Assembly: GCF_031202265.1 (NCBI RefSeq)
Contig: NZ_CP100604.1
Location: 5,810,501-5,874,500, forward strand
DNA from: Bradyrhizobium sp. Ash2021
GTDB lineage: Bacteria > Pseudomonadota > Alphaproteobacteria > Rhizobiales > Xanthobacteraceae
Direction of reading: 5' to 3'
DNA: 64,000 bases
Both the position numbers and the translations under genes were made by a program. Position 1 is the first letter of the stretch. The number at the start of each line of letters is the position of its first letter. The notes below the pieces were generated by a model. It saw only the letters and a program-made list of their open reading frames with translations, was not told where the DNA came from and did not search any database. This document shows, piece after piece, positions 1 through 64,000 of the stretch.

Positions 1-807
1 ATGTCTAAAGGAAATCCGGCTGAGAAAGGCAACGCCCAGCCTGCGACCTCTCGCGCCGGGATGGAGGCCGCTGCCTGCGTCGGACTGGGCACGACCGACA
101 ACGGCAGCGGCCTCGACGTGGAGGTCGATGAATACGACGAACTCCTCGCCTCAATCGGCCGCTCGTTCGACCAGGATGTACGTATCGCCACCCACGAGGC
201 TGGGCATGCTCTCGCGTCCCGGTTACTCGGACAAGAGGTCGGCGGCATGACCGTGAACCCGGACACTGCCCGTGGATATGAGGGCCTGTGTTGGGGAATC
301 GGCCACACGGAGGCGTTCGCCGAAGGTCGCGGGGACGCGTCAGACGTTCGGGACGTGCTTCGTCCGATGATGCCGCAAGCGGGCGAAGATCGTCGTCCCG
401 TGGCCGATGTCTTCGGCAGCGTCTATGACAAATGTATTGAGTTGCTCGCCGGTCAGGCGGCGGAACGCATGGTGCTCGACGGTGAGCCAGCCGCGCCCGC
501 CGACGATCTCCGGCAGGCTCGCGCACTGGCCCTGTTGATCTGCAACAGCGAAGAAGCGATTGCGGCGTTTCTCGCGTTCTGCGGTGCCGCCGCACGTGAT
601 CTGTTGATGCCCTACGGCGATGTCGTGATGGTGCTGTCTATTGTGTTGCGTATGAAGCGCACGCTGGAGGGGCCGGAGATCGATGAGATCATCTCGGATG
701 TGCAGGCGCGCAAGTCAGTCGCCGTTGAGCGTGCCCGCCGTAGGCAGTGGCAGCGCGTCATCGAGAACGCCGCCACTTTCCGGGCCGCTGATTGCGAGCG
801 CGCATAA
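1..807 (+). CDS. Stand-alone M41-like (FtsH-type) zinc metallopeptidase
   Basis: The 268-residue protein carries an HEAGH zinc-binding motif near residue 65 (context ATHEAGHALASRLLG). About 90 residues later comes a G-x-x-A-E-R segment followed by P-A-D-D-L-R-Q-A-R, the region that supplies the third zinc ligand (Asp) in FtsH-type peptidases. No AAA ATPase module and no membrane segment are visible, so this is only the peptidase half. The first 50 residues look disordered and acidic. ATG is at base 1, so an upstream start or ribosome-binding site lies outside the window. The fold and metal site are read from motifs; the substrate is unknown. Confidence 0.7.
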   Translation: MSKGNPAEKGNAQPATSRAGMEAAACVGLGTTDNGSGLDVEVDEYDELLASIGRSFDQDVRIATHEAGHALASRLLGQEVGGMTVNPDTARGYEGLCWGIGHTEAFAEGRGDASDVRDVLRPMMPQAGEDRRPVADVFGSVYDKCIELLAGQAAERMVLDGEPAAPADDLRQARALALLICNSEEAIAAFLAFCGAAARDLLMPYGDVVMVLSIVLRMKRTLEGPEIDEIISDVQARKSVAVERARRRQWQRVIENAATFRAADCERA

Positions 808-840
808 GCTGTTTGCCAGCTTCCCTCCCGCCAATGGCCC

Positions 841-870
841 GAAGTCCGCTTTGCCTCCGAAAGCCGACAT
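841..870. repeat. Dispersed Bradyrhizobium-type repeat, copy 1
   Basis: The core TCCGCTTTGCCTCCGAAAGC is a recurrent intergenic motif that reappears in variants near 2418, 22726 and 25627. Its two ends are partly inverted (TCCGCTTT and AAAGCCGA). It follows the stop of the M41-like gene. Such copies are common between genes in this bacterial group and are often mistaken for coding sequence. Confidence 0.5.
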
Positions 871-935
871 TCGTCGCGGCGGTCGGCATGTCCGCAAAGT
901 GCCGATACCTGACCTCGTAGGCGCGCCCATCGCCC

Positions 936-1307
936 TTACGAAGGCCGGATCGGAGGGCCGGTGAGCTCAAGAAAACGTTGTGCGGTTGCGGTCGATGCAC
1001 TCTTCGATGCTAACGGCGGGTGGCCGGTCAGTTGTCGAACGGTATCCGTCGGCGTCGCATAGAGATTCGATCGGTTGACATCATCGAGTCCAAGAAGAAG
1101 TTCGACGCGCCATGGAGCGAGACCGGCCGCCTCAAGCCGTGCGCGCCGTTCCTCGATCGATACTGCTTCGTAGTGAATCGGTCGCTGGAGTACGTGGGTC
1201 TGGCGAGCGGCGACTTCCGGCCAGGTGAGGGCGAACGGCCCCGTCAAAGCATGAGTCCTTCCCCGCCTCGAGGGCTCGGTCAGGACCGCGACAGTCGCGT
1301 CGACCAC
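936..1307 (-). pseudogene. C-terminal remnant of an NmrA/SDR-type NAD(P)-binding protein
   Basis: The 123-residue reading frame resembles the C-terminal third of NmrA-like atypical short-chain dehydrogenases: a D-x-x-x-A-V-L-T-E-P segment, then G-x-x-x-A-L-T-G-P-x-A-L-T, then a stretch on a predicted helix-rich tail. The N-terminal Rossmann fold with its GxxGxxG loop is absent, and no plausible start or ribosome-binding site is seen (the first codon in the open stretch is GTG). I infer a decayed fragment. Confidence 0.5.
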
Positions 1308-1450
1308 TAGTCGATCAAGGGCGTTGCGGCCGTGCAGCGCGCTACTTCGTTACACATGTAACGCTATTCCCGATGACCGAAATTCTTCTGTAGCGCACTC
1401 GGCCCATCATCGTCGCCTGCCAAACCAACCAAACCAAAGAGGAGGACACG

Positions 1451-2314
1451 ATGCTGATGGAAAAGCCGGCTAGCGGTGAGCGCGTTGTCTTGGTTCACTG
1501 CTCGGCAAGCTCCGCGCGGCAATGGAGATCGCTCTCGGAGCAGCTCGTCGGCTTCCAACCCCTGCCGATCGATCTTTGGGGTCATGGCAACCAGCACCGC
1601 TGGCATGGCTCCGGTCCGCTGCGCCTTTCGGAGCAAGCGAGAGCCATTCAGGACGTTTGCCCCGATGGTGCCCCCTTCCATCTCGTCGGCCATTCCTATG
1701 GTGGTGCTGTCGCGCTCCAGTTTGCATTGAGCCACCCTGAACGCTTGCATTCCCTCACGCTTATCGAGCCGAGCTGCTTTCACCTTCTGAAGGGACTGGA
1801 CGCCCAATACATCGATGAGATCCGAGCAGTAGCGGAGGCCGTCAGCCGCGAAGTCATCTGCGGCGATTACCTAACGGCCATGAAAACCTTCATAACCTAC
1901 TGGGGCGGCGTCAATAGTTGGGACATCCTGTCCGACGAAAAGAAAGCTCAGTTTGCGCAGGTCGCCGTCCACGTTGCACATCACTTCTGGAGTCTTATTG
2001 AAGATAATAACACGCCGCTGACAGCTTATGCAGACATCGACGTCCCCACACTCATTTTGTGCGGCACGCACTCGCCCGCGCCGTCGCGCCTAATAACTCG
2101 GCTTCTTGCCGAAGCAATTCCTCTTGCTCGGCACCGCACGATTCCCTATGCCGACCACATGTCGCCAATTAACCGCGCGGCCGAGGTGAACGCACTCATA
2201 TTAGAGCACCTGTTGGGCCGCGCCGCGCCGCTCACCGCTGAACAGTTCCCCAGAGCGGCCCGTACAGCCGAGCGTGGCCGTTCGATGACGCTGCCACAAG
2301 GGTCAACTCAATAA
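1451..2314 (+). CDS. Alpha/beta hydrolase
   Basis: The 287-residue protein has an alpha/beta-hydrolase core: the oxyanion-hole strand VLVHCSAS near residue 15, the nucleophile elbow GHSYGG at 80-85 (Ser82), a late strand TLILCGTHSPAPS near residue 203, and a C-terminal Y-A-D-H-M-S-P-I-N that supplies the histidine. A strong GAGGAGG ribosome-binding site lies 5-12 bases upstream of ATG 1451. The closest architecture is that of small esterases and meta-cleavage-product hydrolases; the substrate cannot be told. It stands alone between decayed sequences. Confidence 0.8.
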   Translation: MLMEKPASGERVVLVHCSASSARQWRSLSEQLVGFQPLPIDLWGHGNQHRWHGSGPLRLSEQARAIQDVCPDGAPFHLVGHSYGGAVALQFALSHPERLHSLTLIEPSCFHLLKGLDAQYIDEIRAVAEAVSREVICGDYLTAMKTFITYWGGVNSWDILSDEKKAQFAQVAVHVAHHFWSLIEDNNTPLTAYADIDVPTLILCGTHSPAPSRLITRLLAEAIPLARHRTIPYADHMSPINRAAEVNALILEHLLGRAAPLTAEQFPRAARTAERGRSMTLPQGSTQ

Positions 2315-2417
2315 TTCTGCGATAGCTGCTCGCGTCTTGCGTTCTCCCTTAGGCCACTCGACGAGATGGCTATGACTTCCGGTATGGGTCAAAACCGGAA
2401 GTCGCCGTCGGTTCGGG

Positions 2418-2450
2418 GCACTTCCGCTTTGCCCCTGAAACCAGACGTCG
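2418..2450. repeat. Dispersed Bradyrhizobium-type repeat, copy 2
   Basis: A diverged copy of the CTTCCGCTTTGCCCCTGAAA motif seen at 841 and 25627. It lies in a 300-base stretch after the hydrolase gene that holds no intact gene. Confidence 0.45.
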
Positions 2451-2479
2451 GCTCGCCCCCATTGCTGGCTCTCGATGCG

Positions 2480-2590
2480 TCACGCCGCCGCCCGATCTTC
2501 CTTGTCAGTCCCGCGCATGACGATCTTCAATGCATCATCCGGCAATGGCCGCTGCAACGCCTTGGCCTCATCCAAGGGCGCGCGAAACGA
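2480..2590 (-). pseudogene. Orphan C-terminal tail of an SRAP/YedK peptidase
   Basis: Read on the minus strand, this stretch encodes a tail with the sequence [16 protein letters not shown] followed by A-L-K-I-V-M-R-G and a stop at 2480-2482. It closely matches the C-terminal tail encoded at 3350-3586. No N-terminal part adjoins it. It is therefore a second, detached copy of the 3' end of an SOS-response-associated peptidase gene, lying on the other side of the frameshifted gene 2620-3289. Confidence 0.6.
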
Positions 2591-2619
2591 AATTGGGCTA
2601 TTGATGGTTTGAAGACTAA

Positions 2620-3289
2620 TCATTTCGGCGACATTCGGCGCTCGCCGATCACCACGTCATTGTTGGCGGCGTAAATATAGCAACCGCCATCCCTCCCGCT
2701 TCGAGCGGGATCGCTGTTGCATTTCGCCAGTGCGGATGCTTGCGCATCCTTTAGAGTCGGATCGCCCGCCGATATGAACAGCTTGCCCCATGGGTGTATC
2801 GCCATCGCCTTCGGCTCCATCGCCAAGTCATAGCTTTGCACATCGGGACGCCGCCTTGTAATCGCACGGATTATTGGGATTTGCGAAACGTCATACCTGC
2901 CCGCATAATGTAAGCGTGGCATGTCCTTCGAAGTCAGTTCGCCTTCAGCCGCTATTTCTTCGTTCACCGCGAGCAAGGCACACGGCTTGCCGTACCGCAG
3001 TTGGCAGGCTTCCTGGGCGCGTTCCCCCGGCAACCGAGGCGTCTTCATGCTCGCAGGAGCGGAAATAGGAAGCGTGCACAAGCTCGACCGCTTGCGCCTT
3101 GTTGGACTTACAGGCGATGTAGTCCTTAATCAGCGTTTCTCGAACAAAACCGAACACGGTCGGCGCGGTCGCAGCAATGATGGATGCCATTGCCTTCTCA
3201 AACTGAGATTTTCTTTCCGTATTCGTCAACGCTGCCAATGCAGCACTCGGCAATAGCACGACGACAATCAACGATCTCAGAGTTTTCAT
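2620..3289 (-). pseudogene. Secreted hypothetical protein, frameshifted
   Basis: From ATG 3289 the first frame gives a signal peptide (MKTLRSLIVVVLLPSAALA) and about 70 further residues ending in HEDASVAG. Coding then continues in a second frame with ERAQEACQLRYGKPCALLAVNEEI and runs to the stop at 2620. Dropping one base from the CCCCC run at 3024-3028 joins the frames smoothly as V-A-G-E-R-A-Q-E-A-C-Q-L. The restored protein has about 222 residues with several cysteines and would be periplasmic. Its function is unknown. The shift is either a real inactivation or a homopolymer sequencing error. Confidence 0.7.
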
Positions 3290-3349
3290 TTTATGGCCCC
3301 CAGCCGAGCCCTAACCTTACCAAGGTTTTGACCGGAAAATCTACCCGCC

Positions 3350-3586
3350 TTAAGCCAGTAGCGCGGTGTCTTCCTTATCGGGACCGCGCCTAACCATCAT
3401 TAGCCCATCATCCGCCAACGGCCGCTGCAACGCCTTCGCCTCGTCCCACGGTGCGCGCATCCAAACGTCCCGCTCTTCGTCGGTGGTCAGGATCACCGGC
3501 ATCGCCTTCGGATGGATCGGCTCGACCACCGCATTCGGCGATGTCGTGAGAAAGCCGTAGACCAGATGCGGTCCCGGCAGGTCGCG
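3350..3586 (-). pseudogene. SRAP/YedK peptidase, detached C-terminal part
   Basis: On the minus strand this stretch reads [16 protein letters not shown], then [17 protein letters not shown], then a tail [10 protein letters not shown] and a stop at 3350-3352. H-P-K-A-M-P is the conserved motif of SOS-response-associated peptidases, which crosslink to abasic sites in single-stranded DNA. The matching N-terminal part lies at 4268-4699. About 681 bases containing two GG-leader peptide genes separate the halves, so the gene is split and presumably dead. Confidence 0.85.
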
Positions 3587-3757
3587 GGAATTTTTCGCGG
3601 TCGATCATCGGCTATGGAAGCCTCGGCGCGGCCGACTCGCCAATCGCCTCGAAGGGCCGCAGCTAATGTGATCGCCGTCACAGTACGAAATCGGCCGTTA
3701 GAGCAAAATTGATGCGCCTGGGATGAGCGATGTCATCGCCCCCAAGCAAAGCAAAGC

Positions 3758-4038
3758 AAAACCGAACCGGAGAAGTACGATCATGACCACGACGATCAAC
3801 ACATCGATGCCAGTTGAAGTCCGAGAGTTGACTACGGATGAACTCAATCGCGTGAGCGGGGGTATGGATTGTCAGGTCGGCTATAGCGTCTGCATACTCA
3901 ATATCAACGGATTCAAAATCCCGATCCTGGCCAGCGCTGTTGATTGTAAGGTGGGGCCGCCCTCGCTGTAGTGGCTGTCGCCGTCAAAACCCGAATTGGA
4001 GAAGTACGATCATGACCACGACGATCAATACATCGATG
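3758..4038. repeat. Tandem direct repeat carrying two GG-leader start regions
   Basis: About 52 bases around the first start (3758-3809) recur nearly unchanged around the second (3986-4038). The shared segment holds the ribosome-binding site (GGAGAAGTACGATC) and the codons for MTTTINTSM. This shows that the two small genes arose by tandem duplication, with leaders and start regions more conserved than the mature peptides. Confidence 0.85.
3783..3971 (+). CDS. Double-glycine-leader peptide 1
   Basis: The 62-residue product starts at ATG 3783, ten bases after GGAG. Residues 1-27 form a leader with EVRELTTDELNRVSGG, matching the E-L-x-x-V-x-G-G consensus cut by C39-peptidase-containing ABC exporters. 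The predicted mature peptide has 35 residues with cysteines at mature positions 3, 10 and 28 and a core G-F-K-I-P-I-L. It aligns without gaps with the product of 4012-4209. It is probably an exported bacteriocin-like or signalling peptide; no exporter or immunity gene is recognisable beside it. Position inside a broken SRAP gene suggests arrival by insertion. Confidence 0.75.
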   Translation: MTTTINTSMPVEVRELTTDELNRVSGGMDCQVGYSVCILNINGFKIPILASAVDCKVGPPSL

Positions 4039-4209
4039 GAAGTCCGTGCCCTGACTGAGGATGAACTCAATCGCGTGAGCGGGGGCCTGATTTGTGATGG
4101 CGGCGCTAGTGTCATCATAGTTGATTACGGCGCATTCAAAATGCCAATGCTGTCCGTCGGGGTTAATTGTGGGTCGGGGGTTATTATCGACGTTCCCAAG
4201 GGCCGCTGA
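4012..4209 (+). CDS. Double-glycine-leader peptide 2
   Basis: The 65-residue paralogue of the preceding peptide has a 25-residue leader, EVRALTEDELNRVSGG, and a 40-residue mature part. Ungapped alignment of the first 31 mature residues with peptide 1 keeps Cys3, Gly6, Ser8-Val9, F-K at 17-18, Pro20, Leu22, Val26 and Cys28. Peptide 1's middle cysteine is replaced by Ile. Two conserved cysteines 25 residues apart suggest one disulfide. The ribosome-binding site is the same as for the upstream gene, 40 bases away, so the two are probably cotranscribed. Confidence 0.75.
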   Translation: MTTTINTSMEVRALTEDELNRVSGGLICDGGASVIIVDYGAFKMPMLSVGVNCGSGVIIDVPKGR

Positions 4210-4267
4210 GGCGGCCCCGGTTCGACCCCTGCGTCCCGAACGCAGGCCGCTCCCGGCCTTCGGACCG

Positions 4268-4699
4268 CCTCGACTTTGTGCCACGGTCGCCCTTGAATTC
4301 GGCCCAGATGCCAGCGAAGGCGAACAGCGGCCTTTCATCGTTGAGCGCGAACCACACCACGTCCTTCTTCTTGGTCTCCGGGTTGGGCTCCGGTGCGTAT
4401 TCGGCGAAGCTGTTGAACGGCACAAGGCAGCGGTTCTCGGGCCTGAGCCAGCCGCGCCAGTGCGGCGACGAGGTGTTGCGGATGTTGGTGACAGGCGGGC
4501 CGCCGGTCCTGGGTGGCGGCGGCATGCCCCAACGCATCGTCACCATCTCGGTGCCGGTGTCGGTGTTGCGGATCACCGGAGCCGGATAGTCTGGAAACAC
4601 GCCCGGCATTGGCCCGAGATTGCCGACGTAGCGATTGATCACGCGGAATAGGGCGCGGATGGCCTCTTGGTTTGTGGTGATCGAATAGAGATTGCACAT
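4268..4699 (-). pseudogene. SRAP/YedK peptidase, detached N-terminal part
   Basis: This begins M-C-N-L-Y-S-I-T, with the catalytic Cys2 of SRAP proteins, and continues with M-R-W-G-M-P-P-P, R-C-L-V-P-F-N-S-F-A-E-Y and a I-W-A-E-F-K-G-D-R-G-T-K-S boundary at about 4268. Beyond that the frame runs into unrelated sequence. The expected continuation (P-G-P-H-L-V-Y-G-F) is found 681 bases away at 3350-3586. N-terminal active-site residues are intact, but H-P-K is cut off. Confidence 0.85.
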
Positions 4700-4704
4700 T
4701 TCAA

Positions 4705-5145
4705 CTACTGCTCACCCGTCGTTATTCGAACTAAGCTACGTGCCCATGCGCGAGCACCATTCCCACCTTTAAAGTAAACCGTACCATCGGCAGAAATTGA
4801 CGAAATGACCCATTCGCGATTTAGGGTATCGTGCTTGTTTCGAACTCGAACACCCACCGCTAGTCTCTGCTCAACTATCCCACGGCAATTCAAACCGTCC
4901 ATAATGTCTGCGATGACGGCGTCGCCAACGCCCCTCGTTTCGTGGCGGATATCGAAGCCGAACTTCATGGCTAGCTCGATTTGCTTTGAGGTCGGACTAC
5001 CCAAGTCGTTTTTGCCAAAGAAGCTCCGCTGTATTGCATCCTGTATCAGTGCATGCGCGACCCCAATCGATTTTTCCGAAAGCTCAAGACCAAGCCGTCG
5101 CCCAAAATCGATTTGAGCTTGCGTCACCTTACGGGTCGTTTCCAT
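4705..5145 (-). CDS. Hypothetical protein with two related helical units and a C-terminal beta domain
   Basis: Starting at ATG 5145 (AGGAAG nine bases upstream) the product has 146 residues. Residues 5-40 (T-Q-A-Q-I-D-F-G-R-R-L-G) and 44-82 (T-S-K-Q-I-E-L-A-M-K-F-G) share the pattern T-x-x-Q-I-x-x-x-x-x-x-G ... V-x-x-A-x-I-x-D, so the N-half looks like a duplicated helical module. The end (V-I-S-S-I-S-A-D-G-T-V-Y-F-K-G-G-N-G) looks like a small beta domain. A longer start at 5274 would overlap the upstream gene by four bases, but its extra 43 residues look noncoding. Function unknown. Confidence 0.6.
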   Translation of the reverse strand: METTRKVTQAQIDFGRRLGLELSEKSIGVAHALIQDAIQRSFFGKNDLGSPTSKQIELAMKFGFDIRHETRGVGDAVIADIMDGLNCRGIVEQRLAVGVRVRNKHDTLNREWVISSISADGTVYFKGGNGARAWARSLVRITTGEQ

Positions 5146-5270
5146 CAGAGACTTCCTACCGGTCGAAGCGATTGACGATGGAGAACAGCATCTCGATTGA
5201 TCTTGCTCCGGTTCAACGCGCACCGCGAACCGCGCCAGCTTCGCGATCCCCCGGATCGGCGGCGCACGTT

Positions 5271-6131
5271 TCATGGTCGGCGACGAACGTAGTTTTCGAA
5301 CTCGAAGATTTCGTTGCTGACACGCACCAAGAGTGAATAGCGGTCGGACAGATTTTGGATTGCGGTTTCGCGTTCTCTAGCGAACCTCTCACGAAGAGCG
5401 GCGCGCATCGATTGAAGCGCTTGGAAGTTTTCGACGGTCGGCGGAGGTGGTCCACTTTGTTGCGCATGGGATTGGCGCTCACGTTGCGCGATCTCAGTAG
5501 CGATCTCATGTACCAAAATGTTCCTTTCGTCGCGCATCTTGACGATGTCAGGAGCGAGAGCAATCAGTTTAGACAGACATCCGCAGTTTGTGAATTTGTC
5601 GGCGGCCTCAATGAAGGGTGATGAAAACTTCCTGCGAGGCTCCCCATGAACCTTGTCCTTGGATCTATTATAGTCTTCCTGTCCCTGCCTGAACGCGGCG
5701 GCAATGAACAATTCGCGAAGACGTTCCGTTGCGGTCGCGAGATATATCAGCGCACTCATGCGGTGAAGATCAAAAAACGCGTCGTTGACAAAATCCTTCC
5801 CTCTCGCTGCATCGATTGACAGTAACAAAAGCCCCATCGACATTCGCGCGGCTTCCATCAATCCTTCGAAGTCTGCGCCAGCAATAGCAATGGTCCTCAG
5901 CCATTCCGGCGGCTCGGGTTGCGCGGCTTTGTGTGTCCCACGCGCATTGAAGACCATTGGATTGTCGATTGGCGGGTCTGTTTGCCATTGCGCATGTCCG
6001 ATGAGATCGGGGTCGGCATCGTATGCATTCAGCCATCCGAAGTTGCCCAGCTTCCAAATTTTCGCGACAGTCAGTAGACGCTCCGCCTCGCCATGAAGCG
6101 CGTCGTTCAAGTGTGTCGGCCCAGTTGTCAC
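5271..6131 (-). CDS. Hypothetical protein with HEPN-like motif
   Basis: The 286-residue, mostly helical protein starts at GTG 6131. Near residue 205 it has M-R-D-E-R-N-I-L-V-H-E-I-A, which fits the R-x4-H pattern of HEPN-type RNases and their inactive relatives. No transmembrane segment is evident, although residues 95-110 are hydrophobic. It precedes the helical-unit gene on the same strand (4-base overlap with that frame's longest start). HEPN assignment is inferred from one motif and helix content; a role in defence or RNA cleavage is only a possibility. Confidence 0.5.
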   Translation of the reverse strand: MTTGPTHLNDALHGEAERLLTVAKIWKLGNFGWLNAYDADPDLIGHAQWQTDPPIDNPMVFNARGTHKAAQPEPPEWLRTIAIAGADFEGLMEAARMSMGLLLLSIDAARGKDFVNDAFFDLHRMSALIYLATATERLRELFIAAAFRQGQEDYNRSKDKVHGEPRRKFSSPFIEAADKFTNCGCLSKLIALAPDIVKMRDERNILVHEIATEIAQRERQSHAQQSGPPPPTVENFQALQSMRAALRERFARERETAIQNLSDRYSLLVRVSNEIFEFENYVRRRP

Positions 6132-6182
6132 GATGAATGGCCTCTTGGTCCGTGGTGCTGTAGATGTTGGGTTTGGTTTGTG

Positions 6183-6499
6183 TCACCAGGTTGACGGCGG
6201 ATCGTCGGCTGAAATCTTCGTCGGTCGCAGCGCGACCAGATGGCTGCGCTGACCGGTGTGTCGAGGGCAACGGTCTGGTGCGTGTCGCAGCCCAGGCAGC
6301 GGACTTCGAGATAGCCGTAACCGGCATTGAGCGCGTCGCCCAGGGTCGGCGACGGCTGGGCCGGTCCCTGGAAGCCGAGCATGCGCTTGTTCCAAGCCGC
6401 GACGGCGAGCCGGTCGGCATCCTTGCGGGCTTCCGCCGCCCGCTCTGCCGCCGCCCGGACCGATGCGCCGTAAATGGTCTCGCGTGATTTGCTCCCCAT
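6183..6499 (-). pseudogene. Conserved CxxC protein with internal deletion and frameshift
   Basis: From ATG 6499 the product reads MGSKSRETIYGASVRAAAER, then a conserved G-F-Q-G-P-A-Q-P-S-P-T-L-G-D-A-L-N-A-G-Y segment and C-L-G-C-D-T-H-Q-T-V-A-L-D. After about 6252 the expected C-terminal residues S-H-L-V-A-L-R-P-T-K-I-S appear in another frame and end with D-P-P-S-T-W and a stop at 6183. From memory of this rhizobial family, a segment with a second CxxC pair is missing. I infer deletion plus frameshift; the metal site would be incomplete. Confidence 0.6.
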
Positions 6500-6744
6500 A
6501 GCGAGAAGATGCGCCGGGCCGCGCGGGACAGGCAAGCCGCTACAGATTGCGGTGGATGGCGTGCCGGGCACAACGGAGGCGACGCAAATGCGTCGAGCAC
6601 CGTCACCGCACGGCCATCGCCGCGCGATCAAGGCCCTAAATGGGCCATGCTTCCGAAATGTGGGGATAGCCCCAGCTCTCTAAGGTTGCGCCCGACGCAA
6701 TCTTCGACCATTCTGCAAGCCATCGCCGCAACTGGGGGCCGACG

Positions 6745-7101
6745 ATGCGGGGGCTATTGACGCTGGTATATTGCTTGATCTCGATCCTGACCGCTGGGCA
6801 GGTGATGTTCAGGTCATCTTTGTCGGTTGGTGTTAGCGCGCTGGCGGCGTCAGCGTTGGGCTTCTTCGGAACAGCAACCTTCTTTGGGTCGTGGCTAGCT
6901 CGGCGGGAAAAGAAATATAGGGCGCTTGATCTGGCCGGCATTGGCGCAATTGCTCTGGTTCTTGTGATCGCCGCGTTCGGCCTCATGCTTTGGTCCGGCT
7001 TTAGCCTCTCGCTGGATGGGGTTCTGATCCCCGGCCCGTACTGGATCGTGGTGGGGATGGTCACAGCACTTCTCGTGACGACGAAGCAGCATGCCTTATG
7101 A
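6745..7101 (+). CDS. Small membrane protein, 118 residues
   Basis: Hydrophobic segments lie at about residues 3-20, 27-50, 62-84 and 94-112, with R-R-E-K-K-Y-R between the second and third. That suggests four membrane helices. Its stop overlaps the start of the next gene (ATGA at 7098-7101), so the two are translationally coupled. No family is recognised. Confidence 0.6.
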   Translation: MRGLLTLVYCLISILTAGQVMFRSSLSVGVSALAASALGFFGTATFFGSWLARREKKYRALDLAGIGAIALVLVIAAFGLMLWSGFSLSLDGVLIPGPYWIVVGMVTALLVTTKQHAL

Positions 7102-7454
7102 GGTGGTCGCGGATTGCCTATTGTGCCGCAATCGTGGCCCTCGTGACGATTCTGGTGACGCGCGGCACTAGTCCGTGGCTGACAGTCCCACTGGGTGCGT
7201 TCGCTGCGTACTGGACCTATCTCAGCACGAAGGCAGTGTGGCATGTGATGAGCTTTCGCATTGCTGTTTGGCGTGCGAACCTATTGCCTCCGATTTCGGT
7301 GAAAAATCCTACAGAGCCGCCGGCTGCGCAAAAATCGTTATGGTGGCTCGCCAATCCTAAACTGGACAAGGCGGTGGACGTTGCAACGGTCGTTGGCGTG
7401 CTGGTCTTTCCGGCACTGCTGTGGCTTCCCCTGATTTTTTGGCTGCTTGACTGA
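7098..7454 (+). CDS. Small membrane protein, 118 residues
   Basis: Two N-terminal hydrophobic segments (about 6-22 and 25-45) and a C-terminal pair (about 92-116, with V-V-G-V-L-V-F-P-A-L-L-W-L-P-L-I-F-W) flank a hydrophilic stretch. It is the second gene of a three-gene run that ends in the DUF5677-like gene 16 bases downstream. Function unknown. Confidence 0.6.
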   Translation: MRWSRIAYCAAIVALVTILVTRGTSPWLTVPLGAFAAYWTYLSTKAVWHVMSFRIAVWRANLLPPISVKNPTEPPAAQKSLWWLANPKLDKAVDVATVVGVLVFPALLWLPLIFWLLD

Positions 7455-7469
7455 AAAGAAATAGACTTC

Positions 7470-8369
7470 ATGACCGCATCGGAAGGGCCATTTCCGGTCA
7501 TCGAGCGAGTGGCCGTGAACCCAGCCGCGATTGCCGCCTACACGCGCGAGTGGGACTTCATGATCCTCGCGTCTGAGCTGCTGCGCGAAGTGACGTCCTA
7601 TGTCTGCGTGGCGGCATGCACACTCGGGTCGGCACCAGCATGGACTCGTGATCAGGCCGCCGTCGGCGGCAACATGGTCCGGCTGTCAAAATTACTCTCC
7701 TCGTACCTCGATCAGATTGTACAAAAGCGTTACGAGACCAGCACGATCCTCAGCCGCCTCGCGTTTGAGACCATTGTCAATGCTCGCTATCTGATCGCGA
7801 ACTTTGCCCCCGAGCTGGTCGATTCGTTCGTCCGCCACTCTCTACGGCACGAGCGCGGCCTGCGCGACAAAATCCAAGCGAATATCCAAGACCGTGGCGG
7901 AGACATCCTTCACATTGAGCAACGCATGCTCAAGTCGATCGAGCGAGCGGCGCGGATCGCTGGTCTCACGCTCGACGATGTTGACCTGAAGGACAGAACC
8001 CCATGGGGCGGGAAGAACCTGCGTCAGAAGGCGGAAGCCATCGGTTTCGGCGAGGCGTATCGGGCGATGTTTGGCGGCATGTCCCACAACGTGCACGGTT
8101 CATGGCATGACCTGTATCAATTCCATCTGGAGGCCGACGAGAACGGCGGATTCACACCGAACCTTGACTGGGGCCGTCCGCGTCCGCAACCTTTGTTCGC
8201 GCTCGGTCATCTCGCGCTCTACGCTGTGCGGGATTTTCTGACGTTCATCGGAGGTGAGACTGCGATGGACCAGCTGCGCGAACAACTTCGCGACCTCGGT
8301 GCTCGCATCGATTCGGTGAACCAAGCCCACGAAGCCTACCTATCAGGCAAGACGTGGCCCGCGATCTAA
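7470..8369 (+). CDS. DUF5677-like protein
   Basis: The 299-residue protein has the helical core I-L-S-R-L-A-F-E-T-I-V-N-A-R-Y-L near residue 92, and later G-M-S-H-N-V-H-G-S-W-H near residue 203. The R...E-T...Y pair plus a histidine-rich helix resembles DUF5677 proteins, which are distantly HEPN-like and occur in mobile and defence-related neighbourhoods. It follows two small membrane proteins with only 15 bases between, suggesting one operon. The ribosome-binding site is weak (GAAAAGAA). Confidence 0.6.
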   Translation: MTASEGPFPVIERVAVNPAAIAAYTREWDFMILASELLREVTSYVCVAACTLGSAPAWTRDQAAVGGNMVRLSKLLSSYLDQIVQKRYETSTILSRLAFETIVNARYLIANFAPELVDSFVRHSLRHERGLRDKIQANIQDRGGDILHIEQRMLKSIERAARIAGLTLDDVDLKDRTPWGGKNLRQKAEAIGFGEAYRAMFGGMSHNVHGSWHDLYQFHLEADENGGFTPNLDWGRPRPQPLFALGHLALYAVRDFLTFIGGETAMDQLREQLRDLGARIDSVNQAHEAYLSGKTWPAI

Positions 8370-8693
8370 GCTGTGCCGCATATTGAGCCTTCGCAGCCCG
8401 CCCCGCCCATGCGCGCGATCGACGTCGGCCGACCAACACAGCGGCGACCGCGCCGACGCACCAGCGGCCTCCGCAAGCGCGAGGGCCTGATCGACGTCGG
8501 AAATTCCGGGGATAACGGCACCCGTCGGTTGCCAAGTGCCCGAGAAGGCCCTCAATGCCCCAGCGTCAAGCATGGGGGCTGAGCGGTAGTGTCTCAGATT
8601 GAATTTCGCGGGGCATTTCCACAACACACTTTTTGTACGGCGTGGTTGGCGCTAGGCATGCCATAGCTGCAAACCAAAAACGAGGGAGCGAAT
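8370..8693. other. Gene-poor interval
   Basis: I see no convincing coding region or RNA gene here. A GC-rich segment at about 8441-8480 (GCGACCGCGCCGACGCACCA) recurs in similar form near 9499-9525, so part of the interval is an old repeat. Confidence 0.4.
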
Positions 8694-9065
8694 ATGGGGC
8701 GTTGGATGTTTGCTTTGGCTACCGCGATCGCAATAGCGCTCAATCCAAACATTGCGAAAGCTGAAATGACGGTCAAACAACTCTTGAAAGACTATGACGA
8801 TGGCACTGCTGATAATCGACGGTTCATTGAAATGCTTATTTCTCAGACCGAGAACGGCTTTTCGTGGGCCAATACTTATTTAGACACCTCGCGCCACGAA
8901 GCGCGCCTTTATTGTGTTCCCGATAAGTTTGTGCTGACGGGCAATCAAATAATCGAAACGCTACGACGCGAGATAGAGGATTCGCCAAAATTAGCAGAAG
9001 CTCCGTTCGGCTATGGAATACTAGTGGTCAATATGCGGGTATTCCCATGCAAAAACTCAAACTGA
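8694..9065 (+). CDS. Secreted Rap1a/Tai-like protein, copy 1
   Basis: The 123-residue precursor has a signal peptide (cleavage after N-I-A-K-A). It then carries L-x-x-D-Y-D-D-G, a central G-F-S-W-A-N, Y-C-V-P-D and a terminal V-F-P-C, the layout of Rap1a/Tai-type immunity-like domains: two conserved cysteines and a T/Q-x-x-E-T-L-R helix between. Rap1a is known as an immunity protein to a type VI effector, but many proteins share the fold without a known role, and no type VI genes are here. A second copy follows. Confidence 0.6.
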   Translation: MGRWMFALATAIAIALNPNIAKAEMTVKQLLKDYDDGTADNRRFIEMLISQTENGFSWANTYLDTSRHEARLYCVPDKFVLTGNQIIETLRREIEDSPKLAEAPFGYGILVVNMRVFPCKNSN

Positions 9066-9082
9066 GACACTGCCGGCTGACC

Positions 9083-9457
9083 ATGACCGGGTGCACGAGG
9101 AAAACGTTGATGGCAGCAGTGGCGCTGCTCTTGGCAGCCCCAACGTGGGCGCACGCGGAGGCGAACGAGTTCAAAAGCGCGCAGGATATGGTTACGAGAT
9201 ATCAGCAAGGCGGAGATATCCTGCTGCTCCGAGTTTACATAAAAGGTATCACTGATGGGTTCTCGGTTTCTAATGCCAGCCTCGCCAGCAGCAGTCACCA
9301 GCCGCTATTCTGTCCGCCTAATACGCTGGGGCTAGTCGATGCTCAGTATGTTGCCATTCTCGACAGCTTCCTAAAGAAAACACCCAACGTCGGCAACTTT
9401 GCTCCGGGCGCAGTATTGCTCTTCGCTTTGCAGGATCAGTTTCCGTGTGCGAAGTAG
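9083..9457 (+). CDS. Secreted Rap1a/Tai-like protein, copy 2
   Basis: Starting at ATG 9083 the product has a signal peptide ending W-A-H-A and about 100 mature residues with Y-Q-Q-G-G, G-I-T-D-G-F-S-V, F-C-P-P-N-T and a final D-Q-F-P-C-A-K. The two cysteines match copy 1. An in-frame ATG at 9047 would overlap copy 1, but the internal start gives a cleaner signal peptide. A tandem pair of diverged paralogues suggests a duplicated periplasmic protein family. Confidence 0.6.
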   Translation: MTGCTRKTLMAAVALLLAAPTWAHAEANEFKSAQDMVTRYQQGGDILLLRVYIKGITDGFSVSNASLASSSHQPLFCPPNTLGLVDAQYVAILDSFLKKTPNVGNFAPGAVLLFALQDQFPCAK

Positions 9458-9929
9458 ATGCACCTCCACGGGGACGCGCGTCGCCGCACCAATCAGCGGC
9501 GAGCGCGCCGACGCATCAACGGCGGCTCTTGGCGGAGCGCATGCGGTTGCCAAACGGATACCGTCCGGCCAGCTGCTTGAATATCTCAAGAAGCCTATGT
9601 TCAGCTCCCGCGTCGTCCGCCACCTCTGCCCATCGAACGATCTTTTGGCAGTCGAGAAGCAGGATTGCCTGACCACCTCGATGCGGGGAGCGTTTGCCGT
9701 AAACGTGCCTGCGGAATTGAAGCAGACGCTTGTTTAGTCCGCCCTTAGGCCGCGCCCATGCGTTCGGTCGAGGTCCCCGGCACCAGACACCCGGCACGGC
9801 CGCGAAACGCATCAGCGGCCTCGCTGAAAAAATATTTTTGCAACATCAATCGCTTCACCAGATCGCGACACAACGGTGAACACACCCGCCTCATCGCGTT
9901 GATTTATCTATAGTTTTTGTGCCTGAACA
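9458..9929. other. Gene-poor interval
   Basis: Short open frames occur on both strands but none has a start with a ribosome-binding site or a recognisable family. The opening 70 bases share a GC-rich motif with 8441-8480. The segment 9826-9920 is AT-rich (AAAAAATATTTTTGCAAC) and unassigned. Confidence 0.35.
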
Positions 9930-10345
9930 TTCCCTGCGCAATGGTTTTACGGCTTACTTCGCGCTCTCCCCGGCGACCGGGCTTTCTTGCCACCGTCGCC
10001 ATGCGGATACTTCCGCACGACTTGACGCCGGCGTCGGGGCGTCAGGACCACACGACTTCGCCGTCCGCATCGGCCACGCTCGTCAGTCGCAGCTTTCGCG
10101 TCCACCGCATCCCACCGCGCGTTTCGTGACGATCGCGAGCCGCCCCTCTTGTCGGGTGAGACGGGCGGAGTCAAATCACTGATTTGCCCGACGGCACAAG
10201 CGGAAAATTTTTCTGGGGAGGTCTGGACAGCGCAAATCACGTTGATCCGGTTCGATAAATTAGTTTCTACGCGCAAGTGATTTTTCGGCGAAAATTCCTG
10301 CGCCGCAGGCCGATCGATTGCCGGACAAGCCCGTCGGGCAGTCAC
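9930..10345. repeat. Dispersed rhizobial intergenic repeat (pseudo-ORF type)
   Basis: The minus-strand reading gives P-P-V-S-P-D-K-R-G-G-S-R-S-S-R and related Arg/Gly-rich text. This is the typical look of a long repeat found at many loci in Bradyrhizobium and relatives and frequently annotated as spurious genes. I see no real gene in it. Recognition is from memory and needs a genome-wide search. Confidence 0.5.
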
Positions 10346-10415
10346 GCCGTCATTTGCAGTCCTGCAAGGGCGGCGGATTCACCGATTTCGCCCAGCACGA
10401 AAGTCCGCGATGCGA

Positions 10416-11084
10416 TCAGCTTGGATGGCAAACCGTGCTTCTAGCCCCCGCCTCAGATGTCTTTTCCCACGCGGCAAATGCGGCATCAAATACCCGCTGC
10501 CCAGCCTCTCCCTTGCTGAACCAGAGGCTCTGATCGGACACGGCGGGGCGAAAAACACCCGGTTTGCGTTTCGCACCATTGATATAGACGGCTAACCAGG
10601 CGTTCTCGTTCAGGGCAGCCAGGTTGCGACAGATATCGTCCGGCTTGTCGGACAACGCTTCCACGTACTGCCCGTCCACCCGCGTTTTGAACGAGCTTCC
10701 CAACAGCCCACCCCCCGCGACCGACATTTCTTTCGGCCCCAGGAACATGAAGAAGGCGTCGCCCATGCCGCCATCGATGAAATCCGGTGGCACAGTAAAG
10801 GTCAGCTCGATCAAGTGGCTCGCCGGTACGGACGGATCGAGATTGCGGCGCAGCGTCATCGTCAGCTTCAAATTGCGGCCGGGGATATCGACATCTGCGC
10901 GGATCGCGAGATCGTCACGGCCATCGGAGGTCTTCACCTGTTCGGTGCGCCACGCGACCGTGCCATCTGAACGCTTGTCGCCATTGTTGAAATCGACGAG
11001 CGCCGCACGTTCGGACTGTGCGATCGCAGGCAACCCGAAGGCGATCATGAACAATACAGATAAAATGAATGATCGAAGTTGCAT
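10416..11084 (-). CDS. Secreted hypothetical protein
   Basis: The best start is ATG 11084, giving a clear signal peptide (M-Q-L-R-S-F-I-L-S-V-L-F, cut after A-I-A) and 222 residues in total. The mature part has a beta-rich look (A-L-V-D-F-N-N-G-D, R-N-L-K-L-T-M-T-L-R-R) and a late cluster C-R-N-L-A-A-L-N-E-N-A-W. It probably lies in the periplasm. Its sequence resembles conserved rhizobial proteins of unknown function. It lies 107 bases downstream of the thioesterase gene on the same strand and may share its transcript. Confidence 0.65.
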   Translation of the reverse strand: MQLRSFILSVLFMIAFGLPAIAQSERAALVDFNNGDKRSDGTVAWRTEQVKTSDGRDDLAIRADVDIPGRNLKLTMTLRRNLDPSVPASHLIELTFTVPPDFIDGGMGDAFFMFLGPKEMSVAGGGLLGSSFKTRVDGQYVEALSDKPDDICRNLAALNENAWLAVYINGAKRKPGVFRPAVSDQSLWFSKGEAGQRVFDAAFAAWEKTSEAGARSTVCHPS

Positions 11085-11191
11085 GCAGGACGCCGGCTTG
11101 GGAGAAGGTCCAACTTCATCGCGCACGAAGGTAAAAATTGGCTCGCAAAATCGCGTAAAGTTTGCCGTGGCGAGCGCGCGCGTGAACACGC

Positions 11192-12106
11192 CTATTCCTC
11201 ATCCGCGCCCGGCATCTGTCTCAGCATGAAATGACCGAACGCCGAGGCGATCGGCTTGGTCCGGTCGTCCTGCCAGGCCTGCGCCTCGAAAGCGACGACG
11301 CGCCGGCCCTGCTTGACGATCGACACGCTGGCGTAGCTGTCAAGCGCCCGGCCGGAGCGCAAATAATTGATCGTCAGGCCGATCGGCTTGGGCGGCGCCA
11401 CCCCGAGTTCGCGCGTCACGCCGACGATCGCGGTGGTTTCGAGGAAGGCGCCGGTCATGCCGCCGTGGATGGCGGGCAGCATCGGGTTGCCGATGATCTT
11501 TGGCGAGAACGGCATCACCAGCGTGTCATCGTCGCCGATGCGGATGCCGAGGCAACGTGCGAACGGGCTGTTGGCGAACGGGCCGGCCGGATCCGCCGGC
11601 GCTTCAAGCGCCGGCGGCGCGCCGTCGTTCAACCGCTCGTCCGTCAGCATGTTGGTCCGGTTGGCGCCGATCATGAAGCAGGCGGTTGCGGTGGCGACCG
11701 GATCGTCCTCGGATTCCTGGTAGGCCGTCGAGCGCACGAAGGCGATCGAGCGGGTGACGCGGGAGCAAACCGAATGCGCCTTGATGTCGAGGCCGGGCGT
11801 TGCCGGCTTCTGGTAATCGATGCGCAGGTCGAGCGTGGCGATCGCGCGCGTGCCGTCGAGCGCGATCTGGACGGCCATGCCGCAGCTCTCGTCGAGCATG
11901 GCGGTGACGACGCCGCCGTGAAGAACGCCCGTCGCGGTGTCGCCGACGAAGACGGGGCGGTACGGCAGGCTCGACCAGGCCTCTCCCGGAGCGGCGCGGT
12001 CGAGCCGCAGTCCGCTGATGTAACCGTAGACGGAGCGGCGGCGCGTAATGGCTTCGGCCAGTTCGTCAAACGGCAGCGGCGTGTTCAATATTGGAGCTTT
12101 GGACAT
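11192..12106 (-). CDS. Double-hotdog PaaI-type thioesterase
   Basis: The 304-residue protein contains two hotdog domains in tandem. The first has V-L-H-G-G-V-V-T-A-M-L-D-E-S-C-G (about 62-77); the second has I-H-G-G-M-T-G-A-F-L-E-T-T-A (about 212-225). Both keep the HGG helix motif of PaaI/DUF4442-like acyl-CoA thioesterases; Asp or Glu seven residues later would be the catalytic acid. PaaI family members are usually single-domain, so this is a fused dimer. Acyl-CoA hydrolysis is inferred. Confidence 0.8.
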   Translation of the reverse strand: MSKAPILNTPLPFDELAEAITRRRSVYGYISGLRLDRAAPGEAWSSLPYRPVFVGDTATGVLHGGVVTAMLDESCGMAVQIALDGTRAIATLDLRIDYQKPATPGLDIKAHSVCSRVTRSIAFVRSTAYQESEDDPVATATACFMIGANRTNMLTDERLNDGAPPALEAPADPAGPFANSPFARCLGIRIGDDDTLVMPFSPKIIGNPMLPAIHGGMTGAFLETTAIVGVTRELGVAPPKPIGLTINYLRSGRALDSYASVSIVKQGRRVVAFEAQAWQDDRTKPIASAFGHFMLRQMPGADEE

Positions 12107-12175
12107 GCCGACGTTCTAGACCATATTGCGAGGCGAGCAAAAGATGGCGCGCCCGCGATCGGGCGCGACGGCCAT

Positions 12176-13651
12176 TCAGCCATTCGTCACGTGCATCCCG
12201 GGCCTCCGTCCGGCGTTCCATTGGCCGCCGATCGCGCGTTCAATCTGCGCCGCGAGCTGCAGCAGCAGCCCGTCATTGGCCTGCTTTGCCTGGGCCTGGA
12301 TGCCAAGCGGCAGGCCGTTCTCATGTTGCGCCATCGGCAGCGAGATCGCGGGAATCCCGCACAGATTGGCGAGCGGCGTGAAGGCGAAATTGCGCCATAG
12401 ATTGCCGAACCAATCCAGCACCGATGGATTGTCCGAGATCGTCAAATATTCTGTCGTGCCGACCTTCGGCGTCGGCAGCGCGGTGATCGGCGTCAGGATG
12501 ATGTCCCACTGCTCGAAAAAGGCCCCGAAGCCGCGGGATGTGGTGTTGAAGACCGCCTGCATGCGCGCCCGCTCGGCAAACGAAATGTGCCGGCCGGCTT
12601 CCCATATCCGTATGTTGACAGGCTCAACAAGATGCGCCGGCGGGCTGTCCAGCCCGCGTGCCGCCAGCATGTTGCCGATCACGACCGCAAAATTGCTGAT
12701 GTAGCAGGTGGTCTGGGCGTCAAAGGCGGCGGGATAGTCGACCGCCGGCAACGCGTAATCCACGCGGTGGCCAAGCCCTTCGAGGAACCGCCCTACCCGT
12801 TCGAGCTCGGCAGCGATCTGCGGTGTCGCCCGATAGTCGCCCCATTGGTGCGAGAGCGCGATCTTGAGCGGTCGCGGATCGCGCTTGATCATATCCTGGT
12901 AAGGCTCCGGTGAGGTCCAGAACGGCATGAATTCGCCGGGCGCAGGGCCCCGGCACGCATCCACGAAGGCCGCCGTATCGCGAACCGAACGCGACTGGCA
13001 GCCCTGGATCGATACCAGCCCCGATAAATCCGAAAGCTGCGGCGCGAGCGAGAACACGCCCCGCGAAACCTTCAGCCCGATGTTGCCGTTGACCCCGGCC
13101 GGAATGCGGATCGAACCGCCGCCATCGGTGGCATGCGCGATCGGTACGACGCCGGCCGCGACCATGGCGGCGCTGCCGGCCGACGATCCGCATGTCGTGT
13201 AGTCCGTGTTCCACGGGTTGCGTGTCACGTAGACGGCGGGATTGTCCGCCGAACTGCAAACGCCGAACTCCGGTGTGGTGGTCCGTCCGATCAGGTTGAG
13301 CCCCGCCTCGCGCATCTTCGCCGTCAGGAAAGTGTCGGCGGTGGCGCGATTGCCGCGCGTCAGCAGCGAGCCCATTTCCTGCAAACGCCCCTTCATCGTC
13401 GGGCCCAGATCCTTCATCAGGAACGGCAGGCCTGCAAAGGGCCCCGCGAGATTGGCGCCGGCCCCGCCGGGATCGGCGATCGCGTCCTCGAAGATTTCGA
13501 CCACTCCCGACAGCGCCGGATTGAGTTTTGCGATCGCTGCGTCCGCCTGACTTGCCAATTCGGTTGCCGTCAGGTCGCCTTTCCTGACGCGCGCGGCCAG
13601 CGCCACGCCGTCGTGCTGCGCCCATTCGTTCCAGCTCATCGGCAAATTCAT
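12176..13651 (-). CDS. Amidase-signature hydrolase
   Basis: With ATG 13651 (AAGGGA nine bases upstream) the product has 491 residues. It carries the amidase-signature triad: Lys80 in P-F-L-M-K-D-L, cis-Ser156 in T-C-G-S-S-A-G-S, and nucleophile Ser180 in D-G-G-G-S-I-R-I-P-A. Length and motif spacing fit the family (amide hydrolysis via a Ser-cisSer-Lys triad). Substrate unknown. Upstream in-frame starts exist but lack a ribosome-binding site. Confidence 0.88.
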   Translation of the reverse strand: MNLPMSWNEWAQHDGVALAARVRKGDLTATELASQADAAIAKLNPALSGVVEIFEDAIADPGGAGANLAGPFAGLPFLMKDLGPTMKGRLQEMGSLLTRGNRATADTFLTAKMREAGLNLIGRTTTPEFGVCSSADNPAVYVTRNPWNTDYTTCGSSAGSAAMVAAGVVPIAHATDGGGSIRIPAGVNGNIGLKVSRGVFSLAPQLSDLSGLVSIQGCQSRSVRDTAAFVDACRGPAPGEFMPFWTSPEPYQDMIKRDPRPLKIALSHQWGDYRATPQIAAELERVGRFLEGLGHRVDYALPAVDYPAAFDAQTTCYISNFAVVIGNMLAARGLDSPPAHLVEPVNIRIWEAGRHISFAERARMQAVFNTTSRGFGAFFEQWDIILTPITALPTPKVGTTEYLTISDNPSVLDWFGNLWRNFAFTPLANLCGIPAISLPMAQHENGLPLGIQAQAKQANDGLLLQLAAQIERAIGGQWNAGRRPGMHVTNG

Positions 13652-13813
13652 GCGATTCATTCCCTTCGCTACGGCGCCAACCCTAGTTTCGTGCCGTGGC
13701 AAGTCAATCAATCGCGCATGCACTCTCGGTTGATGCCAAGAGCGGAAGTGGCTGCCCTGCTCAATCACCTCGTCGACGACAGCACGCAGGGACGGCGAAT
13801 GTATTTGAGCAAA

Positions 13814-14029
13814 TCAGGATCGCGTCCTTGAAGCGCGTGAGGCGTGGATCACAAGCCTGATTGCCCCGACCAGGGCGATCACGCCGCCGACAAAGCTGCC
13901 GGCAAGAGCAAACAGGCCGAGCCCGACCGGCATCGCATAGCGATCATACGCTTCGACAATCAATAGCGGCACCCATGACGCGGCCACGATGAACACACCC
14001 GCGAAGACCGCAATTAGTTTTCCGTTCAT
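13814..14029 (-). CDS. Small two-helix membrane protein
   Basis: From ATG 14029 the product is 71 residues with hydrophobic segments at about 5-23 (L-I-A-V-F-A-G-V-F-I-V-A-A-S-W-V) and 34-60 (glycine-rich, with G-L-G-L-F-A-L-A-G-S-F-V-G-G), then a basic tail. A longer start at 14074 is possible. No family recognised; it stands alone between amidase and katG. Confidence 0.5.
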   Translation of the reverse strand: MNGKLIAVFAGVFIVAASWVPLLIVEAYDRYAMPVGLGLFALAGSFVGGVIALVGAIRLVIHASRASRTRS

Positions 14030-14214
14030 CCTACCGCCGCCATTCCCGTTGCGCCGCCACGATAGCACGCGCACCGCCCGGCGCTCCGAAAAGCGCGCTT
14101 CAACATAACCTTACTTGAATATTCACGCTGAAAGGGGCGGCCATGAAATCATTTGGCAGCATCGAAACGCGTGCTGGTCTACGGGATCACGCAATAATCC
14201 GTTTCGGCATAACG

Positions 14215-14253
14215 TCAGGGCGGCGTTCAAATTGCTTTGAAGCGCCGCCCTGA
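14215..14253 (-). terminator. Hairpin after katG
   Basis: TCAGGGCGGCG (14215-14225) pairs perfectly with CGCCGCCCTGA (14243-14253), extended inside by TTCAA/TTGAA with one bulge. It lies 47 bases past the katG stop. No strong U-run follows on the minus strand, so termination efficiency is uncertain. Confidence 0.65.
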
Positions 14254-14299
14254 TTTCCTGTTGCTGGCCTAGCAGCCCGCGAAGATCGTTTCGGCGGAA

Positions 14300-16528
<2,229 letters not shown>

Positions 16529-16540
16529 CTACGCAACGCA

Positions 16541-16573
16541 AGCGATCAGGTAAAGTTGACTCTTATGATCGCT
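16541..16573. promoter_or_regulatory. Inverted repeat in the katG-oxyR intergenic region
   Basis: AGCGATCA (16541-16548) and TGATCGCT (16566-16573) are perfect inverted copies separated by 17 bases. Their position between divergent katG and the LysR-type regulator makes them a candidate operator for the OxyR-like protein. LysR sites usually span longer contacts, so this may be its core. Confidence 0.6.
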
Positions 16574-16589
16574 GCAATAAGATATTTTG

Positions 16590-17528
16590 ATGAGTCACAT
16601 TACGCTCAAACAGCTGCGTTATTTTGACGTACTGGCACGTCATTGCCACTTCGGACGCGCCGCCGAAGCATCCGCGATCTCGCAGCCGGCCTTGTCGATG
16701 CAGATCAAGGAACTCGAGGAAGCGCTCGGCGGCGTGCTGCTCGAGCGGGGCGCGCGGCAGGTCCGGCTGACGAAGTTCGGCGAAGAGGTCGCCCAGCGCG
16801 CCCGCGACATCCTGCGCTCGGTCGATGAACTCGGCGACTTCGCGCGGGCGTCGCGGGACCGGCTCGACGGCCGGCTGCGCATCGGCATGATCCCGACCAT
16901 TGCCCCCTATCTGCTGCCGACGATGATCGGGAACCTGACCCGGATGCATCCCGAACTCGACATTCACATCCGCGAGACGGTGACGCCGAAGCTGATACAG
17001 GAACTCGCGGAGGGCCGGCTGGACACCGCCATCGTCGCGCTGCCGGTTTCCGAACCTTCGTTTACCGAGGTCGCCCTGTTTGCGGAAAACTTTCTGCTGG
17101 TGCGGCCGGGCGAGGATGAGGGAACGCCGGCGCCCTCAAGCGAAAGCCTGCGCGAAATGCGGCTGCTTCTGCTCGAAGAGGGACACTGTTTTCGCGATCA
17201 GGCGCTGTCGTTCTGCAATATGCAGTCGACGCCGCCGCGCGAGGTGCTGGACGCAAGCTCGCTGTTCACCCTCGTTCAAATGGTCGGCGCCGGCATCGGC
17301 GTCACCTTGATCCCGGAAATGGCCGTGGCGGTGGAGACCCGCTCGGCGTCGGTGTCGGTCACGCGCTTCAAAAAACCGCAGCCGTCGCGAACCATCGGCA
17401 TGATCTGGCGCAAGACCAGTCCGCTGGCCCGACAGCTCATGGAAATTTCCGAAGTGGTTCGTCTCTCGGCCGAAACATTGCGCAAGCAGCACAACCCGGG
17501 AGCGTCGTCGCGCAATCGGCGGACGTGA
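16590..17528 (+). CDS. oxyR: OxyR-type LysR regulator
   Basis: The 312-residue protein has an N-terminal winged helix-turn-helix (L-K-Q-L-R-Y-F-D-V-L, F-G-R-A-A-E-A-S-A-I-S-Q-P-A-L-S) and a LysR effector domain. Cys200 and Cys209 (E-E-G-H-C-F-R-D-Q-A-L-S-F-C) match the redox pair C199/C208 of E. coli OxyR in spacing and context, so peroxide sensing by disulfide formation is expected. ATG 16590 is preferred over the TTG three bases earlier. It is divergent from katG. Confidence 0.9.
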   Translation: MSHITLKQLRYFDVLARHCHFGRAAEASAISQPALSMQIKELEEALGGVLLERGARQVRLTKFGEEVAQRARDILRSVDELGDFARASRDRLDGRLRIGMIPTIAPYLLPTMIGNLTRMHPELDIHIRETVTPKLIQELAEGRLDTAIVALPVSEPSFTEVALFAENFLLVRPGEDEGTPAPSSESLREMRLLLLEEGHCFRDQALSFCNMQSTPPREVLDASSLFTLVQMVGAGIGVTLIPEMAVAVETRSASVSVTRFKKPQPSRTIGMIWRKTSPLARQLMEISEVVRLSAETLRKQHNPGASSRNRRT

Positions 17529-18011
17529 GCGGCAATCAGGTGGAGGATGTTCTCTAACCAGCCCCGCGCCGCGGTGTGCCCGGGCCTGATCGAAAGCCGG
17601 CATGACCAAGCCGGTGTTCGACCGCGCCCAAGGAGCGCGGTACGCAGGACACGATCGGCCGGCTCAATCCGCTGAAGCGTCCCGGCCAGCCGCACGGACT
17701 GCGTTGACGCCGTATGCGGGGGAACCGGTTTAGGCGTTAGGCGCTTGCGTACTCCGTCCATCTGTGGTTGACTAATCGGATAACATATTTCTGGAATTGC
17801 AATTCTAGACTTTTTGCCGGGAATTGTGCCCGGGACGCTCTTCGGCCCACGATGGGTGTGCAGTCACGAGGTGTAGGCACCAATCGTTTAATCATCAAAG
17901 CACGATTGCTGCTTACGAGTAGATCGCAGCTGCACGCCGCGGACGCCTACCTTTGAGCGTCGGGAAGGCAGAGAGGACGTCGATGACGTCCCGATAGCAA
18001 GGCGAATACTC
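17529..18011. other. Intergenic interval without a recognised gene
   Basis: About 480 bases. The first half is GC-rich with no credible frame; the second half (17762-17830) is AT-richer. I find no tRNA, no strong hairpin-plus-T-run, and no recognisable remnant. A promoter for the following membrane protein is presumably in the last 200 bases but I cannot place it. Confidence 0.4.
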
Positions 18012-19268
18012 ATGACCCATTTTCTCAATGACGACATTCTTCGCGGGCTCGCCATAGCCATGTTCAGCCTACTCGTCCCAATCGGTGTGTACGTCGGCCG
18101 CTTAAATGTGCGCGCCGCTCGTCACGAGATAGTGGTCGATCTTGAAAGGTTGTTCCAGTTTGCGAAGCACGACGGCCATCCGATCATTCTGCCATCGTTC
18201 GAACTCGTAAAATACAAATACGACCCAGCTTCAAATCCAGATCGAGCCGATGTCGGGATCAGTGCCAACTCCATCCGGTATTACGTCTTTCCCGTGGCGG
18301 TCTACGTCCTACTGACGTTCTTGTGCTTTGAGTTCGCATTTTCACCGCGCGGAGCTGACAAGCTCAGCTATTACGCGCGGCCCGAGGGCTGGCAGGGTGT
18401 GGTAACCTACGCATTCCTGAGCAGCTATGTCTGGACAATACAATATCTTGTTCGGCGAATAGCAAACTTCGACCTATCCCCGATTTCATTTTTTGTCTCG
18501 TTTCTGCACGTAACGCTCGCGCTGTTCGTGAGCGCCGCCGCTGCGCAGAGCGGCATTCTGGCTCAACTCGGTTCACAATTGGAGATCGGCGCCGCCTTCG
18601 TCATCGGCTTTGTCCCCGACATGTTCTTGAGCGCACTGATCGCCAAATTTCCCTGGATTCGCCTGCGACGCGTAAGTCCGGCGAGCAAGGTACTTCAAGA
18701 GGAACTGCCTCTCGACATGATTTTGGGAATCGATCCCTTCATGAAGCTTCGCCTTGGCGAATTCGAAATAGAGGACGTGCAAAACCTGGCGACGATAAAC
18801 CCTATCCAGATCTTCGTGGAAACACCGTATGGACTCTATGAGGTTATCGACTGGGTCGCGCAGGCTCAACTTATTCTGGCGGTCGGATCTGCTCGAACCA
18901 TCGCCTTGCGAGAGATAAATGTCCGCACAATCTTCGATCTGGAGCGCTGCCTAGAGAATGCGTGGTTACGCGAACGGCTTGTGCGCATTCTTCTGGGTAC
19001 AGATCCCCAAGCAGCCGTGGCGGCTGCCAAATGGCCACCGCAGGATGGAGCGAAAGGAACTGAATGCATACTGGACCAGCAGGACCTGCTTGGCGCAGTC
19101 GTTTCCTACATTCGAGACGATCTTCACGTCAGACGCCTGCGTCAGATCTGGGATGTCATCAATAGCCGCCTGGACGACCGCTTTCATCAAGACAGCGAAA
19201 CGGACGACATTTCCCGCAAAGCTTCGTCCGAACGGCCACCGCCGGGAGAGCGGCCAAAGGCGGCGTGA
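18012..19268 (+). CDS. Membrane protein with helical C-terminal domain, function unknown
   Basis: The 418-residue protein has hydrophobic segments at about 10-27, 90-107, 130-148, 156-178 and 190-210, then a soluble half. That half contains [17 protein letters not shown] and later [20 protein letters not shown], which resemble paired helix-hairpin-helix-like units. The tail is charged and proline-rich. I do not recognise the family. A soluble cytoplasmic sensor or nucleic-acid-binding part on a membrane anchor is one reading. Confidence 0.6.
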
Positions 19269-19327
19269 CGGAACAGCTACAAAGCCCCACGCCCGGTGCG
19301 ACCCGAATGGATCGCACCGCCGTTGTC

Positions 19328-20386
19328 TCACTTCGCCCCCGCCTTTTGCGCGTATTCCCAGGAAGCCTGCGACAGCGGCACGGTGCGCTTGGCCGACTCC
19401 AGCGCCTTGGCGTTGGCGGCGGTGCCGTCGCGAATCCGGCCCGCGATACCCTGGGTGATTCCGGCAAGGCGGAACAGATTGTAGGAAAAATACCAGTTCA
19501 GATCGGGCACCGCCGTGCCGGTCACATTGCAATAGATCTGTGCGGCCTCTTCCATGCTCGGAATGTTCAGCGCCTTGAGGTCGGCATTGGCGAGACCCGG
19601 CATGGTCCATTGCATCAACAGATAGGTGAAGTCGGCCATGGGATCGCCGAGCGTCGACAATTCCCAGTCCAGCACCGCCTGAACCCGCGGTTCCCTGGCA
19701 TGGAAAATCATGTTGTCGAGGCGGTAGTCGCCATGGACGATCGACACGCGTTGCTGCGGCGGCACGGTTTTCGGCAGCCACTCGGCAAGCTTCTCGAATT
19801 CCGGAATGTGCTGGGTTTCGGAGGCGCGGTACTGCTTGGTCCAGCGATCGACCTGCCGCGCAAAATAATTGCCGGGCTTGCCGAAATCGCCGAGCCCGAT
19901 CGCCTGCGGATCGAACACGTGCAGGTGCGCGAGTGTCTCGATCTTGCTGGTGAATATCTTTCGACGATCATCCGGCGTCTGGCTCGGCAGCGTGGGATCC
20001 CAGAACACCCGGCCCTCTTCCATCGACATGATGTAGAAGGCGGAACCGATCACGCCGTCGTCGGTGCATAGCGCATAGGCCTTGGCGACCGGAAAGCCCT
20101 GCTTGCTCAAGGCGGCGATGACACGAAATTCGCGATCGACCGCGTGCGCCGACGGCAGCAGTTTGCCGAACGGCCGGCGCCGCATCACGTAGGACCTATC
20201 AGGCGTATCGAGCCGGTAGGTCGGGTTGGACTGGCCGCCCTTGAACTGCAGGACGGTCAATGGACCCTGATAGCCTTCGACGTTTTCCTTCAGCCAGCCG
20301 TCGAGGCGCATCTCATCGATGCGATGCCGCTCCTCGACCGGCCTTGTGCCCGAAAACTCTTCGTCTTTCCTGACGCCGTCCGCCAC
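19328..20386 (-). CDS. Phosphotransferase family protein (ACAD10/11-like kinase domain)
   Basis: The preferred start is GTG 20386, with GGGAG seven bases upstream; it gives 352 residues. Kinase-fold landmarks are F-K-G-G-Q-S-N-P-T-Y (nucleotide loop), catalytic I-V-H-G-D-Y-R-L-D-N-M-I-F and metal-binding V-L-D-W-E-L-S-T-L-G-D-P. Bacterial members of this aminoglycoside-phosphotransferase-like family sit beside acyl-CoA dehydrogenases and are thought to phosphorylate hydroxyacyl-CoAs; here such a dehydrogenase lies directly upstream on the same strand. Confidence 0.85.
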   Translation of the reverse strand: MADGVRKDEEFSGTRPVEERHRIDEMRLDGWLKENVEGYQGPLTVLQFKGGQSNPTYRLDTPDRSYVMRRRPFGKLLPSAHAVDREFRVIAALSKQGFPVAKAYALCTDDGVIGSAFYIMSMEEGRVFWDPTLPSQTPDDRRKIFTSKIETLAHLHVFDPQAIGLGDFGKPGNYFARQVDRWTKQYRASETQHIPEFEKLAEWLPKTVPPQQRVSIVHGDYRLDNMIFHAREPRVQAVLDWELSTLGDPMADFTYLLMQWTMPGLANADLKALNIPSMEEAAQIYCNVTGTAVPDLNWYFSYNLFRLAGITQGIAGRIRDGTAANAKALESAKRTVPLSQASWEYAQKAGAK

Positions 20387-20455
20387 GATGACGCTCCCTT
20401 GCGATTTCTTCTTGGCTAACTTTGCGGAGCGCCATCTCAAGCGTTCCCGCTAGAT

Positions 20456-20486
20456 CAGGATGACCTTTCTCCGAAAGGTCATCCTG
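20456..20486. terminator. Perfect 14-bp hairpin between dehydrogenase and phosphotransferase genes
   Basis: CAGGATGACCTTTC (20456-20469) and GAAAGGTCATCCTG (20473-20486) form a perfect stem with a 3-base loop. It follows the acyl-CoA dehydrogenase stop by 66 bases on the minus strand. No T-run adjoins it, so it may be an attenuator, an RNA-stabilising structure or a repeat rather than a true terminator. Confidence 0.55.
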
Positions 20487-20503
20487 CCCTATCGTTTTTG
20501 TTT

Positions 20504-20551
20504 GCGCATGATCTTTTCGGAAAACCGGTATCCACTTTTCCGGATCATGCG
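20504..20551. repeat. Palindromic Bradyrhizobium intergenic element
   Basis: GCGCATGATC at the left and GATCATGCG at the right form an imperfect palindrome around a CGGAAAACCGG / TTTTCCGG centre. The GCATGATCTTTTCGGAAAAC type is one of the most frequent short palindromic elements in Bradyrhizobium genomes. It touches the 3' end of the acyl-CoA dehydrogenase gene. Confidence 0.7.
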
Positions 20552-21784
20552 TTAGTGCGACGTGTTTGCATACTTCCGAAGTTCAAGTCTGGCAATGGCG
20601 CGGTTATGGACTTCGTCCGGACCATCCGCCAGCCGCATCGTGCGCATGGAGGCATAATCGCGCGCGAGGCCCGCATCGTCGGAAACGCCGGCGCCGCCAT
20701 AGGCCTGGATTGCCTGGTCGATGATCTTCAGCGCCATGTTCGGTGCGGCGACCTTGATCATGGCGATCTCGAGCTGCGCGGTCTTGTTGCCGACCTTGTC
20801 CATCATGTCGGCGGCCTTGAGGCATAGCAGGCGATTCATCTCGATATCGGTGCGGGCTTCGGCAATGCGCTGTTCCCAGATCGAATATTCGACGATCTTC
20901 CTGCCGAACGCCGAGCGCGACGACAACCGCTTCACCATCTTCTCCAGCGCCTCTTCGGCCTTGCCGATCGTACGCATGCAATGATGGATGCGGCCCGGGC
21001 CGAGCCGGCCCTGCGCGATCTCAAAGCCCCTGCCCTCGCCGAGCAGGATGTTTTCGGCGGGAACGCGGACGTTCTCGAGCAGCACCTGGGCGTGGCCATG
21101 CGGCGCATCGTCGTAGCCGAACACCGGCAGCATTTTTTCCACCTTGATGCCGGGAGTGTCGAGCGGCACCAGGATCTGCGACTGCTGCTGGTGGCGTGCG
21201 GCCTTCGGATCGGTCTTGCCCATCAGGATCGCGATCTTGCAGCGGGGATCGCCGACACCGGACGACCACCATTTGCGGCCGTTGATGACGTAATGATCGC
21301 CGTCTTTCTCGATCCGGGTCTCGATATTGGTGGCGTCCGAGGAAGCAACCGCGGGTTCCGTCATCAGGAAGGCGGAACGGATCTCGCCATCCATCAGCGG
21401 GCGCAGCCATTTGCGCTTCTGCTCCTTGGAGGCATAGCGCATGAACACTTCCATGTTGCCGGTATCGGGGGCGGAACAGTTGAACACTTCCGATGCCCAG
21501 CTGATGTGGCCCATTTCCTCGGCCAGCGGCGCGTATTCGAGATTGCTCAATCCCGCGCCGCGGAATTCGTCGTCCTCATGCGCCGACGGCGGCATGAACA
21601 TGTTCCAGAGGCCTTCGGCCTTCGCCTTCTTCTTCAGATCTTCCAGAACCGGGATCACCTTCCAGCGCGGACCTTCCTCGTCCTGCTGCTTGTAGATCGG
21701 CACCGCGGGGCGGACGTGCTTGGTCATGAACGACTGCACGCGGTTGAGCCAATCTTTCTGGCGGTCTGACATATTGAAGTCCAT
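20552..21784 (-). CDS. Acyl-CoA dehydrogenase
   Basis: From ATG 21784 (GTGAGGGAG upstream) the 410-residue protein has the FAD-dependent acyl-CoA dehydrogenase layout: an N-terminal helical domain, a middle beta domain with [16 protein letters not shown] and R-K-W-W-S-S-G, and a C-terminal helical domain with A-Y-G-G-A-G-V-S-D. The family oxidises acyl-CoA at C2-C3 and passes electrons to ETF. It resembles ACAD10/11-type enzymes, as its phosphotransferase neighbour suggests. It is divergent from a TetR regulator. Confidence 0.92.
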
Positions 21785-21929
21785 GGGACGCTCCCTCACC
21801 TTTGAAATCTTTGGGCGGCACTGTCTGCCCGCCACCCCGCCGCCGCAAGATCATAGTCGTCTGCGGCGGCCGGTAGCCGGGTGAGCCAAAATGACGGCGC
21901 CGCACGAACGCGATTGACATTTCCGGCTC

Positions 21930-21960
21930 TTCAAACGATAGTTTCATACAACTGTTTGAA
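21930..21960. promoter_or_regulatory. Candidate TetR operator
   Basis: TTCAAAC (21930-21936) and GTTTGAA (21954-21960) are perfect inverted arms; inner bases AGTT/AACT also pair. The 31-bp site lies between the divergent acyl-CoA dehydrogenase and TetR genes, 28 bases before the regulator start, as expected for an autoregulated TetR repressor. Confidence 0.65.
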
Positions 21961-21987
21961 TTGCAACTCCCTGCGAGGGGGTAACCC

Positions 21988-22677
21988 ATGGCGAGTGATC
22001 ATACCCGCAATGCCATTCTTGCCGCCGCCGAACGGCTCTATGCCGATCGCGGCTTTGGCGACGTGACGCTGCGCGACATCGTGGCCGAGGCGAACGTCAA
22101 CCTCGCCGCGGTGAACTATCATTTCGGCTCCAAGGACGAACTGATCGCCGAGCTGTTCGTCACCCGCAGCCTCGCCACCAACCGCGAGCGGCTCAATGAA
22201 TTGAAGGCGGCGGAGGAAAAAGGCGGCGGCCGCGCCGGCATCGACGCCATCATGCACGCGCTGGTCGGGCCGACCCTGCGCGGCTGCCTCGGGCCCGACC
22301 GCGAAGGCTCGACCGCGGCACGCTTCATGATCCGGGCCTCGATCGAATCGGTGCCGCCGATCCGCCGCATCAAGAATCGCGAGGTCGATCATTTGCGGAA
22401 ATTCATCGCCGCGATGCGCCGCGCGATGCCGGGCCGCGACGACACCGAACTCTATTGGGGCCTGCACTTCGCGCTGGCGATGTCGCACCACACCATCCGC
22501 GAAAAAGAGCGGCTGACGAAATTGTCGGAAGGCCAGTGCGACCTCAACGACGTCCAGGCGATCGTGGACCGCGTGGTCGCGGTGTCGGTGATGGCGCTGA
22601 CGGGGGGCGGAGCGACGAGCAAGGCGTCGGCCAAGCCGTTGGCGCCGCATGGACGCCTCACCCGGCAAGACCTGTAA
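21988..22677 (+). CDS. TetR-family regulator
   Basis: The 229-residue protein has a TetR N-terminal DNA-binding domain: R-N-A-I-L-A-A-A-E-R-L-Y, G-F-G-D-V-T-L-R-D-I-V and A-A-V-N-Y-H-F-G-S-K-D-E-L. The rest is a helical ligand domain. GCGAGGGGG precedes ATG 21988. Divergent placement and the palindrome upstream suggest it represses the acyl-CoA dehydrogenase/phosphotransferase genes, with an acyl-CoA as probable ligand (inference). Confidence 0.9.
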   Translation: MASDHTRNAILAAAERLYADRGFGDVTLRDIVAEANVNLAAVNYHFGSKDELIAELFVTRSLATNRERLNELKAAEEKGGGRAGIDAIMHALVGPTLRGCLGPDREGSTAARFMIRASIESVPPIRRIKNREVDHLRKFIAAMRRAMPGRDDTELYWGLHFALAMSHHTIREKERLTKLSEGQCDLNDVQAIVDRVVAVSVMALTGGGATSKASAKPLAPHGRLTRQDL

Positions 22678-23268
22678 CCTAGGGCACGTACTCATACTCG
22701 AACTTGATTGGTGCGGGCTTGACCAATGTCCGCTTTGCCCCGGCTTGGAGCATGGAAAAGCTTCTTTCAGCGCAGAAGGCTAAAGAGGAAGCGCTCCTAT
22801 TCCTCACCTCCGGATGGTCACCCAAAAATCATACAACGACGTCGGCGGCCTGCCCTCTCGTTACATTCTTGTCCGCGCAAGCGACCGCAGATTGCCGCCA
22901 CCTCGCTCTCCCCGCGGCGCAGCGCCCGGCGCCGCTTAATACCGGTGCCACGAATTGCAGGCGAAGCCGGCCGGATCTCTTCCAAGGTATTCGCCTGGTG
23001 CAATTGCATGATCGGACCCCTTGTGGTCCCCAATGATCATGCCGGGAACTAAACCAACCATTAACGGCGAATCAGCCGCGAGACGCGGGGGCCAGAATGA
23101 ATTGCGCAGAGGGCGATCATTAATCGCAACGGCGCCGGATCGTTGAAATGACGTCACGAATCGCACGGGGACGACAAGTTCAGCTTTCTCAGGAGTGGAT
23201 CCAGCCCGTCTGAGCGGCACGGCTTAACTTCACTGACCTGCTTTGGAGGCTTATCAGCAGCGCCCTAA
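22678..23268. other. Intergenic interval, 590 bases
   Basis: No credible gene. A partial copy of the dispersed motif ATGTCCGCTTTGCCCCGG lies at about 22726-22743. The remainder shows short frames on both strands without starts, ribosome-binding sites or recognisable families. Confidence 0.4.
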
Positions 23269-23661
23269 CTACGCTTCGTCCACACCGTTGATGCTCATGG
23301 CACCCGCGCCGTAGGTCATCACGTAAAGGAAGCCGCCTGCCATCACTAAGTTCTTATAGAAGTGGATCATGTTGTTGAAGTCCCCGGCCGCCAGGTGGAC
23401 GCCAAAGCCGGTGCCTAGGCAAAAAACGACGAGCGCTGCAGCCACCCACCGAATCTTGAAACCAACTAGGATGCCCAATCCAGCGAGAAGATGGAAAACG
23501 ATAGAAATCCAAACCGCCACATCGGGAATTGGTACGTGGACGTTCGCAAAATACTTTGCCGTTCCGCTCGGATCGCGCAGCTGGAAGATGCCGTCCCAGA
23601 TGAATAGGCTAGACATCAACAAGCGCGCAAGCGGAGGCAAGTAGGCTTTCATGCCGTGCAT
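23269..23661 (-). CDS. DoxX family membrane protein
   Basis: From ATG 23661 (GGGAG nine bases upstream) the 130-residue protein has four hydrophobic segments and the DoxX landmarks L-A-R-L-L-M-S-S-L-F-I-W-D-G near the start and H-F-Y-K-N-L-V-M-A-G-G near residue 105. DoxX-type proteins are inner-membrane proteins linked to quinone or thiol redox processes, often without a defined substrate. Confidence 0.8.
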   Translation of the reverse strand: MHGMKAYLPPLARLLMSSLFIWDGIFQLRDPSGTAKYFANVHVPIPDVAVWISIVFHLLAGLGILVGFKIRWVAAALVVFCLGTGFGVHLAAGDFNNMIHFYKNLVMAGGFLYVMTYGAGAMSINGVDEA

Positions 23662-23875
23662 GGCTCGTCGCTCCCAACTTCTCGTCCGGAACGGGCATCG
23701 TATTGGCTCAAACCAGCACCGGGTAAAGGTGTTGTCCTTCGACCCGCGTCTTTTGCACTTTCGCTTTGCTATCAATAACCGACATACTCAAGCACGGTCG
23801 GAATAGCGGAAAGTGCCAAACTCAGACATTGCCCTTAGCGGCCGACGTGCTCACCGAATGGTGTTGCAGCTATAC

Positions 23876-24484
23876 TCAATAAACGAGACCAGTGCCGGGC
23901 GGTTTTTCCAGTGCCTCCGCCAACGACCGATACTCCGCGCAATCGGTGCCGCAAATCGCGGCGATACGGCTTAGATGGTACTGCGCCTGATCGCGGTTAC
24001 CCTGTTCGATCTGCCACAGGCCGTAATACTGCCAGGTCAGCACATGGTTCGGATCCGATTTCAGTGCGCGCTCGTACCAGACTTGCGCGAGCTTGTAGTC
24101 GCCGAGCTTGCGGTAGGAATAGCCGATCAGATTGGCCACATTCGGATGGTCGTCATGGCCGAGCGCCTTTAGCTGCTCGATGGCCGCGGCATAGTCGTTG
24201 CGGTCATAGATCGTCACATAGGCTTCGCGGTAACCCTTGGCAAAAACGGGGTCTTCGAAGGCAGATTGCTTGCTGGTCTTCTTGACCTTATGGGTGGCTT
24301 TGGTGCCCGACGGCTGCGGGTAAGACGAACGGGGGTAATAAGACGAGCCTTGGTCCTTCGGGTCAGGACCGCCTCCACCACCACCTCCTCCTCCAGCCCC
24401 AAAAGCTGGGGTGAACGAGGCTGGAGCATTTAGCGCCATCAGAAACGTTGCCAACGTCGTCAACCTGATTACTGATTTGATCAT
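23876..24484 (-). CDS. Secreted TPR-like protein, paralogue A
   Basis: The 202-residue precursor has a signal peptide, a nine-glycine run (about residues 30-39), a Ser/Tyr/Pro/Lys linker, and a C-terminal domain of about 125 residues with helical repeat units: D-Y-A-A-A-I-E-Q-L-K-A-L-G, L-I-G-Y-S-Y-R-K-L-G-D-Y, W-Y-E-R-A-L-K-S-D-P-N-H. It ends with K-P-P-G-T-G-L-V-Y. Two close paralogues lie at 53162-54275. GGAGG precedes ATG. Probably a periplasmic scaffold; partners unknown. Confidence 0.85.
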   Translation of the reverse strand: MIKSVIRLTTLATFLMALNAPASFTPAFGAGGGGGGGGGPDPKDQGSSYYPRSSYPQPSGTKATHKVKKTSKQSAFEDPVFAKGYREAYVTIYDRNDYAAAIEQLKALGHDDHPNVANLIGYSYRKLGDYKLAQVWYERALKSDPNHVLTWQYYGLWQIEQGNRDQAQYHLSRIAAICGTDCAEYRSLAEALEKPPGTGLVY

Positions 24485-24660
24485 TTCGTGCCTCCGGCTC
24501 TCTTATTCCGGCGATACCTCCAGCTGCACATATTAACTCCCCTTGGCTTGAAACATTCCCCTCGGAAGATTCTTGTTTCAGCAAAATCTCGAAATGGAAT
24601 CCCTATAACGCGGTTGCAGCCCAAACCGCGTTGGAGCGCGTGGTGAAACCCGAGTATCTC

Positions 24661-25146
24661 ATGATGGTGGGTGTGACAGTTACACTGTCCTTTTCTTGGA
24701 TAGCAGGTAATTGCTTGGCGCAGCCGCCTCTTGCTCCACTGGAGTTCAGAGAATTTTCCCAATCCGAAAATCAAAACTCCGCATTTAGGCCCCCCTTTGG
24801 TAGAGGCGAGGATGGGCGCGGTAGCTTGGGGCCAGTAGCCAACGCCCCGTTTCCCATCCCCGCTCCGGTCACCGGCGCCGCCGGCTGCCTAGCCTCTGGT
24901 GCCGACGATGAATCGCCCCCTACCCAAATTACACTATTATATTATTGCGCCGACTGTCGTTGCGCCCATTCTGTCGCTATCGACTCCGATCGCTGGTCCG
25001 ACGATATCCGGCTGTCTGATCTGGAACCTAAGTTTACCTGTCAGGCTTGCGGGCGCCGCGGCGCCGACGTCAGGCCGCAGTTCGAACAGGCGCCTATGGG
25101 AACGGGTGGAGAGAAAATGCCCCTGGCGGAACTCGCAATCCCGTGA
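24661..25146 (+). CDS. CxxC zinc-ribbon protein behind a signal-like N-terminus
   Basis: The C-terminal half carries Y-Y-C-A-D-C-R-C-A-H followed by D-S-D-R-W-S-D-D-I-R-L-S-D-L-E-P-K-F and F-T-C-Q-A-C-G-R-R-G-A-D-V-R-P, the two CxxC pairs of a short alphaproteobacterial zinc-ribbon family. The N-terminus from ATG 24661 looks like a signal peptide (V-T-V-T-L-S-F-S-W-I-A-G-N-C-L-A) plus a Pro-rich linker. Family members are usually short and lack a signal, so this may be a fusion or a misjudged start (TTG 24631 is an alternative). Confidence 0.55.
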   Translation: MMVGVTVTLSFSWIAGNCLAQPPLAPLEFREFSQSENQNSAFRPPFGRGEDGRGSLGPVANAPFPIPAPVTGAAGCLASGADDESPPTQITLLYYCADCRCAHSVAIDSDRWSDDIRLSDLEPKFTCQACGRRGADVRPQFEQAPMGTGGEKMPLAELAIP

Positions 25147-25276
25147 AGCCGCTTCGTGAAGGGCCCCGCGACGAAACATGGCGCGAAGCCAACGAAGCCA
25201 TTTTCCCAGCTCGGTGAAGATACCCAGAAACGAACAGGTGCTCTCATGATCCCAGATCCAACAACGGGATGCGATC

Positions 25277-25363
25277 ATGTTGGTCCTCATTCTCAACGCG
25301 ATTTATCGCCAGTTCCTTCGAGCCGCCCTTTCCGGCATCTCAAGCCAGGGGGCAAAGCGATGA
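25277..25363 (+). CDS. 28-residue hydrophobic micro-ORF
   Basis: ATG 25277 opens 28 codons starting M-L-V-L-I-L-N-A-I-Y-R-Q-F-L-R and ending in Q-G-A-K-R. Its stop overlaps the next start in ATGA (25360-25363), a sign of translational coupling. The ribosome-binding site is weak (ACGGGATG). It could be a leader for the following micro-ORF. Support is limited to overlap and hydrophobicity. Confidence 0.4.
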   Translation: MLVLILNAIYRQFLRAALSGISSQGAKR

Positions 25364-25446
25364 CCGAGGCGGTTACCGCAATCTGCATCTTTTTCAGCAT
25401 CGGCGTTTTCCTGGCTCACGCGTTCGACGCGTATCGAATGCGCTAA
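25360..25446 (+). CDS. 28-residue single-pass membrane peptide
   Basis: The product M-T-E-A-V-T-A-I-C-I-F-F-S-I-G-V-F-L-A-H then A-F-D-A-Y-R-M-R has one central hydrophobic stretch and a polar, basic end, the look of a small inner-membrane peptide. AGGGGGCAA lies seven bases upstream of ATG. I recall similar tiny peptides in Bradyrhizobium, but cannot confirm. A hairpin 30 bases downstream would end the transcript. Confidence 0.55.
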   Translation: MTEAVTAICIFFSIGVFLAHAFDAYRMR

Positions 25447-25475
25447 ATTCATGTGCGACGGTTAACGATTTGGCG

Positions 25476-25505
25476 AAAGCCCGCCAGCGTGAACCGGCGG
25501 GCTTT
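25476..25505. terminator. Hairpin after the micro-ORF pair
   Basis: AAAGCCCGCC (25476-25485) and GGCGGGCTTT (25496-25505) form a perfect 10-bp stem with a 10-base loop, 30 bases past the second micro-ORF. A and T ends on both sides make it potentially bidirectional. Confidence 0.7.
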
Positions 25506-25621
25506 GAAGCATCGAGAGCTTCCCCCGGAAGAGGTCAAGAGGGTTTGCCCACGTAGTTTCTCGGCAGGCGACTAGAGTTCGTTGTGGGTCGTTCGCGACG
25601 GGGCCGGGCAGCGACCAAGCC

Positions 25622-25655
25622 CGGCCATGTCCGCTGTGCCGCCGAAAGCGGAAGT
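25622..25655. repeat. Dispersed Bradyrhizobium-type repeat, copy 3
   Basis: ATGTCCGCTGTGCCGCCGAA followed by AGCGGAAGT is the clearest copy of the motif also at 841 and 2418; TTCCGC and GCGGAA ends are inverted. Confidence 0.55.
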
Positions 25656-25751
25656 AAATTCCCTGGCGTGACCTTCCGGAGAACTATGGACCCCACACGA
25701 CCTGCTACAATCGGTTCGTGCGCTGGCGGAAGGCTGGGATCTGGGACCAGA

Positions 25752-26147
25752 TCAGATCATCGCGATGCAATCGATCTCGATGTCGAACGGCCCGGTCCAT
25801 TCCGGGATGCAGACGAAGATGCGCGCCGGCGGATTTTCCGGGAAATAGCGCCGGTAGACCGCATTGACGGCGGCGAAGTGCTTTGCGGAGGTGCTGAACA
25901 CGTTGCACTTCATCACATTGTCGAGCGACGCGCCGGCGGCAGCGAGGCAAAGCTTCATCTGTTCGAGAACGAGTTCGGTCTGGCGTTCGATCGGCGCCGG
26001 CAGGATGTCGCCGGTCTCGGGATCAAACGGCGGCAGGCCGGAGACGAAGATCATGTTGCCGGCACGCGTCACCGGCGATCCCGGCGGCCGCCCTCACCGG
26101 TCGAGATAAGAGGAGATCGGTTCGACGCGGAGCGCTTCTCGTTTCAT
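25752..26147 (-). pseudogene. RidA/YjgF-family gene with an in-frame stop
   Basis: From ATG 26147 the product opens MKREALRVEPISSYLDR and then meets TGA at 26094-26096. The same frame goes on through V-T-R-A-G-N-M-I-F-V-S-G-L-P-P to a complete RidA-like domain ending in I-E-I-D-C-I-A-M-I. RidA proteins are enamine/imine deaminases; the key Arg (P-P-A-R-I-F-V-C) is retained. A shortened protein could start at GTG 26072 and would have 106 residues, lacking the first strand. Inactivation, recoding and sequencing error are all possible. Confidence 0.7.
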
Positions 26148-26241
26148 CGCGGGGCACCTTCGGTTGGCGGATCGACGGCGCAAGACTAATGTCATTTGCC
26201 TCGATCATGCTTCGAAGGTAGTCGAAGTGTTCCGGTCGCGG

Positions 26242-27468
26242 TCAGACGATCCCCTGCTTCTTCAGCGCATCGACCTTCGCATCGTCATACCCGATCGTCG
26301 CCAGCACATCCTTCGTGTTGGCGCCGAGCAGCGGCGGCGCGCGGTAGTCCTTCACCGGGGTGCCGGAGAATGTCAGGGGATTGCGGATCAGCGACAGCGC
26401 ATGTTCGAAGGGATGGTCGACCTTGATCTCCATGCCGCGCGCGCGGACGTGCGGGTCGGCGAACACCTGCGCGAAATCGTTGATCGGTCCGCAGGGAACG
26501 CCGGCCTTCTCCAGTTCGTCCAGCCAGTAAGCCACGGGCTTTTTCAGGAACAGGCCGGCGAACAGCGCCATGATCTCCTTGCCGTGAACGACGCGATCGT
26601 TGTTCTTGACGAACCGCGGATCAGTCGCAAGTTCCGGGCTGCCGAGCACCGCGCAGGTGCGCGCGTACTGGCCGTCGTTACCGACGACCAGCATCAATTC
26701 GCCGTCGGTGCAGCGGAAAACGCCCGCGGGCATGCCGCCATTGCCCCAGGTGCCGCGCCGCGGCGGCGTCTTGCCGTTGACGAGATAGATTTGCGCCCAA
26801 TGCGACAGCGAGGCGATCACGGTGTCGAACAGGCAGACGTCGACATGTTGCCCCTCGCCGCCATTGGCGTCGCGATGATACAGCGCGGAGAGAATCCCGA
26901 TCGAAGAGTTCATGCCGGTCATGTAGTCGACGATGGAGGGGCCGACCTTCATGGGACCTGCGCCCGGCTCGCCGTCGAGATGGCCGGTGACGCTCATCAG
27001 CCCGCCCATCGCCTGCAGAATCGCGTCGTAGCCGGCGCGCGGCGCATAGGGCCCGGTCTGGCCGAAGCCGGTCACCGAGCAATAGATGATGCCGGGATTG
27101 ATGGCCTTGATCGTGTCGTAGTCGAGCTTGTAGCGCTTGAGATCGCCGACCTTGTAATTCTCCATCATCACGTCGCAGGATTTTGCGAGCTCGCGGATGA
27201 TCGCCTGGCCTTCTTCCGTCGCGATATTGACGGTGACCGACTTCTTGTTGCGGTTGGCGCACAGATAGAACGAGTTGTTGTTCTTCTCCTTGCCCTCGGG
27301 GTCGACCAGATAAGGCGGGCCGAAGGCGCGCGCATCGTCGCCGCCGCCCGGCCGTTCGATCTTGATCACCTCGGCGCCGAGATCCCCCAGCATCTGCGCC
27401 GACAGCGGGCCCGCCAGCACGCGCGTCAGATCGAGAATTTTGATGCCTTGGAGTGGCAGAGCCGACAT
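26242..27468 (-). CDS. CaiB/BaiF-type CoA transferase
   Basis: The 408-residue protein is a class III CoA transferase: N-terminal I-L-D-L-T-R-V-L-A-G-P-L-S-A-Q-M-L-G-D, then I-E-R-P-G-G-G-D-D-A-R, S-V-T-G-F-G-Q-T-G-P-Y, and catalytic Asp in G-P-S-I-V-D-Y-M-T-G. Such enzymes move CoA between carboxylic acids through an Asp-CoA intermediate. GGAGGAA precedes ATG. It follows, on the same strand, no clear operon partner; the RidA-like gene is 94 bases downstream. Confidence 0.92.
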   Translation of the reverse strand: MSALPLQGIKILDLTRVLAGPLSAQMLGDLGAEVIKIERPGGGDDARAFGPPYLVDPEGKEKNNNSFYLCANRNKKSVTVNIATEEGQAIIRELAKSCDVMMENYKVGDLKRYKLDYDTIKAINPGIIYCSVTGFGQTGPYAPRAGYDAILQAMGGLMSVTGHLDGEPGAGPMKVGPSIVDYMTGMNSSIGILSALYHRDANGGEGQHVDVCLFDTVIASLSHWAQIYLVNGKTPPRRGTWGNGGMPAGVFRCTDGELMLVVGNDGQYARTCAVLGSPELATDPRFVKNNDRVVHGKEIMALFAGLFLKKPVAYWLDELEKAGVPCGPINDFAQVFADPHVRARGMEIKVDHPFEHALSLIRNPLTFSGTPVKDYRAPPLLGANTKDVLATIGYDDAKVDALKKQGIV

Positions 27469-27782
27469 GAAACGTTCCTCCGGAATTCTTGGCCAAGTCG
27501 TCCGGGATCAACCACCCGGCGCTTTTCGATGCCAGCGGATACACTATTTTCCGGTGCCGAGCCCTGCATTGGCGGCATACAGCTATCCGTCTCGCGGCTT
27601 GCGGGCGCACTGAGCCGAAGGGCTGCCATCGGTTGGAAGGATGAACGGGGCGTAAAGGGAACTCGGCGCGGCGCCAGCCAAGGCCCCCTCAGCTACCCGG
27701 CGTCCGATATCCGCCGGTCAATCTCTAGTCTGGCGACGCCTCCTCCCGACCAAATCCTCGCTGCAATCGTGTAGCGAGCAGA
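27469..27782. other. Intergenic interval, 314 bases
   Basis: No gene recognised. It must hold the promoter of the CoA transferase gene on the minus strand. GC-rich throughout, with no strong hairpin. Confidence 0.4.
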
Positions 27783-28076
27783 CTAGCCCAGCGAGTTGAT
27801 GATTTCCCGGTAAGCCGCTTCGGGAAACGCCTTCAGCGTGCGCGTCCGGATGTTTCCCAGCATGCCCAGTTGCAGGTTGAAACGTGCCGCCACGGCATCG
27901 TCCGGAGCTTCGTAGATCGCGACCATGTCATAGTCGCCCATGGTCAGGTAGAACGATTTGAACTCGCCGCTCATATCCTTGAGAGCTTTCTTCGCAGCGT
28001 CCAGGCGACGTGGCGAGTCCTTCGCCTTCAGGATGCCTTGCTCGGTCCAATTTGCAAGCATGACGTAGGTGGTCAT
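27783..28076 (-). CDS. GYD-domain protein
   Basis: From ATG 28076 (GGAGAA upstream) the 97-residue protein begins M-T-T-Y-V-M-L-A-N-W-T-E-Q-G and has the namesake T-M-G-D-Y-D-M-V-A-I-Y-E-A-P, typical of the GYD family of small ferredoxin-like-fold proteins. Function unknown. It lies 33 bases downstream of the oxidase subunit IV gene and may be the last gene of that transcript. Confidence 0.85.
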   Translation of the reverse strand: MTTYVMLANWTEQGILKAKDSPRRLDAAKKALKDMSGEFKSFYLTMGDYDMVAIYEAPDDAVAARFNLQLGMLGNIRTRTLKAFPEAAYREIINSLG

Positions 28077-28109
28077 GGCCGTTCTCCTTCTGGTACGAGG
28101 CAATGGTGG

Positions 28110-28511
28110 CTAGGCCGTTGGCGCGAAGAATACGACCCGGAGGAGATGCGTGTAGTCGGATTCGAACACCATGATCGCCACAAACACCAACACCAATACC
28201 GGCGGCAGCAGGATCGCGTAGGCCAGGGCCAGCCGCTCCCAGGCCATGTGCATGAAGACGGCGACGATCAGACCGGCCTTCAACACCATGAACAGCAGGA
28301 TCAGCGACCATCGGAGATAGCCATGGAGGCCAAAATAGTCGACGAGATAGGAGCAGGTGCTGAGCACGAACAACCATCCCCAGACCACGAGATAAAGCTT
28401 GATCGGATGCTGCTGGCCCTTTGCGTGCGTGGTTCCTGATGCGAGTGCGTCATGCGCGTGAGCCTGCAGCGAGTGTTGCTGCGCTTCCAGATGTACCGCG
28501 ACGTTTGTCAT
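28110..28511 (-). CDS. Cytochrome c oxidase subunit IV-type protein
   Basis: The 133-residue protein has a polar, His-containing N-terminus and three hydrophobic segments (about 38-58, 68-90, 98-118), with V-L-K-A-G-L-I-V-A-V-F-M-H-M in the second. This matches prokaryotic subunit IV/CtaF-like proteins that accompany aa3-type oxidases. It directly follows the second subunit III gene. Confidence 0.85.
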   Translation of the reverse strand: MTNVAVHLEAQQHSLQAHAHDALASGTTHAKGQQHPIKLYLVVWGWLFVLSTCSYLVDYFGLHGYLRWSLILLFMVLKAGLIVAVFMHMAWERLALAYAILLPPVLVLVFVAIMVFESDYTHLLRVVFFAPTA

Positions 28512-28520
28512 GCTGCGACC

Positions 28521-29243
28521 TCACCAGAGATAAAAAAGCGCAAAGATGAACACCCACACGAGATCGACGAAGTGCCAGTACAGGCCGGTGATTTCGACGA
28601 TCTCGTAATGCCCTTTCCGGCTTGTGAAAAAACCGCGCCTTTCGACATCGAAGTCTCCCCGCAAAACCTTTCGCGCAATGGCGATCAGGAAAATCACGCC
28701 GATCGTCACGTGGGTGCCATGGAAGCCGGTGATCATGAAAAAGCTTGATCCAAACTGCGCCGCACCCCAGGGATTGCCCCAGGGCCGGACGCCCTCCATG
28801 ATCAGCTTGGTCCATTCGAACGCCTGCATCCCGACGAACGTCGCGCCGAATGCCGCCGTCGCCAGCATCAAGGCTGCAGTCTTGGCGCGATCACGGCGGT
28901 AACCGAAATTGACGGCCATCGCCATCGTCCCGCTGCTGCTGATCAGGATGAAGGTCATGATGGCGATCAGGATGAGCGGGATTTTCTTATCCCCGATCGT
29001 GAGGGCGAAGACCTCGCTGGGATTGGGCCACGGCACGGTCGTGGACATACGCGCCGTCATGTACGACAGCAAAAAACAGCTGAAGATGAAGGTGTCGCTG
29101 AGGAGGAAGATCCACATCATGGCCTTCCCCCAGGAAACATTCTTGAAGGCGCGCTGATCCGAGGACCAGTCGGCGGCGATGCCTCGCCAGCCCTCAGGCC
29201 GGGTGATCGATGTTCCGGTGTTTGTCAGCGCGGTCTCTGCCAT
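28521..29243 (-). CDS. coxP: Cytochrome c oxidase subunit III (CoxP-like)
   Basis: The 240-residue protein has seven hydrophobic segments and the subunit III features W-P-N-P-S near residue 74, E-W-T-K-L near 143, G-F-H-G-T-H-V-T-I-G near 172 and W-H-F-V-D-L-V-W-V-F near the end. Subunit III stabilises the catalytic core and its proton uptake. It is one of two subunit III-type genes in this cluster, an arrangement known for Bradyrhizobium coxMNOP. Confidence 0.88.
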   Translation of the reverse strand: MAETALTNTGTSITRPEGWRGIAADWSSDQRAFKNVSWGKAMMWIFLLSDTFIFSCFLLSYMTARMSTTVPWPNPSEVFALTIGDKKIPLILIAIMTFILISSSGTMAMAVNFGYRRDRAKTAALMLATAAFGATFVGMQAFEWTKLIMEGVRPWGNPWGAAQFGSSFFMITGFHGTHVTIGVIFLIAIARKVLRGDFDVERRGFFTSRKGHYEIVEITGLYWHFVDLVWVFIFALFYLW

Positions 29244-29259
29244 TGGGTCTCAGCCCTCC

Positions 29260-29964
29260 CTAGCTCAGCAACTGGCGACAGATGTCGACGAAATTGTCGG
29301 TCCAGCCCGTCAGCAGGCCGAGCAGTACCAGCCAGACCAACAGCAGGAAATGCCAGTAGATGGCGCAGAGTTCCACGCTCAGGCGCACCTGGGTTACCGC
29401 CACGCCGTGCCACACCTTGGCAGTCGTTCTTCCGAGGGCCACGAGACCGCCCATCAGATGCAAGCCGTGCACCGCCGTGATCAGGTAGAAGAACGAATTG
29501 GCTGGATTGGACGCGAGGAAATACCCCGCAGCACTGAGTTCGCGCCACGCCAGGAGCTGCCCGATCAGGAATGTAACGGCAGAGGCTCCGCCTGCGCACA
29601 GGCCGACGATGACGCCGTCGATGTCGCGCCGGCGCGCGGCCATGTGTGCCGCTTGCAGCGCCACACTGCTCAGGACCAGGACGGCCGTGTTGAACCACAG
29701 CAGCCGCGGCATCGGCAGCGCCCGCCAGTCCACCATGTTCATGCGCATGGAGTAAGCGCTGATGAACAGCGCGAACAACGAGCCGACGACCGCGAGAAAC
29801 ACGCCCAATCCGATTTTCGCCGGCGGCAGGAACGACGTGCTCTCCTCACGAAGATCGACGATCAGTCCTTCCTCCAGCCAGGGCTTGGCTGTCAGCCGTT
29901 GCTGTGAGAGCCACCATCCCGCAATCGCCGCTATTCCAGCCAAGAACAGGATGATGGCGCTCAT
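29260..29964 (-). CDS. coxO: Cytochrome c oxidase subunit III-like protein (CoxO-like)
   Basis: The 234-residue membrane protein has G-L-G-V-F-L-A-V-V-G-S-L-F-A-L-F, T-A-V-H-G-L-H-L-M-G-G near residue 172 and Y-W-H-F-L-L-L-V-W near 212, so it is a diverged subunit III. Its start overlaps the stop of the subunit I gene (ATGA at 29961-29964), implying coupled translation and near-equal amounts. Position between subunit I and the other subunit III fits CoxO. Confidence 0.82.
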   Translation of the reverse strand: MSAIILFLAGIAAIAGWWLSQQRLTAKPWLEEGLIVDLREESTSFLPPAKIGLGVFLAVVGSLFALFISAYSMRMNMVDWRALPMPRLLWFNTAVLVLSSVALQAAHMAARRRDIDGVIVGLCAGGASAVTFLIGQLLAWRELSAAGYFLASNPANSFFYLITAVHGLHLMGGLVALGRTTAKVWHGVAVTQVRLSVELCAIYWHFLLLVWLVLLGLLTGWTDNFVDICRQLLS

Positions 29965-31736
29965 GGATGGGACCCCTGCGCCGACAATCCGGCCGGCGGT
30001 TCATTTTGCGGCACGAAATCCCTGGCGACGCCGGGCACGCTGTAATCGTAGGCCCAGCGATAGACGATCGGGAGCTCCTTGCCCCAGTTGCCATGCCCCG
30101 GCGGGGTCTGCGGAGTTTGCCATTCCAGCGACGCCGCTCCCCAGGGATTGCCGCCGGCCTCTTTTCCCTTGAACAGGCTCCAGATCAGATTGAACAGGAA
30201 CACGAGCTGGGCGAAGCCGACAATCAAGGCCGCCACGCTCATGAACGCGTTGAGGTCATGGGCGGATGCCGGGATGAAGGACGTTTCGCCAATGTCGTGA
30301 TAGCGGCGGGGCATGCCCAACAGACCGAGATAGTGCATGGGGAAGAAGACCGCATAGGCCCCGAGGAAGGAGACCCAGAAGTGGAATCGTCCAAGCGCCT
30401 CATTGAGCATCCGTCCGGTGACTTTCGGATACCAATGATAGATTCCGCCGAACACGGCCATGATCGGCGCAATACCCATCACCATATGGAAGTGGGCGAC
30501 AACGAACATCGTGTCGGACAACGGAACGTCCACGACCACGTTGCCGAGAAACAGCCCGGTCAGGCCACCGTTGACGAAGGTGATGATGAACGCCAGCGCG
30601 AACAGCATCGGGACGGTGAGATGAATGTCGCCGCGCCACAGGGTCAGCACCCAGTTGTAAACCTTGATGGCGGTCGGGATGGCGATGATCAGCGTCGTGG
30701 TGGCGAAGAAGAATCCGAAATACGGATGCATGCCGCTCACATACATGTGGTGCGCCCATACGACGAAGCTGAGCGCGCCGATTGCCACGATGGCCCAGAC
30801 CATCATGCGATAGCCGAAGATGTTCTTTCGCGCGTGGACGCTGATCAGATCGGAAATGATGCCGAAGGCCGGCAACGCGACGATGTAGACTTCGGGATGG
30901 CCGAAGAACCAGAACAGGTGCTGGAACAGGATCGGACTGCCGCCGCCATATTTCGTCAGCGTGCCCATCTCGACCAGCGTGGGCATGAAGAAGCTGGTTC
31001 CCAGGAGGCGGTCGAGCAGCAGCATCACCGAGGCGACGAACAGCGCCGGGAAGGCCAGCAGCGCCATGACGGTGGCCGTGAAAATACCCCACACCGTCAA
31101 CGGCAAGCGCATCAACGTCATGCCGCGCGTGCGCGCCTGCAGCACCGTCACCACATAATTGAGCCCGCCCATCGTAAAACCGATGATGAACAGGATCAGG
31201 GAAGCCAGCATGAAGATGATGCCCCAATCCTGCCCGGGGGTGCCGGAGAGAATCGCCTGGGGCGGGTACAGCGTCCAGCCGGCGCCGGTGGGCCCGCCGG
31301 GCACGAAGAAGGTCGCGGCCAGCACCACGACCGCAAGCAGGTAGACCCAGTAGCTCAGCATGTTCACATAGGGGAACACCATGTCCCGGGCGCCGACCAT
31401 CAGCGGGATGAGGTAGTTGCCGAAGCCGCCGAGGAACAACGCCGTGAGCAGGTAGATCACCATGATCATGCCGTGCATGGTGATGAACTGCAGGTATTGG
31501 TTGGCATCAATGAAGGAAAAGGTGCCGGGAAATCCCAGTTGCAGCCGCATCAGCCATGACAGCACCAGCGCGACCATTCCAATGGACATCGCCGTGATCG
31601 AATACTGGATGGCGATAACCTTGGCGTCCTGCGAAAAGACGTACCTCGTCCACCAGCTTCTCGGATGATAGAGCTCGACCTCACCCACTTCAGCCGGCGG
31701 GACGCCTGCAACGGTGTCAAACGGGACATCGACCAT
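29961..31736 (-). CDS. coxN: Cytochrome c oxidase subunit I (CoxN-like)
   Basis: The 591-residue haem-copper oxidase subunit I has about 12 membrane helices. Visible landmarks: M-H-G-M-I-M-V (low-spin haem His), W-F-F-G-H-P-E-V-Y-I (CuB His and cross-linked Tyr), W-A-H-H-M-Y-V-S-G-M (two CuB His), V-A-H-F-H-M-V-M-G (haem a3 and haem a His). G-A-R-D-M-V-F-P and Y-V-N-M-L-S-Y-W resemble D-channel elements, so it is an A-type oxidase. GGGAGGG precedes ATG. Confidence 0.94.
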   Translation of the reverse strand: MVDVPFDTVAGVPPAEVGEVELYHPRSWWTRYVFSQDAKVIAIQYSITAMSIGMVALVLSWLMRLQLGFPGTFSFIDANQYLQFITMHGMIMVIYLLTALFLGGFGNYLIPLMVGARDMVFPYVNMLSYWVYLLAVVVLAATFFVPGGPTGAGWTLYPPQAILSGTPGQDWGIIFMLASLILFIIGFTMGGLNYVVTVLQARTRGMTLMRLPLTVWGIFTATVMALLAFPALFVASVMLLLDRLLGTSFFMPTLVEMGTLTKYGGGSPILFQHLFWFFGHPEVYIVALPAFGIISDLISVHARKNIFGYRMMVWAIVAIGALSFVVWAHHMYVSGMHPYFGFFFATTTLIIAIPTAIKVYNWVLTLWRGDIHLTVPMLFALAFIITFVNGGLTGLFLGNVVVDVPLSDTMFVVAHFHMVMGIAPIMAVFGGIYHWYPKVTGRMLNEALGRFHFWVSFLGAYAVFFPMHYLGLLGMPRRYHDIGETSFIPASAHDLNAFMSVAALIVGFAQLVFLFNLIWSLFKGKEAGGNPWGAASLEWQTPQTPPGHGNWGKELPIVYRWAYDYSVPGVARDFVPQNEPPAGLSAQGSHP

Positions 31737-31810
31737 TGGAATACCCTCCCTGGTCTTCTGTTCAACGACGAGTTCGCCTCACGATGGACGGCGCCTCCTC
31801 GTCGGTATTT

Positions 31811-32644
31811 TCATTCACTGCCTGTCCTGTAGGCCGCTTTCGCGACGTCGCGCTGTCCCGAAAGTTCGGCGAACGTGTGCTGCTTCTCCAGCCAGGCGTG
31901 ATATTCCTTCTCTTCCTCGACGACGACCTTGCTTCGCATCTGCGCATGCGCGGCGCCGCAGAGTTCCGCGCAGAGAACATCGAATGTTCCGGTGCGGGTG
32001 GGCGTGAACCAGTAATACGTGACTGAGCCCGGTATCATGTCCATCTTGGCCCGAAACTCGGGCACATAGAAATCATGCAGGACATCAATTGAGCGGAGCA
32101 ACACCTTCACCGGTTTTCCAATCGGCAGGTGCAAATCGTCGTTTTGAATGACGACGTCGTCTTTTCCGGCGGGATCGTCGGGATTCAACCCCATGGGATT
32201 GTCGGAACTGACATTGCGGGCATCGGAAGTCCCGAGCCGGCCGTCCTTTCCGGGAAGCCGATAGCTCCACATCCACTGCTGTCCCATGACCTCGACCTCG
32301 GTCGCATCGGCCGGAACGGTGACGAACTGGTGCCAGACAACCAGCCCGGGTGCCAGCATGGCTGCGACGCCGATCGCAGTCCCGATGCTGAGCCACCATT
32401 CGAGCTTCTTGTTTTCGGGGTTGTAGGCTGCCCGCCTTCCCTCCGTGTGACGAAAGCGGAAGACACAATAGGCCATGAACACGACGACCGCGGAGAAAAC
32501 GGCCCCGGTGATCCAGAAGGTCAGGGTGATGGTGTCGTCGATGTAGCCCCAGTTCGAGGCAAGCGGTGTCCACCACCATGGGCTGAAAATGTGAAACAGC
32601 ACCGAGGCGACCGCAACCAGCAGCAGTATGATCGCTACAGCCAT
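31811..32644 (-). CDS. coxM: Cytochrome c oxidase subunit II (CoxM-like)
   Basis: The 277-residue protein has two membrane helices (about 2-20 and 42-64, with another hydrophobic stretch at 86-104) and a periplasmic cupredoxin domain. The CuA site is complete: His190 (V-L-H-D-F-Y-V-P-E-F), Cys225-x3-Cys229 (C-A-E-L-C-G-A-A-H-A-Q-M), His233 and Met236, with bridging Glu227. An unusual insert of about 35 residues (G-K-D-G-R-L-G-T-S-D ...) sits before the CuA half. No haem c motif, so electrons should come from a separate cytochrome c. Confidence 0.93.
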   Translation of the reverse strand: MAVAIILLLVAVASVLFHIFSPWWWTPLASNWGYIDDTITLTFWITGAVFSAVVVFMAYCVFRFRHTEGRRAAYNPENKKLEWWLSIGTAIGVAAMLAPGLVVWHQFVTVPADATEVEVMGQQWMWSYRLPGKDGRLGTSDARNVSSDNPMGLNPDDPAGKDDVVIQNDDLHLPIGKPVKVLLRSIDVLHDFYVPEFRAKMDMIPGSVTYYWFTPTRTGTFDVLCAELCGAAHAQMRSKVVVEEEKEYHAWLEKQHTFAELSGQRDVAKAAYRTGSE

Positions 32645-33200
32645 CCCTCATTCATCCTTGCCACTAAAGGCTGCGGATACGAATCAAAGGGCGAAGCTCA
32701 CGTCTGTCGCGATGGCGGATTTCAGGTTTGCCGTCGCCGTGCCTCTTGCCTCGCCCATTCAACCGGTCGCGACGTCAAAAGATGACACAGAACACGGCGT
32801 CACGACCGCTCATCTCGTCGGAGCTGGGGGCGTTCAGTGTTTTTAACATGGTACCCGTCGAGCCCGGCGTCAATAGAGGAGTATGCCTCGCCTTTGTCCG
32901 GTGTGTGTTGGCCCGAATGCAACGCAAGCCGGAGAACACCCGTCGGCACCACCATTCGATGACGCAATGCAGCAAATCGATTTGTGCAGATGCACAATTC
33001 ACCCAACCGCGAGCGCTATCTTGCTTCTATCGCATATCGCGCTAACTTCAGTGTACCGGTCGCGACAGTGTCGTCCGGCAAAGCTCTTTCTCGTTGAACC
33101 TGATTTGCCGGGCTCGATCGCGATTTTCGCGCACGAGGCGGATGCGCGCGTTTTGAGGGCGCTCCGTTCCCCTGCGATCACAAGCAAGGAGACCGGAGCC
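32645..33200. other. Divergent promoter region, 556 bases
   Basis: This region separates the minus-strand oxidase operon from the plus-strand DUF2189 gene. A continuous plus-strand frame extends upstream of 33201 but lacks a ribosome-binding site and codes nothing recognisable. I could not assign regulator sites; none matches a clear FNR-type TTGAT-N4-ATCAA. Confidence 0.4.
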
Positions 33201-34097
33201 ATGACCACAGTATTCGCAAGACCCAAACTGCAGGTGTTCGGCGTCTCCACCGCCTTTGTCGTTCGCAAAATCGGCCTTTCCGACTTGAGGGACGCGCTGC
33301 GCCTGGGCTGGGAAGACTTCAAGGCCATACCAACTCACGCCGTTGTCCTGTGCGTGATTTATCCCGTTCTCGGTCTTGTTCTGTTCAGACTGGTTGTTGG
33401 TTATTCGGTGCTGCCGCTGCTGTTTCCGCTGGCCGCCGGTTTCACGCTGATCGGTCCTTTTGCCGCGCTCGGCCTCTACGAGCTCAGCCGCCGCCGCGAG
33501 CGTGGCGAGGAACCCGCTGCGTGGGATGCGATGCAGGTGCTGCGCGCACCGTCTTTCGGCGCCATGCTCGAACTCGGCATACTCCTGCTGGTTCTGTTCG
33601 GGACCTGGATCGCCGCCGCGGACGCGATCTACATTGCAACCTTCGGCCACGCTCCGGCTGCAACCATCCCTGACTTCGCAACGCGTGTATTGACCACGCC
33701 GGAGGGATGGTCGCTCATCATCGTCGGCTGCGGCGTCGGCTTCCTGTTCGCCGTCGTGGCCCTGTGCGTCAGTGTCGTGTCGTTTCCGTTGATGCTCGAC
33801 CGGCATGCGACCGCAATCGACGCAATCCGGACGTCGCTGCGGGCCGTGAGGGAGAATCCATTTCCGATGGCCGTATGGGGCCTGATTGTTGCGGTGCTGC
33901 TGGCGATCGGTTCGATACCGGCCTTCGTCGGTCTCGCTGTCGTTCTTCCCGTGCTCGGTCATGCCACCTGGCATCTCTATCGGAAGCTGGTGGAACCCGA
34001 CCCGAATCCCCCGGAAGAACAACCCCGCCCGCCGATAGGTCACCGCTATGCGGCAGATTTCCCGGCCTCCCTTTTCCCGTGGAGCCGCGAGCGCTAG
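33201..34097 (+). CDS. DUF2189 membrane protein
   Basis: From ATG 33201 (AAGGAGACCGGAGCC upstream) the 298-residue protein has a short cytoplasmic start with V-R-K-I-G-L-S-D-L-R-D-A-L-R-L-G-W-E-D-F, then about six hydrophobic segments and L-Y-E-L-S-R-R-R-E-R-G-E between helices 2 and 3. This fits DUF2189, inner-membrane proteins often located near cytochrome oxidase genes. Its divergent position next to the cox cluster suggests a link, but function is unknown. Confidence 0.8.
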   Translation: MTTVFARPKLQVFGVSTAFVVRKIGLSDLRDALRLGWEDFKAIPTHAVVLCVIYPVLGLVLFRLVVGYSVLPLLFPLAAGFTLIGPFAALGLYELSRRRERGEEPAAWDAMQVLRAPSFGAMLELGILLLVLFGTWIAAADAIYIATFGHAPAATIPDFATRVLTTPEGWSLIIVGCGVGFLFAVVALCVSVVSFPLMLDRHATAIDAIRTSLRAVRENPFPMAVWGLIVAVLLAIGSIPAFVGLAVVLPVLGHATWHLYRKLVEPDPNPPEEQPRPPIGHRYAADFPASLFPWSRER

Positions 34098-34198
34098 CTG
34101 GGGCGGTGAAATGGGAAGACCGGGATCGCGCGACCGATGATTCTCGTCGGGGTGCCATGCTTCGGTCCCCTTGCTCGTGATCAGGAGAGTTCCTGATT

Positions 34199-34804
34199 TT
34201 ACTGCGCCAGCACGCAGCAGATCTTCAGTGCGTCGCTTGCGACCGCATCCACGCTCTTCGCATAGCCGCTGCGAATCCACACTTTCGCGATCTGCAGCAC
34301 CGCACCGACCACGCCGGCGCGGACCAGCTCCCCCCTCTTCAGCCTCGCGCCTGCGTTGGGCGCAAGCGTTCGCGACAACAACTCGCCGAACTCGCGAAGC
34401 AACGCCGCTCCGACCTCATCGACGGCCGGTCCTACCCGGGAGATCTCCAGCACGAACAGCCGGGCGCCCGCAGGGTCGTCCTTCAGGACCTGAAAATAGG
34501 TCCGCAGCACCGCGTGGCAACGCTCGTCAGCAACCCCGGTGTGTTCCGCCCGAATTCGGTCGAGACAATCGATCAGGCGATGCGAAACAGTCTCGAAGGC
34601 GGCAATCAGCAGCGCTTCGCTGCTTTCGAACGACTCGTAGAAGTAACGCTCGGTGAGTTCCGCTGCCTCGCACACCGCCTTCACGGTCGCGTTGCGATAG
34701 CCGACCGCGCCATAAACGCGGATCGCCGCTTCGATCAGCCGCTCCCGCCGTGCCAACCGCCGCTCCTCGGCGGAATGCCCTCCGTACTGCCGTGCCGTCG
34801 CCAT
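34199..34804 (-). CDS. TetR-family regulator
   Basis: From ATG 34804 the 201-residue protein has E-R-L-I-E-A-A-I-R-V-Y-G, G-Y-R-N-A-T-V-K-A-V-C and L-T-E-R-Y-F-Y-E-S-F-E-S as helix-turn-helix region. The ligand domain is unremarkable. ATG 34816 is an alternative start. It is divergent from the monooxygenase region and has a palindrome just upstream. Confidence 0.88.
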   Translation of the reverse strand: MATARQYGGHSAEERRLARRERLIEAAIRVYGAVGYRNATVKAVCEAAELTERYFYESFESSEALLIAAFETVSHRLIDCLDRIRAEHTGVADERCHAVLRTYFQVLKDDPAGARLFVLEISRVGPAVDEVGAALLREFGELLSRTLAPNAGARLKRGELVRAGVVGAVLQIAKVWIRSGYAKSVDAVASDALKICCVLAQ

Positions 34805-34836
34805 GATCTTGCCCATTCCCCTACTTGACAAGCCGC

Positions 34837-34863
34837 ATTGTCAGATGATTTAATTCCGACAAT
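34837..34863. promoter_or_regulatory. Candidate TetR operator
   Basis: ATTGTC (34837-34842) and GACAAT (34858-34863) are inverted arms separated by 15 bases, 33 bases upstream of the TetR start and ahead of the plus-strand genes. It is a plausible shared operator. Confidence 0.55.
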
Positions 34864-34902
34864 AGCGCATGTCAGAAGAAGAGAACAGACCCACACATGC
34901 AC

Positions 34903-35478
34903 CGGATGATCGTCGGACCAAGGGAGATTGCAGGGATGCCTGCGCAGACACGAGAGCAATTCTTCGCACCGGGCGGCGGCGCAGCGACCCTGGGGAATGT
35001 GACGAAACTCAAGCGCCTCAGCTATTTCGCGGCGGTCTTCCTATCGGCTGCGAGTCCCGGTTTCGCAAACGAGCTGTCCGGCACCTGGCTGCGCGACACC
35101 GGCGAAGCGCGGGTGAGGTTTGATTCCTGTGGGGACGCCATGTGCGGAACGATCATATGGCTGAAGCCGGGTATCGCTTCAAAGGCCAAGATCGGTCAGC
35201 GCGTGTTCTATGACATGAAGCCTGCCGGCGCGAACTCCTGGATCGGAAAAGCCATCGGCCCCGATAGCGGCTCTGTCTATTCCGGCAAACTGTCCGTCCA
35301 AGGCTCCAACCTCAGCACTTCGGGCTGCATTGCCGGTGGACTGATCTGCAGGTCGATGGATTGGACGAGAGCGCCCTAGTCGGGAGCAAAGCAGACCTGA
35401 ATGCGCAACGGATAACCGTCGGACCAAGGAGATATTAGGAATGCCCGAGCAGGCACGAGAGAACAGCTTCGGCGCCGA
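34903..35478. repeat. Direct repeat of a monooxygenase leader flanking the DUF2147 gene
   Basis: About 70 bases at 34903-34972 recur, diverged, at 35409-35478. Both contain CGTCGGACCAAGG, a start codon followed by M-P-x-Q-x-R-E, and ACGAGAG. The first copy lies right after the TetR operator; the second provides the actual start of the monooxygenase gene. The DUF2147 gene sits between them. Confidence 0.7.
34999..35379 (+). CDS. Secreted DUF2147 protein
   Basis: GTG 34999 (GGGGAAT upstream) opens a signal peptide (L-K-R-L-S-Y-F-A-A-V-F-L-S-A-A-S, cut after G-F-A) and a mature domain starting E-L-S-G-T-W-L-R-D-T-G-E-A-R-V-R-F, with C-G-D-A-M-C-G-T-I-I-W-L and Y-S-G-K-L-S. These are DUF2147 landmarks (periplasmic beta-barrel-like domain). 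The product has 126 residues, near family length. An upstream ATG at 34936 belongs to the duplicated monooxygenase leader. Confidence 0.75.
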   Translation: MTKLKRLSYFAAVFLSAASPGFANELSGTWLRDTGEARVRFDSCGDAMCGTIIWLKPGIASKAKIGQRVFYDMKPAGANSWIGKAIGPDSGSVYSGKLSVQGSNLSTSGCIAGGLICRSMDWTRAP

Positions 35479-36727
35479 ATTGTCGGCCGTGCGTACGGCG
35501 GCCAATTCAGCCGCTTCCGGCGCGCAATCGAACGTCGCGACGTTCAAGCCGAGGGCCGGCCAAACCGAGGCCGACCAAACCGACTTCGACGTCATCATCG
35601 TGGGCGCGGGCTTGTCCGGAATCGGGGTCGCCTACCACCTGCAGCGGGACTGCCCGCGCAAATCCTTCATCATTCTGGAGGCGCGCGGCGCGATCGGCGG
35701 CACCTGGGACCTGTTCCGCTATCCGGGCGTCCGCTCCGATTCCGACATGCACACGCTTGGCTATCGCTTCAGGCCATGGCGCGGCGAGAAGGCTATCGCT
35801 GACGGCCCCTCGATTCTCGATTATCTCAACGACACCGCCCGGGAATACGGCATCGACCGCAAGATCCGTTATCACCACAAGGTCAAGCACGCGTCGTGGT
35901 CGTCGACGGAGGCGCGCTGGACGCTCGAGGTCCAGGGTCCCGGCGGCAAAACGCTGACCTACACCTGCAACTTCCTGCAAACGTGCAGCGGCTATTACGA
36001 CTACGACGCCGGCTACATGCCCGGATGGGCGGGCATGGAGTGCTTCAATGGCGAGATCGTGCATCCGCAGAAATGGCCGGAGGATCTCGACTACGCCGGC
36101 AAGCGTATCGTCGTGATCGGCAGCGGCGCCACCGCCGTCACGTTGGTGCCGGCGATGGCCGACAGGGCCGCGCACGTCACGATGCTGCAGCGCTCGCCGA
36201 CCTATATCGTGACGCGCCCGGCAAAGGATGCGATCGCCAACTGGCTCTACGCGAAACTGCCCGAGAGCGTCGCGCATACGCTCGCGCGCTGGAAGAGCAT
36301 CCTGCTGCAGATGTATTTCTACAACATCGCGCGCAAGAAGCCGGAAGCCGCGAAGAAACGCATCATCGAGCTTGCACAAGCCGAGCTCGGCCCCGGGATC
36401 GACGTTCGGCACTTTACGCCCCGCTACGATCCCTGGGATCAGCGGCTCTGCCTTGTGCCCGACGGCGATCTTTTTAGGGCGATCCGGGAAGGCAAAGCCT
36501 CTGTCGTCACCGATGAGATCGAGACCTTTAGCGAGACCGGCCTGAAGCTGCGCTCGGGAGACGAGCTTGCGGCCGACATCATCGTCACCGCGACCGGGCT
36601 CGTCATGAAGCTGTTGGGTGGGATGGAGCTTGTGGTGGACGGCAGGGTCGTCAATCCGGGCACGGCCTTGAGCTACAAGGGCATGATGTTGTCGGACGTG
36701 CCGAACTTCGCTTCAACGTTCGGCTAG
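35441..36727 (+). pseudogene. Flavin-dependent Baeyer-Villiger-type monooxygenase, 3'-truncated
   Basis: The reading frame has an FAD motif I-I-V-G-A-G-L-S-G-I-G, the family F-x-G-x-x-x-H-x-x-x-W site (F-N-G-E-I-V-H-P-Q-K-W), an NADPH motif V-V-I-G-S-G-A-T-A-V and the late A-T-G-L segment. At 428 residues it stops at D-V-P-N-F-A-S-T-F-G, where family members usually go on for about 60-70 more residues. The stop lies in sequence shared with the opposite truncated gene. The lost C-terminus probably inactivates it. Confidence 0.85.
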
Positions 36728-37384
36728 AGGCGGACGTCCAGCCATAACCCATCGCGCCTGGACGCGATGAAAATGCCTCGGATCAAGCCCAAGAAGAAGA
36801 TATGCCGTCTTGAGAAGCAAGAACCGCTGACCTTCACCTTGCAGAACTTGTCTAGCGATTGCCAATGCCTCCGTCAGATTCTTCGGCTCTTGCGTGATCG
36901 CAAGAATCTGGCGGGTCAATTTCGCTGCAAGTTCGCCATCCGCTTCGAGAAGCTTTTTTCTCCAACCAAATGCGAAGTCGCGTTCGATTTCTCTGAACTG
37001 GCCGCGCTGCCAACGGTCAAACGCCCTTGCTTCTGGTGCTTGGTCATAGATGACGCCGACCGTTCCGTCTGGCCTTCGGACTGGCTTCCCACCGGATCTC
37101 ACTGGGACGTGGTGCATTTCAACGGTGTTGCCGGCCAACTCTTCCATACATATCGTGGTGTGAAGCACATTCGGCGTTGCGTGCATTATCGGCGTCTTCT
37201 TCGCGACGTCGCCGACTATCCGTTCGGCCGAACGCTGGCCAGGTGGCTCCTTCGATAGGTCAGCCAAAACCTCCGTATAAAATATCGGACATATAACAGA
37301 ACTGTAGAGGCAGTCGAAAATTGCCGCTTCATCAATGTTGAGCATCTCGATGAATGACTTATCGAAAAGTGTAATCGCCCCCAT
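36713..37384 (-). pseudogene. PIN-like conserved protein, 3'-truncated
   Basis: From ATG 37384 the frame reads M-G-A-I-T-L-F-D-K-S-F-I-E-M-L-N-I-D-E-A, with C-P-I-F-Y-T-E-V-L-A-D-L next. D...D-E-A...E-x-L-A-D resembles PIN-like nuclease folds in a family of larger hypothetical proteins. It ends G-R-P-P-L-A-E-R at the junction near 36722; from memory, family members continue well beyond this point. Its 3' end overlaps that of the truncated monooxygenase by 15 bases. Confidence 0.6.
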
Positions 37385-37578
37385 CACACAGCCCTGCCGC
37401 GATGCTTCGCGATTTCGTCCGCTTAATCTGATGCTCTATCGAAACTTCAACGACTTGCGAAAAAAGTTGCGCCCTATGTGCGCCCGAGAAAAAAGAGCGC
37501 AAAGCTTTTTCGGACTCTTGACGGAGTCCGCGCTCGATGCAACACGTTGAATCGTAATTGATATTCGCGTTGTAGGGC

Positions 37579-37652
37579 TGGAGCGGGTGAAGGGAATCGA
37601 ACCCTCGTATTCAGCTTGGAAGGCTGCTGCTCTACCATTGAGCTACACCCGC
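37579..37652 (-). tRNA. tRNA-Gly (anticodon UCC)
   Basis: The minus strand folds as a 74-nt tRNA with encoded CCA (37579-37581): acceptor GCGGGTG/CACCCGC, D-arm TAGCTCAATGGTAGAGC, anticodon loop CTTCCAA giving UCC, and T-arm GGGTTCGATTCCC. In alphaproteobacteria tRNA-Gly(UCC) usually lies close to tRNA-Tyr; here they are 2.7 kb apart on the same strand. Confidence 0.95.
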
Positions 37653-37763
37653 GCTTGAGGGATCACCTAACATGCCATGCGGGCGGCCTCAACCACCCTG
37701 CGGTCGGGCCGGCTCTTATGGCAAAACGGCCTTGTTCCGTCAGCATTATCGGCCATTCCGGAC

Positions 37764-37793
37764 CTTAACACCGGCAGATTCGCTGCCTATACT
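37764..37793 (+). promoter_or_regulatory. Candidate promoter of the 14-codon ORF
   Basis: CTTAAC (37764-37769) and TATACT (37788-37793) are separated by 18 bases, a plausible sigma-70-like pair. Transcription would begin near 37800, 13 bases before the extended Shine-Dalgarno. Confidence 0.45.
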
Positions 37794-37827
37794 AAGGTCT
37801 TCACAACCAACGAAAGGAGGTGATCCA

Positions 37828-37872
37828 GTGTCTCTTACCAAGCGCTGTCACCTCGCTGGGATCGCCCGCTAA
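37828..37872 (+). CDS. 14-codon ORF with 16S-complementary ribosome-binding site
   Basis: GTG 37828 opens the peptide M-S-L-T-K-R-C-H-L-A-G-I-A-R. Just upstream, AAAGGAGGTGATCCAG (37813-37828) is complementary to all 16 last bases of 16S rRNA (CTGGATCACCTCCTTT). Within the ORF, TCACCTC (37848-37854) is complementary to GAGGTGA of the site, so the transcript can hide its own ribosome-binding site. A promoter and a strong terminator make a compact unit of about 165 nt. Whether the peptide or the RNA matters is unknown. Confidence 0.6.
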   Translation: MSLTKRCHLAGIAR

Positions 37873-37933
37873 GCTCATTTGAGGCTTGGCATCGGGGCGC
37901 TCTCAGCCCTGGACCAGCGAGTTCAAAAGTTGG

Positions 37934-37966
37934 GGCGCGGCGGGCCATCCTGCCGCGCCTTTTTTG
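37934..37966 (+). terminator. Rho-independent terminator
   Basis: GGCGCGGC (37934-37941) pairs with GCCGCGCC (37952-37959), extended by GGG/CCT, and is followed by TTTTTT (37960-37965). It would end the short transcript from near 37800. Confidence 0.88.
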
Positions 37967-37972
37967 TTTGAT

Positions 37973-38055
37973 GTCATCCCGGGGCGCGCGAAGCGCGAAC
38001 AACGATGTGCAATTGCACACCTGAGGTCTGATCCTTCGGACCATCCGGGAATGAC
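37973..38055. repeat. Palindromic Bradyrhizobium intergenic element
   Basis: The ends GTCATCCC and GGGAATGAC are near-inverted; inside are further hairpins (GCGCGCGAAGCGCG, TGTGCAATTGCACA). This matches the GTCATTCCGG...CCGGAATGAC elements common between genes in Bradyrhizobium. Confidence 0.7.
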
Positions 38056-38068
38056 GATGCACGGTTCG

Positions 38069-38290
38069 CTACACCATCCGCCGCTGCCTGATTCTTTCCC
38101 AGACTGAAACGGTTGCGATCAGCATGCCGATGCTCCAGGGCAGGACGGCAGCGTATTCCTTGACGCTGAGAAGCAAGGCGAGAACGCTCGTCATCAGACA
38201 GAGCATCTTCGCCATCCCGCCTTGCCCGGCCAGCGAAAGCAGAAACGGCAGGAACAGAACCAGGAGCGTGCCTGCAGTCGCGGCGGTCAT
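38069..38290 (-). CDS. Small membrane protein
   Basis: The 73-residue product has hydrophobic segments at about 6-20 and 28-62 (M-L-C-L-M-T-S-V-L-A-L-L-L-S-V-K then L-P-W-S-I-G-M-L-I-A) and a basic tail. ATG 38290 lacks a strong ribosome-binding site. No family recognised; moderately supported by hydrophobic pattern. Confidence 0.4.
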   Translation of the reverse strand: MTAATAGTLLVLFLPFLLSLAGQGGMAKMLCLMTSVLALLLSVKEYAAVLPWSIGMLIATVSVWERIRQRRMV

Positions 38291-38319
38291 GTCCGAAATC
38301 TCGTTTTTCGAATGCGCGA

Positions 38320-38508
38320 TCAGAAGCCGCAGAGATTGACCGATCGCGGGCGCGGGCCGCGCCGGCTTTCGACGATCTGCTCGCCGCCATTGGTGGCGGA
38401 GCTACCGTAGTAGCGGTGATGACCGCTCGTATCATGCCAGTCGCCGGCCTGCGTCGAAGCGGGCGACCGGGCGGCATCGCTGATGATCGTGGCTGGCTTA
38501 CGTTGCAT
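38320..38508 (-). CDS. Possible small hydrophilic protein
   Basis: ATG 38508, with GGAGAGGG four bases upstream, opens 62 residues beginning M-Q-R-K-P-A-T-I-I-S-D-A-A-R and containing H-H-R-Y-Y-G-S-S-A. No domain is recognisable. The good ribosome-binding site is the main support. Confidence 0.35.
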   Translation of the reverse strand: MQRKPATIISDAARSPASTQAGDWHDTSGHHRYYGSSATNGGEQIVESRRGPRPRSVNLCGF

Positions 38509-38845
38509 GACCCTCTCCATGAATGCTGCGCAGTTCCCGCGTTCTGCTCATCAGTCGTGGAGTTCCCGCGGCGCGTTCAAGGGCGTGCGGATATATCGTG
38601 TTTCCGGATTGTTTCGTGGCAGCATGCAACCGGGACGCCGGCCGGATCGCCCGGCGGCCGAATCATCTTCCAATATGGCCTGTCGGGAATTGACCGCGCC
38701 AAACGTCCTTGGACCAAGCCCGCCAGGTGATCGGTTCAGAACCGATCATCCAGGCTGTTGTTCTGACGCGTTTTCTCCATGCGAACCGGTATCCACCCCG
38801 CTTCAAATGCGGGGCAGGCTTTCGGTCGAACCAAACGAGGTACCG
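38509..38845. other. Intergenic interval upstream of the YCII gene
   Basis: About 337 bases. It holds a perfect palindrome (38728-38748) and then a segment with ACGCGTTTTCTCCATGCGAA and CCGGTATCCACCCCGCTTC, a variant of a common Bradyrhizobium repeat. No gene recognised. Confidence 0.45.
38728..38748. promoter_or_regulatory. Perfect 21-bp palindrome
   Basis: TGATCGGTTC and GAACCGATCA are perfect 10-base arms around a single A. It lies 98 bases before the YCII gene start. It may be a regulator site or the edge of an intergenic repeat. Confidence 0.5.
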
Positions 38846-39247
38846 ATGCTCTATGCCATCCTGGCCTATCACGTGGAAGCCGAAGTCATGTCCTGGACAC
38901 CAGAGGCGGATGCGGCGCTCATGACCGATCTGCAAGGGGTCCATGACCGGCTCAATCAGGACGGCCGGCTCGGGCCGGCGGCACGCCTGGGGACAACCGG
39001 GAAGGCCCGCACCCTGCGGGGTCCGGGCGCCGGAACGGTGATCGATGGCCCGTTTGCCGAGACAAAGGAGCAGTTGCTGGGATTTTACGTCATCGACTGC
39101 GCCGGTGAGGAGGCCGCCGTCCGGGCCGCCCGCGACCTGCGCCGCGTCAATCCGTCAGCGGTCTACGAAATCCGCCCGCTCCTCCTTTATCTTCCCGGCG
39201 TGCCCTTCCCGGTCACCGAAGCCGCCGCCGAACCTGATCCGGGCTGA
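38846..39247 (+). CDS. YCII-related protein
   Basis: From ATG 38846 (GAGG six bases upstream) the 133-residue protein has M-L-Y-A-I-L-A-Y-H, G-P-G-A-G-T-V-I-D-G-P-F-A-E-T-K-E-Q-L-L-G-F-Y, and A-x-R-D-L-R-R-V-N-P-S-A-V-Y-E-I-R-P, all landmarks of YCII/DGPF-type proteins. The family often sits beside ECF sigma factors; none is here. Fold is ferredoxin-like, function unclear. Confidence 0.88.
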   Translation: MLYAILAYHVEAEVMSWTPEADAALMTDLQGVHDRLNQDGRLGPAARLGTTGKARTLRGPGAGTVIDGPFAETKEQLLGFYVIDCAGEEAAVRAARDLRRVNPSAVYEIRPLLLYLPGVPFPVTEAAAEPDPG

Positions 39248-39275
39248 CCGGAGGCCTCGGCGGTTCATCCAGCCC

Positions 39276-40157
39276 TTAATTTGGTTTCGTCATTGGCTTT
39301 GTCAGGCGGCCGAGAAAACCGTCGATTTCCCGGGCGACGATAATCGCGGACCGCTCGTCCATGTGCGAGGCGTCCACCCATCGCAGTTCAGGCAAATGGT
39401 AATCGATCTCGGGCCATTTTTCGCGATCGGGAAACGCCTTGTGCGCCAACGACCGCGCCGTTTGCGCAAAATGCGAATCGTTCAGATTCCCCGGATAGGG
39501 CAATTCCACAAAGTAGATCCGGCATCCCCTGCTTTCGAGCTTTGCGACCAGGCCGCGCAGCGCCTCGGTGTTGGCAGCCATCTGCTGGTCGAGGCCGTGG
39601 CTGTCGTATTCGACCTCGGTCGCGTCGAGCGAGGTCTTGATGTCGTAGCTCGACGGAGGTTGTCGCGGCAGCCGCGCAACATTGTCGCTCTCGGACTTAT
39701 ATTTCAGCCAATGATAAATGTAGGAAATGGCGACGCGATACGGCCTGAACCAGCGAAATGGCGCGGTGTCGTTGTTGCCGAACTTTTCGACCAGCGCGGG
39801 ATCGAGCGGCCGGGAAAGGATATTGGTCTCGACCACGATGATCCGCGGCAGCGCCGGATAGCTCGCGATGATCGCAAGTCCCGTGATGGGAGAACCGCCC
39901 CCGATCGCGACATTGCGCAATCGGGTCTGGAAATATCCCTCGTACACCCTGGAGATCATCGAACTGCCGACCAGCGCCACCTCGGGCGTCGGCTCGAGCG
40001 CGTATCTGCTCAGCGCCGGAAAGCGCCTGTCGTCGTAAACGCGTTGGTAGAGTAGCGAGCAGTTCAGCAGCACCGGAACGATGCAGGCCAGCAGCAGCAG
40101 CAATACAACGATCAGGGATGCCCGGAATTTTCCGGCACGGCGCGGGATCATCTGCAC
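39276..40157 (-). CDS. Membrane-anchored SGNH-like protein
   Basis: The 293-residue protein has one N-terminal membrane helix (about 13-32) and a periplasmic domain. V-A-L-V-G-S-S-M-I-S-R near residue 61 resembles the nucleophile loop (GDS/GSS) of SGNH hydrolases, and V-D-A-S-H-M-D near residue 260 resembles the D-x-x-H block. This layout recalls DltD- or AlgX-like proteins that act on polysaccharide. Activity is inferred only. Confidence 0.65.
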   Translation of the reverse strand: MQMIPRRAGKFRASLIVVLLLLLACIVPVLLNCSLLYQRVYDDRRFPALSRYALEPTPEVALVGSSMISRVYEGYFQTRLRNVAIGGGSPITGLAIIASYPALPRIIVVETNILSRPLDPALVEKFGNNDTAPFRWFRPYRVAISYIYHWLKYKSESDNVARLPRQPPSSYDIKTSLDATEVEYDSHGLDQQMAANTEALRGLVAKLESRGCRIYFVELPYPGNLNDSHFAQTARSLAHKAFPDREKWPEIDYHLPELRWVDASHMDERSAIIVAREIDGFLGRLTKPMTKPN

Positions 40158-40204
40158 GCGATCATGAAGGGATATTGCTTGTGCTTGGAAGCGGGCGGTT
40201 GCCG

Positions 40205-40339
40205 CACCAGTCCGTCTTCGCTCTCGCTGCGCTCAAGCTACGTTTCCAGTGGCTCGCCGAGCCGTAGCTCGCCGCAGCAAAGCCCGCCTTCGCCCTGTGG
40301 GCTCCGGCGCGGCAGCCACGCTCGCACGCGAGCGTAGGC
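40205..40339. repeat. Mosaic Bradyrhizobium repeat next to tRNA-Tyr
   Basis: Blocks such as CTCGCTGCGCTCAAGCTACG, CGAGCCGTAGCTCG and GGCGCGGCAGCCACGCTCGC belong to a repeat family rich in small inverted units, frequent beside tRNA genes in this group. It ends at the CCA end of the tRNA. Confidence 0.6.
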
Positions 40340-40425
40340 TGGTGGGGGAAGAAGGACTCGAACCTTCGAAGTCATAAGACGGCTGATTTACAGTCAGCTC
40401 CCTTTGCCACTCGGGACACTCCCCC
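40340..40425 (-). tRNA. tRNA-Tyr (anticodon GUA)
   Basis: The minus strand gives an 86-nt class II tRNA with encoded CCA: acceptor GGGGGAG/TTCCCCC, anticodon loop CTGTAAA (GUA), a long variable arm, and T-arm GGTTCGAGTCC. Placement immediately upstream of rlmB, divergent, is common in alphaproteobacteria. Confidence 0.95.
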
Positions 40426-40627
40426 GTTAACAGCATCGCAAACCCAACCGCTCGATTGGCGGCGGATGAGGCCATGGATGACGTTAATACCGTGAGCCGA
40501 TGGCGGGCTCCCGGTCGGCCGGTTTATGGGGGAAGGGCCATGGCAAAGTCAACCAATGACGCATGCTAAATAGCCCCTACAAATGCCCAAATTGCCATAA
40601 TCCGGAACCCGTGACACAAGCTCACCC

Positions 40628-41455
40628 ATGAGCGATCGCGACCGAAAACCGCCGTTCCGCCGTGGCGGCGGCAAACCCTTCGAAAAGGGCCGAAAATCGG
40701 CCGGCCGGCCGGCCTGGCGCGACCGGGGCGGGGGTTCGGACGGGCCGGTGATTCTCTATGGCTGGCACACGGTGGTGGCAGCTCTGGCCAATCCGCAGCG
40801 CGAGATCCGCAAGCTCCTGCTGACCGAAAATGCCGCCCGCCGCCTCGCCGACGAGAATATCGATACCCGCGTGCCGCCGGAAATCGTCCGGCCCAACGCC
40901 ATCGACCAGCGGCTCGGTCCGGATGCCGTGCATCAGGGGCTGTTGGCCGAAGCCGATCCCCTGCCCTCGCCCGACATCGATGAGCTGACGCAGGAAGGCA
41001 TCGTGCTGGTGCTCGACCAGATCACCGATCCGCACAATGTCGGTGCGATCATGCGCTCGGCCGCGGCGTTCGCAGTCAAGGCCATCGTCACCACGGCACG
41101 GCACAGCCCGGAGGCCACCGGCGTGCTGGCGAAATCCGCGTCCGGCGCGCTGGAGCTGGTGCCGCTGGTCACGGTGCAAAATCTTGCCCGCGCGCTGAAC
41201 GAATTGAACGACCGCGGATTCCTCACGGTCGGGCTCGACAGCGAAGGCAGCGACGATCTGGGCGCCGTCGCCCTGCGACAACCGCTGGCGCTGGTGCTCG
41301 GCGCCGAGGGCAAGGGCCTGCGGCAATTGACGCGCGAAACCTGCAGCGTGGTGGCGCGGCTCGACATGCCCGGCGAAATCAAGAGCCTGAATGTCTCGAA
41401 CGCGGCCGTCCTGGCGCTCTATATCGGCGCCAGCCGGCTCGGCCTGATGGGCTGA
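40628..41455 (+). CDS. rlmB: 23S rRNA (guanosine-2'-O-)-methyltransferase-type SpoU enzyme
   Basis: The 275-residue protein has a basic, Gly/Arg-rich start (about 1-38), a substrate-binding domain (I-L-Y-G-W-H-T-V-V-A-A-L), and the SPOUT catalytic domain with its three motifs: L-V-L-D-Q-I-T-D-P-H-N-V-G-A-I-M-R-S, L-V-L-G-A-E-G-K-G-L-R and S-L-N-V-S-N-A-A-V-L-A-L-Y. These fit TrmH/RlmB, which methylates rRNA ribose 2'-OH using AdoMet in a trefoil knot. Confidence 0.9.
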   Translation: MSDRDRKPPFRRGGGKPFEKGRKSAGRPAWRDRGGGSDGPVILYGWHTVVAALANPQREIRKLLLTENAARRLADENIDTRVPPEIVRPNAIDQRLGPDAVHQGLLAEADPLPSPDIDELTQEGIVLVLDQITDPHNVGAIMRSAAAFAVKAIVTTARHSPEATGVLAKSASGALELVPLVTVQNLARALNELNDRGFLTVGLDSEGSDDLGAVALRQPLALVLGAEGKGLRQLTRETCSVVARLDMPGEIKSLNVSNAAVLALYIGASRLGLMG

Positions 41456-41465
41456 ACAAAAGAAA

Positions 41466-41492
41466 CGCCCGCTCGCGTGACGCGAACGGGCG
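41466..41492. terminator. Bidirectional hairpin after rlmB
   Basis: CGCCCG (41466-41471) pairs with CGGGCG (41487-41492), with inner CGCG/CGCG. It lies 11 bases past the rlmB stop and 40 bases past the convergent gene's stop; AAAAGAAA and TTTTAG flank it. Confidence 0.75.
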
Positions 41493-41531
41493 CTGAGAAT
41501 TTTAGTCTACGCTATCGACCAGTCGAAGCGC

Positions 41532-41945
41532 TCAGTAGTAGCGGCGCAGCACGTGATGGCCGTAGTGATAGGGCGCGTAGGCGTGATGCGGCGCGTAGCC
41601 GTAGTGATAGCGCGGCGCGTGGTAATAGCCGGTGTGATGCCACCGACGATAGTGGTGATGCGGGTGGTAGTAACCGGGGATCGCGCTCTCCTGATAGGTC
41701 GGCTGCGGAGCCCAGTTGCCGGGACCGGTATAGGTCGGGCCCTGGTTGACGTAGTAATATTGGTACACGGGATCGGCGAGCCGCTCATGGGCCCAGCCGC
41801 AGGGGTTGCAGCCCGAATAGCTGTAGGCCGGCGCCGGGGAAACATAGACCTCCGGCAGCCCGCAGGGGCTCAAGCCGCACGCCATTGCGGGCGCAGCAAC
41901 CATCACGGCGGCTGCCGCAACCAATCCTGAAATCATCTGACGCAT
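41532..41945 (-). CDS. Secreted His/Tyr-rich protein
   Basis: From ATG 41945 (GGAGAGAG upstream) the 137-residue precursor has a signal peptide (cut after A-P-A-M-A), a C-G-L-S-P-C-G-L-P and C-N-P-C cysteine region, and a C-terminus of H-P-H-H-H-Y-R-R-W-H-H and repeated Y/H/P/A. Histidine clusters suggest metal binding. A second secreted protein lies upstream in the same direction. Common in Bradyrhizobium; function unknown. Confidence 0.7.
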   Translation of the reverse strand: MRQMISGLVAAAAVMVAAPAMACGLSPCGLPEVYVSPAPAYSYSGCNPCGWAHERLADPVYQYYYVNQGPTYTGPGNWAPQPTYQESAIPGYYHPHHHYRRWHHTGYYHAPRYHYGYAPHHAYAPYHYGHHVLRRYY

Positions 41946-42020
41946 TACTCTCTCCTGTAAGTGTTTTCTTGTCGGCGTGGGTTTCTTCAAAGCTTTCTTC
42001 AAATTCTTCCTGGGAAGTTA

Positions 42021-42494
42021 CTACGGCATACCCCGATGTTTGCGGGGATGAACATTCGGTGGCGCGCCAAGGAGACCGTCGCCCTGCGGCGCGTAGATGA
42101 TCGCGGGCGGATTGACCGGCACATCGGACTGCGCCGGCAATGGCGCTGATTGTGCCGACCAGGATTGATGATAGCTCTCGGCCGGCTGCGGCAGCCTGCG
42201 GCCCGGCGGCGGTTCGATCTCCAGACGGCCGTAACCCGGCAAATGGCCCGCGCTGGGATAATAGTGGCCGACATTCGGAACCGGATCGATGATGCGGCCA
42301 CCGTAGACGGTCGGCTGCACTTGCCAGTTTTGGCCAAGGCCCCATTCGCCTTCGACCACCGCATAGGATGCATCGACGCCGTTAATGATGACGGGCACAC
42401 CGGCGCGGCCTGGAATCACGATGTCGAAGCCGCCGCCGGCGAAAGCCGCCGACGTCGTCGCCAACAAAATTGCCAGTGTCACGCAAATGCGCAT
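42021..42494 (-). CDS. Secreted hypothetical protein
   Basis: From ATG 42494 the 157-residue precursor has a signal peptide (cut after T-S-A-A-F-A) and a mature part with F-D-I-V-I-P-G-R-A-G-V-P-V-I-I-N-G and a Pro/Gln-rich tail ending H-P-R-K-H-R-G-M-P. It is 75 bases upstream of the His-rich protein gene and probably cotranscribed. Confidence 0.65.
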   Translation of the reverse strand: MRICVTLAILLATTSAAFAGGGFDIVIPGRAGVPVIINGVDASYAVVEGEWGLGQNWQVQPTVYGGRIIDPVPNVGHYYPSAGHLPGYGRLEIEPPPGRRLPQPAESYHQSWSAQSAPLPAQSDVPVNPPAIIYAPQGDGLLGAPPNVHPRKHRGMP

Positions 42495-42667
42495 TGCTTG
42501 GAGTCCCGACCTCTCTGGCCGCAACCTAATCCAATGCGCGGACCCAAGGGTTAAAGCGTCCGACCAAACTGCCGGTAAGCCTAACGCGTAAGCATTCGCG
42601 TCTGTTCAATTGCGAGAGATTGCAATCAGTAATTGTTAACGCGGCCGGGCCGTTCGAGCGTATCCGC

Positions 42668-43363
42668 TTACGTAAACACCGTTTCGACGATCGTCGTGAC
42701 GCCGATCGCAATGGTGACAAGGCCGACCGCGCCTTGCAGGCCTCGATTGGCAAACGTGAGCCAGCGCGCGGAGGCTGCAATCGGCACCGCGATCAGCGTC
42801 GACAGCGCGCCCATGCCGATCATCGAGCCGATCCCGAACAGCGCGACGTAGCCAAGTCCGATCGCGGGACTGGAGGCCTGCGATACCGCCAACACCAGCA
42901 GCGCGGCAGAGCCGGCCATGCCGTGCATCAACCCGACCAGCAGCGTGCGCCAGCGAAAACCATGCTCATGCGTGTGAGCGCCGCGCGCATGGGCTGCGGC
43001 TTCGCCGGCGTGGCTGTGGGCGTGGAAATGGACCGTGCCGTCGCCGTGGCCGTGCCGGTGAAAATGCACGCGGTCGCGCCAGAGCCGCCACAGCACATGC
43101 GCACCGAGACCGACCAGCATGACCCCGACGGCGGTCTCCATCGGGCGCGCCATCGCCTCGGGGATTGCCTGAGCGAGCAGGATGGCGGCGCCGGTGAAAG
43201 CAAACAGCGTCAGCGTATGGCCGAGCCCCCAGGTCAGCCCGTGCTTGACGATATCACCGACGTCGGTGCGGCGCGCGGCAATGCTGGATACGGCGGCGAT
43301 ATGATCGGCCTCGAGCGCATGCTGCATGCCCAGCAAAAACCCAAGCCCAAGAATTCCGAACAT
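42668..43363 (-). CDS. Nickel/cobalt permease-type membrane protein
   Basis: The 231-residue protein has about six hydrophobic segments and the signature G-M-Q-H-A-L-E-A-D-H-I-A-A-V near residue 12, typical of NiCoT/UreH-like permeases. A His-rich loop (H-F-H-R-H-G-H-G-D-G, H-F-H-A-H-S-H-A-G) lies near residues 100-130 and may bind Ni or Co. The family either imports or exports these metals; direction is not clear from sequence. Confidence 0.82.
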   Translation of the reverse strand: MFGILGLGFLLGMQHALEADHIAAVSSIAARRTDVGDIVKHGLTWGLGHTLTLFAFTGAAILLAQAIPEAMARPMETAVGVMLVGLGAHVLWRLWRDRVHFHRHGHGDGTVHFHAHSHAGEAAAHARGAHTHEHGFRWRTLLVGLMHGMAGSAALLVLAVSQASSPAIGLGYVALFGIGSMIGMGALSTLIAVPIAASARWLTFANRGLQGAVGLVTIAIGVTTIVETVFT

Positions 43364-43414
43364 ATGCCCCCTGCCCGCTATGAGGTCGCATCAAACACCA
43401 GGTCGCAGCACTTG

Positions 43415-44140
43415 TCAGGTCAACACTTCATCGAACAGGCTTTGCATCGTCGCCCATGAACGGCGGTCGGCCTGCGCATTGTAGAGCGCGCTGCGCAGCA
43501 TCGATCCGTCCGCGGCGGGATTGGTGAAACCATGCAGCGTATTGCCGTAGCTGATGACCTGCCAGTCCCGCACGGCGGCTGCGCGCATCTCGTTCTCGAA
43601 ATCGGCGACCTGATCGGGCGGCGCCAGGGGGTCGTCCGCGCCGGTTAAGACCAGCACGCTCGCCCTCACCTTACCCGATACCGCCGGCATTTTCGTTGCC
43701 AGCACGCCATGGAAACTGACGACGGCCCTGAGATCGGCGCCCGCGCGCGCGAGTTCGAGTACCACCGAACCGCCGAAGCAAAATCCGATGGCCCCCAGCC
43801 TTCGCGCGTCGACTTGCGGCAACGCCGCCAGCGTTTCCAGCGCCGCACGGCCGCGGGCGCGGAGTTTTTCCGGCTCGGCGCGGAGGCCGCCGACCAGGGT
43901 GGTGACTTCCTGCAGGTTCCGCGCCTGCCGCCGCTCGCCGAACATGTCGGCGGCGAGCGCGACATAGCCGAGGCCAGCGAGCCGGCGCGCGCGTTCCATG
44001 GCGAAATCGCCCAATCCCAGCCCCTCGTGAAACACCAGGATGCCCGGTTGCGGCTCAGCGCTATCATTCCAGGCGAGATAGCCGCGCAAATTGGCTTGTT
44101 CGCAGCGGTAATCGACGTCGCGCGTCTGCATGAAATCCAT
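43415..44140 (-). CDS. Dienelactone hydrolase family protein
   Basis: The 241-residue protein shows the DLH triad: Cys121 in G-A-I-G-F-C-F-G-G, Asp in T-G-A-D-D-P-L-A-P and His in N-T-L-H-G-F-T-N-P. The V-F-H-E-G-L-G-L loop near residue 37 is also typical. Known members hydrolyse dienelactone in aromatic breakdown, but no such pathway is nearby, so the substrate is uncertain. Confidence 0.88.
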   Translation of the reverse strand: MDFMQTRDVDYRCEQANLRGYLAWNDSAEPQPGILVFHEGLGLGDFAMERARRLAGLGYVALAADMFGERRQARNLQEVTTLVGGLRAEPEKLRARGRAALETLAALPQVDARRLGAIGFCFGGSVVLELARAGADLRAVVSFHGVLATKMPAVSGKVRASVLVLTGADDPLAPPDQVADFENEMRAAAVRDWQVISYGNTLHGFTNPAADGSMLRSALYNAQADRRSWATMQSLFDEVLT

Positions 44141-44260
44141 TGGTCCTTGAAATCGACGGTAACCGGAACTTCACACCGGTTTGAAGCGTACACAACCCGA
44201 AATCGGAACATCGGCCGGCGCCATCCGTTCTTCTCACCCTTCCCACTCCGGAGAAACCGC

Positions 44261-44683
44261 ATGACGAAATTTCGAATTCTCGGCGCCGCCGCGATCCTCA
44301 CCTCCGCCCTGGCAAGCCCTGCCATGGCGCAGGAGGTGGTCACCAGCCCCGGCAAATGCGCGCAGTACTATCCGAACGCCAATTGCCAGAATTACGGACC
44401 GGGCAATCCCTACCGAGGCGCCTATCAGCGGCGTGTCTACCGGCACAACGGCACCTGGAACGACAGCTACAATCGCTGGAATGGCGACCGCTGGAGCGAA
44501 CGAGATACCGGCTTCTGGCCGGACGATGTCGCAGCCGGCGTCGTCGGCGGGGCGGTCGGCACCGCGGCAGCCATCGCCACCGCACCGCTCGCCAGCGACG
44601 CCTATGCCCGGCAGAACGGTTTTGTCTGCACCCCCGGTACCTACTTCCGCGGCGAAGACGGCCGCCGGCACCTCTGCCAGTAG
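44261..44683 (+). CDS. Secreted hypothetical protein
   Basis: From ATG 44261 (GGAGAAACCGC upstream) the 140-residue precursor has a signal peptide (cut after S-P-A-M-A), a Tyr/Asn-rich mid part (Y-Q-R-R-V-Y-R-H-N-G), a Gly/Ala hydrophobic stretch V-A-A-G-V-V-G-G-A-V-G-T-A-A-A, and C-T-P-G-T-Y-F-R-G. An IS3-type element sits 6 bases past the stop and separates the gene from its likely terminator at 45981. Confidence 0.7.
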   Translation: MTKFRILGAAAILTSALASPAMAQEVVTSPGKCAQYYPNANCQNYGPGNPYRGAYQRRVYRHNGTWNDSYNRWNGDRWSERDTGFWPDDVAAGVVGGAVGTAAAIATAPLASDAYARQNGFVCTPGTYFRGEDGRRHLCQ

Positions 44684-44753
44684 GACTTTTGACCTTGCCC
44701 CTCGGGCTTAATCCAGTTTGAAGTTCGCTCTGGCCCAAGACGAGGACCAGAGC

Positions 44754-45020
44754 ATGAAGCGCAATCGATTTACAGAAGAACAGATCATCGGGATTTTGAA
44801 GGAGCACGAGGCCGGGGTCCCGGTCGCCGATCTCTGCCGCAAGCATGGCGTCAGCGACGCCAGCATCTACAAATGGAAGGCCAAATTCGGAGGGCTGGAC
44901 GTCTCTGAGGCCAAGCGGCTGCGGTCGCTGGAGGACGAGAACGCGAAGCTGAAGCGGCTTCTGGCTGACGCCATGCTGGATAATGTGGCGCTGAAGGATC
45001 TCCTGGGAAAGAAATGGTGA
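44754..45020 (+). CDS. IS3-family transposase OrfA
   Basis: The 88-residue protein has a helix-turn-helix ([31 protein letters not shown]) and a leucine-zipper-like tail ([17 protein letters not shown]). It binds the element's ends. Its stop overlaps the OrfB start by 7 bases in the -1 frame. Confidence 0.93.
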
Positions 45021-45943
45021 CGCCCGCGGGGAAGCGGAAAGCTGTCGCTCATCTGGTGGAAGCCCACGGGATGAGCGAACGGCGGGCGTGTAAAGCCATC
45101 GGCTGCTGCCGCATGACCATGAGATATCAGACGACCCGGGCGGATGATGCCGGCATTCGTCAGCGCATGAAGGCGATCGCCCAGGAACGCCGCCGTTTCG
45201 GCTACCGACGCCTGCATGTTCTGCTCAAGCGGGAGGGCTACGTGATCAACCACAAGAGGCTGTTCCGGCTCTATCGTGAGGAGAAGCTGGCGGTGCGCCG
45301 CCGTGGCGGCCGCAAGCGGGCCATCGGAACCAGGGCGCCGATGCTGGTTCCGATGGCGCCCAACGAACGCTGGTCGCTCGACTTCGTGTCGGATCAACTC
45401 ACCGACTGCCGCCGCTTCCGCATCCTGACCATCGTCGATGACTGCACCCGAGAAAGCCTGGCGCTGGTGGCCGACACCTCGCTCTCCGGGGTCCGCGTGG
45501 CGCGGGAACTGGATCGGCTGATGATCGAGCGCGGCAAGCCGAAGATGATCGTCAGCGACAATGGCAGCGAGCTTACCAGTAACGCCATCCTCACATGGGC
45601 GGACCAAGCCCGCGTCGAATGGCATTACATCGCGCCGGGCAAACCCATGCAGAACGCCTTCATCGAGAGCTTTAACGGCCGGCTACGGGATGAATTGTTA
45701 AACGAAACGCTGTTCTCTTCGCTGGCGCAGGCTCGCGTTGCCCTTGGATGCTGGCGCGCCGACTACAACGGCTCACGCCCCCATTCTCAGCTCGGATGGA
45801 AGACACCTTCCGAGTACGCCTTCACCTGCAATCCGCGCCGGGATCTGGCGCTGCGCTATGCCGATGGCTCCGCGCCAGCTCCCGTCGCTACCACCGTCCA
45901 ACCGGGCAACCCAAACGCCACGAGCGAACTCGGGATTGGATAA
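45014..45943 (+). CDS. IS3-family transposase OrfB
   Basis: The 309-residue DDE integrase has an HTH_21-like region ([12 protein letters not shown]), then the catalytic residues in [16 protein letters not shown] and [12 protein letters not shown]. Starting at ATG 45014 within the end of OrfA, it may be made by coupling or as an OrfAB fusion by -1 frameshift. Confidence 0.95.
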
Positions 45944-45980
45944 AACTTGGGGGCAAGGTCACTTTCGCGCTTTGAGGCGA

Positions 45981-46007
45981 AAAAGGCGGCCGAGGGCCGC
46001 TTTTTTT
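45981..46007 (+). terminator. Rho-independent terminator displaced by the IS
   Basis: GCGGCC (45986-45991) pairs with GGCCGC (45995-46000), followed by TTTTTTT (46001-46007). It probably ended the secreted-protein gene 44261-44683 before the insertion. Confidence 0.8.
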
Positions 46008-46092
46008 GTGCGCGGGCATGGTGGAAGCGGGCTTCGAGGTTCTGGCTCTTTGCGGGCAAGTCTGATATTCGGGCCGCCGATCCCCTCAATTC

Positions 46093-46167
46093 GCCGGTTT
46101 AGCTCAGCGGTAGAGCAGCGGTTTTGTAAACCGAAGGTCGGGAGTTCAATCCTCTCAACCGGCACCA
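46093..46167 (+). tRNA. tRNA-Thr (anticodon UGU)
   Basis: 75 nt with encoded CCA: acceptor GCCGGTT/AACCGGC, D-arm TAGCTCAGCGGTAGAGC, anticodon loop TTTGTAA giving UGU, and T-arm GGAGTTCAATCCTC. Confidence 0.95.
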
Positions 46168-46456
46168 ACCATTGCCCTCATCGGTACCTCGATGGATCCG
46201 GACCGGGCGCAGGGCTTCGACTTATCAGACAGCTATCCGATGACCGCGGACACTGTCGGGCGCATTGTTCGATTTTTCGAGGCCCGGCTTAACATCACCT
46301 AGCTCTGGCGCAGACCCATCCCACGCCGCGCGCGATGGTTACCAGGCGGATAACAATCGATCGCGCATTGTCCGCAAACTGCGGCGGCTTCTTCAAGACG
46401 GCATCTATAGGACCGGAGGAAAGCGCGGGGGCGCCGCGGGATTTTCGAGACTGCGC

Positions 46457-47968
46457 ATGAGCTGGGGCATTCCAAAACCAAAATCCGCGCCGACAAAACG
46501 GCTTCTGGCGCTCGGCCTTGCGGTGACGCTGGGCTTTTCCGCCATCTGCGGCGGCGTGCTCTGGACCATGGGCGAACGGGATTTCGAGCATAACCGGACG
46601 GCAGCGGCCAATCTGGTTGCGAGCATCGCCAGCGAGATCGATCGAAACATCGAGCTATACGATCTTTCGCTGCGGGCGGTAGTCGATGGAATCAAGCTGC
46701 CGGAGATCAACAAGATCGCGCCGGAATTGCGCCAGGTCGTTCTGTTCGATCGCGCCGCCACCGCAAAGGATATGGGCTCCATCCTGGTATTGGATGCCGG
46801 CGGCACGGTTACGCTGGACTCCCGTTCGCTGGTGCCGGCCAAAAAGAATTTTGCGGGCAGCGATTTCTTTCAGGTTCACGCGCATCGCACTGATTCCGGA
46901 TTGTTCATCAGCCGGCCCTGGGTTGCAGATGACGGGCAATATCTGATCAGCTTCTCCAGGCGCATCTCCAACGCGGACGGATCGTTTGGCGGGGTCGTCG
47001 CGGGCAGCATGCGCCTCAGCTACTTTCACAGCCTGTTCAAGAAGCTCCGCCTCGGTGAAAACGATTCGATGAACCTTCTGAGCGCGGACGGCACCATCTT
47101 GATGCGGGCGCCGTTCGACATCGACACCATCGGTCAGAGCTTACGAAAATCCACCGTTTTCAAGCAGTTTCCCACTTCGCCGGCCGGCTCCTACAAGACC
47201 GTTTCCATTCTCGACCACGTCGAGCGGCTGTTTGTCTTTCAGCAGGTCGGCAGCCATCCATTGTTGATCATCGAGGGCGTCTCGCTTGAAACCATCTATG
47301 CGGATTGGTGGCAGGAGGTGTCGCTGATCGGGTCGCTGATGGCCGCGTTGTGCGCGATCGTGATCGCGCTGACCCTGGTTCTGGTCGCGGCCCTGAAACG
47401 GCGCTCCGCGGCGGAAAGCCAGCTCGCCCTGCTCGCCAGCACCGACAGCTTGACCGGGCTCAGCAATCGCCGGCGGTTCGACGACGTGTTTGCCCGCGAG
47501 TGGCTCCGCGCGCAACGCGCGAGAACCGCGATCGCGCTGCTGATGATCGATGCAGATAATTTCAAGGCTTATAACGACGCTCATGGCCATCAGGCGGGCG
47601 ACACCGCACTTGGCTCGATCGCCGCCTGCATCGCGGGCAGCGCCAGGCGCGCGTCGGATCTCTGCGCGCGCTATGGCGGCGAGGAATTCGCGGTCCTGTT
47701 GCCCGGTGAAACCGTCGAGGGCGCTTTCCGGATTGCCGAGGAGATTCGGGCAAGCGTGTTGTCGTTGCGTGCGCAACAGCAAGGACGTCTCGATGTGTCT
47801 CCGACCGTCAGCGTGGGCGTGGCTGCGATGACCCCGCAGGCCGGCCTGGCGCCACACGACCTGATACGATCGGCCGATCTGGCCCTCTATGAAGCCAAGC
47901 ACGCCGGACGCGACCGCAGTATCGCGGCGCCGCCCATCCTGCCGTTGCGAAATAAATGGGCGGCATGA
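46457..47968 (+). CDS. Membrane-bound diguanylate cyclase with dCache-like sensor
   Basis: From ATG 46457 the 503-residue protein has a first membrane helix (about 16-38), an extracytoplasmic sensor of about 240 residues with P-W-V-A-D-D-G-Q-Y-L-I-S-F-S-R-R (Cache-like), a second helix near 290-312, and a C-terminal GGDEF domain with R-Y-G-G-E-E-F-A-V-L-L-P. An R-A-S-D motif five residues before it is an intact inhibitory site. It should make cyclic di-GMP with product inhibition. Confidence 0.92.
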   Translation: MSWGIPKPKSAPTKRLLALGLAVTLGFSAICGGVLWTMGERDFEHNRTAAANLVASIASEIDRNIELYDLSLRAVVDGIKLPEINKIAPELRQVVLFDRAATAKDMGSILVLDAGGTVTLDSRSLVPAKKNFAGSDFFQVHAHRTDSGLFISRPWVADDGQYLISFSRRISNADGSFGGVVAGSMRLSYFHSLFKKLRLGENDSMNLLSADGTILMRAPFDIDTIGQSLRKSTVFKQFPTSPAGSYKTVSILDHVERLFVFQQVGSHPLLIIEGVSLETIYADWWQEVSLIGSLMAALCAIVIALTLVLVAALKRRSAAESQLALLASTDSLTGLSNRRRFDDVFAREWLRAQRARTAIALLMIDADNFKAYNDAHGHQAGDTALGSIAACIAGSARRASDLCARYGGEEFAVLLPGETVEGAFRIAEEIRASVLSLRAQQQGRLDVSPTVSVGVAAMTPQAGLAPHDLIRSADLALYEAKHAGRDRSIAAPPILPLRNKWAA

Positions 47969-48022
47969 CTGGATCGGGCATCATCCGAAGACGGTAGTCG
48001 GCAGGACAAAACCGCTTCGGAG

Positions 48023-48056
48023 GCGCGCGGTGTCACCCTTTTGTCACCTCGCGCGC
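48023..48056. terminator. Imperfect hairpin after the diguanylate cyclase gene
   Basis: GCGCGCGGTG and CACCTCGCGCGC pair with one bulge around TCACCCTTTTGT, 55 bases past the cyclase stop. T-run is weak; role as terminator is uncertain. Confidence 0.45.
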
Positions 48057-48148
48057 AAAAATTGATGCCAAAGCCGCGCAACGTCACGGCATACGCTTGA
48101 TTCCCCAAGGGCGCTTTGCTGAAATGCTGGTTGGGTTTGAGGTGCGTC

Positions 48149-48565
48149 ATGAAATGGATGCGTGAACGCGATCTCCTGATCGCCCAGACGATGGCATTCG
48201 TGCAATCGGTGACCGGCAAGACGCCGGCTACCGACAAGCCTGTTGCGACACGCGGCGCTTTCGGGCCGGTCGACGTCCGCATGCCCTCTGACGCGCCAGC
48301 GCCCAGTTTTGCGGCCGCGCCGACCTCTGATTTCAAGCCGAGCCTTGCCGAGATAGCGCCCGTTGCCGAGCTGCCAAGGCCGGTCCCGATGGCGCGACTG
48401 GAGCTGCGGGACGACTTCCAGTCCGAGATACGGACGCGGGTCGCCAACTTCCGCGCCCATCAGGAGAAGTTCAACCGCGAGCGCGAGGCCTATTGCAGCG
48501 CCACCATGGCCAAGGTCCGCGCCGCCCTCGGCGAGCATTCCGAGACCCCGCGGCTCGGCAAGTAA
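48149..48565 (+). CDS. Conserved hypothetical protein
   Basis: From ATG 48149 (GAGGTG upstream) the 138-residue protein starts M-K-W-M-R-E-R-D-L-L-I-A-Q-T-M-A-F-V-Q-S, has an Ala/Pro-rich middle, and ends with an amphipathic helix (F-Q-S-E-I-R-T-R-V-A-N-F-R-A-H-Q-E-K-F). Familiar as a Bradyrhizobium protein without known function. Confidence 0.65.
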   Translation: MKWMRERDLLIAQTMAFVQSVTGKTPATDKPVATRGAFGPVDVRMPSDAPAPSFAAAPTSDFKPSLAEIAPVAELPRPVPMARLELRDDFQSEIRTRVANFRAHQEKFNREREAYCSATMAKVRAALGEHSETPRLGK

Positions 48566-48592
48566 CGCCGGCTGCGGCACTGCTGCGCAACA

Positions 48593-49441
48593 TCAGTTTC
48601 GGCCGATCTTCTCCAGCACCGGCAGCAGATGTTTTAGAAACATTTCCGGATTTTCGCTCATCGGGAAGTGGCCGAGGCCCTTCATGATGGTGACCTCGCT
48701 GCCGGCGATGCTGCGCGCAACCGCAAGCGTTTCTTCCGGCGTGCAGGAATAATCGTATTCGCCCGACAGCAGAAACAGCGGGCAGCGTTTGGTGTCGATC
48801 TCCGCGACCCGGCCGCGGATGTCGCCGTCGATCTTGTAGAAATAGAGATCGCCTTTGAAAACGCCGGGCCCGCTTTGCATGTAATGCCACAACGTCTCCC
48901 AGCGCTCCTTGTCGGGCGCATCGGGGCCAACCAGCCCCGAGACGATGGCGGCGGCGACTTCGCCGCCGTGTACGTCCGGCCGGTGCAGGAAATTCAGGTC
49001 GTAATACGGATCGACATGCGCGCCGGCCTGCAGGCCGATGATGGCGCGAAAGCGTTCGGGATGTTCGAGCGCCAGATGCAGCGCGATGCGGCCGCCGATC
49101 GAGCAGCCGATCACGATCGGCTTGTCGAGATCGAGCGCGGCCGCGATCTCGAGGATCATGGTCGTGTATTGCGCCGAGGTGAGCTGATACTCCTCGTCGT
49201 GCCAGCCGGCGGGCGGCGACGATTTGCCATGCCAGGGCATGTCGAAGGCGATGACGCGATGGTTGCGCGTGATGCGCGCATCGTTCATCAGCGCGCGATA
49301 TTGCCGCCCGTCGCTGCCGGCGGTGTGCAGGCACAATAGCGGCGTGCCCTCGCCGGCCTGCTCGACATAGATGCGGTGCGGCCGGCCGAACAAGTCCAGA
49401 TGCATGTAGCGGCCGGTGATCGGCTCGAATGTCGCGCTCAT
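48593..49441 (-). CDS. Alpha/beta hydrolase
   Basis: The 282-residue protein has C-L-H-T-A-G-S-D (oxyanion region), A-F-D-M-P-W-H-G-K-S, nucleophile elbow G-C-S-I-G-G at 112-117 (Ser114), a late Asp strand L-L-S-G-E-Y-D-Y-S and His in K-G-L-G-H-F-P-M-S-E-N-P. Substrate unknown. Its start overlaps the stop of the next-upstream gene (49438-49441). Confidence 0.88.
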   Translation of the reverse strand: MSATFEPITGRYMHLDLFGRPHRIYVEQAGEGTPLLCLHTAGSDGRQYRALMNDARITRNHRVIAFDMPWHGKSSPPAGWHDEEYQLTSAQYTTMILEIAAALDLDKPIVIGCSIGGRIALHLALEHPERFRAIIGLQAGAHVDPYYDLNFLHRPDVHGGEVAAAIVSGLVGPDAPDKERWETLWHYMQSGPGVFKGDLYFYKIDGDIRGRVAEIDTKRCPLFLLSGEYDYSCTPEETLAVARSIAGSEVTIMKGLGHFPMSENPEMFLKHLLPVLEKIGRN

Positions 49442-49806
49442 GCCGCGGCTCCTTCGCTGCGCAGCTTGGCGAGCGCCTCCTTGAAGTAGCGCAGATTGGC
49501 CATGAAGATCTGGAGATTGCCTTCGGCCTTGAGCACGCGCCGCTTGATCAGCGCCATCAGATCATTCGAGCCTAGCGGCGGCCTCCGGCTCCAGAATTTC
49601 GCCCATTCCTCTTCGGGTGCCCTGAGCGTGAAGGCCGACGACGGCATCACGAACGGTCCCCGCGTTACCGACACCACGCGGCCCTCGAAGATCGAGATCA
49701 GCCACGCGGTCGGGCCGACTTCCAGAAGGAATGTGGTCGTCAGATACCGTCCACGCCGGACCAGCCCTTCGTCGCCGTTGACCCGCTGCTGCAGCACCTC
49801 GATCAT
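49438..49806 (-). CDS. SCP2-like hypothetical protein
   Basis: The 122-residue protein has a beta-rich core (L-V-R-R-G-R-Y-L-T-T-T-F-L-L-E, W-L-I-S-I-F-E-G-R-V) and ends in two amphipathic helices. The pattern resembles sterol-carrier-protein-2-like lipid-binding domains. The 4-base overlap with the hydrolase gene suggests joint action on a hydrophobic substrate. Confidence 0.55.
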   Translation of the reverse strand: MIEVLQQRVNGDEGLVRRGRYLTTTFLLEVGPTAWLISIFEGRVVSVTRGPFVMPSSAFTLRAPEEEWAKFWSRRPPLGSNDLMALIKRRVLKAEGNLQIFMANLRYFKEALAKLRSEGAAA

Positions 49807-49919
49807 CCCGTCCCCGCCCCTTTGGTTTCAGCCGGCCGCAATTCGCAGATCGCGTCCGTTACGTCCCATGATGGGTGTGGATAGGCGGTGGGGTCAATCA
49901 CACGGGCCCCGGGCCGGCC

Positions 49920-50033
49920 CTAGAGCCAGGCGCATACCAGCGCGACGTTAGCCGCGCAGGCCGCCAGCAGCGCGACGGTCAGCGTGAGCTGGACACGCTC
50001 GCAGGAGGTCTGGAGGATCGGGATCGTTCTCAT
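49920..50033 (-). CDS. 37-residue membrane peptide
   Basis: ATG 50033 opens M-R-T-I-P-I-L-Q-T-S-C-E-R-V-Q-L then a hydrophobic run T-L-T-V-A-L-L-A-A-C-A-A-N-V-A-L and V-C-A-W-L, stop TAG at 49920. A single membrane helix with a short polar start is likely. Ribosome-binding site is weak. Found by eye; no family known. Confidence 0.45.
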   Translation of the reverse strand: MRTIPILQTSCERVQLTLTVALLAACAANVALVCAWL

Positions 50034-50236
50034 GGCCGGAAACATCCGGCGATTCTAGGCCAGGAGTCTCGGGGATTCTTTTTCGCTGGATTCAGGACTC
50101 GTTAAGGACTCAGGGACTCCGGGAAAAGGGCCGAAACGGACTAAATCTCCCCATTCCCCGCGAAGGGCTACCAATGCGGCCCCGGGGCGAAACCTCCACG
50201 CATCGGCGGCGTTGACGATTTTTAGCGGAGCAAACC

Positions 50237-50491
50237 ATGCCCTACGCGCTGTTCTGTCACGACGCCAAGCTGAGCAAGGCGTATCCGACCGAGGCGGATG
50301 TTTGGAAGCAGGCCAGGAAGTGCGGCCTCGTGGTCGACGTGGCCACCGACGAGGAAAAGCCGTCACCCCGGCCGGTGCTGGACAACGACTATGAGATCAG
50401 GTCGTGCCGGCCTGACCCGCATGAGGATCCCGCCAGGAACAAGGCCGACGCCGAGCGCGAGGCGCAACTGGAGCCGCAGTGGGGTTTGTGA
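50237..50491 (+). CDS. Conserved small hypothetical protein
   Basis: The 84-residue protein M-P-Y-A-L-F-C-H-D-A-K-L-S-K-A-Y has a short alpha/beta look and a charged tail (D-P-A-R-N-K-A-D-A-E-R-E). AGCGGAG precedes ATG. It resembles small rhizobial proteins of unknown role. Confidence 0.65.
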   Translation: MPYALFCHDAKLSKAYPTEADVWKQARKCGLVVDVATDEEKPSPRPVLDNDYEIRSCRPDPHEDPARNKADAEREAQLEPQWGL

Positions 50492-50511
50492 GACTTTTTG
50501 GATCGCCAATC

Positions 50512-50751
50512 TTACGGCGTTGCCGTCGCCAGCGAGGCCTGTTCCGACGCCAGCGAAACGCAGGCCTTGCGCCGGTGCAGTCCCCTGATCGCGCCGGTCA
50601 CCTTGAGCACCTTCCCCACCGGACAGGAGGCGTCCTGAACGAAGGCGATCTCATAGGGGGCAAGGATAAGGGGCTCGGATTTCAGCACGGTCTGGGCAAA
50701 GCACGGCAAAGACACCGCGGAAAAGATCAGTCCTAACGCAAATGCACGCAT
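50512..50751 (-). CDS. Small secreted protein
   Basis: From ATG 50751 the 79-residue precursor has a signal peptide (L-G-L-I-F-S-A-V-S-L-P-C-F-A) and a short mature part with E-P-L-I-L-A-P-Y-E-I-A-F-V, C-P-V-G-K-V-L-K-V-T-G and R-K-A-C-V-S-L. Two cysteines may form a disulfide. Conserved in Bradyrhizobium to my knowledge; role unknown. Confidence 0.65.
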   Translation of the reverse strand: MRAFALGLIFSAVSLPCFAQTVLKSEPLILAPYEIAFVQDASCPVGKVLKVTGAIRGLHRRKACVSLASEQASLATATP

Positions 50752-50900
50752 GTTCGTTGTCCACCAGCCGGCGCGACCATAATAGCTGATCATGACAATA
50801 GTTGCGTGCACTGCAGAAATTATTTTTGGCATGCCTGGGAAGCGAAAGCCGCAAGGCTTTGCTCAACGCCCAAGGCTTTGCCCGACACCATCGACGCAAA

Positions 50901-50925
50901 AAAGGCCGGCTTGAGCCGGCCTTTT
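50901..50925 (-). terminator. Terminator of the porin gene
   Basis: AAAGGCCGGCT (50901-50911) and AGCCGGCCTTT (50914-50924) form a perfect stem with a 2-base gap. On the minus strand it is followed by a T-run (AAAAAA at 50897-50903 on the plus strand). It lies 23 bases past the porin stop. Confidence 0.85.
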
Positions 50926-50947
50926 CTGGTCTCGATTCCAACCGGTA

Positions 50948-51664
50948 TCAATATTTGGCGGCAACCGGGCCACCCCAGCCGAACCGGTAGTTCACACCGA
51001 CCTTGACGGTGTGCTCGTCGTTCCGGGAGCTGACGCCGACAATATCGGCCGGCCCTGAGGTGAAGGTGGTCTTGCCGAAATTGTAATACTGGTACTCGGC
51101 CTTGGCCGACCAGTTCGGCGCGAACATGTATTCGAGGCCGGCGCCGACGGTATAGCCGTCCTTGTGGTTGCCATCGGTGGTGAAGGCCGCAGGCGTGCCG
51201 GCAACCGATGCCCCGATATTGCTGTTGTCGCGCCAGGCGTAACCACCCTTGGCGTAGACCAGCGCCGGACCCCAGGTGTAGCCGAGCCGGCCGGTCACCG
51301 AACCGAGCTGGTCGTTCTTCGAGGTCACCAGCGTACCGCCGGGGAAGAGCACCCCGTTATTGTTGCTGCCGGTCAGCCAGCTATATTGCGCTTCGGCGCC
51401 CACCACCCAGTTCGGCGCGAACTGATAGTCGAAGCCGCCCTGCACGCCGCCGAGGAAGCGCGCGTCGCTGCTCTGGAAGGTATTGTCGCCGGCGAAGGCG
51501 CCACCGACATGGCCGCCGATGTAGAAGCCGGTCCAGTTATAGATCACGGCGGGCGCCGTATAAGGCGGCGGCGCCTTCGAATAGGTGCGTGCCGGCATGT
51601 CAGCCGCAAAAGCCGGTCCCGCGAATGCGGCCAGCGCGACGGCGCCGAGCAAAATCTTCTTCAT
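50948..51664 (-). CDS. Omp25/RopB-like outer-membrane beta-barrel protein
   Basis: The 238-residue precursor has a signal peptide (cut after P-A-F-A), a linker with Y-S-K-A-P-P-P-Y and W-T-G-F-Y-I-G-G-H-V-G-G, and alternating strands such as V-G-A-E-A-Q-Y-S-W-L, V-T-G-R-L-G-Y-T-W, W-S-A-K-A-E-Y-Q-Y-Y-N-F-G and a terminal V-N-Y-R-F-G-W. This is the eight-stranded barrel type abundant in rhizobial outer membranes. Confidence 0.92.
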   Translation of the reverse strand: MKKILLGAVALAAFAGPAFAADMPARTYSKAPPPYTAPAVIYNWTGFYIGGHVGGAFAGDNTFQSSDARFLGGVQGGFDYQFAPNWVVGAEAQYSWLTGSNNNGVLFPGGTLVTSKNDQLGSVTGRLGYTWGPALVYAKGGYAWRDNSNIGASVAGTPAAFTTDGNHKDGYTVGAGLEYMFAPNWSAKAEYQYYNFGKTTFTSGPADIVGVSSRNDEHTVKVGVNYRFGWGGPVAAKY

Positions 51665-51929
51665 GTCTATTCCCCATTACCAACGTTGCGCTATCAATCC
51701 AAACAACGTGACCTCAATTAGGTTGCTTTGGGGCAATGCCGGAGCCGTGATCGTTCCCAGCTGTGACGGCGCGGCAACAAAGCGTGTTTGTTCCCTGACA
51801 CAGAAGGTTTTTTTGCCCGTTAAGCAGACGGTTTGCGGCCGAGCGTGTGTCAAAGATGGCGAAGGTGAGGTTCAAAGCTCGCCGAAAAGTGATCGGAGCC
51901 GGTTAAGGATTCGAACACCAGGGCGGCCC

Positions 51930-52367
51930 CTACCGCGTCATCTGTTCCAATGCCGGGAATGGCGCGTAGACCGCGCCGGCGCAGGGCTCGCTAGCGTTCT
52001 CGATGATGCGGTCGAGCCGGCCGTCGACATAGAGCACGGCGCGCTCGCGCGGTTCATGGTAGCTGCCGTCGGATTCGCGCGGGGTGAAGCGCAGGCAACT
52101 GACATAGCGTAGCCGACCGCCGACGACGCGCTGAACCGGATCGGCCATCGCAGCCTCATGCACGCCGACGGGGTTGTTGAGGTAGGTCTTCATGAACGAC
52201 ACGATCTCAAGCTTATAGTTGTTCGGATAAGGCTGGTTGGCGACGCCGCGGTCGTCGGTATAGGTGATGCTTCTGCTGCTCTCGCTGTCCGCGCAGGCCG
52301 CAAGCGCGATCGGCAGCAACAGAATCGCCGCAATTTTTGTTGATGTCCCCAAGCGCAATTCTTCCAC
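51930..52367 (-). CDS. Putative lipoprotein
   Basis: The 145-residue precursor has a lipobox (I-A-L-A-A-C) with Cys at about residue 25, then Y-P-N-N-Y-K-L-E-I-V-S-F-M and two further cysteines (V-S-C-L-R-F, E-P-C-A-G). It should be membrane-anchored by lipidation. Related short lipoproteins are frequent in this group; function unknown. Confidence 0.75.
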   Translation of the reverse strand: MEELRLGTSTKIAAILLLPIALAACADSESSRSITYTDDRGVANQPYPNNYKLEIVSFMKTYLNNPVGVHEAAMADPVQRVVGGRLRYVSCLRFTPRESDGSYHEPRERAVLYVDGRLDRIIENASEPCAGAVYAPFPALEQMTR

Positions 52368-52458
52368 CTGCCCCCGGGATTGTCTTAAACCGCCCCGAGC
52401 CGAATTGGAATTCGCTTCTGGGTTATTGGCGGGAGGTTCGAGCGGGGCAAAAGCCGTA

Positions 52459-52499
52459 CCGGCCCGCCGTCACTGGGGAAGCAGTGACGGACGGGCCGG
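52459..52499. terminator. 16-bp hairpin
   Basis: CCGGCCCG-CCGTCACT (52459-52474) pairs with AGTGACGG-A-CGGGCCGG (52483-52499) with one bulged A. It lies 60 bases past the stop of the minus-strand His-rich gene and may end its transcript. Confidence 0.6.
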
Positions 52500-52558
52500 G
52501 CCTGATATCCGCTGGCGCGGCGGGGCAACGTGGATCGAACCACGCCAGCGGAACAGTG

Positions 52559-52876
52559 TCAGCCGCGCTTGGCGGGGGACGTAACGTGCTTGGTCACAAC
52601 CTTCGGCGACGCGTGGGTCTTGTACGCAGCCATGTGCTTGTGGTGGCGATGATGGGCATAGTGCTTGTGATGATGGCGGCCCATCCTGGCATTCGCGTTC
52701 AGCAGCTTCGATTTCGACTGGTCGGCCTTGATGACCGGCGCGGTCGTGGTCTTGGCGACCGGCGCTTGGGTCGTTTTCGTGACCGGCGCAGGAGTTGTCT
52801 TGTCTGCCGTAGCGGCAAGCGCGGGAGCCGCGATAACGGAAACGGCGAGCAGCGCTGCGGAAATGGTCTTGAACAT
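52559..52876 (-). CDS. Secreted His/Lys-rich protein
   Basis: The 105-residue precursor has a signal peptide (cut after A-P-A-L-A), repeats of T-T-x-A-P-V-x-K (three units near 26-50), then R-H-H-H-K-H-Y-A-H-H-R-H-H-K-H. Strongly basic with clustered histidines; metal or polyanion binding is possible. GGAG precedes ATG. Confidence 0.75.
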   Translation of the reverse strand: MFKTISAALLAVSVIAAPALAATADKTTPAPVTKTTQAPVAKTTTAPVIKADQSKSKLLNANARMGRHHHKHYAHHRHHKHMAAYKTHASPKVVTKHVTSPAKRG

Positions 52877-53161
52877 GGTTGTCTCCTCTTTGCAGGGGAT
52901 CGCGAGGGTGGCCGGTCGGGTGGCCGGGCTCGCTGATCATGCAGACGACCTTAGTGAGCGCGCGCTGAACCCACCCTGAAGCGCGTTGACGGACTTCGTT
53001 CATCTCGATGACAAGTTCGTCATGTTCCACAGGCAGCACCTGCCCCCGCGCAAAATACCTGAATTGCGGCTAGCGGCCGGGAATGTTCCGGACCGCCGGG
53101 TGTTCAAGGAAGCAGGCTTCGGTGTAGGATCGCCGACGGTCGCAGAAACCAGGAGAGATGA

Positions 53162-53704
53162 ATGCGCAAGCTTGCGGTCAGGCTTTTGACGTTGGCGATG
53201 TTCACGGTGGCGCTGGTCGCCGTGCCCCTGCTCTCGGCCTACGCCGCAGGTAGCGACAATCCGGCGCCGCCGGCCTCCGACACCAAGAAAGAGAAGAAGA
53301 AGGGCGACAAGAGTTCTGGCATCGACGACCCCAAATTCCTGGCCGGTTATCGCACAGCCTACACCACGATCTATGATCGCAACGATTATGCCGCCGCGAT
53401 CAAGCAGTTGAAGGCGCTGGGACATGACGACCGCGCCGACGTCGCCAATCTGATCGGCTACTCCTATCGCAAGCTCGGCGACTACAAGGTCTCGCAGATC
53501 TGGTACGAGCGCGCGCTCAAGGCCGACCCGAACCACGTCAAGACGTGGCAGTATTACGGCCTGTGGCAGCTCGAACGGGGCAACCGCGACCAGGCGCAAT
53601 ATCATCTGAACCGGCTCGCAGCACTCGCCGGCACCGGCAGCGAGGAATATCGTTCGCTCGCAGCCGCGCTCGAAAAGCCGCCGGGTACCGGTCTGGTTTA
53701 CTGA
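53162..53704 (+). CDS. Secreted TPR-like protein, paralogue B
   Basis: The 180-residue precursor has a signal peptide, a Lys-rich linker (T-K-K-E-K-K-K-G-D-K) and the same TPR-like C-terminal domain as 23876-24484, with Y-T-T-I-Y-D-R-N-D-Y-A-A-A-I, S-Y-R-K-L-G-D-Y-K-V-S-Q-I-W and final E-K-P-P-G-T-G-L-V-Y. AGGAGAG precedes ATG. Followed after 22 bases by paralogue C. Confidence 0.88.
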   Translation: MRKLAVRLLTLAMFTVALVAVPLLSAYAAGSDNPAPPASDTKKEKKKGDKSSGIDDPKFLAGYRTAYTTIYDRNDYAAAIKQLKALGHDDRADVANLIGYSYRKLGDYKVSQIWYERALKADPNHVKTWQYYGLWQLERGNRDQAQYHLNRLAALAGTGSEEYRSLAAALEKPPGTGLVY

Positions 53705-53726
53705 ACGACGTCAACAGGAGAGACGC

Positions 53727-54275
53727 ATGAAAAAGTTCGCGATCAGGCTTTTGACGCTTGCCATCTTGTCGCTGACGCTGGCGGCAGCCCCCGTGGTCAC
53801 CGCGGTCTATGCCGCGCCCGACAACGATCCGCCGCCGACGCCGCCCCCAACCAAGGGCAAGAAAGCGAAGAGATCCGAAATTCGCCCGGGCATCGAAGAG
53901 ACCGCGTTCGCGAAGGGCTATCGCACCGCCTACGCCACGATCTACGATCGCAACGACTACGCCACCGCAATCGAGCAGTTGAAGGCGCTCGGGCATGACG
54001 ACAGCGCCGCCGTTGCCAATCTGATCGGCTACTCCTATCGCAAGCTCGGCGACTACAAGGTCTCGCAGATCTGGTACGAGCGCGCGCTCAAGGCCGATCC
54101 GAACCACGTCAAGACCTGGCAGTATTACGGGCTTTGGCAGGTCGAGCAGGGCAACCGCGATCAGGCGCAATATCACTTAAGCCGGATCGCAGCGCTCGCC
54201 GGCACCAGCAGCGAGGAGTATCGCTCGCTCGCCGCCGCGCTGGAGAAGCCGCCGGGCACCGGGCTGGTTTACTGA
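53727..54275 (+). CDS. Secreted TPR-like protein, paralogue C
   Basis: The 182-residue precursor differs from paralogue B mainly in the linker (P-P-P-T-P-P-P-T-K-G-K-K-A-K) while the C-terminal 110 residues are nearly the same. AGGAGAG lies upstream. The pair is a recent tandem duplication and probably an operon. Confidence 0.88.
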   Translation: MKKFAIRLLTLAILSLTLAAAPVVTAVYAAPDNDPPPTPPPTKGKKAKRSEIRPGIEETAFAKGYRTAYATIYDRNDYATAIEQLKALGHDDSAAVANLIGYSYRKLGDYKVSQIWYERALKADPNHVKTWQYYGLWQVEQGNRDQAQYHLSRIAALAGTSSEEYRSLAAALEKPPGTGLVY

Positions 54276-54287
54276 TTGCACCCCAGG

Positions 54288-54404
54288 CGTCATTGCGGGC
54301 CAACGGGTCGCGCGAATGCGCGCCCGATGACAGGCTCCGCGAAGCAATCCAGAGCTGCGAAGGCAGACTGGATTGCTTCGTCGCTTACGCTCCGCGCAAT
54401 GACG
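54288..54404. repeat. Long palindromic Bradyrhizobium repeat
   Basis: The ends CGTCATTGCG and CGCAATGACG are perfectly inverted, as are inner GCGAAGCAATCCAG and CTGGATTGCTTCG. This CGTCATTGCGAGC...-type element is widespread in Bradyrhizobium and Rhodopseudomonas intergenic regions. It begins 13 bases after paralogue C. Confidence 0.8.
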
Positions 54405-54476
54405 TTGATGATACGCGCGCAGCCCTGCACCGCGCCTCGGCTGCGGTTTCTGATACAATCGCCACGCGCGATGATG

Positions 54477-54683
54477 TCAACGCCGCGCGGCTCTAGCCAC
54501 GCTCGCAAGCAGCGCAGCGAGACAGCCAAACAACAGGATGGCGCCCGCCGCCAACGGAGCGTCCGGGATCAGCGTCGCCACCATGCCGGCGAGGACGACG
54601 ACGGCTATGATCACGAGCGCCAGCGCGCCGTCATCGACGAACAGTCCGGCCAGTTCGCGCAACGCGTTGGTCAGGACCGTCAT
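54477..54683 (-). CDS. Small membrane protein
   Basis: From ATG 54683 the 68-residue protein has two hydrophobic helices (about 18-38 and 43-62, L-A-L-V-I-I-A-V-V-V-L-A-G-M and A-G-A-I-L-L-F-G-C-L). Its start overlaps the stop of the COG4280-like gene (ATGA at 54680-54683). Last gene of the efflux operon. Confidence 0.65.
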   Translation of the reverse strand: MTVLTNALRELAGLFVDDGALALVIIAVVVLAGMVATLIPDAPLAAGAILLFGCLAALLASVARAARR

Positions 54684-55432
54684 GACAGAGCCTCCGCCTT
54701 GGGGCGGCGCGCCAGTGCAACGGCCGCGACGCTGACAGCCAAAAATATCGCCGCGAATATGACGATCGCGAAATCCGCGCCCGGCCAGGCCACGCCGAGA
54801 CCTTCGCCGGTCCAGAACACGCCAAACGCCGAAAGCATGATGCCGACCGCGAATTTGAGCGTGTTTTCCGGAACCCGCGCCAACGGCCGATGCACGATCA
54901 AGCCGACGGCTGCAACCGCCAGACATGCGGCCACGGCGCCGACGCTTGCGGGAACGAGCATTCCTCGACCAGCGCCGAGCGCAATCACGATAAAAACGAC
55001 TTCAAGCCCTTCGAGAAGGACCGCCTTGAAGGTCGTGAGTCCCCCGATCCAATCAAGCCGCACCTCGTTGCGGCGCGCCTGCTCGCGCAGTTCCGCCGTT
55101 TCGGTCGCGAACGCCGCCGCTTCATCATGCAGCGGGATGACGCCGGCCGCGCGCAAAATCGCCTTACGCAGCCACCGCATGCCGAACAGCAGAAGCAGAA
55201 TGCCAATGGCGAGCTGCAACAGGTGCAGTGGCACCTGATCGAGCAACGGCCCGAGCGCCACGACGATGAGCGCCAGCAACAGCAGGCCAGCGAGGGCGCC
55301 AAGTCCGGCCGGCCGCCAGCCGCGAACGATGGCGACCGCCAACACGATCGTCAGAGCCTCGACCGCCTCGACCAGCGAGGCCAGGAACGCGGCCGTCACC
55401 GCCGGCCAAACGAGCGCCAAATTACTTGTCAC
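54680..55432 (-). CDS. COG4280-like membrane protein
   Basis: From GTG 55432 (GGAGG six bases upstream) the 250-residue protein has about seven hydrophobic segments and two related acid-containing helices, L-V-E-A-V-E-A-L-T-I-V-L-A and L-E-G-L-E-V-V-F-I-V-I-A-L-G. The E-x-x-E pattern recalls FTR1-type iron permeases and COG4280 predicted membrane proteins. Metal transport is possible. GTGA overlap with the opgC-like gene indicates coupled translation. Confidence 0.7.
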   Translation of the reverse strand: MTSNLALVWPAVTAAFLASLVEAVEALTIVLAVAIVRGWRPAGLGALAGLLLLALIVVALGPLLDQVPLHLLQLAIGILLLLFGMRWLRKAILRAAGVIPLHDEAAAFATETAELREQARRNEVRLDWIGGLTTFKAVLLEGLEVVFIVIALGAGRGMLVPASVGAVAACLAVAAVGLIVHRPLARVPENTLKFAVGIMLSAFGVFWTGEGLGVAWPGADFAIVIFAAIFLAVSVAAVALARRPKAEALS

Positions 55433-56037
55433 GCGATGCCTCCGAGTCGCGCATGCGAAGGAAGCATACGATTCCGCCGTTTGGGCCACGTCCAGCAATA
55501 TGCGATCGCAGTCATGAGCAATATTCCTGTCGCACCGACGAGAATCTGAACCCAGAGGGAGTTCAAGCTTAGTTCGATCGCGGCATGAGCGCAAAACGAC
55601 AGCACGATGCCGGTGCAAAAGACCTGAAGCGAGTTCCGGCCGCATTTGATCAGCGGCGCCAGCGAGCGCCATTGCAGAATGGGCGAATCCACCGGCAGGA
55701 AGCGCGTGACGACGACAGCGAGAGCAATGAAGTGAACGATACGGTGGGGCGCGAGATAGGTCTTATCGTTGGGATGGAATGGCTGCAGGATCCAATGCGG
55801 AACAAGACCACCGAGATCCGGTGTGCGAATTGCCATCGTCACGACGAAAGAGAAGACAAGGGTGGCGATGGCCAGCCAGAACACGGCGGCGTCGCTGAAT
55901 CCATAATGCTTGATTGTGGTCCAGCTCAGCACCTCGTGCGGGATGTGATCCAGAAAGATCGCCCAATTCGCCAAGCCGCGAAACAGGTCAAGCCTGACGT
56001 CTCGTGCTGCGGGAGGAGGATCTGCACAAAGCCGCAT
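55429..56037 (-). pseudogene. OpgC-like acyltransferase with internal in-frame deletion
   Basis: The 202-residue frame opens with R-D-V-R-L-D-L-F-R-G-L-A-N-W-A-I-F-L-D-H and K-H-Y-G-F-S-D-A-A, the N-terminus of OpgC (succinylation of periplasmic glucans), and ends with a normal OpgC C-terminus (P-H-R-I-V-H-F-I-A-L-A, K-C-G-R-N-S-L-Q-V-F-C). OpgC proteins have about 370-400 residues; some 180 central residues with several helices are missing near 55884. The frame is kept, perhaps because downstream genes depend on coupling. Confidence 0.75.
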
Positions 56038-56049
56038 GGAACGTGCCTC

Positions 56050-57246
56050 TTATTGCCTTACCGTTTTCGAAGACGATACGGCTACGCCGGCCTGCGGCGC
56101 AGCAGCGGCCACGTGAACCGTATCTCCTGCCGTTAATGTCTCCGGAGGATTGTTGACGATCCGATCGGACCGGGACAGGCCCGCAGTGACCTCCACACTG
56201 TCACCGAGATCGCGGCCCAACTGCACACTCCTGAGGACGACCTTATTGTTGCTGTCGAGGGTTGCGACCTGTGTGCCCTGATTCCCGGTCACAAGCGCCG
56301 TAGATGGAATTGTTACCAAATTCGCGTCCGTCGGAATTTCGAAATGCACATTGCAGTAACTGCCGCCGAAGAATTTTCCGGCTGCATTGTCGGCCTGAAG
56401 CTCGACCTGCATGCTGTGCGAACTGGGATTTATGGCCTTGGAGATGTGAGAGAGTGTCGCGTCGAATTGCGCGCCCGGATATTGCGGCATTTCGAATGTC
56501 GCCTTCATTCCCACGGTCAACCCGGCGGAAAACGATTGCGGCACCTGCACGTAAATGCGGACGTGATGCAGGTCCGACACCTCGAACAGCGCCTGACCGG
56601 AACCTCCTCCCGAATTGATCAGCATTCCGAGTTCGACATTTCGGGCGGTCACGACGCCATCAAAGGGCGCGGAAAGCGTCTTGAACGACTGCATCGCCTC
56701 GAGCTGCCGGACGTTGGCTTGGTTGGCGTCGACGACGGCCTCCTTCGCCTTCTCGTCGGCGGTGGTCTGGTCCGCAAGCTGCTGGGCCACGATCTGCTTT
56801 TGCAACAGGATGTTGTTCCGGTTGGCGGTGAGCGAAGCAATTTGATGATTGGCCCTGACGCTCGCCAATGTCGCTTTGGCCTGACTGAGCTGCTGATCGA
56901 GATCCGGAGCGTCGATGGTGGCCAGGACCTGCCCGGCCTTTACCGCCGTTCCGATGTCGTGATCCCAGCTCTTCACATAGCCGTTCACCCGCGCGAAGAT
57001 CGCCGCCCGGTTGAAGGGCTGGATATTGCCGGGCAGCGTCAGCGTCTGTTGCGAGCTGCCGGGGATCGGTTGGGCAAGGGCAACGGTCGGGATACTCTGC
57101 GCGTTGGTCCAGTTGACCACTTCCTGCTTGCTCTGCGCACGGTTGACGAAGCCGTAGCCGACCACGACGCTGGCAAGGAGAACCCCTGCCGTGGCGGCCG
57201 TCAGGAGGCTGCGCCGACTTGGGGCTTTGACGTCTTCCGAGGACAT
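56050..57246 (-). CDS. RND efflux periplasmic adaptor
   Basis: From ATG 57246 (GGAGAA upstream) the 398-residue protein has an N-terminal membrane anchor, a lipoyl/barrel part (F-A-R-V-N-G-Y-V-K-S-W-D-H-D-I-G-T-A-V-K-A-G-Q-V-L), a coiled-coil hairpin (about 100-170), and F-D-G-V-V-T-A-R-N-V-E-L-G-M-L-I. It links the inner-membrane pump to an outer-membrane channel, which is not encoded here. Second gene after the pump. Confidence 0.93.
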   Translation of the reverse strand: MSSEDVKAPSRRSLLTAATAGVLLASVVVGYGFVNRAQSKQEVVNWTNAQSIPTVALAQPIPGSSQQTLTLPGNIQPFNRAAIFARVNGYVKSWDHDIGTAVKAGQVLATIDAPDLDQQLSQAKATLASVRANHQIASLTANRNNILLQKQIVAQQLADQTTADEKAKEAVVDANQANVRQLEAMQSFKTLSAPFDGVVTARNVELGMLINSGGGSGQALFEVSDLHHVRIYVQVPQSFSAGLTVGMKATFEMPQYPGAQFDATLSHISKAINPSSHSMQVELQADNAAGKFFGGSYCNVHFEIPTDANLVTIPSTALVTGNQGTQVATLDSNNKVVLRSVQLGRDLGDSVEVTAGLSRSDRIVNNPPETLTAGDTVHVAAAAPQAGVAVSSSKTVRQ

Positions 57247-57260
57247 TTCTTGTTCTCCGC

Positions 57261-60200
57261 TTAATGCGATGATGAGGTTGCAGCGTTCGCCTGATTTACG
57301 GCGTGAGACTTCCGGCCGTGCACCAGGCTGAAGATTGTGGGCACCAGGAACAGCGTGGCGCAGGTGGCAAAGATCAGTCCGCCGATCACGGCGCGCCCCA
57401 GTGGCTGGTTCTGCCCGGGCTCGATCGCCATCGGCAGCATGCCGATGACCATCGCGAGCGCCGTCATCAGGACCGGACGAAACCGCGAGCCGCCCGCCTC
57501 GAATGCCGCCGCCATGGCGTTCGCGCCCGCCGCCATCCGATCGCGGGCAAAGCTGATCACCAGAATGCTGTTGGCGGTCGCCACCCCCATGCACATGATC
57601 GCGCCGGTGAGTGCGGGAACCGAAAGCGTCGTTCCGGTCCCGAACAGAATCCAGACGATGCCGGCCAATGCAGTCGGCAGCGCCATCACGATGACGAAGG
57701 GATCGACCCAGGACTGAAAGTTGATGACGATCAGCAAATAGATCAGCACGATCGCTGCCGCGAGACCGACGAACAGCTGCTGATAGGCGCTAGTCATCGT
57801 GCTCACCTGGCCCCGCAGCGCGACGCTCGCGCCCTGGGGCAGATCCTTTGCCGTGTCGTGGATCGCCTTTTGAATGTCGGACGCGAGCGCACCGAGATCG
57901 CGTCCCTGCGGGGTCGCAAAAATGTCGATCACTGGCTGAACGTTGTAGTGCGACACGACGGCGTTGCTGTTGGTGCGTTGGACTTGCGCCAGGCCGCCAA
58001 GGAGCTGGGTGTTGGCGGCGGTGGCGGACGTCACCGGGATGTTTTGCAGGCCGGTCATGGTGTTGATGTCGCGCTGCGGCGTCTGAACCGAGACCGCGTA
58101 GGAAACACCGTTGGCCGGGTTCAGCCAATAGGTTGGGGCCGACTGCGAGCTTCCCGACAGCGTCGTCAGCATGGCGGTGGCGACGTCCTTTTCGGTAAGG
58201 CCGGCAAGCGAGGTCAGCGAACGGTCGACATTGACGTCGAGGGTCGGCTGCTGAAACGCCTGCTGGATGCGCGCATCGGCGATGCCCGGGATCGCTTTGA
58301 CCTTCGTCAGCAGTGCATTGGCATATTTGCGATTTGCCACGAGATCCCTGCCGGCGACCTGGAGATCGATGGGCGCCGGGACACCAAAATTCAGCACCTG
58401 GCTGACGATATCGGCCGGCAGGAAGGCAAAGCTCGTACCCGGAAACTGCTGCGGCAGTTTCTCGCGCATGGTCTTGATGTAGTCGTCGGTCGGCGCGTGA
58501 TTGGGCTTGAGGCTGATCAGGATGTCCGCGTCGCCGACGCCGATGGTGCCGGAGTTGTTGTAGGCCATATTGATGCCAGACACCGTGAGCCCGATATTGC
58601 TCACGATGCCGTCGAGCTCGTTTGATGGAATGATGCCGTGAATCGCGGTCCCGACCCGGTCGGTCAGGCTCGTTGTTTCCTCGATCCGCGTTCCCGTCGG
58701 GGCGCGGATATGAAGTTTTATCTGGCCGCCGTCCACGGTCGGGAAGAAGTCCTGGCCGAGATAGGGCGCAAGGCCGAACGACAATACGCTGAAGACCAGG
58801 AAACCGGCGATCACCTTGACCCGGTTCCGGAGACACAGCTGCAGCAGGCCCTGATAACCGTTGCGGATGTTTTCGAACACATGTTCGAAGCCGCGCTGGA
58901 AGCGGGCCAGCGGATTGCGGTTGTTGGCGTGACCAGCCTCGTCAGTCGAGCCGTGGACGTGTTGATTGCGCAGGAGATAGTTTGCCAGCGTCGGCACCAG
59001 CGTGCGCGACAGCACATAGGAAGCGGCAAGTGCCAGCATCACCGCCTCGGCAAGCGGCCGGAACAGGTAACCGGCGACGCCGCCAAGCCCGAACATCGGC
59101 ACGAAGGCGATGCAAATGCAGAGCAGCGACACGGTCGCCGGCACCACGATCTGGTGCGCGCCATCGAGAATCGCGGGCCCGATCTCCTTGCCCTGCTCAA
59201 GATGCCAGTTGATGTTTTCGATGGTGACGGTGGCATCGTCGACCAGGATACCGACCGCGAGCGCCAGACCGCCGAGCGTCATGACGTTGATGGTCTCGCC
59301 CAGCAGCGAAAGGCCGGTCAGCGCGGCCAGGATCGCCAGCGGAATCGAGAGCGTGATGATGAGCGTCGAGCGCCAGCTGCCGAGGAACAGCAGGATCATC
59401 ATCCCCGTCAGCACCGCCGCGATCACGCCTTCCCTGACGACGCTGGATACTGCATCGGTCACGAAAACCGATTGATCGCCGACTGCCGTCAGCTTCAGGC
59501 TGCTGGGAAGCGTCTTGGACACCGAGGGCAGCAGGTTCTTGACGCCATTGATGATGTCGAGCGTCGAACTTGTGCCGGCCTTCATGATGGTCAGCAGCAC
59601 GGCGCTGGCGCCGTTGACGTGAACGGCGTTGGTCTGCGGCGGACTGCCGTCATGCACATAGGCCACGTCGCGCATATAGATGACGGTGCCATTGACGGTC
59701 TTGATCGGGAGGTCGTTGAAGGCTTCGACCGCCTTTGGCGAGTCGTTCAGGTTGACGGTGTATTCGTATGAGCCGATTTTCTGTGTTCCAACCGGCGTGA
59801 TCAGGTTCTGCAGCGAAAGCGCGTTGATGACGTCGTTCGCCGAAACGCCATATTGATGCAGCGCCTGCTGGTTGAGGTCGGCCTGCACCTGGCGCACCTT
59901 GCCGCCGAACGGGAGCGGCAGCGCGGCACCGGGAACCGGAGCCAGCGCCGGGCGGATGAAATTCAGCGCCGAGTCGAAAATCTGGGTCTCGGACATCTGG
60001 TCGCTGGAAAGCGCCAGTTGCAGAATAGGAACGCTCGAGGCATTGAAGCTCAGGATCAGCGGCGGCGTGATGCCCGGCGGCATCTGCTTCAGCACGGTCT
60101 GCGACATGCCGTTGACCTGCGCCAGCGCGGCATTGATGTTCACGGTCGGCTGAAAAAAGATCTTGATGATCCCGTAGTTCACGATCGACTGGGATTCGAT

Positions 60201-60443
60201 ATGCTCGATATCGTTGACGCTGTTGGGCAGCGACCGCTCGTAGAACGTGACGATGCGGCCGGCCATATCGTCGGCCGGCAGACCGGTGTAGCTGAACACC
60301 ACGCTTATGACGGGGATGTTGATGTTCGGGAAGATGTCGGTCGGCGTCCGCAGCGCCGACGCCGTGCCGAAGATCAGGATCAGCACCGCCATGACAACGA
60401 ATGTATACGGCCGCCGCAAGGCGAGCCGAACGATTCCGATCAT
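57261..60443 (-). CDS. RND-family efflux pump
   Basis: The 1060-residue inner-membrane transporter has the RND duplicated layout: T-D-I-F-P-N-I-N-I-P near residue 34, first helix bundle with proton-relay Asp pair in G-I-L-V-D-D-A-T-V-T-I-E-N-I, large periplasmic loops, and second bundle with C-M-G-V-A-T-A-N-S-I-L-V-I-S. It uses the proton gradient to expel drugs or toxic compounds. GGGAGAAC precedes ATG. Divergent from a LysR regulator. Confidence 0.95.
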   Translation of the reverse strand: MIGIVRLALRRPYTFVVMAVLILIFGTASALRTPTDIFPNINIPVISVVFSYTGLPADDMAGRIVTFYERSLPNSVNDIEHIESQSIVNYGIIKIFFQPTVNINAALAQVNGMSQTVLKQMPPGITPPLILSFNASSVPILQLALSSDQMSETQIFDSALNFIRPALAPVPGAALPLPFGGKVRQVQADLNQQALHQYGVSANDVINALSLQNLITPVGTQKIGSYEYTVNLNDSPKAVEAFNDLPIKTVNGTVIYMRDVAYVHDGSPPQTNAVHVNGASAVLLTIMKAGTSSTLDIINGVKNLLPSVSKTLPSSLKLTAVGDQSVFVTDAVSSVVREGVIAAVLTGMMILLFLGSWRSTLIITLSIPLAILAALTGLSLLGETINVMTLGGLALAVGILVDDATVTIENINWHLEQGKEIGPAILDGAHQIVVPATVSLLCICIAFVPMFGLGGVAGYLFRPLAEAVMLALAASYVLSRTLVPTLANYLLRNQHVHGSTDEAGHANNRNPLARFQRGFEHVFENIRNGYQGLLQLCLRNRVKVIAGFLVFSVLSFGLAPYLGQDFFPTVDGGQIKLHIRAPTGTRIEETTSLTDRVGTAIHGIIPSNELDGIVSNIGLTVSGINMAYNNSGTIGVGDADILISLKPNHAPTDDYIKTMREKLPQQFPGTSFAFLPADIVSQVLNFGVPAPIDLQVAGRDLVANRKYANALLTKVKAIPGIADARIQQAFQQPTLDVNVDRSLTSLAGLTEKDVATAMLTTLSGSSQSAPTYWLNPANGVSYAVSVQTPQRDINTMTGLQNIPVTSATAANTQLLGGLAQVQRTNSNAVVSHYNVQPVIDIFATPQGRDLGALASDIQKAIHDTAKDLPQGASVALRGQVSTMTSAYQQLFVGLAAAIVLIYLLIVINFQSWVDPFVIVMALPTALAGIVWILFGTGTTLSVPALTGAIMCMGVATANSILVISFARDRMAAGANAMAAAFEAGGSRFRPVLMTALAMVIGMLPMAIEPGQNQPLGRAVIGGLIFATCATLFLVPTIFSLVHGRKSHAVNQANAATSSSH

Positions 60444-60588
60444 AACGTTCTCCCAGGTGAAACGATGCGTTGTCCGCGGTAGCCGCCGATTCTTAGGACC
60501 GCCTTAGCGCCCGCAACCCACCTGCCCTCTCGCGGCCTCGCGAGGTGCAATCTTCCAATCGACAAGTCGGAATCTAGGGTTGAGTTTC

Positions 60589-60603
60589 GCATTCGTAAAA
60601 TGC
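60589..60603. promoter_or_regulatory. Candidate LysR box
   Basis: GCATT-CGTAA-AATGC is a perfect 5-5-5 inverted repeat of T-N11-A type, 64 bases upstream of the LysR start and 145 bases before the pump start. It is a plausible site for regulation of both. Confidence 0.6.
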
Positions 60604-60667
60604 ATTCTCTTCATCATCACATGCGTGTTTTGAATTGTGGTGGAGTTCCAGTCGCTTGACCAAGACG

Positions 60668-61582
60668 ATGCCCAAGCTGGCCGCGATCGATCTGAATCTG
60701 CTGGTGGTGTTCGACGCCATCATGCGGGACCGATCGGTGACCCGGGCGGGGCAGCGACTGGGGCTCAGTCAGCCCGCGATGAGCCATGCGCTCACCCGAC
60801 TGCGTCACATGTTGAAGGACGAATTGTTCGTCCGGAGCCCGAACGGAATGGCGCCGACCCCGCGGGCCGAGGAGCTCGCCACGCCGATCCGGGTCGCCCT
60901 CGACGGATTGCAACAATCGCTGGAACCGATGCAGTTCGATGCGTCAAAGGCGACGGCAACATTCCGCATTGCTGTCGATAATTATGCGGCCATCGTTCTG
61001 GTGGCGCCGATCGCGGCACATGTCGCCAGGACTGCTCCTGGAGTGAGGCTGGATTTCCGGCCCAGTGGCACGTTGGACGTTCTCGAACAGCTCGATCGAA
61101 GCGAACTGCATTTGGCGATCGGTCCGCCCGGCGTCCAGGGCGAGCGATTTTCTCTCAGGCGCTTGCTGCAGGATCGATTCGTCGTTGTGCATCGCAAGGG
61201 TCATCCGGCGGCGAGAGAACCGGAATTCTCGACGGAGAAGCTGGCAACTCTCGCCCAACTGGAAATTTCGTCTGCTCAATTTGGACCTGATTTTATTGGC
61301 GCGGGCTTCGGAAAATCAAAGCCTGCCCTGAAGCCAGCCATGCGCGCGCCGTTCCTGTCAGCGGCGCAGATACTGGCGTCATCGGATCTGGTATCGGTGC
61401 TTCCGCTCAACGTCGCCAAAAGCTTAGTAAAGTCTCACCAGCTTGCTTTCCGTCAACTATCGCGCCCGCCCAAACCGGTCGAAGCCGCCACGATTTGGCT
61501 GCGCCGGCTAGACAACCAGCCTGCGCATGCGTGGCTGCGGGAAGTTATCGACCGTGTCGCCAACGACTTCCGTGCTACTTAG
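60668..61582 (+). CDS. LysR-family regulator
   Basis: From ATG 60668 the 304-residue protein has a LysR helix-turn-helix (I-D-L-N-L-L-V-V-F-D-A-I-M-R-D, R-L-G-L-S-Q-P-A-M-S-H-A-L) like NodD/PnbR types, and a standard effector domain. It is divergent from the RND operon and likely controls it. The last codon's stop, TAG, uses the first two bases of the adjoining IS5-type element; without the element it would read TAA at the same place. Confidence 0.88.
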   Translation: MPKLAAIDLNLLVVFDAIMRDRSVTRAGQRLGLSQPAMSHALTRLRHMLKDELFVRSPNGMAPTPRAEELATPIRVALDGLQQSLEPMQFDASKATATFRIAVDNYAAIVLVAPIAAHVARTAPGVRLDFRPSGTLDVLEQLDRSELHLAIGPPGVQGERFSLRRLLQDRFVVVHRKGHPAAREPEFSTEKLATLAQLEISSAQFGPDFIGAGFGKSKPALKPAMRAPFLSAAQILASSDLVSVLPLNVAKSLVKSHQLAFRQLSRPPKPVEAATIWLRRLDNQPAHAWLREVIDRVANDFRAT

Positions 61583-63103
61583 TCGTCCGTGAAGAATTCC
61601 CAAGTCGTTGATTTAGAATCTGGAAATGGCAGGCTGGGGCAACCGAGTTTGCCGGGAATCGGGTGTGCGGAAGGGGATTCCTTGCAAATTTGATTTGTGA
61701 TTCACTCGCCTTTGGATGTTTTGGCGGGGGACCAGATGCGACCACCGGAACGGCGGGAGACGGGAGAGCAGGATCTGTTTCGCTCCCGGCTCGATCAGAT
61801 CATCGACCTGAAGCATCCGCTGGTGGCGCTGGGGCGCACGGTGGATTGGGAGTTCCTGGAACGGGAGTTCGGGGCGGTCTACACGGATGATCCCGGCCGC
61901 CCGCCACTGCCGACGCGATTGATGGCGGGGCTGGCGATCCTCAAGCACACCTACGACCTGTCCGACGAGGTGCTGTGCGAGCGCTGGGTCGAGAACCCCT
62001 ATTACCAGTTCTTCTGCGGCGAGGAGTTCTTCCAGCACCGGCTGGTGTTCGATCGCTCGTCGCTGACGCGCTGGCGCAACCGGATGGGCGAGGAGCGGCT
62101 GCAGGCATTGCTGCAGGAGAGCCTGTCGGTGGCCACCAGAACCAAGGCGATCAAGCCGTCCGAGTTGTCACGGGTGATCGTCGATACCACCGTGCAGCCC
62201 AAGAACGTGACGTTCCCCACCGACGCGAAGCTTCTGAACCGGGCGCGCGAGAAACTGGTGCGGCTGGCGCAGCGCCACGGGGTAGATTTGCGCCAGTCCT
62301 ATGCGCGCCTGGGCAAGTTCGCCCTGATCCAGCATCAGCGCTATGCCCACGCCAAGCAGTTCAAGCGTGCCAACCGGATGCTCAAGAAGCTGCGCACCTA
62401 TCTCGGCCGCGTCATCCGCGACATCGGCCGCAAGATCGAGGGCAACAGCGGGCTCGAAGGGACGTTCGCACAGCTGCTATTGCTGGCGCGGCGCGTGCGC
62501 GAGCAGCAGCAACGTCAACGCGGACCGAAGGTCTATTCCCTGCATGCGCCGGAAGTCGAATGCATCGGCAAGGGCAAGGCCCATCGGCCTTACGAGTTCG
62601 GCGTCAAGGTCAGCGTTGCCACCACCCTCAAGCACTGCAAGGGCGGCCAGTTCGTCACCCATGTGAAGGCGCTGCCCGGCAATCCATATGATGGCCACAC
62701 CTTGGAAACCGTGATCCCGGACATGGAAGCGCTCGTCGGCAACACCATCGCGCGCATCCTCGCCGACAAGGGCTACCGCGGCCACAATGCGCCGCCCGAT
62801 TACAAGTTCAGGGTCTTCATCTCGGGGCAAAAGCGAGGGGTGACGCCGCAGATCAAGCGCGAACTCCGCCGCAGGTCCGCCGTCGAGCCCGTCATCGGCC
62901 ATCTCAAAGCCGAGCACCGCATGGGCCGCAACTATCTCTGGTTCCGGCGCGGCGACGCCAACAACGCCGTCCTCGCCGCCGTCGGCTACAACTTCCGCCG
63001 CCTGATCCGCTGGCTCAGGATTTTGTTGCGCCAAATCCTGGCCGCTCTCTTCGCCGCGCCGTCGACCAATCCAGCCTGAAATTAGGGTTCTTCACGGACG
63101 ACT
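61581..63103 (+). mobile_element. IS5-family insertion sequence, complete
   Basis: The 1523-bp element starts AGTCGTCCGTGAAGAA and ends with the inverted TTCTTCACGGACGACT. ACTT at 61577-61580 and at 63104-63107 is a 4-bp target duplication. It encodes one intact transposase and sits at the LysR stop codon. Confidence 0.88.
61736..63079 (+). CDS. IS5-family transposase
   Basis: From ATG 61736 the 447-residue DDE transposase has L-P-T-R-L-M-A-G-L-A-I-L-K-H-T-Y (N-terminal domain), catalytic Asp in V-I-V-D-T-T-V-Q-P-K, a second Asp in I-L-A-D-K-G-Y-R-G-H, and Glu in R-S-A-V-E-P-V-I-G-H-L-K. Intact, so transposition is plausible. Confidence 0.93.
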   Translation: MRPPERRETGEQDLFRSRLDQIIDLKHPLVALGRTVDWEFLEREFGAVYTDDPGRPPLPTRLMAGLAILKHTYDLSDEVLCERWVENPYYQFFCGEEFFQHRLVFDRSSLTRWRNRMGEERLQALLQESLSVATRTKAIKPSELSRVIVDTTVQPKNVTFPTDAKLLNRAREKLVRLAQRHGVDLRQSYARLGKFALIQHQRYAHAKQFKRANRMLKKLRTYLGRVIRDIGRKIEGNSGLEGTFAQLLLLARRVREQQQRQRGPKVYSLHAPEVECIGKGKAHRPYEFGVKVSVATTLKHCKGGQFVTHVKALPGNPYDGHTLETVIPDMEALVGNTIARILADKGYRGHNAPPDYKFRVFISGQKRGVTPQIKRELRRRSAVEPVIGHLKAEHRMGRNYLWFRRGDANNAVLAAVGYNFRRLIRWLRILLRQILAALFAAPSTNPA

Positions 63104-63187
63104 ACTTAAATCCTCCAGCAATCCGACAAAAACCACCTGAACAAGCGGGCAAATTGCCAAATGTCCGCCTTGCACCGAACGCAGACG

Positions 63188-63937
63188 CTAGACCACCCGC
63201 TCGATGTGAACGCAGCGGCAGTCCATCTCGTAGTCGAGCCCGACCACCGGCGGCTGGTTGAAATGCCAGGTCAGGCCGCACCTCAACACGCCGCGGCGGC
63301 CGAGTTCGCTCTCTAGAATCGAATAGACGTCCTGCACGGTATAGAGCTGCACGCTGGTCGTCTGTTTCCAGGTGCCGCCGAACGCGCCCATGCGGCGCTC
63401 CATTTCGTCGAGCACCCATTTTGCTTTTGCCAGCATGCCGGCGGGACTGGTGTCGCCGGGGCTGACGATGTGGTCGCGGTAGTTCGCCTTGCCTTCGACG
63501 GACTCGCCGCTCCCGGCAATGACGAAGGATTGCGGCGCGTCCGCTGCCGGCGCGGTGTAGGCGAACGCGTGGAAGCAGGGCTCGGCGGGTGGATCGATTT
63601 TCGGGCAGACATTGCTGCGCGCCACCGGATTGACGCCATCCTTCATGACACCCCATTCGATCAGCGTCTTGATGTAGATCTCGTTGAAGGCTCGAAAACC
63701 TTCTTCGGTGAACGGCGCCGGCGAGCGCAACTCGCAGGCGCCAAAGGAGGTCAGCGGACGCCCGGCCGCTTTGAGGATTTTCGCGATCCGCTCAAAACCC
63801 GCCTTCAGCGGCACTGGATCGGCGAAGCGCACCCGCTCGATGGTAAAGCCGGCAAGTGCTGCGATGCCGCAGGAGTACTGGCTGACGCCCGGCATGAAAC
63901 GGTAGCCACTGTCTTCAGCTTCAACGGTCTCGATCAT
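63188..63937 (-). CDS. Conserved hypothetical protein
   Basis: From ATG 63937 the 249-residue protein begins M-I-E-T-V-E-A-E-D-S-G-Y-R-F-M-P-G and has A-L-A-G-F-T-I-E-R-V-R-F, F-G-A-C-E-L-R-S-P-A-P-F-T-E-E-G-F and a terminal Y-E-M-D-C-R-C-V-H-I. I recall similar proteins in Bradyrhizobium annotated as hypothetical, possibly remote RidA-like. It lies 81 bases downstream of the IS on the opposite strand. Confidence 0.6.
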   Translation of the reverse strand: MIETVEAEDSGYRFMPGVSQYSCGIAALAGFTIERVRFADPVPLKAGFERIAKILKAAGRPLTSFGACELRSPAPFTEEGFRAFNEIYIKTLIEWGVMKDGVNPVARSNVCPKIDPPAEPCFHAFAYTAPAADAPQSFVIAGSGESVEGKANYRDHIVSPGDTSPAGMLAKAKWVLDEMERRMGAFGGTWKQTTSVQLYTVQDVYSILESELGRRGVLRCGLTWHFNQPPVVGLDYEMDCRCVHIERVV

Positions 63938-64000
63938 GACGCCTCTTTGCTGCGGCGGACAGGTCGCGCCTTGCAATGACTGTGGCGCGAGTTGCCGCGT

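Follow-up and report, generated by a model that had tools for sequence, protein, structure and literature searches.

The window analyzed here, a 64,000-nucleotide stretch of the Bradyrhizobium sp. Ash2021 genome, carries on its forward strand a compact unit made up of a promoter-like site, a long Shine-Dalgarno (SD) sequence, a very short open reading frame (ORF), and an intrinsic terminator. The promoter-like site is of the sigma-70 type (TTAACA-17 nt-TATACT, positions 37765 to 37793) and scores 10 of 12 matches, with one such site found and 0.4 expected in shuffled sequence; transcription would start near 37799 to 37801. The extended SD, GAAAGGAGGTGATCCAG (37812 to 37828), begins with GAAA (37812 to 37815), contains the 16-mer AAAGGAGGTGATCCAG (37813 to 37828), and shares its last base (37828) with the first base of the GTG start codon. 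The ORF MSLTKRCHLAGIAR (37828 to 37872), read directly from GTG at 37828 to 37830 to TAA at 37870 to 37872, has the 14 codons that an earlier note on this DNA had assigned to it. Within the ORF lie TCACCTC (37848 to 37854), CTCGCTGG (37852 to 37859), and GCTGGGATCGCC (37855 to 37866), the last of which resembles the 16S rRNA end GGCTGGATCACC and could, by prediction, form a duplex with the extended SD. Further downstream, CCAGCGAG (37914 to 37921) precedes the terminator (37932 to 37965), whose stem at 37932 to 37961 has 13 pairs, 10 of them G-C, and is followed by a T run at 37960 to 37965; one terminator was found, where 0.7 would be expected from the pattern alone. The compact unit that the earlier note proposed is supported in having a promoter-like site and a terminator, and the predicted minimum free energy of positions 37798 to 37972 is -83.1 kcal/mol (z = -5.1), with none of 200 shuffles folding as low.

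The signals that frame the unit are also found in its relatives. Across 30 aligned loci of the genus, AACA in the first promoter hexamer and TATAY in the second are kept, and a promoter score of at least 9 of 12 is reached in 60 of 76 elements of the Bradyrhizobium lineage, compared with 0.00 in shuffles; in the other groups (1/42, 6/104, and 4/39) such scores are barely above those of shuffles. No more than 230 nt from the SD, a terminator is found in 69/76 elements of the Bradyrhizobium lineage, 38/42 of the Rhodobacteraceae type, 72/104 CC2171-like elements, and 22/39 of a fourth group, and the terminator-based tests described below are restricted to elements in which our finder located one (69/76, 38/42, 74/104, and 22/39). 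Two side observations concern the window itself. An inverted copy of positions 37882 to 37919, in the 3' half of the element, lies about 190 kb away (38 bases, 97% identical; L002 1501 to 1538 on the reverse strand, genome position 6037918 to 6037955) and, being inverted, is not half of a simple attachment-site pair. ARAGORN calls a tRNA-SeC at window positions 11572 to 11648 of the forward strand, a stretch that contains no Rfam tRNA at gathering scores and that falls within a 304-aa ORF on the opposite strand (11192 to 12106), so that the call is most likely false.

Positions 37812 to 37828 can form a duplex of 17 consecutive complementary bases with the 3' end of alphaproteobacterial 16S rRNA, CTGGATCACCTCCTTTC, with a computed energy of -32.2 kcal/mol and one terminal U left unpaired. 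The 16S 3' end of the genome itself was masked, and a Sinorhizobium record was used instead, in which the terminus is CUCCUUUCU and not CUCCUUU; its last base is what we take to be the end point of mature 16S rRNA. The pairing was described in the earlier note as covering all 16 terminal bases, and the extended match is indeed real, but it comprises 17 consecutive bases that include the G before AAA, and it spares the last U. With the 16S end masked, AAAGGAGGTGATCCAG occurs exactly once in the 9.7-Mb genome, where no site differs by one mismatch and seven differ by two, which confirms that the match at this locus is real and far from chance.

A cmscan search relates the locus to Rfam family RF01867 (CC2171, a Caulobacter sRNA) over the full length of the model (positions 1 to 159 of 159) with 50.2 bits and an E value of 6e-10. 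As the gathering cut-off is 75 bits, we do not file the locus as a member; it is a divergent, sub-threshold relative. The two RNAs are similar in length and near-identical in the block CAAC..CGAAAGGAGGUGAUCCAGUGUCUC around the extended SD, but their bodies differ, with an ORF of 20 to 29 codons in CC2171 and 14 here, an SD that is predicted to be closed by a hairpin here, and a helix between the ORF and the 3' region that begins later in the ORF here. On the window locus, cmscan forces several non-standard pairs in order to form the RF01867 consensus helix between the early ORF and the pre-terminator region, while the helix supported in Bradyrhizobium lies later in the ORF and codons 2 to 8 show no cognate advantage (24/69).

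The locus is found in 93 of 98 genomes of the genus (90 of the 92 good assemblies), and none of the seven genus genomes that were listed for RF01867 exceeds its cut-off. At the level of the order, 123 of 249 genomes contain RF01867 matches at an E value of at most 0.001 and 19 of the 249 score above the cut-off, which is also passed by 9 of 18 chosen relatives and failed by one Bradyrhizobium, three Rhodobacteraceae, and five further loci. The exact head of the element was recovered at 117 or more loci, and among the matches listed, 100 are labeled as alphaproteobacterial, 4 are labeled only 'Proteobacteria' or 'Pseudomonadota', and 13, which may or may not be homologous, carry other labels (Planctomycetota-type, 6; Krumholzibacteriia, Lujinxingiaceae, Myxococcales, Deltaproteobacteria, SAR92, Cellvibrionales, and Nitrosomonadales, one each); in 115 of the 117 listed, the ORF does not exceed 35 codons. 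The exact 18-mer with GTG or ATG as the start was present in 41 of 398 genomes of a phylum-wide sample, all of them from the same class or closer, and a class-wide count of the 15-mer with up to one mismatch (145 of 385 genomes) was disregarded because it mixes the element with unrelated sites. A phage collection gave no match to the element, and a plasmid collection gave one 34-base match of the window sequence, in the head.

Several of these distant loci merit a separate description. With a Rhizobium-type query (L109), relatives were seen in seven records filed as plasmids (H9 to H15), from Azospirillum, Skermanella, and Methylobacterium. Ten loci from the Planctomycetota-type, Krumholzibacteriia, Lujinxingiaceae, Myxococcales, and Deltaproteobacteria matches (L071, L072, L074, L080, L131, L170, L079, L100, L113, and L142) combine the exact head with ORFs of 9 to 16 codons, and by eye several of them also have a terminator-like hairpin. 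In the SAR92 cluster (L118) and Cellvibrionales (L149) loci, a terminator-like hairpin comes after the exact head, within the ORF and ahead of any stop codon, so that transcription ending at this hairpin would yield a non-stop mRNA.

To examine the conservation of the match, 40 lower-scoring RF01867 hits were picked by hand with genomes of the same genus excluded, a choice that avoids selecting by the exact site, and one mis-located hit (L286) was dropped. In the 39 that were used, the 17-mer can pair with 16S rRNA at 17 positions in 14 loci, 16 in 22, 15 in 2, and 13 in 1, so that pairing at 15 or more of the 17 positions is preserved in 38 of 39 and the best other 17-mer per locus reaches 11 to 14, in a sample biased toward keeping the SD block because the RF01867 model contains it. 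The ORF and the RNA body vary widely among the same hits, which is the opposite of the pattern that the earlier note had set against its own proposal, namely, relatives that lose the complementarity and keep the rest. The last base of the 17-mer is the one most commonly lost, as many relatives start with ATG and not GTG, and 17 of 24 departures at positions 0 to 15 are A-to-G or C-to-T changes that preserve a G-U pair with 16S rRNA. Similarly, a scan at family level found the 18-mer, exact or with a single mismatch, in 88 of 149 genomes (none for the reversed control), and 17 of 18 one-mismatch sites preserve such a G-U pair; as transitions are involved and related genomes are not independent, these changes lend support and are not proof. 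The 16S complementarity is among the best-kept parts of the RNA and belongs to its conserved core, and the conservation that the earlier note had proposed to look for across Rhizobiales extends well beyond that order.

An ordinary base-pairing sRNA acting in trans, in which the SD and ORF serve stability or, in the manner of dual-function sRNAs, an additional role, would agree with the filing of RF01867 as an sRNA, with the invariant GGGCG and CCTGGACCAGCGAG of the 30 genus loci, and with the 215-nt RF01867 transcript MH_s33 detected by RNA-seq in Mesorhizobium huakuii, as given in the portion of that report at hand (PMC5596092). The best-conserved part, on the other hand, is the ribosome site, and we consider this explanation unlikely for the window locus.

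ORF lengths were compared in 239 loci that remained after removal of duplicates and of loci with too little sequence, 17 of which were classed as 'other'. In frame 0, the length is 14 codons in 72 of 76 elements of the Bradyrhizobium lineage, 23 to 25 in 81 of 104 CC2171-like elements, and 18 in all 42 of the Rhodobacteraceae type, a figure that is partly circular because that class is defined in part by length 18, with no ORF of this type and another length among the 17 others; frames +1 and +2 give scattered lengths. Every length group makes use of all three stop codons, as illustrated by the 72 ORFs of 14 codons in the Bradyrhizobium lineage (TAA, 29; TAG, 31; TGA, 12). Across five length groups, pN/pS is 0.87 to 1.32 in frame and 0.65 to 1.19 out of frame; two groups (0.90 and 0.90) are slightly under both of their shifted frames (0.94 to 1.06), the other three are not, and selection on the peptide is not seen by this measure in these groups. 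The peptides of 14, 18, and 20 to 29 residues are dissimilar between lineages, and Ser is the usual second residue.

A plain small-protein gene, in which an unusually strong SD serves to make the peptide as the product, could account for the lineage-constant length and stop, the usual Ser in second place, and the presence of a promoter-like site and a terminator. Such a gene is difficult to reconcile with the in-frame pN/pS values, three of five of which are not below those of the shifted frames, with the dissimilar peptides, and with a 17-base match beyond any need, and it appears improbable. The plain reading would instead be that selection acts on where the ribosome starts and stops, and not on the amino acids beyond what RNA pairing demands. 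The lineage-fixed ORF lengths and these pN/pS values agree with the idea, touched on in the earlier note, that it is translation more than the peptide that counts.

The predicted structure adds a second layer to the 16S match. In the full fold, the SD is closed by a hairpin, here called H1 (37817 to 37854), in which positions 37817 to 37823 and 37826 to 37831 pair with 37842 to 37854, TCACCTC included. A second helix, H2, is formed between CTCGCTGG as its 5' strand, the first three bases of which are shared with H1, and CCAGCGAG as its 3' strand. Both were assessed in an alignment of 44 of the 68 distinct references of the Bradyrhizobium lineage, with the window taking the place of L001. All 13 pairs of H1 are formed in 44 of 44 sequences and 11 are invariant, so that H1 is without covariation support because its pairs hardly vary, and several of its pairs are broken in 2 of the 76 elements of the lineage. 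For H2, 99.1% of cells are paired, a value reached by none of 500 shuffles and falling to at most 46% when the strands are slid; seven of eight pairs are invariant, and the support rests on one variable pair, the outer one (GC, 33; AU, 6; GU, 2; unpaired, 3; n = 44). The covariation proposed as a check by the earlier note is accordingly absent from H1 and visible in H2 at that single pair. As CTC at 37852 to 37854 takes part in both helices and both of its partners are invariant, an exchange between H1 and H2 would be possible.

Pairing between the ORF and the 3' region was further assessed by a cognate test, in which the duplex of each ORF with its own pre-terminator region was compared with duplexes formed with the regions of relatives in 200 permutations. 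The cognate duplex beats all 200 permutations in the Bradyrhizobium lineage, the CC2171-like group, and the divergent Rhizobiales, there is no such advantage in the Rhodobacteraceae type (193 of 200 permutations as good), and control segments downstream of the terminator show none in any of the four groups. Consensus folding with RNAalifold gave almost no common structure for the CC2171-like alignment (-2.7 kcal/mol) and a poor one for the Rhodobacteraceae type except for the terminator and a start-codon hairpin. For RF01867 itself, Rfam 15 has added one covarying pair, according to the section of that release paper available to us (PMC11701678). By eye, GGCAGCCCTT, which lies right after the stop codon in Rhodobacteraceae loci such as L064 and L067, is a possible partner for the 5' terminator arm and may represent an anti-terminator masked by a ribosome at the stop.

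How the SD is closed appears to differ between lineages. Pairing of the SD with downstream sequence exceeds that of dinucleotide shuffles (p of at most 0.05) in 86% of Bradyrhizobium elements (n = 76), 44% of CC2171-like elements, and 14% of the Rhodobacteraceae type. As bare duplexes, the best partner of the SD in the Bradyrhizobium lineage is GCTGGGATCGCC in 68 of 76 elements (mean z of -2.19 against shuffles) and TCACCTC in 6 of 76, while the full predicted fold uses TCACCTC. The proposal in the earlier note that TCACCTC closes the SD therefore agrees with the full fold but holds for the Bradyrhizobium lineage only, and we reject this 'antidote' as a general feature of the family. More broadly, the idea that the SD can be closed within the same molecule is borne out by prediction, with a probability of being unpaired for GGAGG of 0.18 in the Bradyrhizobium lineage and 0.01 in the Rhodobacteraceae type, where closure is predicted to involve the pre-terminator stretch about 110 nt downstream. 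A closed SD is not family-wide, as GGAGG (0.38 and 0.32) and the start codon (0.61 and 0.59) are predicted to be partly open in the CC2171-like and divergent groups, respectively. A thermosensor, also considered in the earlier note, is rejected, since the predicted accessibility of the SD is flat between 15 and 50 C, with GGAGG unpaired at a probability of 0.197 to 0.198.

In the Bradyrhizobium lineage, GAAA, at the 5' end of the extended SD, is predicted to be unpaired with a mean probability of 0.82, and GGAGGTGA with a probability of 0.13 (n = 69 elements in both cases); for GAAA, the corresponding values are 0.53 in the Rhodobacteraceae type, 0.81 in the CC2171-like group, and 0.70 in the divergent group. 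A closed SD together with an unpaired stretch that matches a trigger is thus predicted in these 69 elements, and GAAA may serve as a toehold for the UUUC of 16S rRNA. Opening the whole site is predicted to cost 9.2, 11.0, 3.9, and 5.4 kcal/mol in the Bradyrhizobium, Rhodobacteraceae-type, CC2171-like, and divergent groups, respectively, and the duplex formed with the 16S tail is computed at -32.2 kcal/mol for the full 17-base site, -17.0 kcal/mol for AAAGGAGGUGA, and -8.7 kcal/mol for GGAGG alone. With 5 to 7 bases, an SD duplex (-8.7 to -10.7 kcal/mol) would hardly cover the predicted 9 kcal/mol of opening, whereas the long site (-17 to -32 kcal/mol) would easily do so.

The genomic neighborhood bears on whether the unit acts alone. 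A divergent tRNA-Gly(UCC) adjoins it in all 30 Bradyrhizobium loci examined and in none of seven loci from the other genera of the family. In the Rhodobacteraceae type, the order on the same strand is a queuosine-precursor transporter (40/42), the element, and arfB (37/42; L062 to L173), with a gap of 11 to 140 nt between terminator and arfB in 30 loci, and RNase R lies downstream in 6 of 104 CC2171-like loci (Bosea and a Methylobacterium), within 300 nt in five. By tblastn, arfB was found solely in the Rhodobacteraceae type and RNase R solely in those six loci, in a set in which many loci have short flanks; the three gene names are supported by NCBIfam in one example each. ArfB acts in ribosome rescue and RNase R in RNA decay, and the link to rescue genes is a notable one.

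Given these arrangements, it could be proposed that the element is a leader that attenuates transcription of the next gene, arfB in Rhodobacteraceae and RNase R in Bosea and a Methylobacterium. In the window, no co-transcribed gene lies directly downstream and the next same-strand ORF of at least 80 aa starts about 450 nt past the terminator; a kinase-like gene downstream in 13 of 76 loci of the Bradyrhizobium lineage is on the opposite strand; and several arfB copies have, by eye, a TANNNT box about 6 to 10 nt before the ATG, which suggests a leaderless promoter of their own. A role as leader is therefore very unlikely. The change of neighbors by lineage while the unit stays argues for a unit acting alone, and so do the lack of a ribosome-rescue neighbor in the window, the lineage-limited occurrence of arfB and RNase R, and the apparent self-promotion of arfB. 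Our reading is therefore that of a free-standing unit, plausibly a structured small mRNA of about 150 to 170 nt.

When these results are combined, we favor, with a probability of about 0.5, the reading that the locus encodes a small structured mRNA that is opened by the 30S subunit through toehold invasion, and in which the act of translation and its end point matter and the peptide does not. It builds on a conserved unit, a conserved 16S complementarity, a fixed ORF length without visible selection on the peptide, and lineage-specific pairing between the ORF and the 3' region. The RNA looks built to respond to ribosomes because the conserved 16S match stands right before a tiny ORF. The locus would then be one member of a widely distributed alphaproteobacterial small-mRNA gene, of which the Rfam CC2171 family may be the part already described. 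In Bradyrhizobium, the SD core is predicted to be folded away with GAAA exposed, and a free 30S subunit would pair the UUUC of its 16S rRNA with GAAA and thereby open the hairpin by displacement. The RNA would then work like a toehold switch that occurs in nature and is triggered by the 16S tail. A helix reaching the start codon cannot persist with that codon in the P site of the ribosome, and the last bases of the match would therefore have to be released before initiation; AAAGGAGGUGA may be the part able to stay paired, and pairing over the full match would represent a state of capture or braking. The short ORF, the translation of which is implied by its conservation, would then be read to its fixed stop, and transit of the ribosome would melt the helix between the ORF and the pre-terminator region, giving the RNA 'ribosome-engaged' and 'ribosome-free' shapes that may differ in stability or in some activity in trans.

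The same geometry lends itself to a different proposal, as pairing up to the start codon excludes occupancy of the P site and part of the match thus seems surplus to initiation. The RNA could be a 30S decoy, a ribosomal counterpart of 6S RNA, whose tight binding of the 16S tail mainly withdraws free 30S subunits and whose ORF only releases the ribosome. The 17-base complementarity (-32.2 kcal/mol) and the lack of visible peptide selection would suit a decoy, but it would have to approach ribosomes in abundance, would not need the kept ORF length and stop, and would gain little from an SD that is predicted to be closed in two lineages, which leaves it unlikely. The extended SD would also bind any small RNA with a CUCCU-type seed, and it could be speculated to act as a sponge for small RNAs with anti-SD seeds, much as CrfA in Caulobacter sponges SisA-D, sRNAs with an anti-SD-like motif in common, in the account given in the part of that paper at hand (PMC12559287). 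Such seeds need only the GGAGG part, whereas conservation of the match also takes in GATCCAG and GAAA, which fit 16S rRNA, and a sponge appears highly improbable.

Synthetic toehold switches consist of a closed SD hairpin and an unpaired complementary 5' stretch and are opened by a trigger RNA. The locus resembles them in its predicted closed SD hairpin with an unpaired stretch on the 5' side, but it is natural, and its presumed trigger is the ribosome's own 16S tail. The rnTrpL (trpL) leader of Sinorhizobium meliloti is likewise a short RNA with a 14-codon ORF and a dual-function sRNA, but as described in the sections available it is leaderless, starts at the AUG, and is a trp attenuator (PMC10117765), whereas the SD of the locus is very long and the window shows no operon there. 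In Staphylococcus aureus, extended SD motifs also pair with the anti-SD for longer than usual, but in the part of that study at hand they concern initiation species-wide (PMC13009471), whereas here a single RNA family is involved and the match reaches the start codon. Two earlier Caulobacter ncRNAs were reported as translated, with no names given in the portion of the article seen (Schrader et al. 2014, PMC4117421). In the portions of the open-access literature searched, neither the SD-ORF layout of the CC2171 family nor a function for CC2171 is described; the accessible parts of PMC5082802, PMC12218461, and PMC4842269 contain nothing on this RNA, and a term search of PMC5521070 was empty. The family is thus partly known as RF01867, and what the literature searched did not show is the near-complete complementarity to the 16S tail, the ORF of fixed length without conserved sequence, and the spread beyond the Rfam cut-off.

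These features can be used to delimit a group of extended-SD small mRNAs, in which at least 15 of 17 positions directly before the start codon are pairable with 16S rRNA; the window locus has 17 of 17, followed by an ORF of lineage-fixed length and then a terminator. The RF01867 family is drawn too narrowly, as the seven genus genomes and the Bradyrhizobium and three Rhodobacteraceae loci fall below its cut-off. To our knowledge, the direct sensing of free ribosomes by bacteria is an open question, and putative sensing or titration of free 30S subunits, as suggested in the earlier note, is consistent with the observations. It is possible, though we hold this only tentatively, that the RNA is an ancient natural toehold switch triggered by the 16S 3' tail, which reports or buffers free, initiation-competent 30S subunits and is reset by short translation independent of the peptide. 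As the 16S complementarity and the ORF length are both kept, ribosome sensing could be tested through compensatory changes in the 16S tail and the SD. An RNA present in many alphaproteobacteria, and in part filed as an sRNA, matches nearly the whole free 16S tail before an ORF of kept length, and the mechanism proposed here, if shown, would be a new variant.
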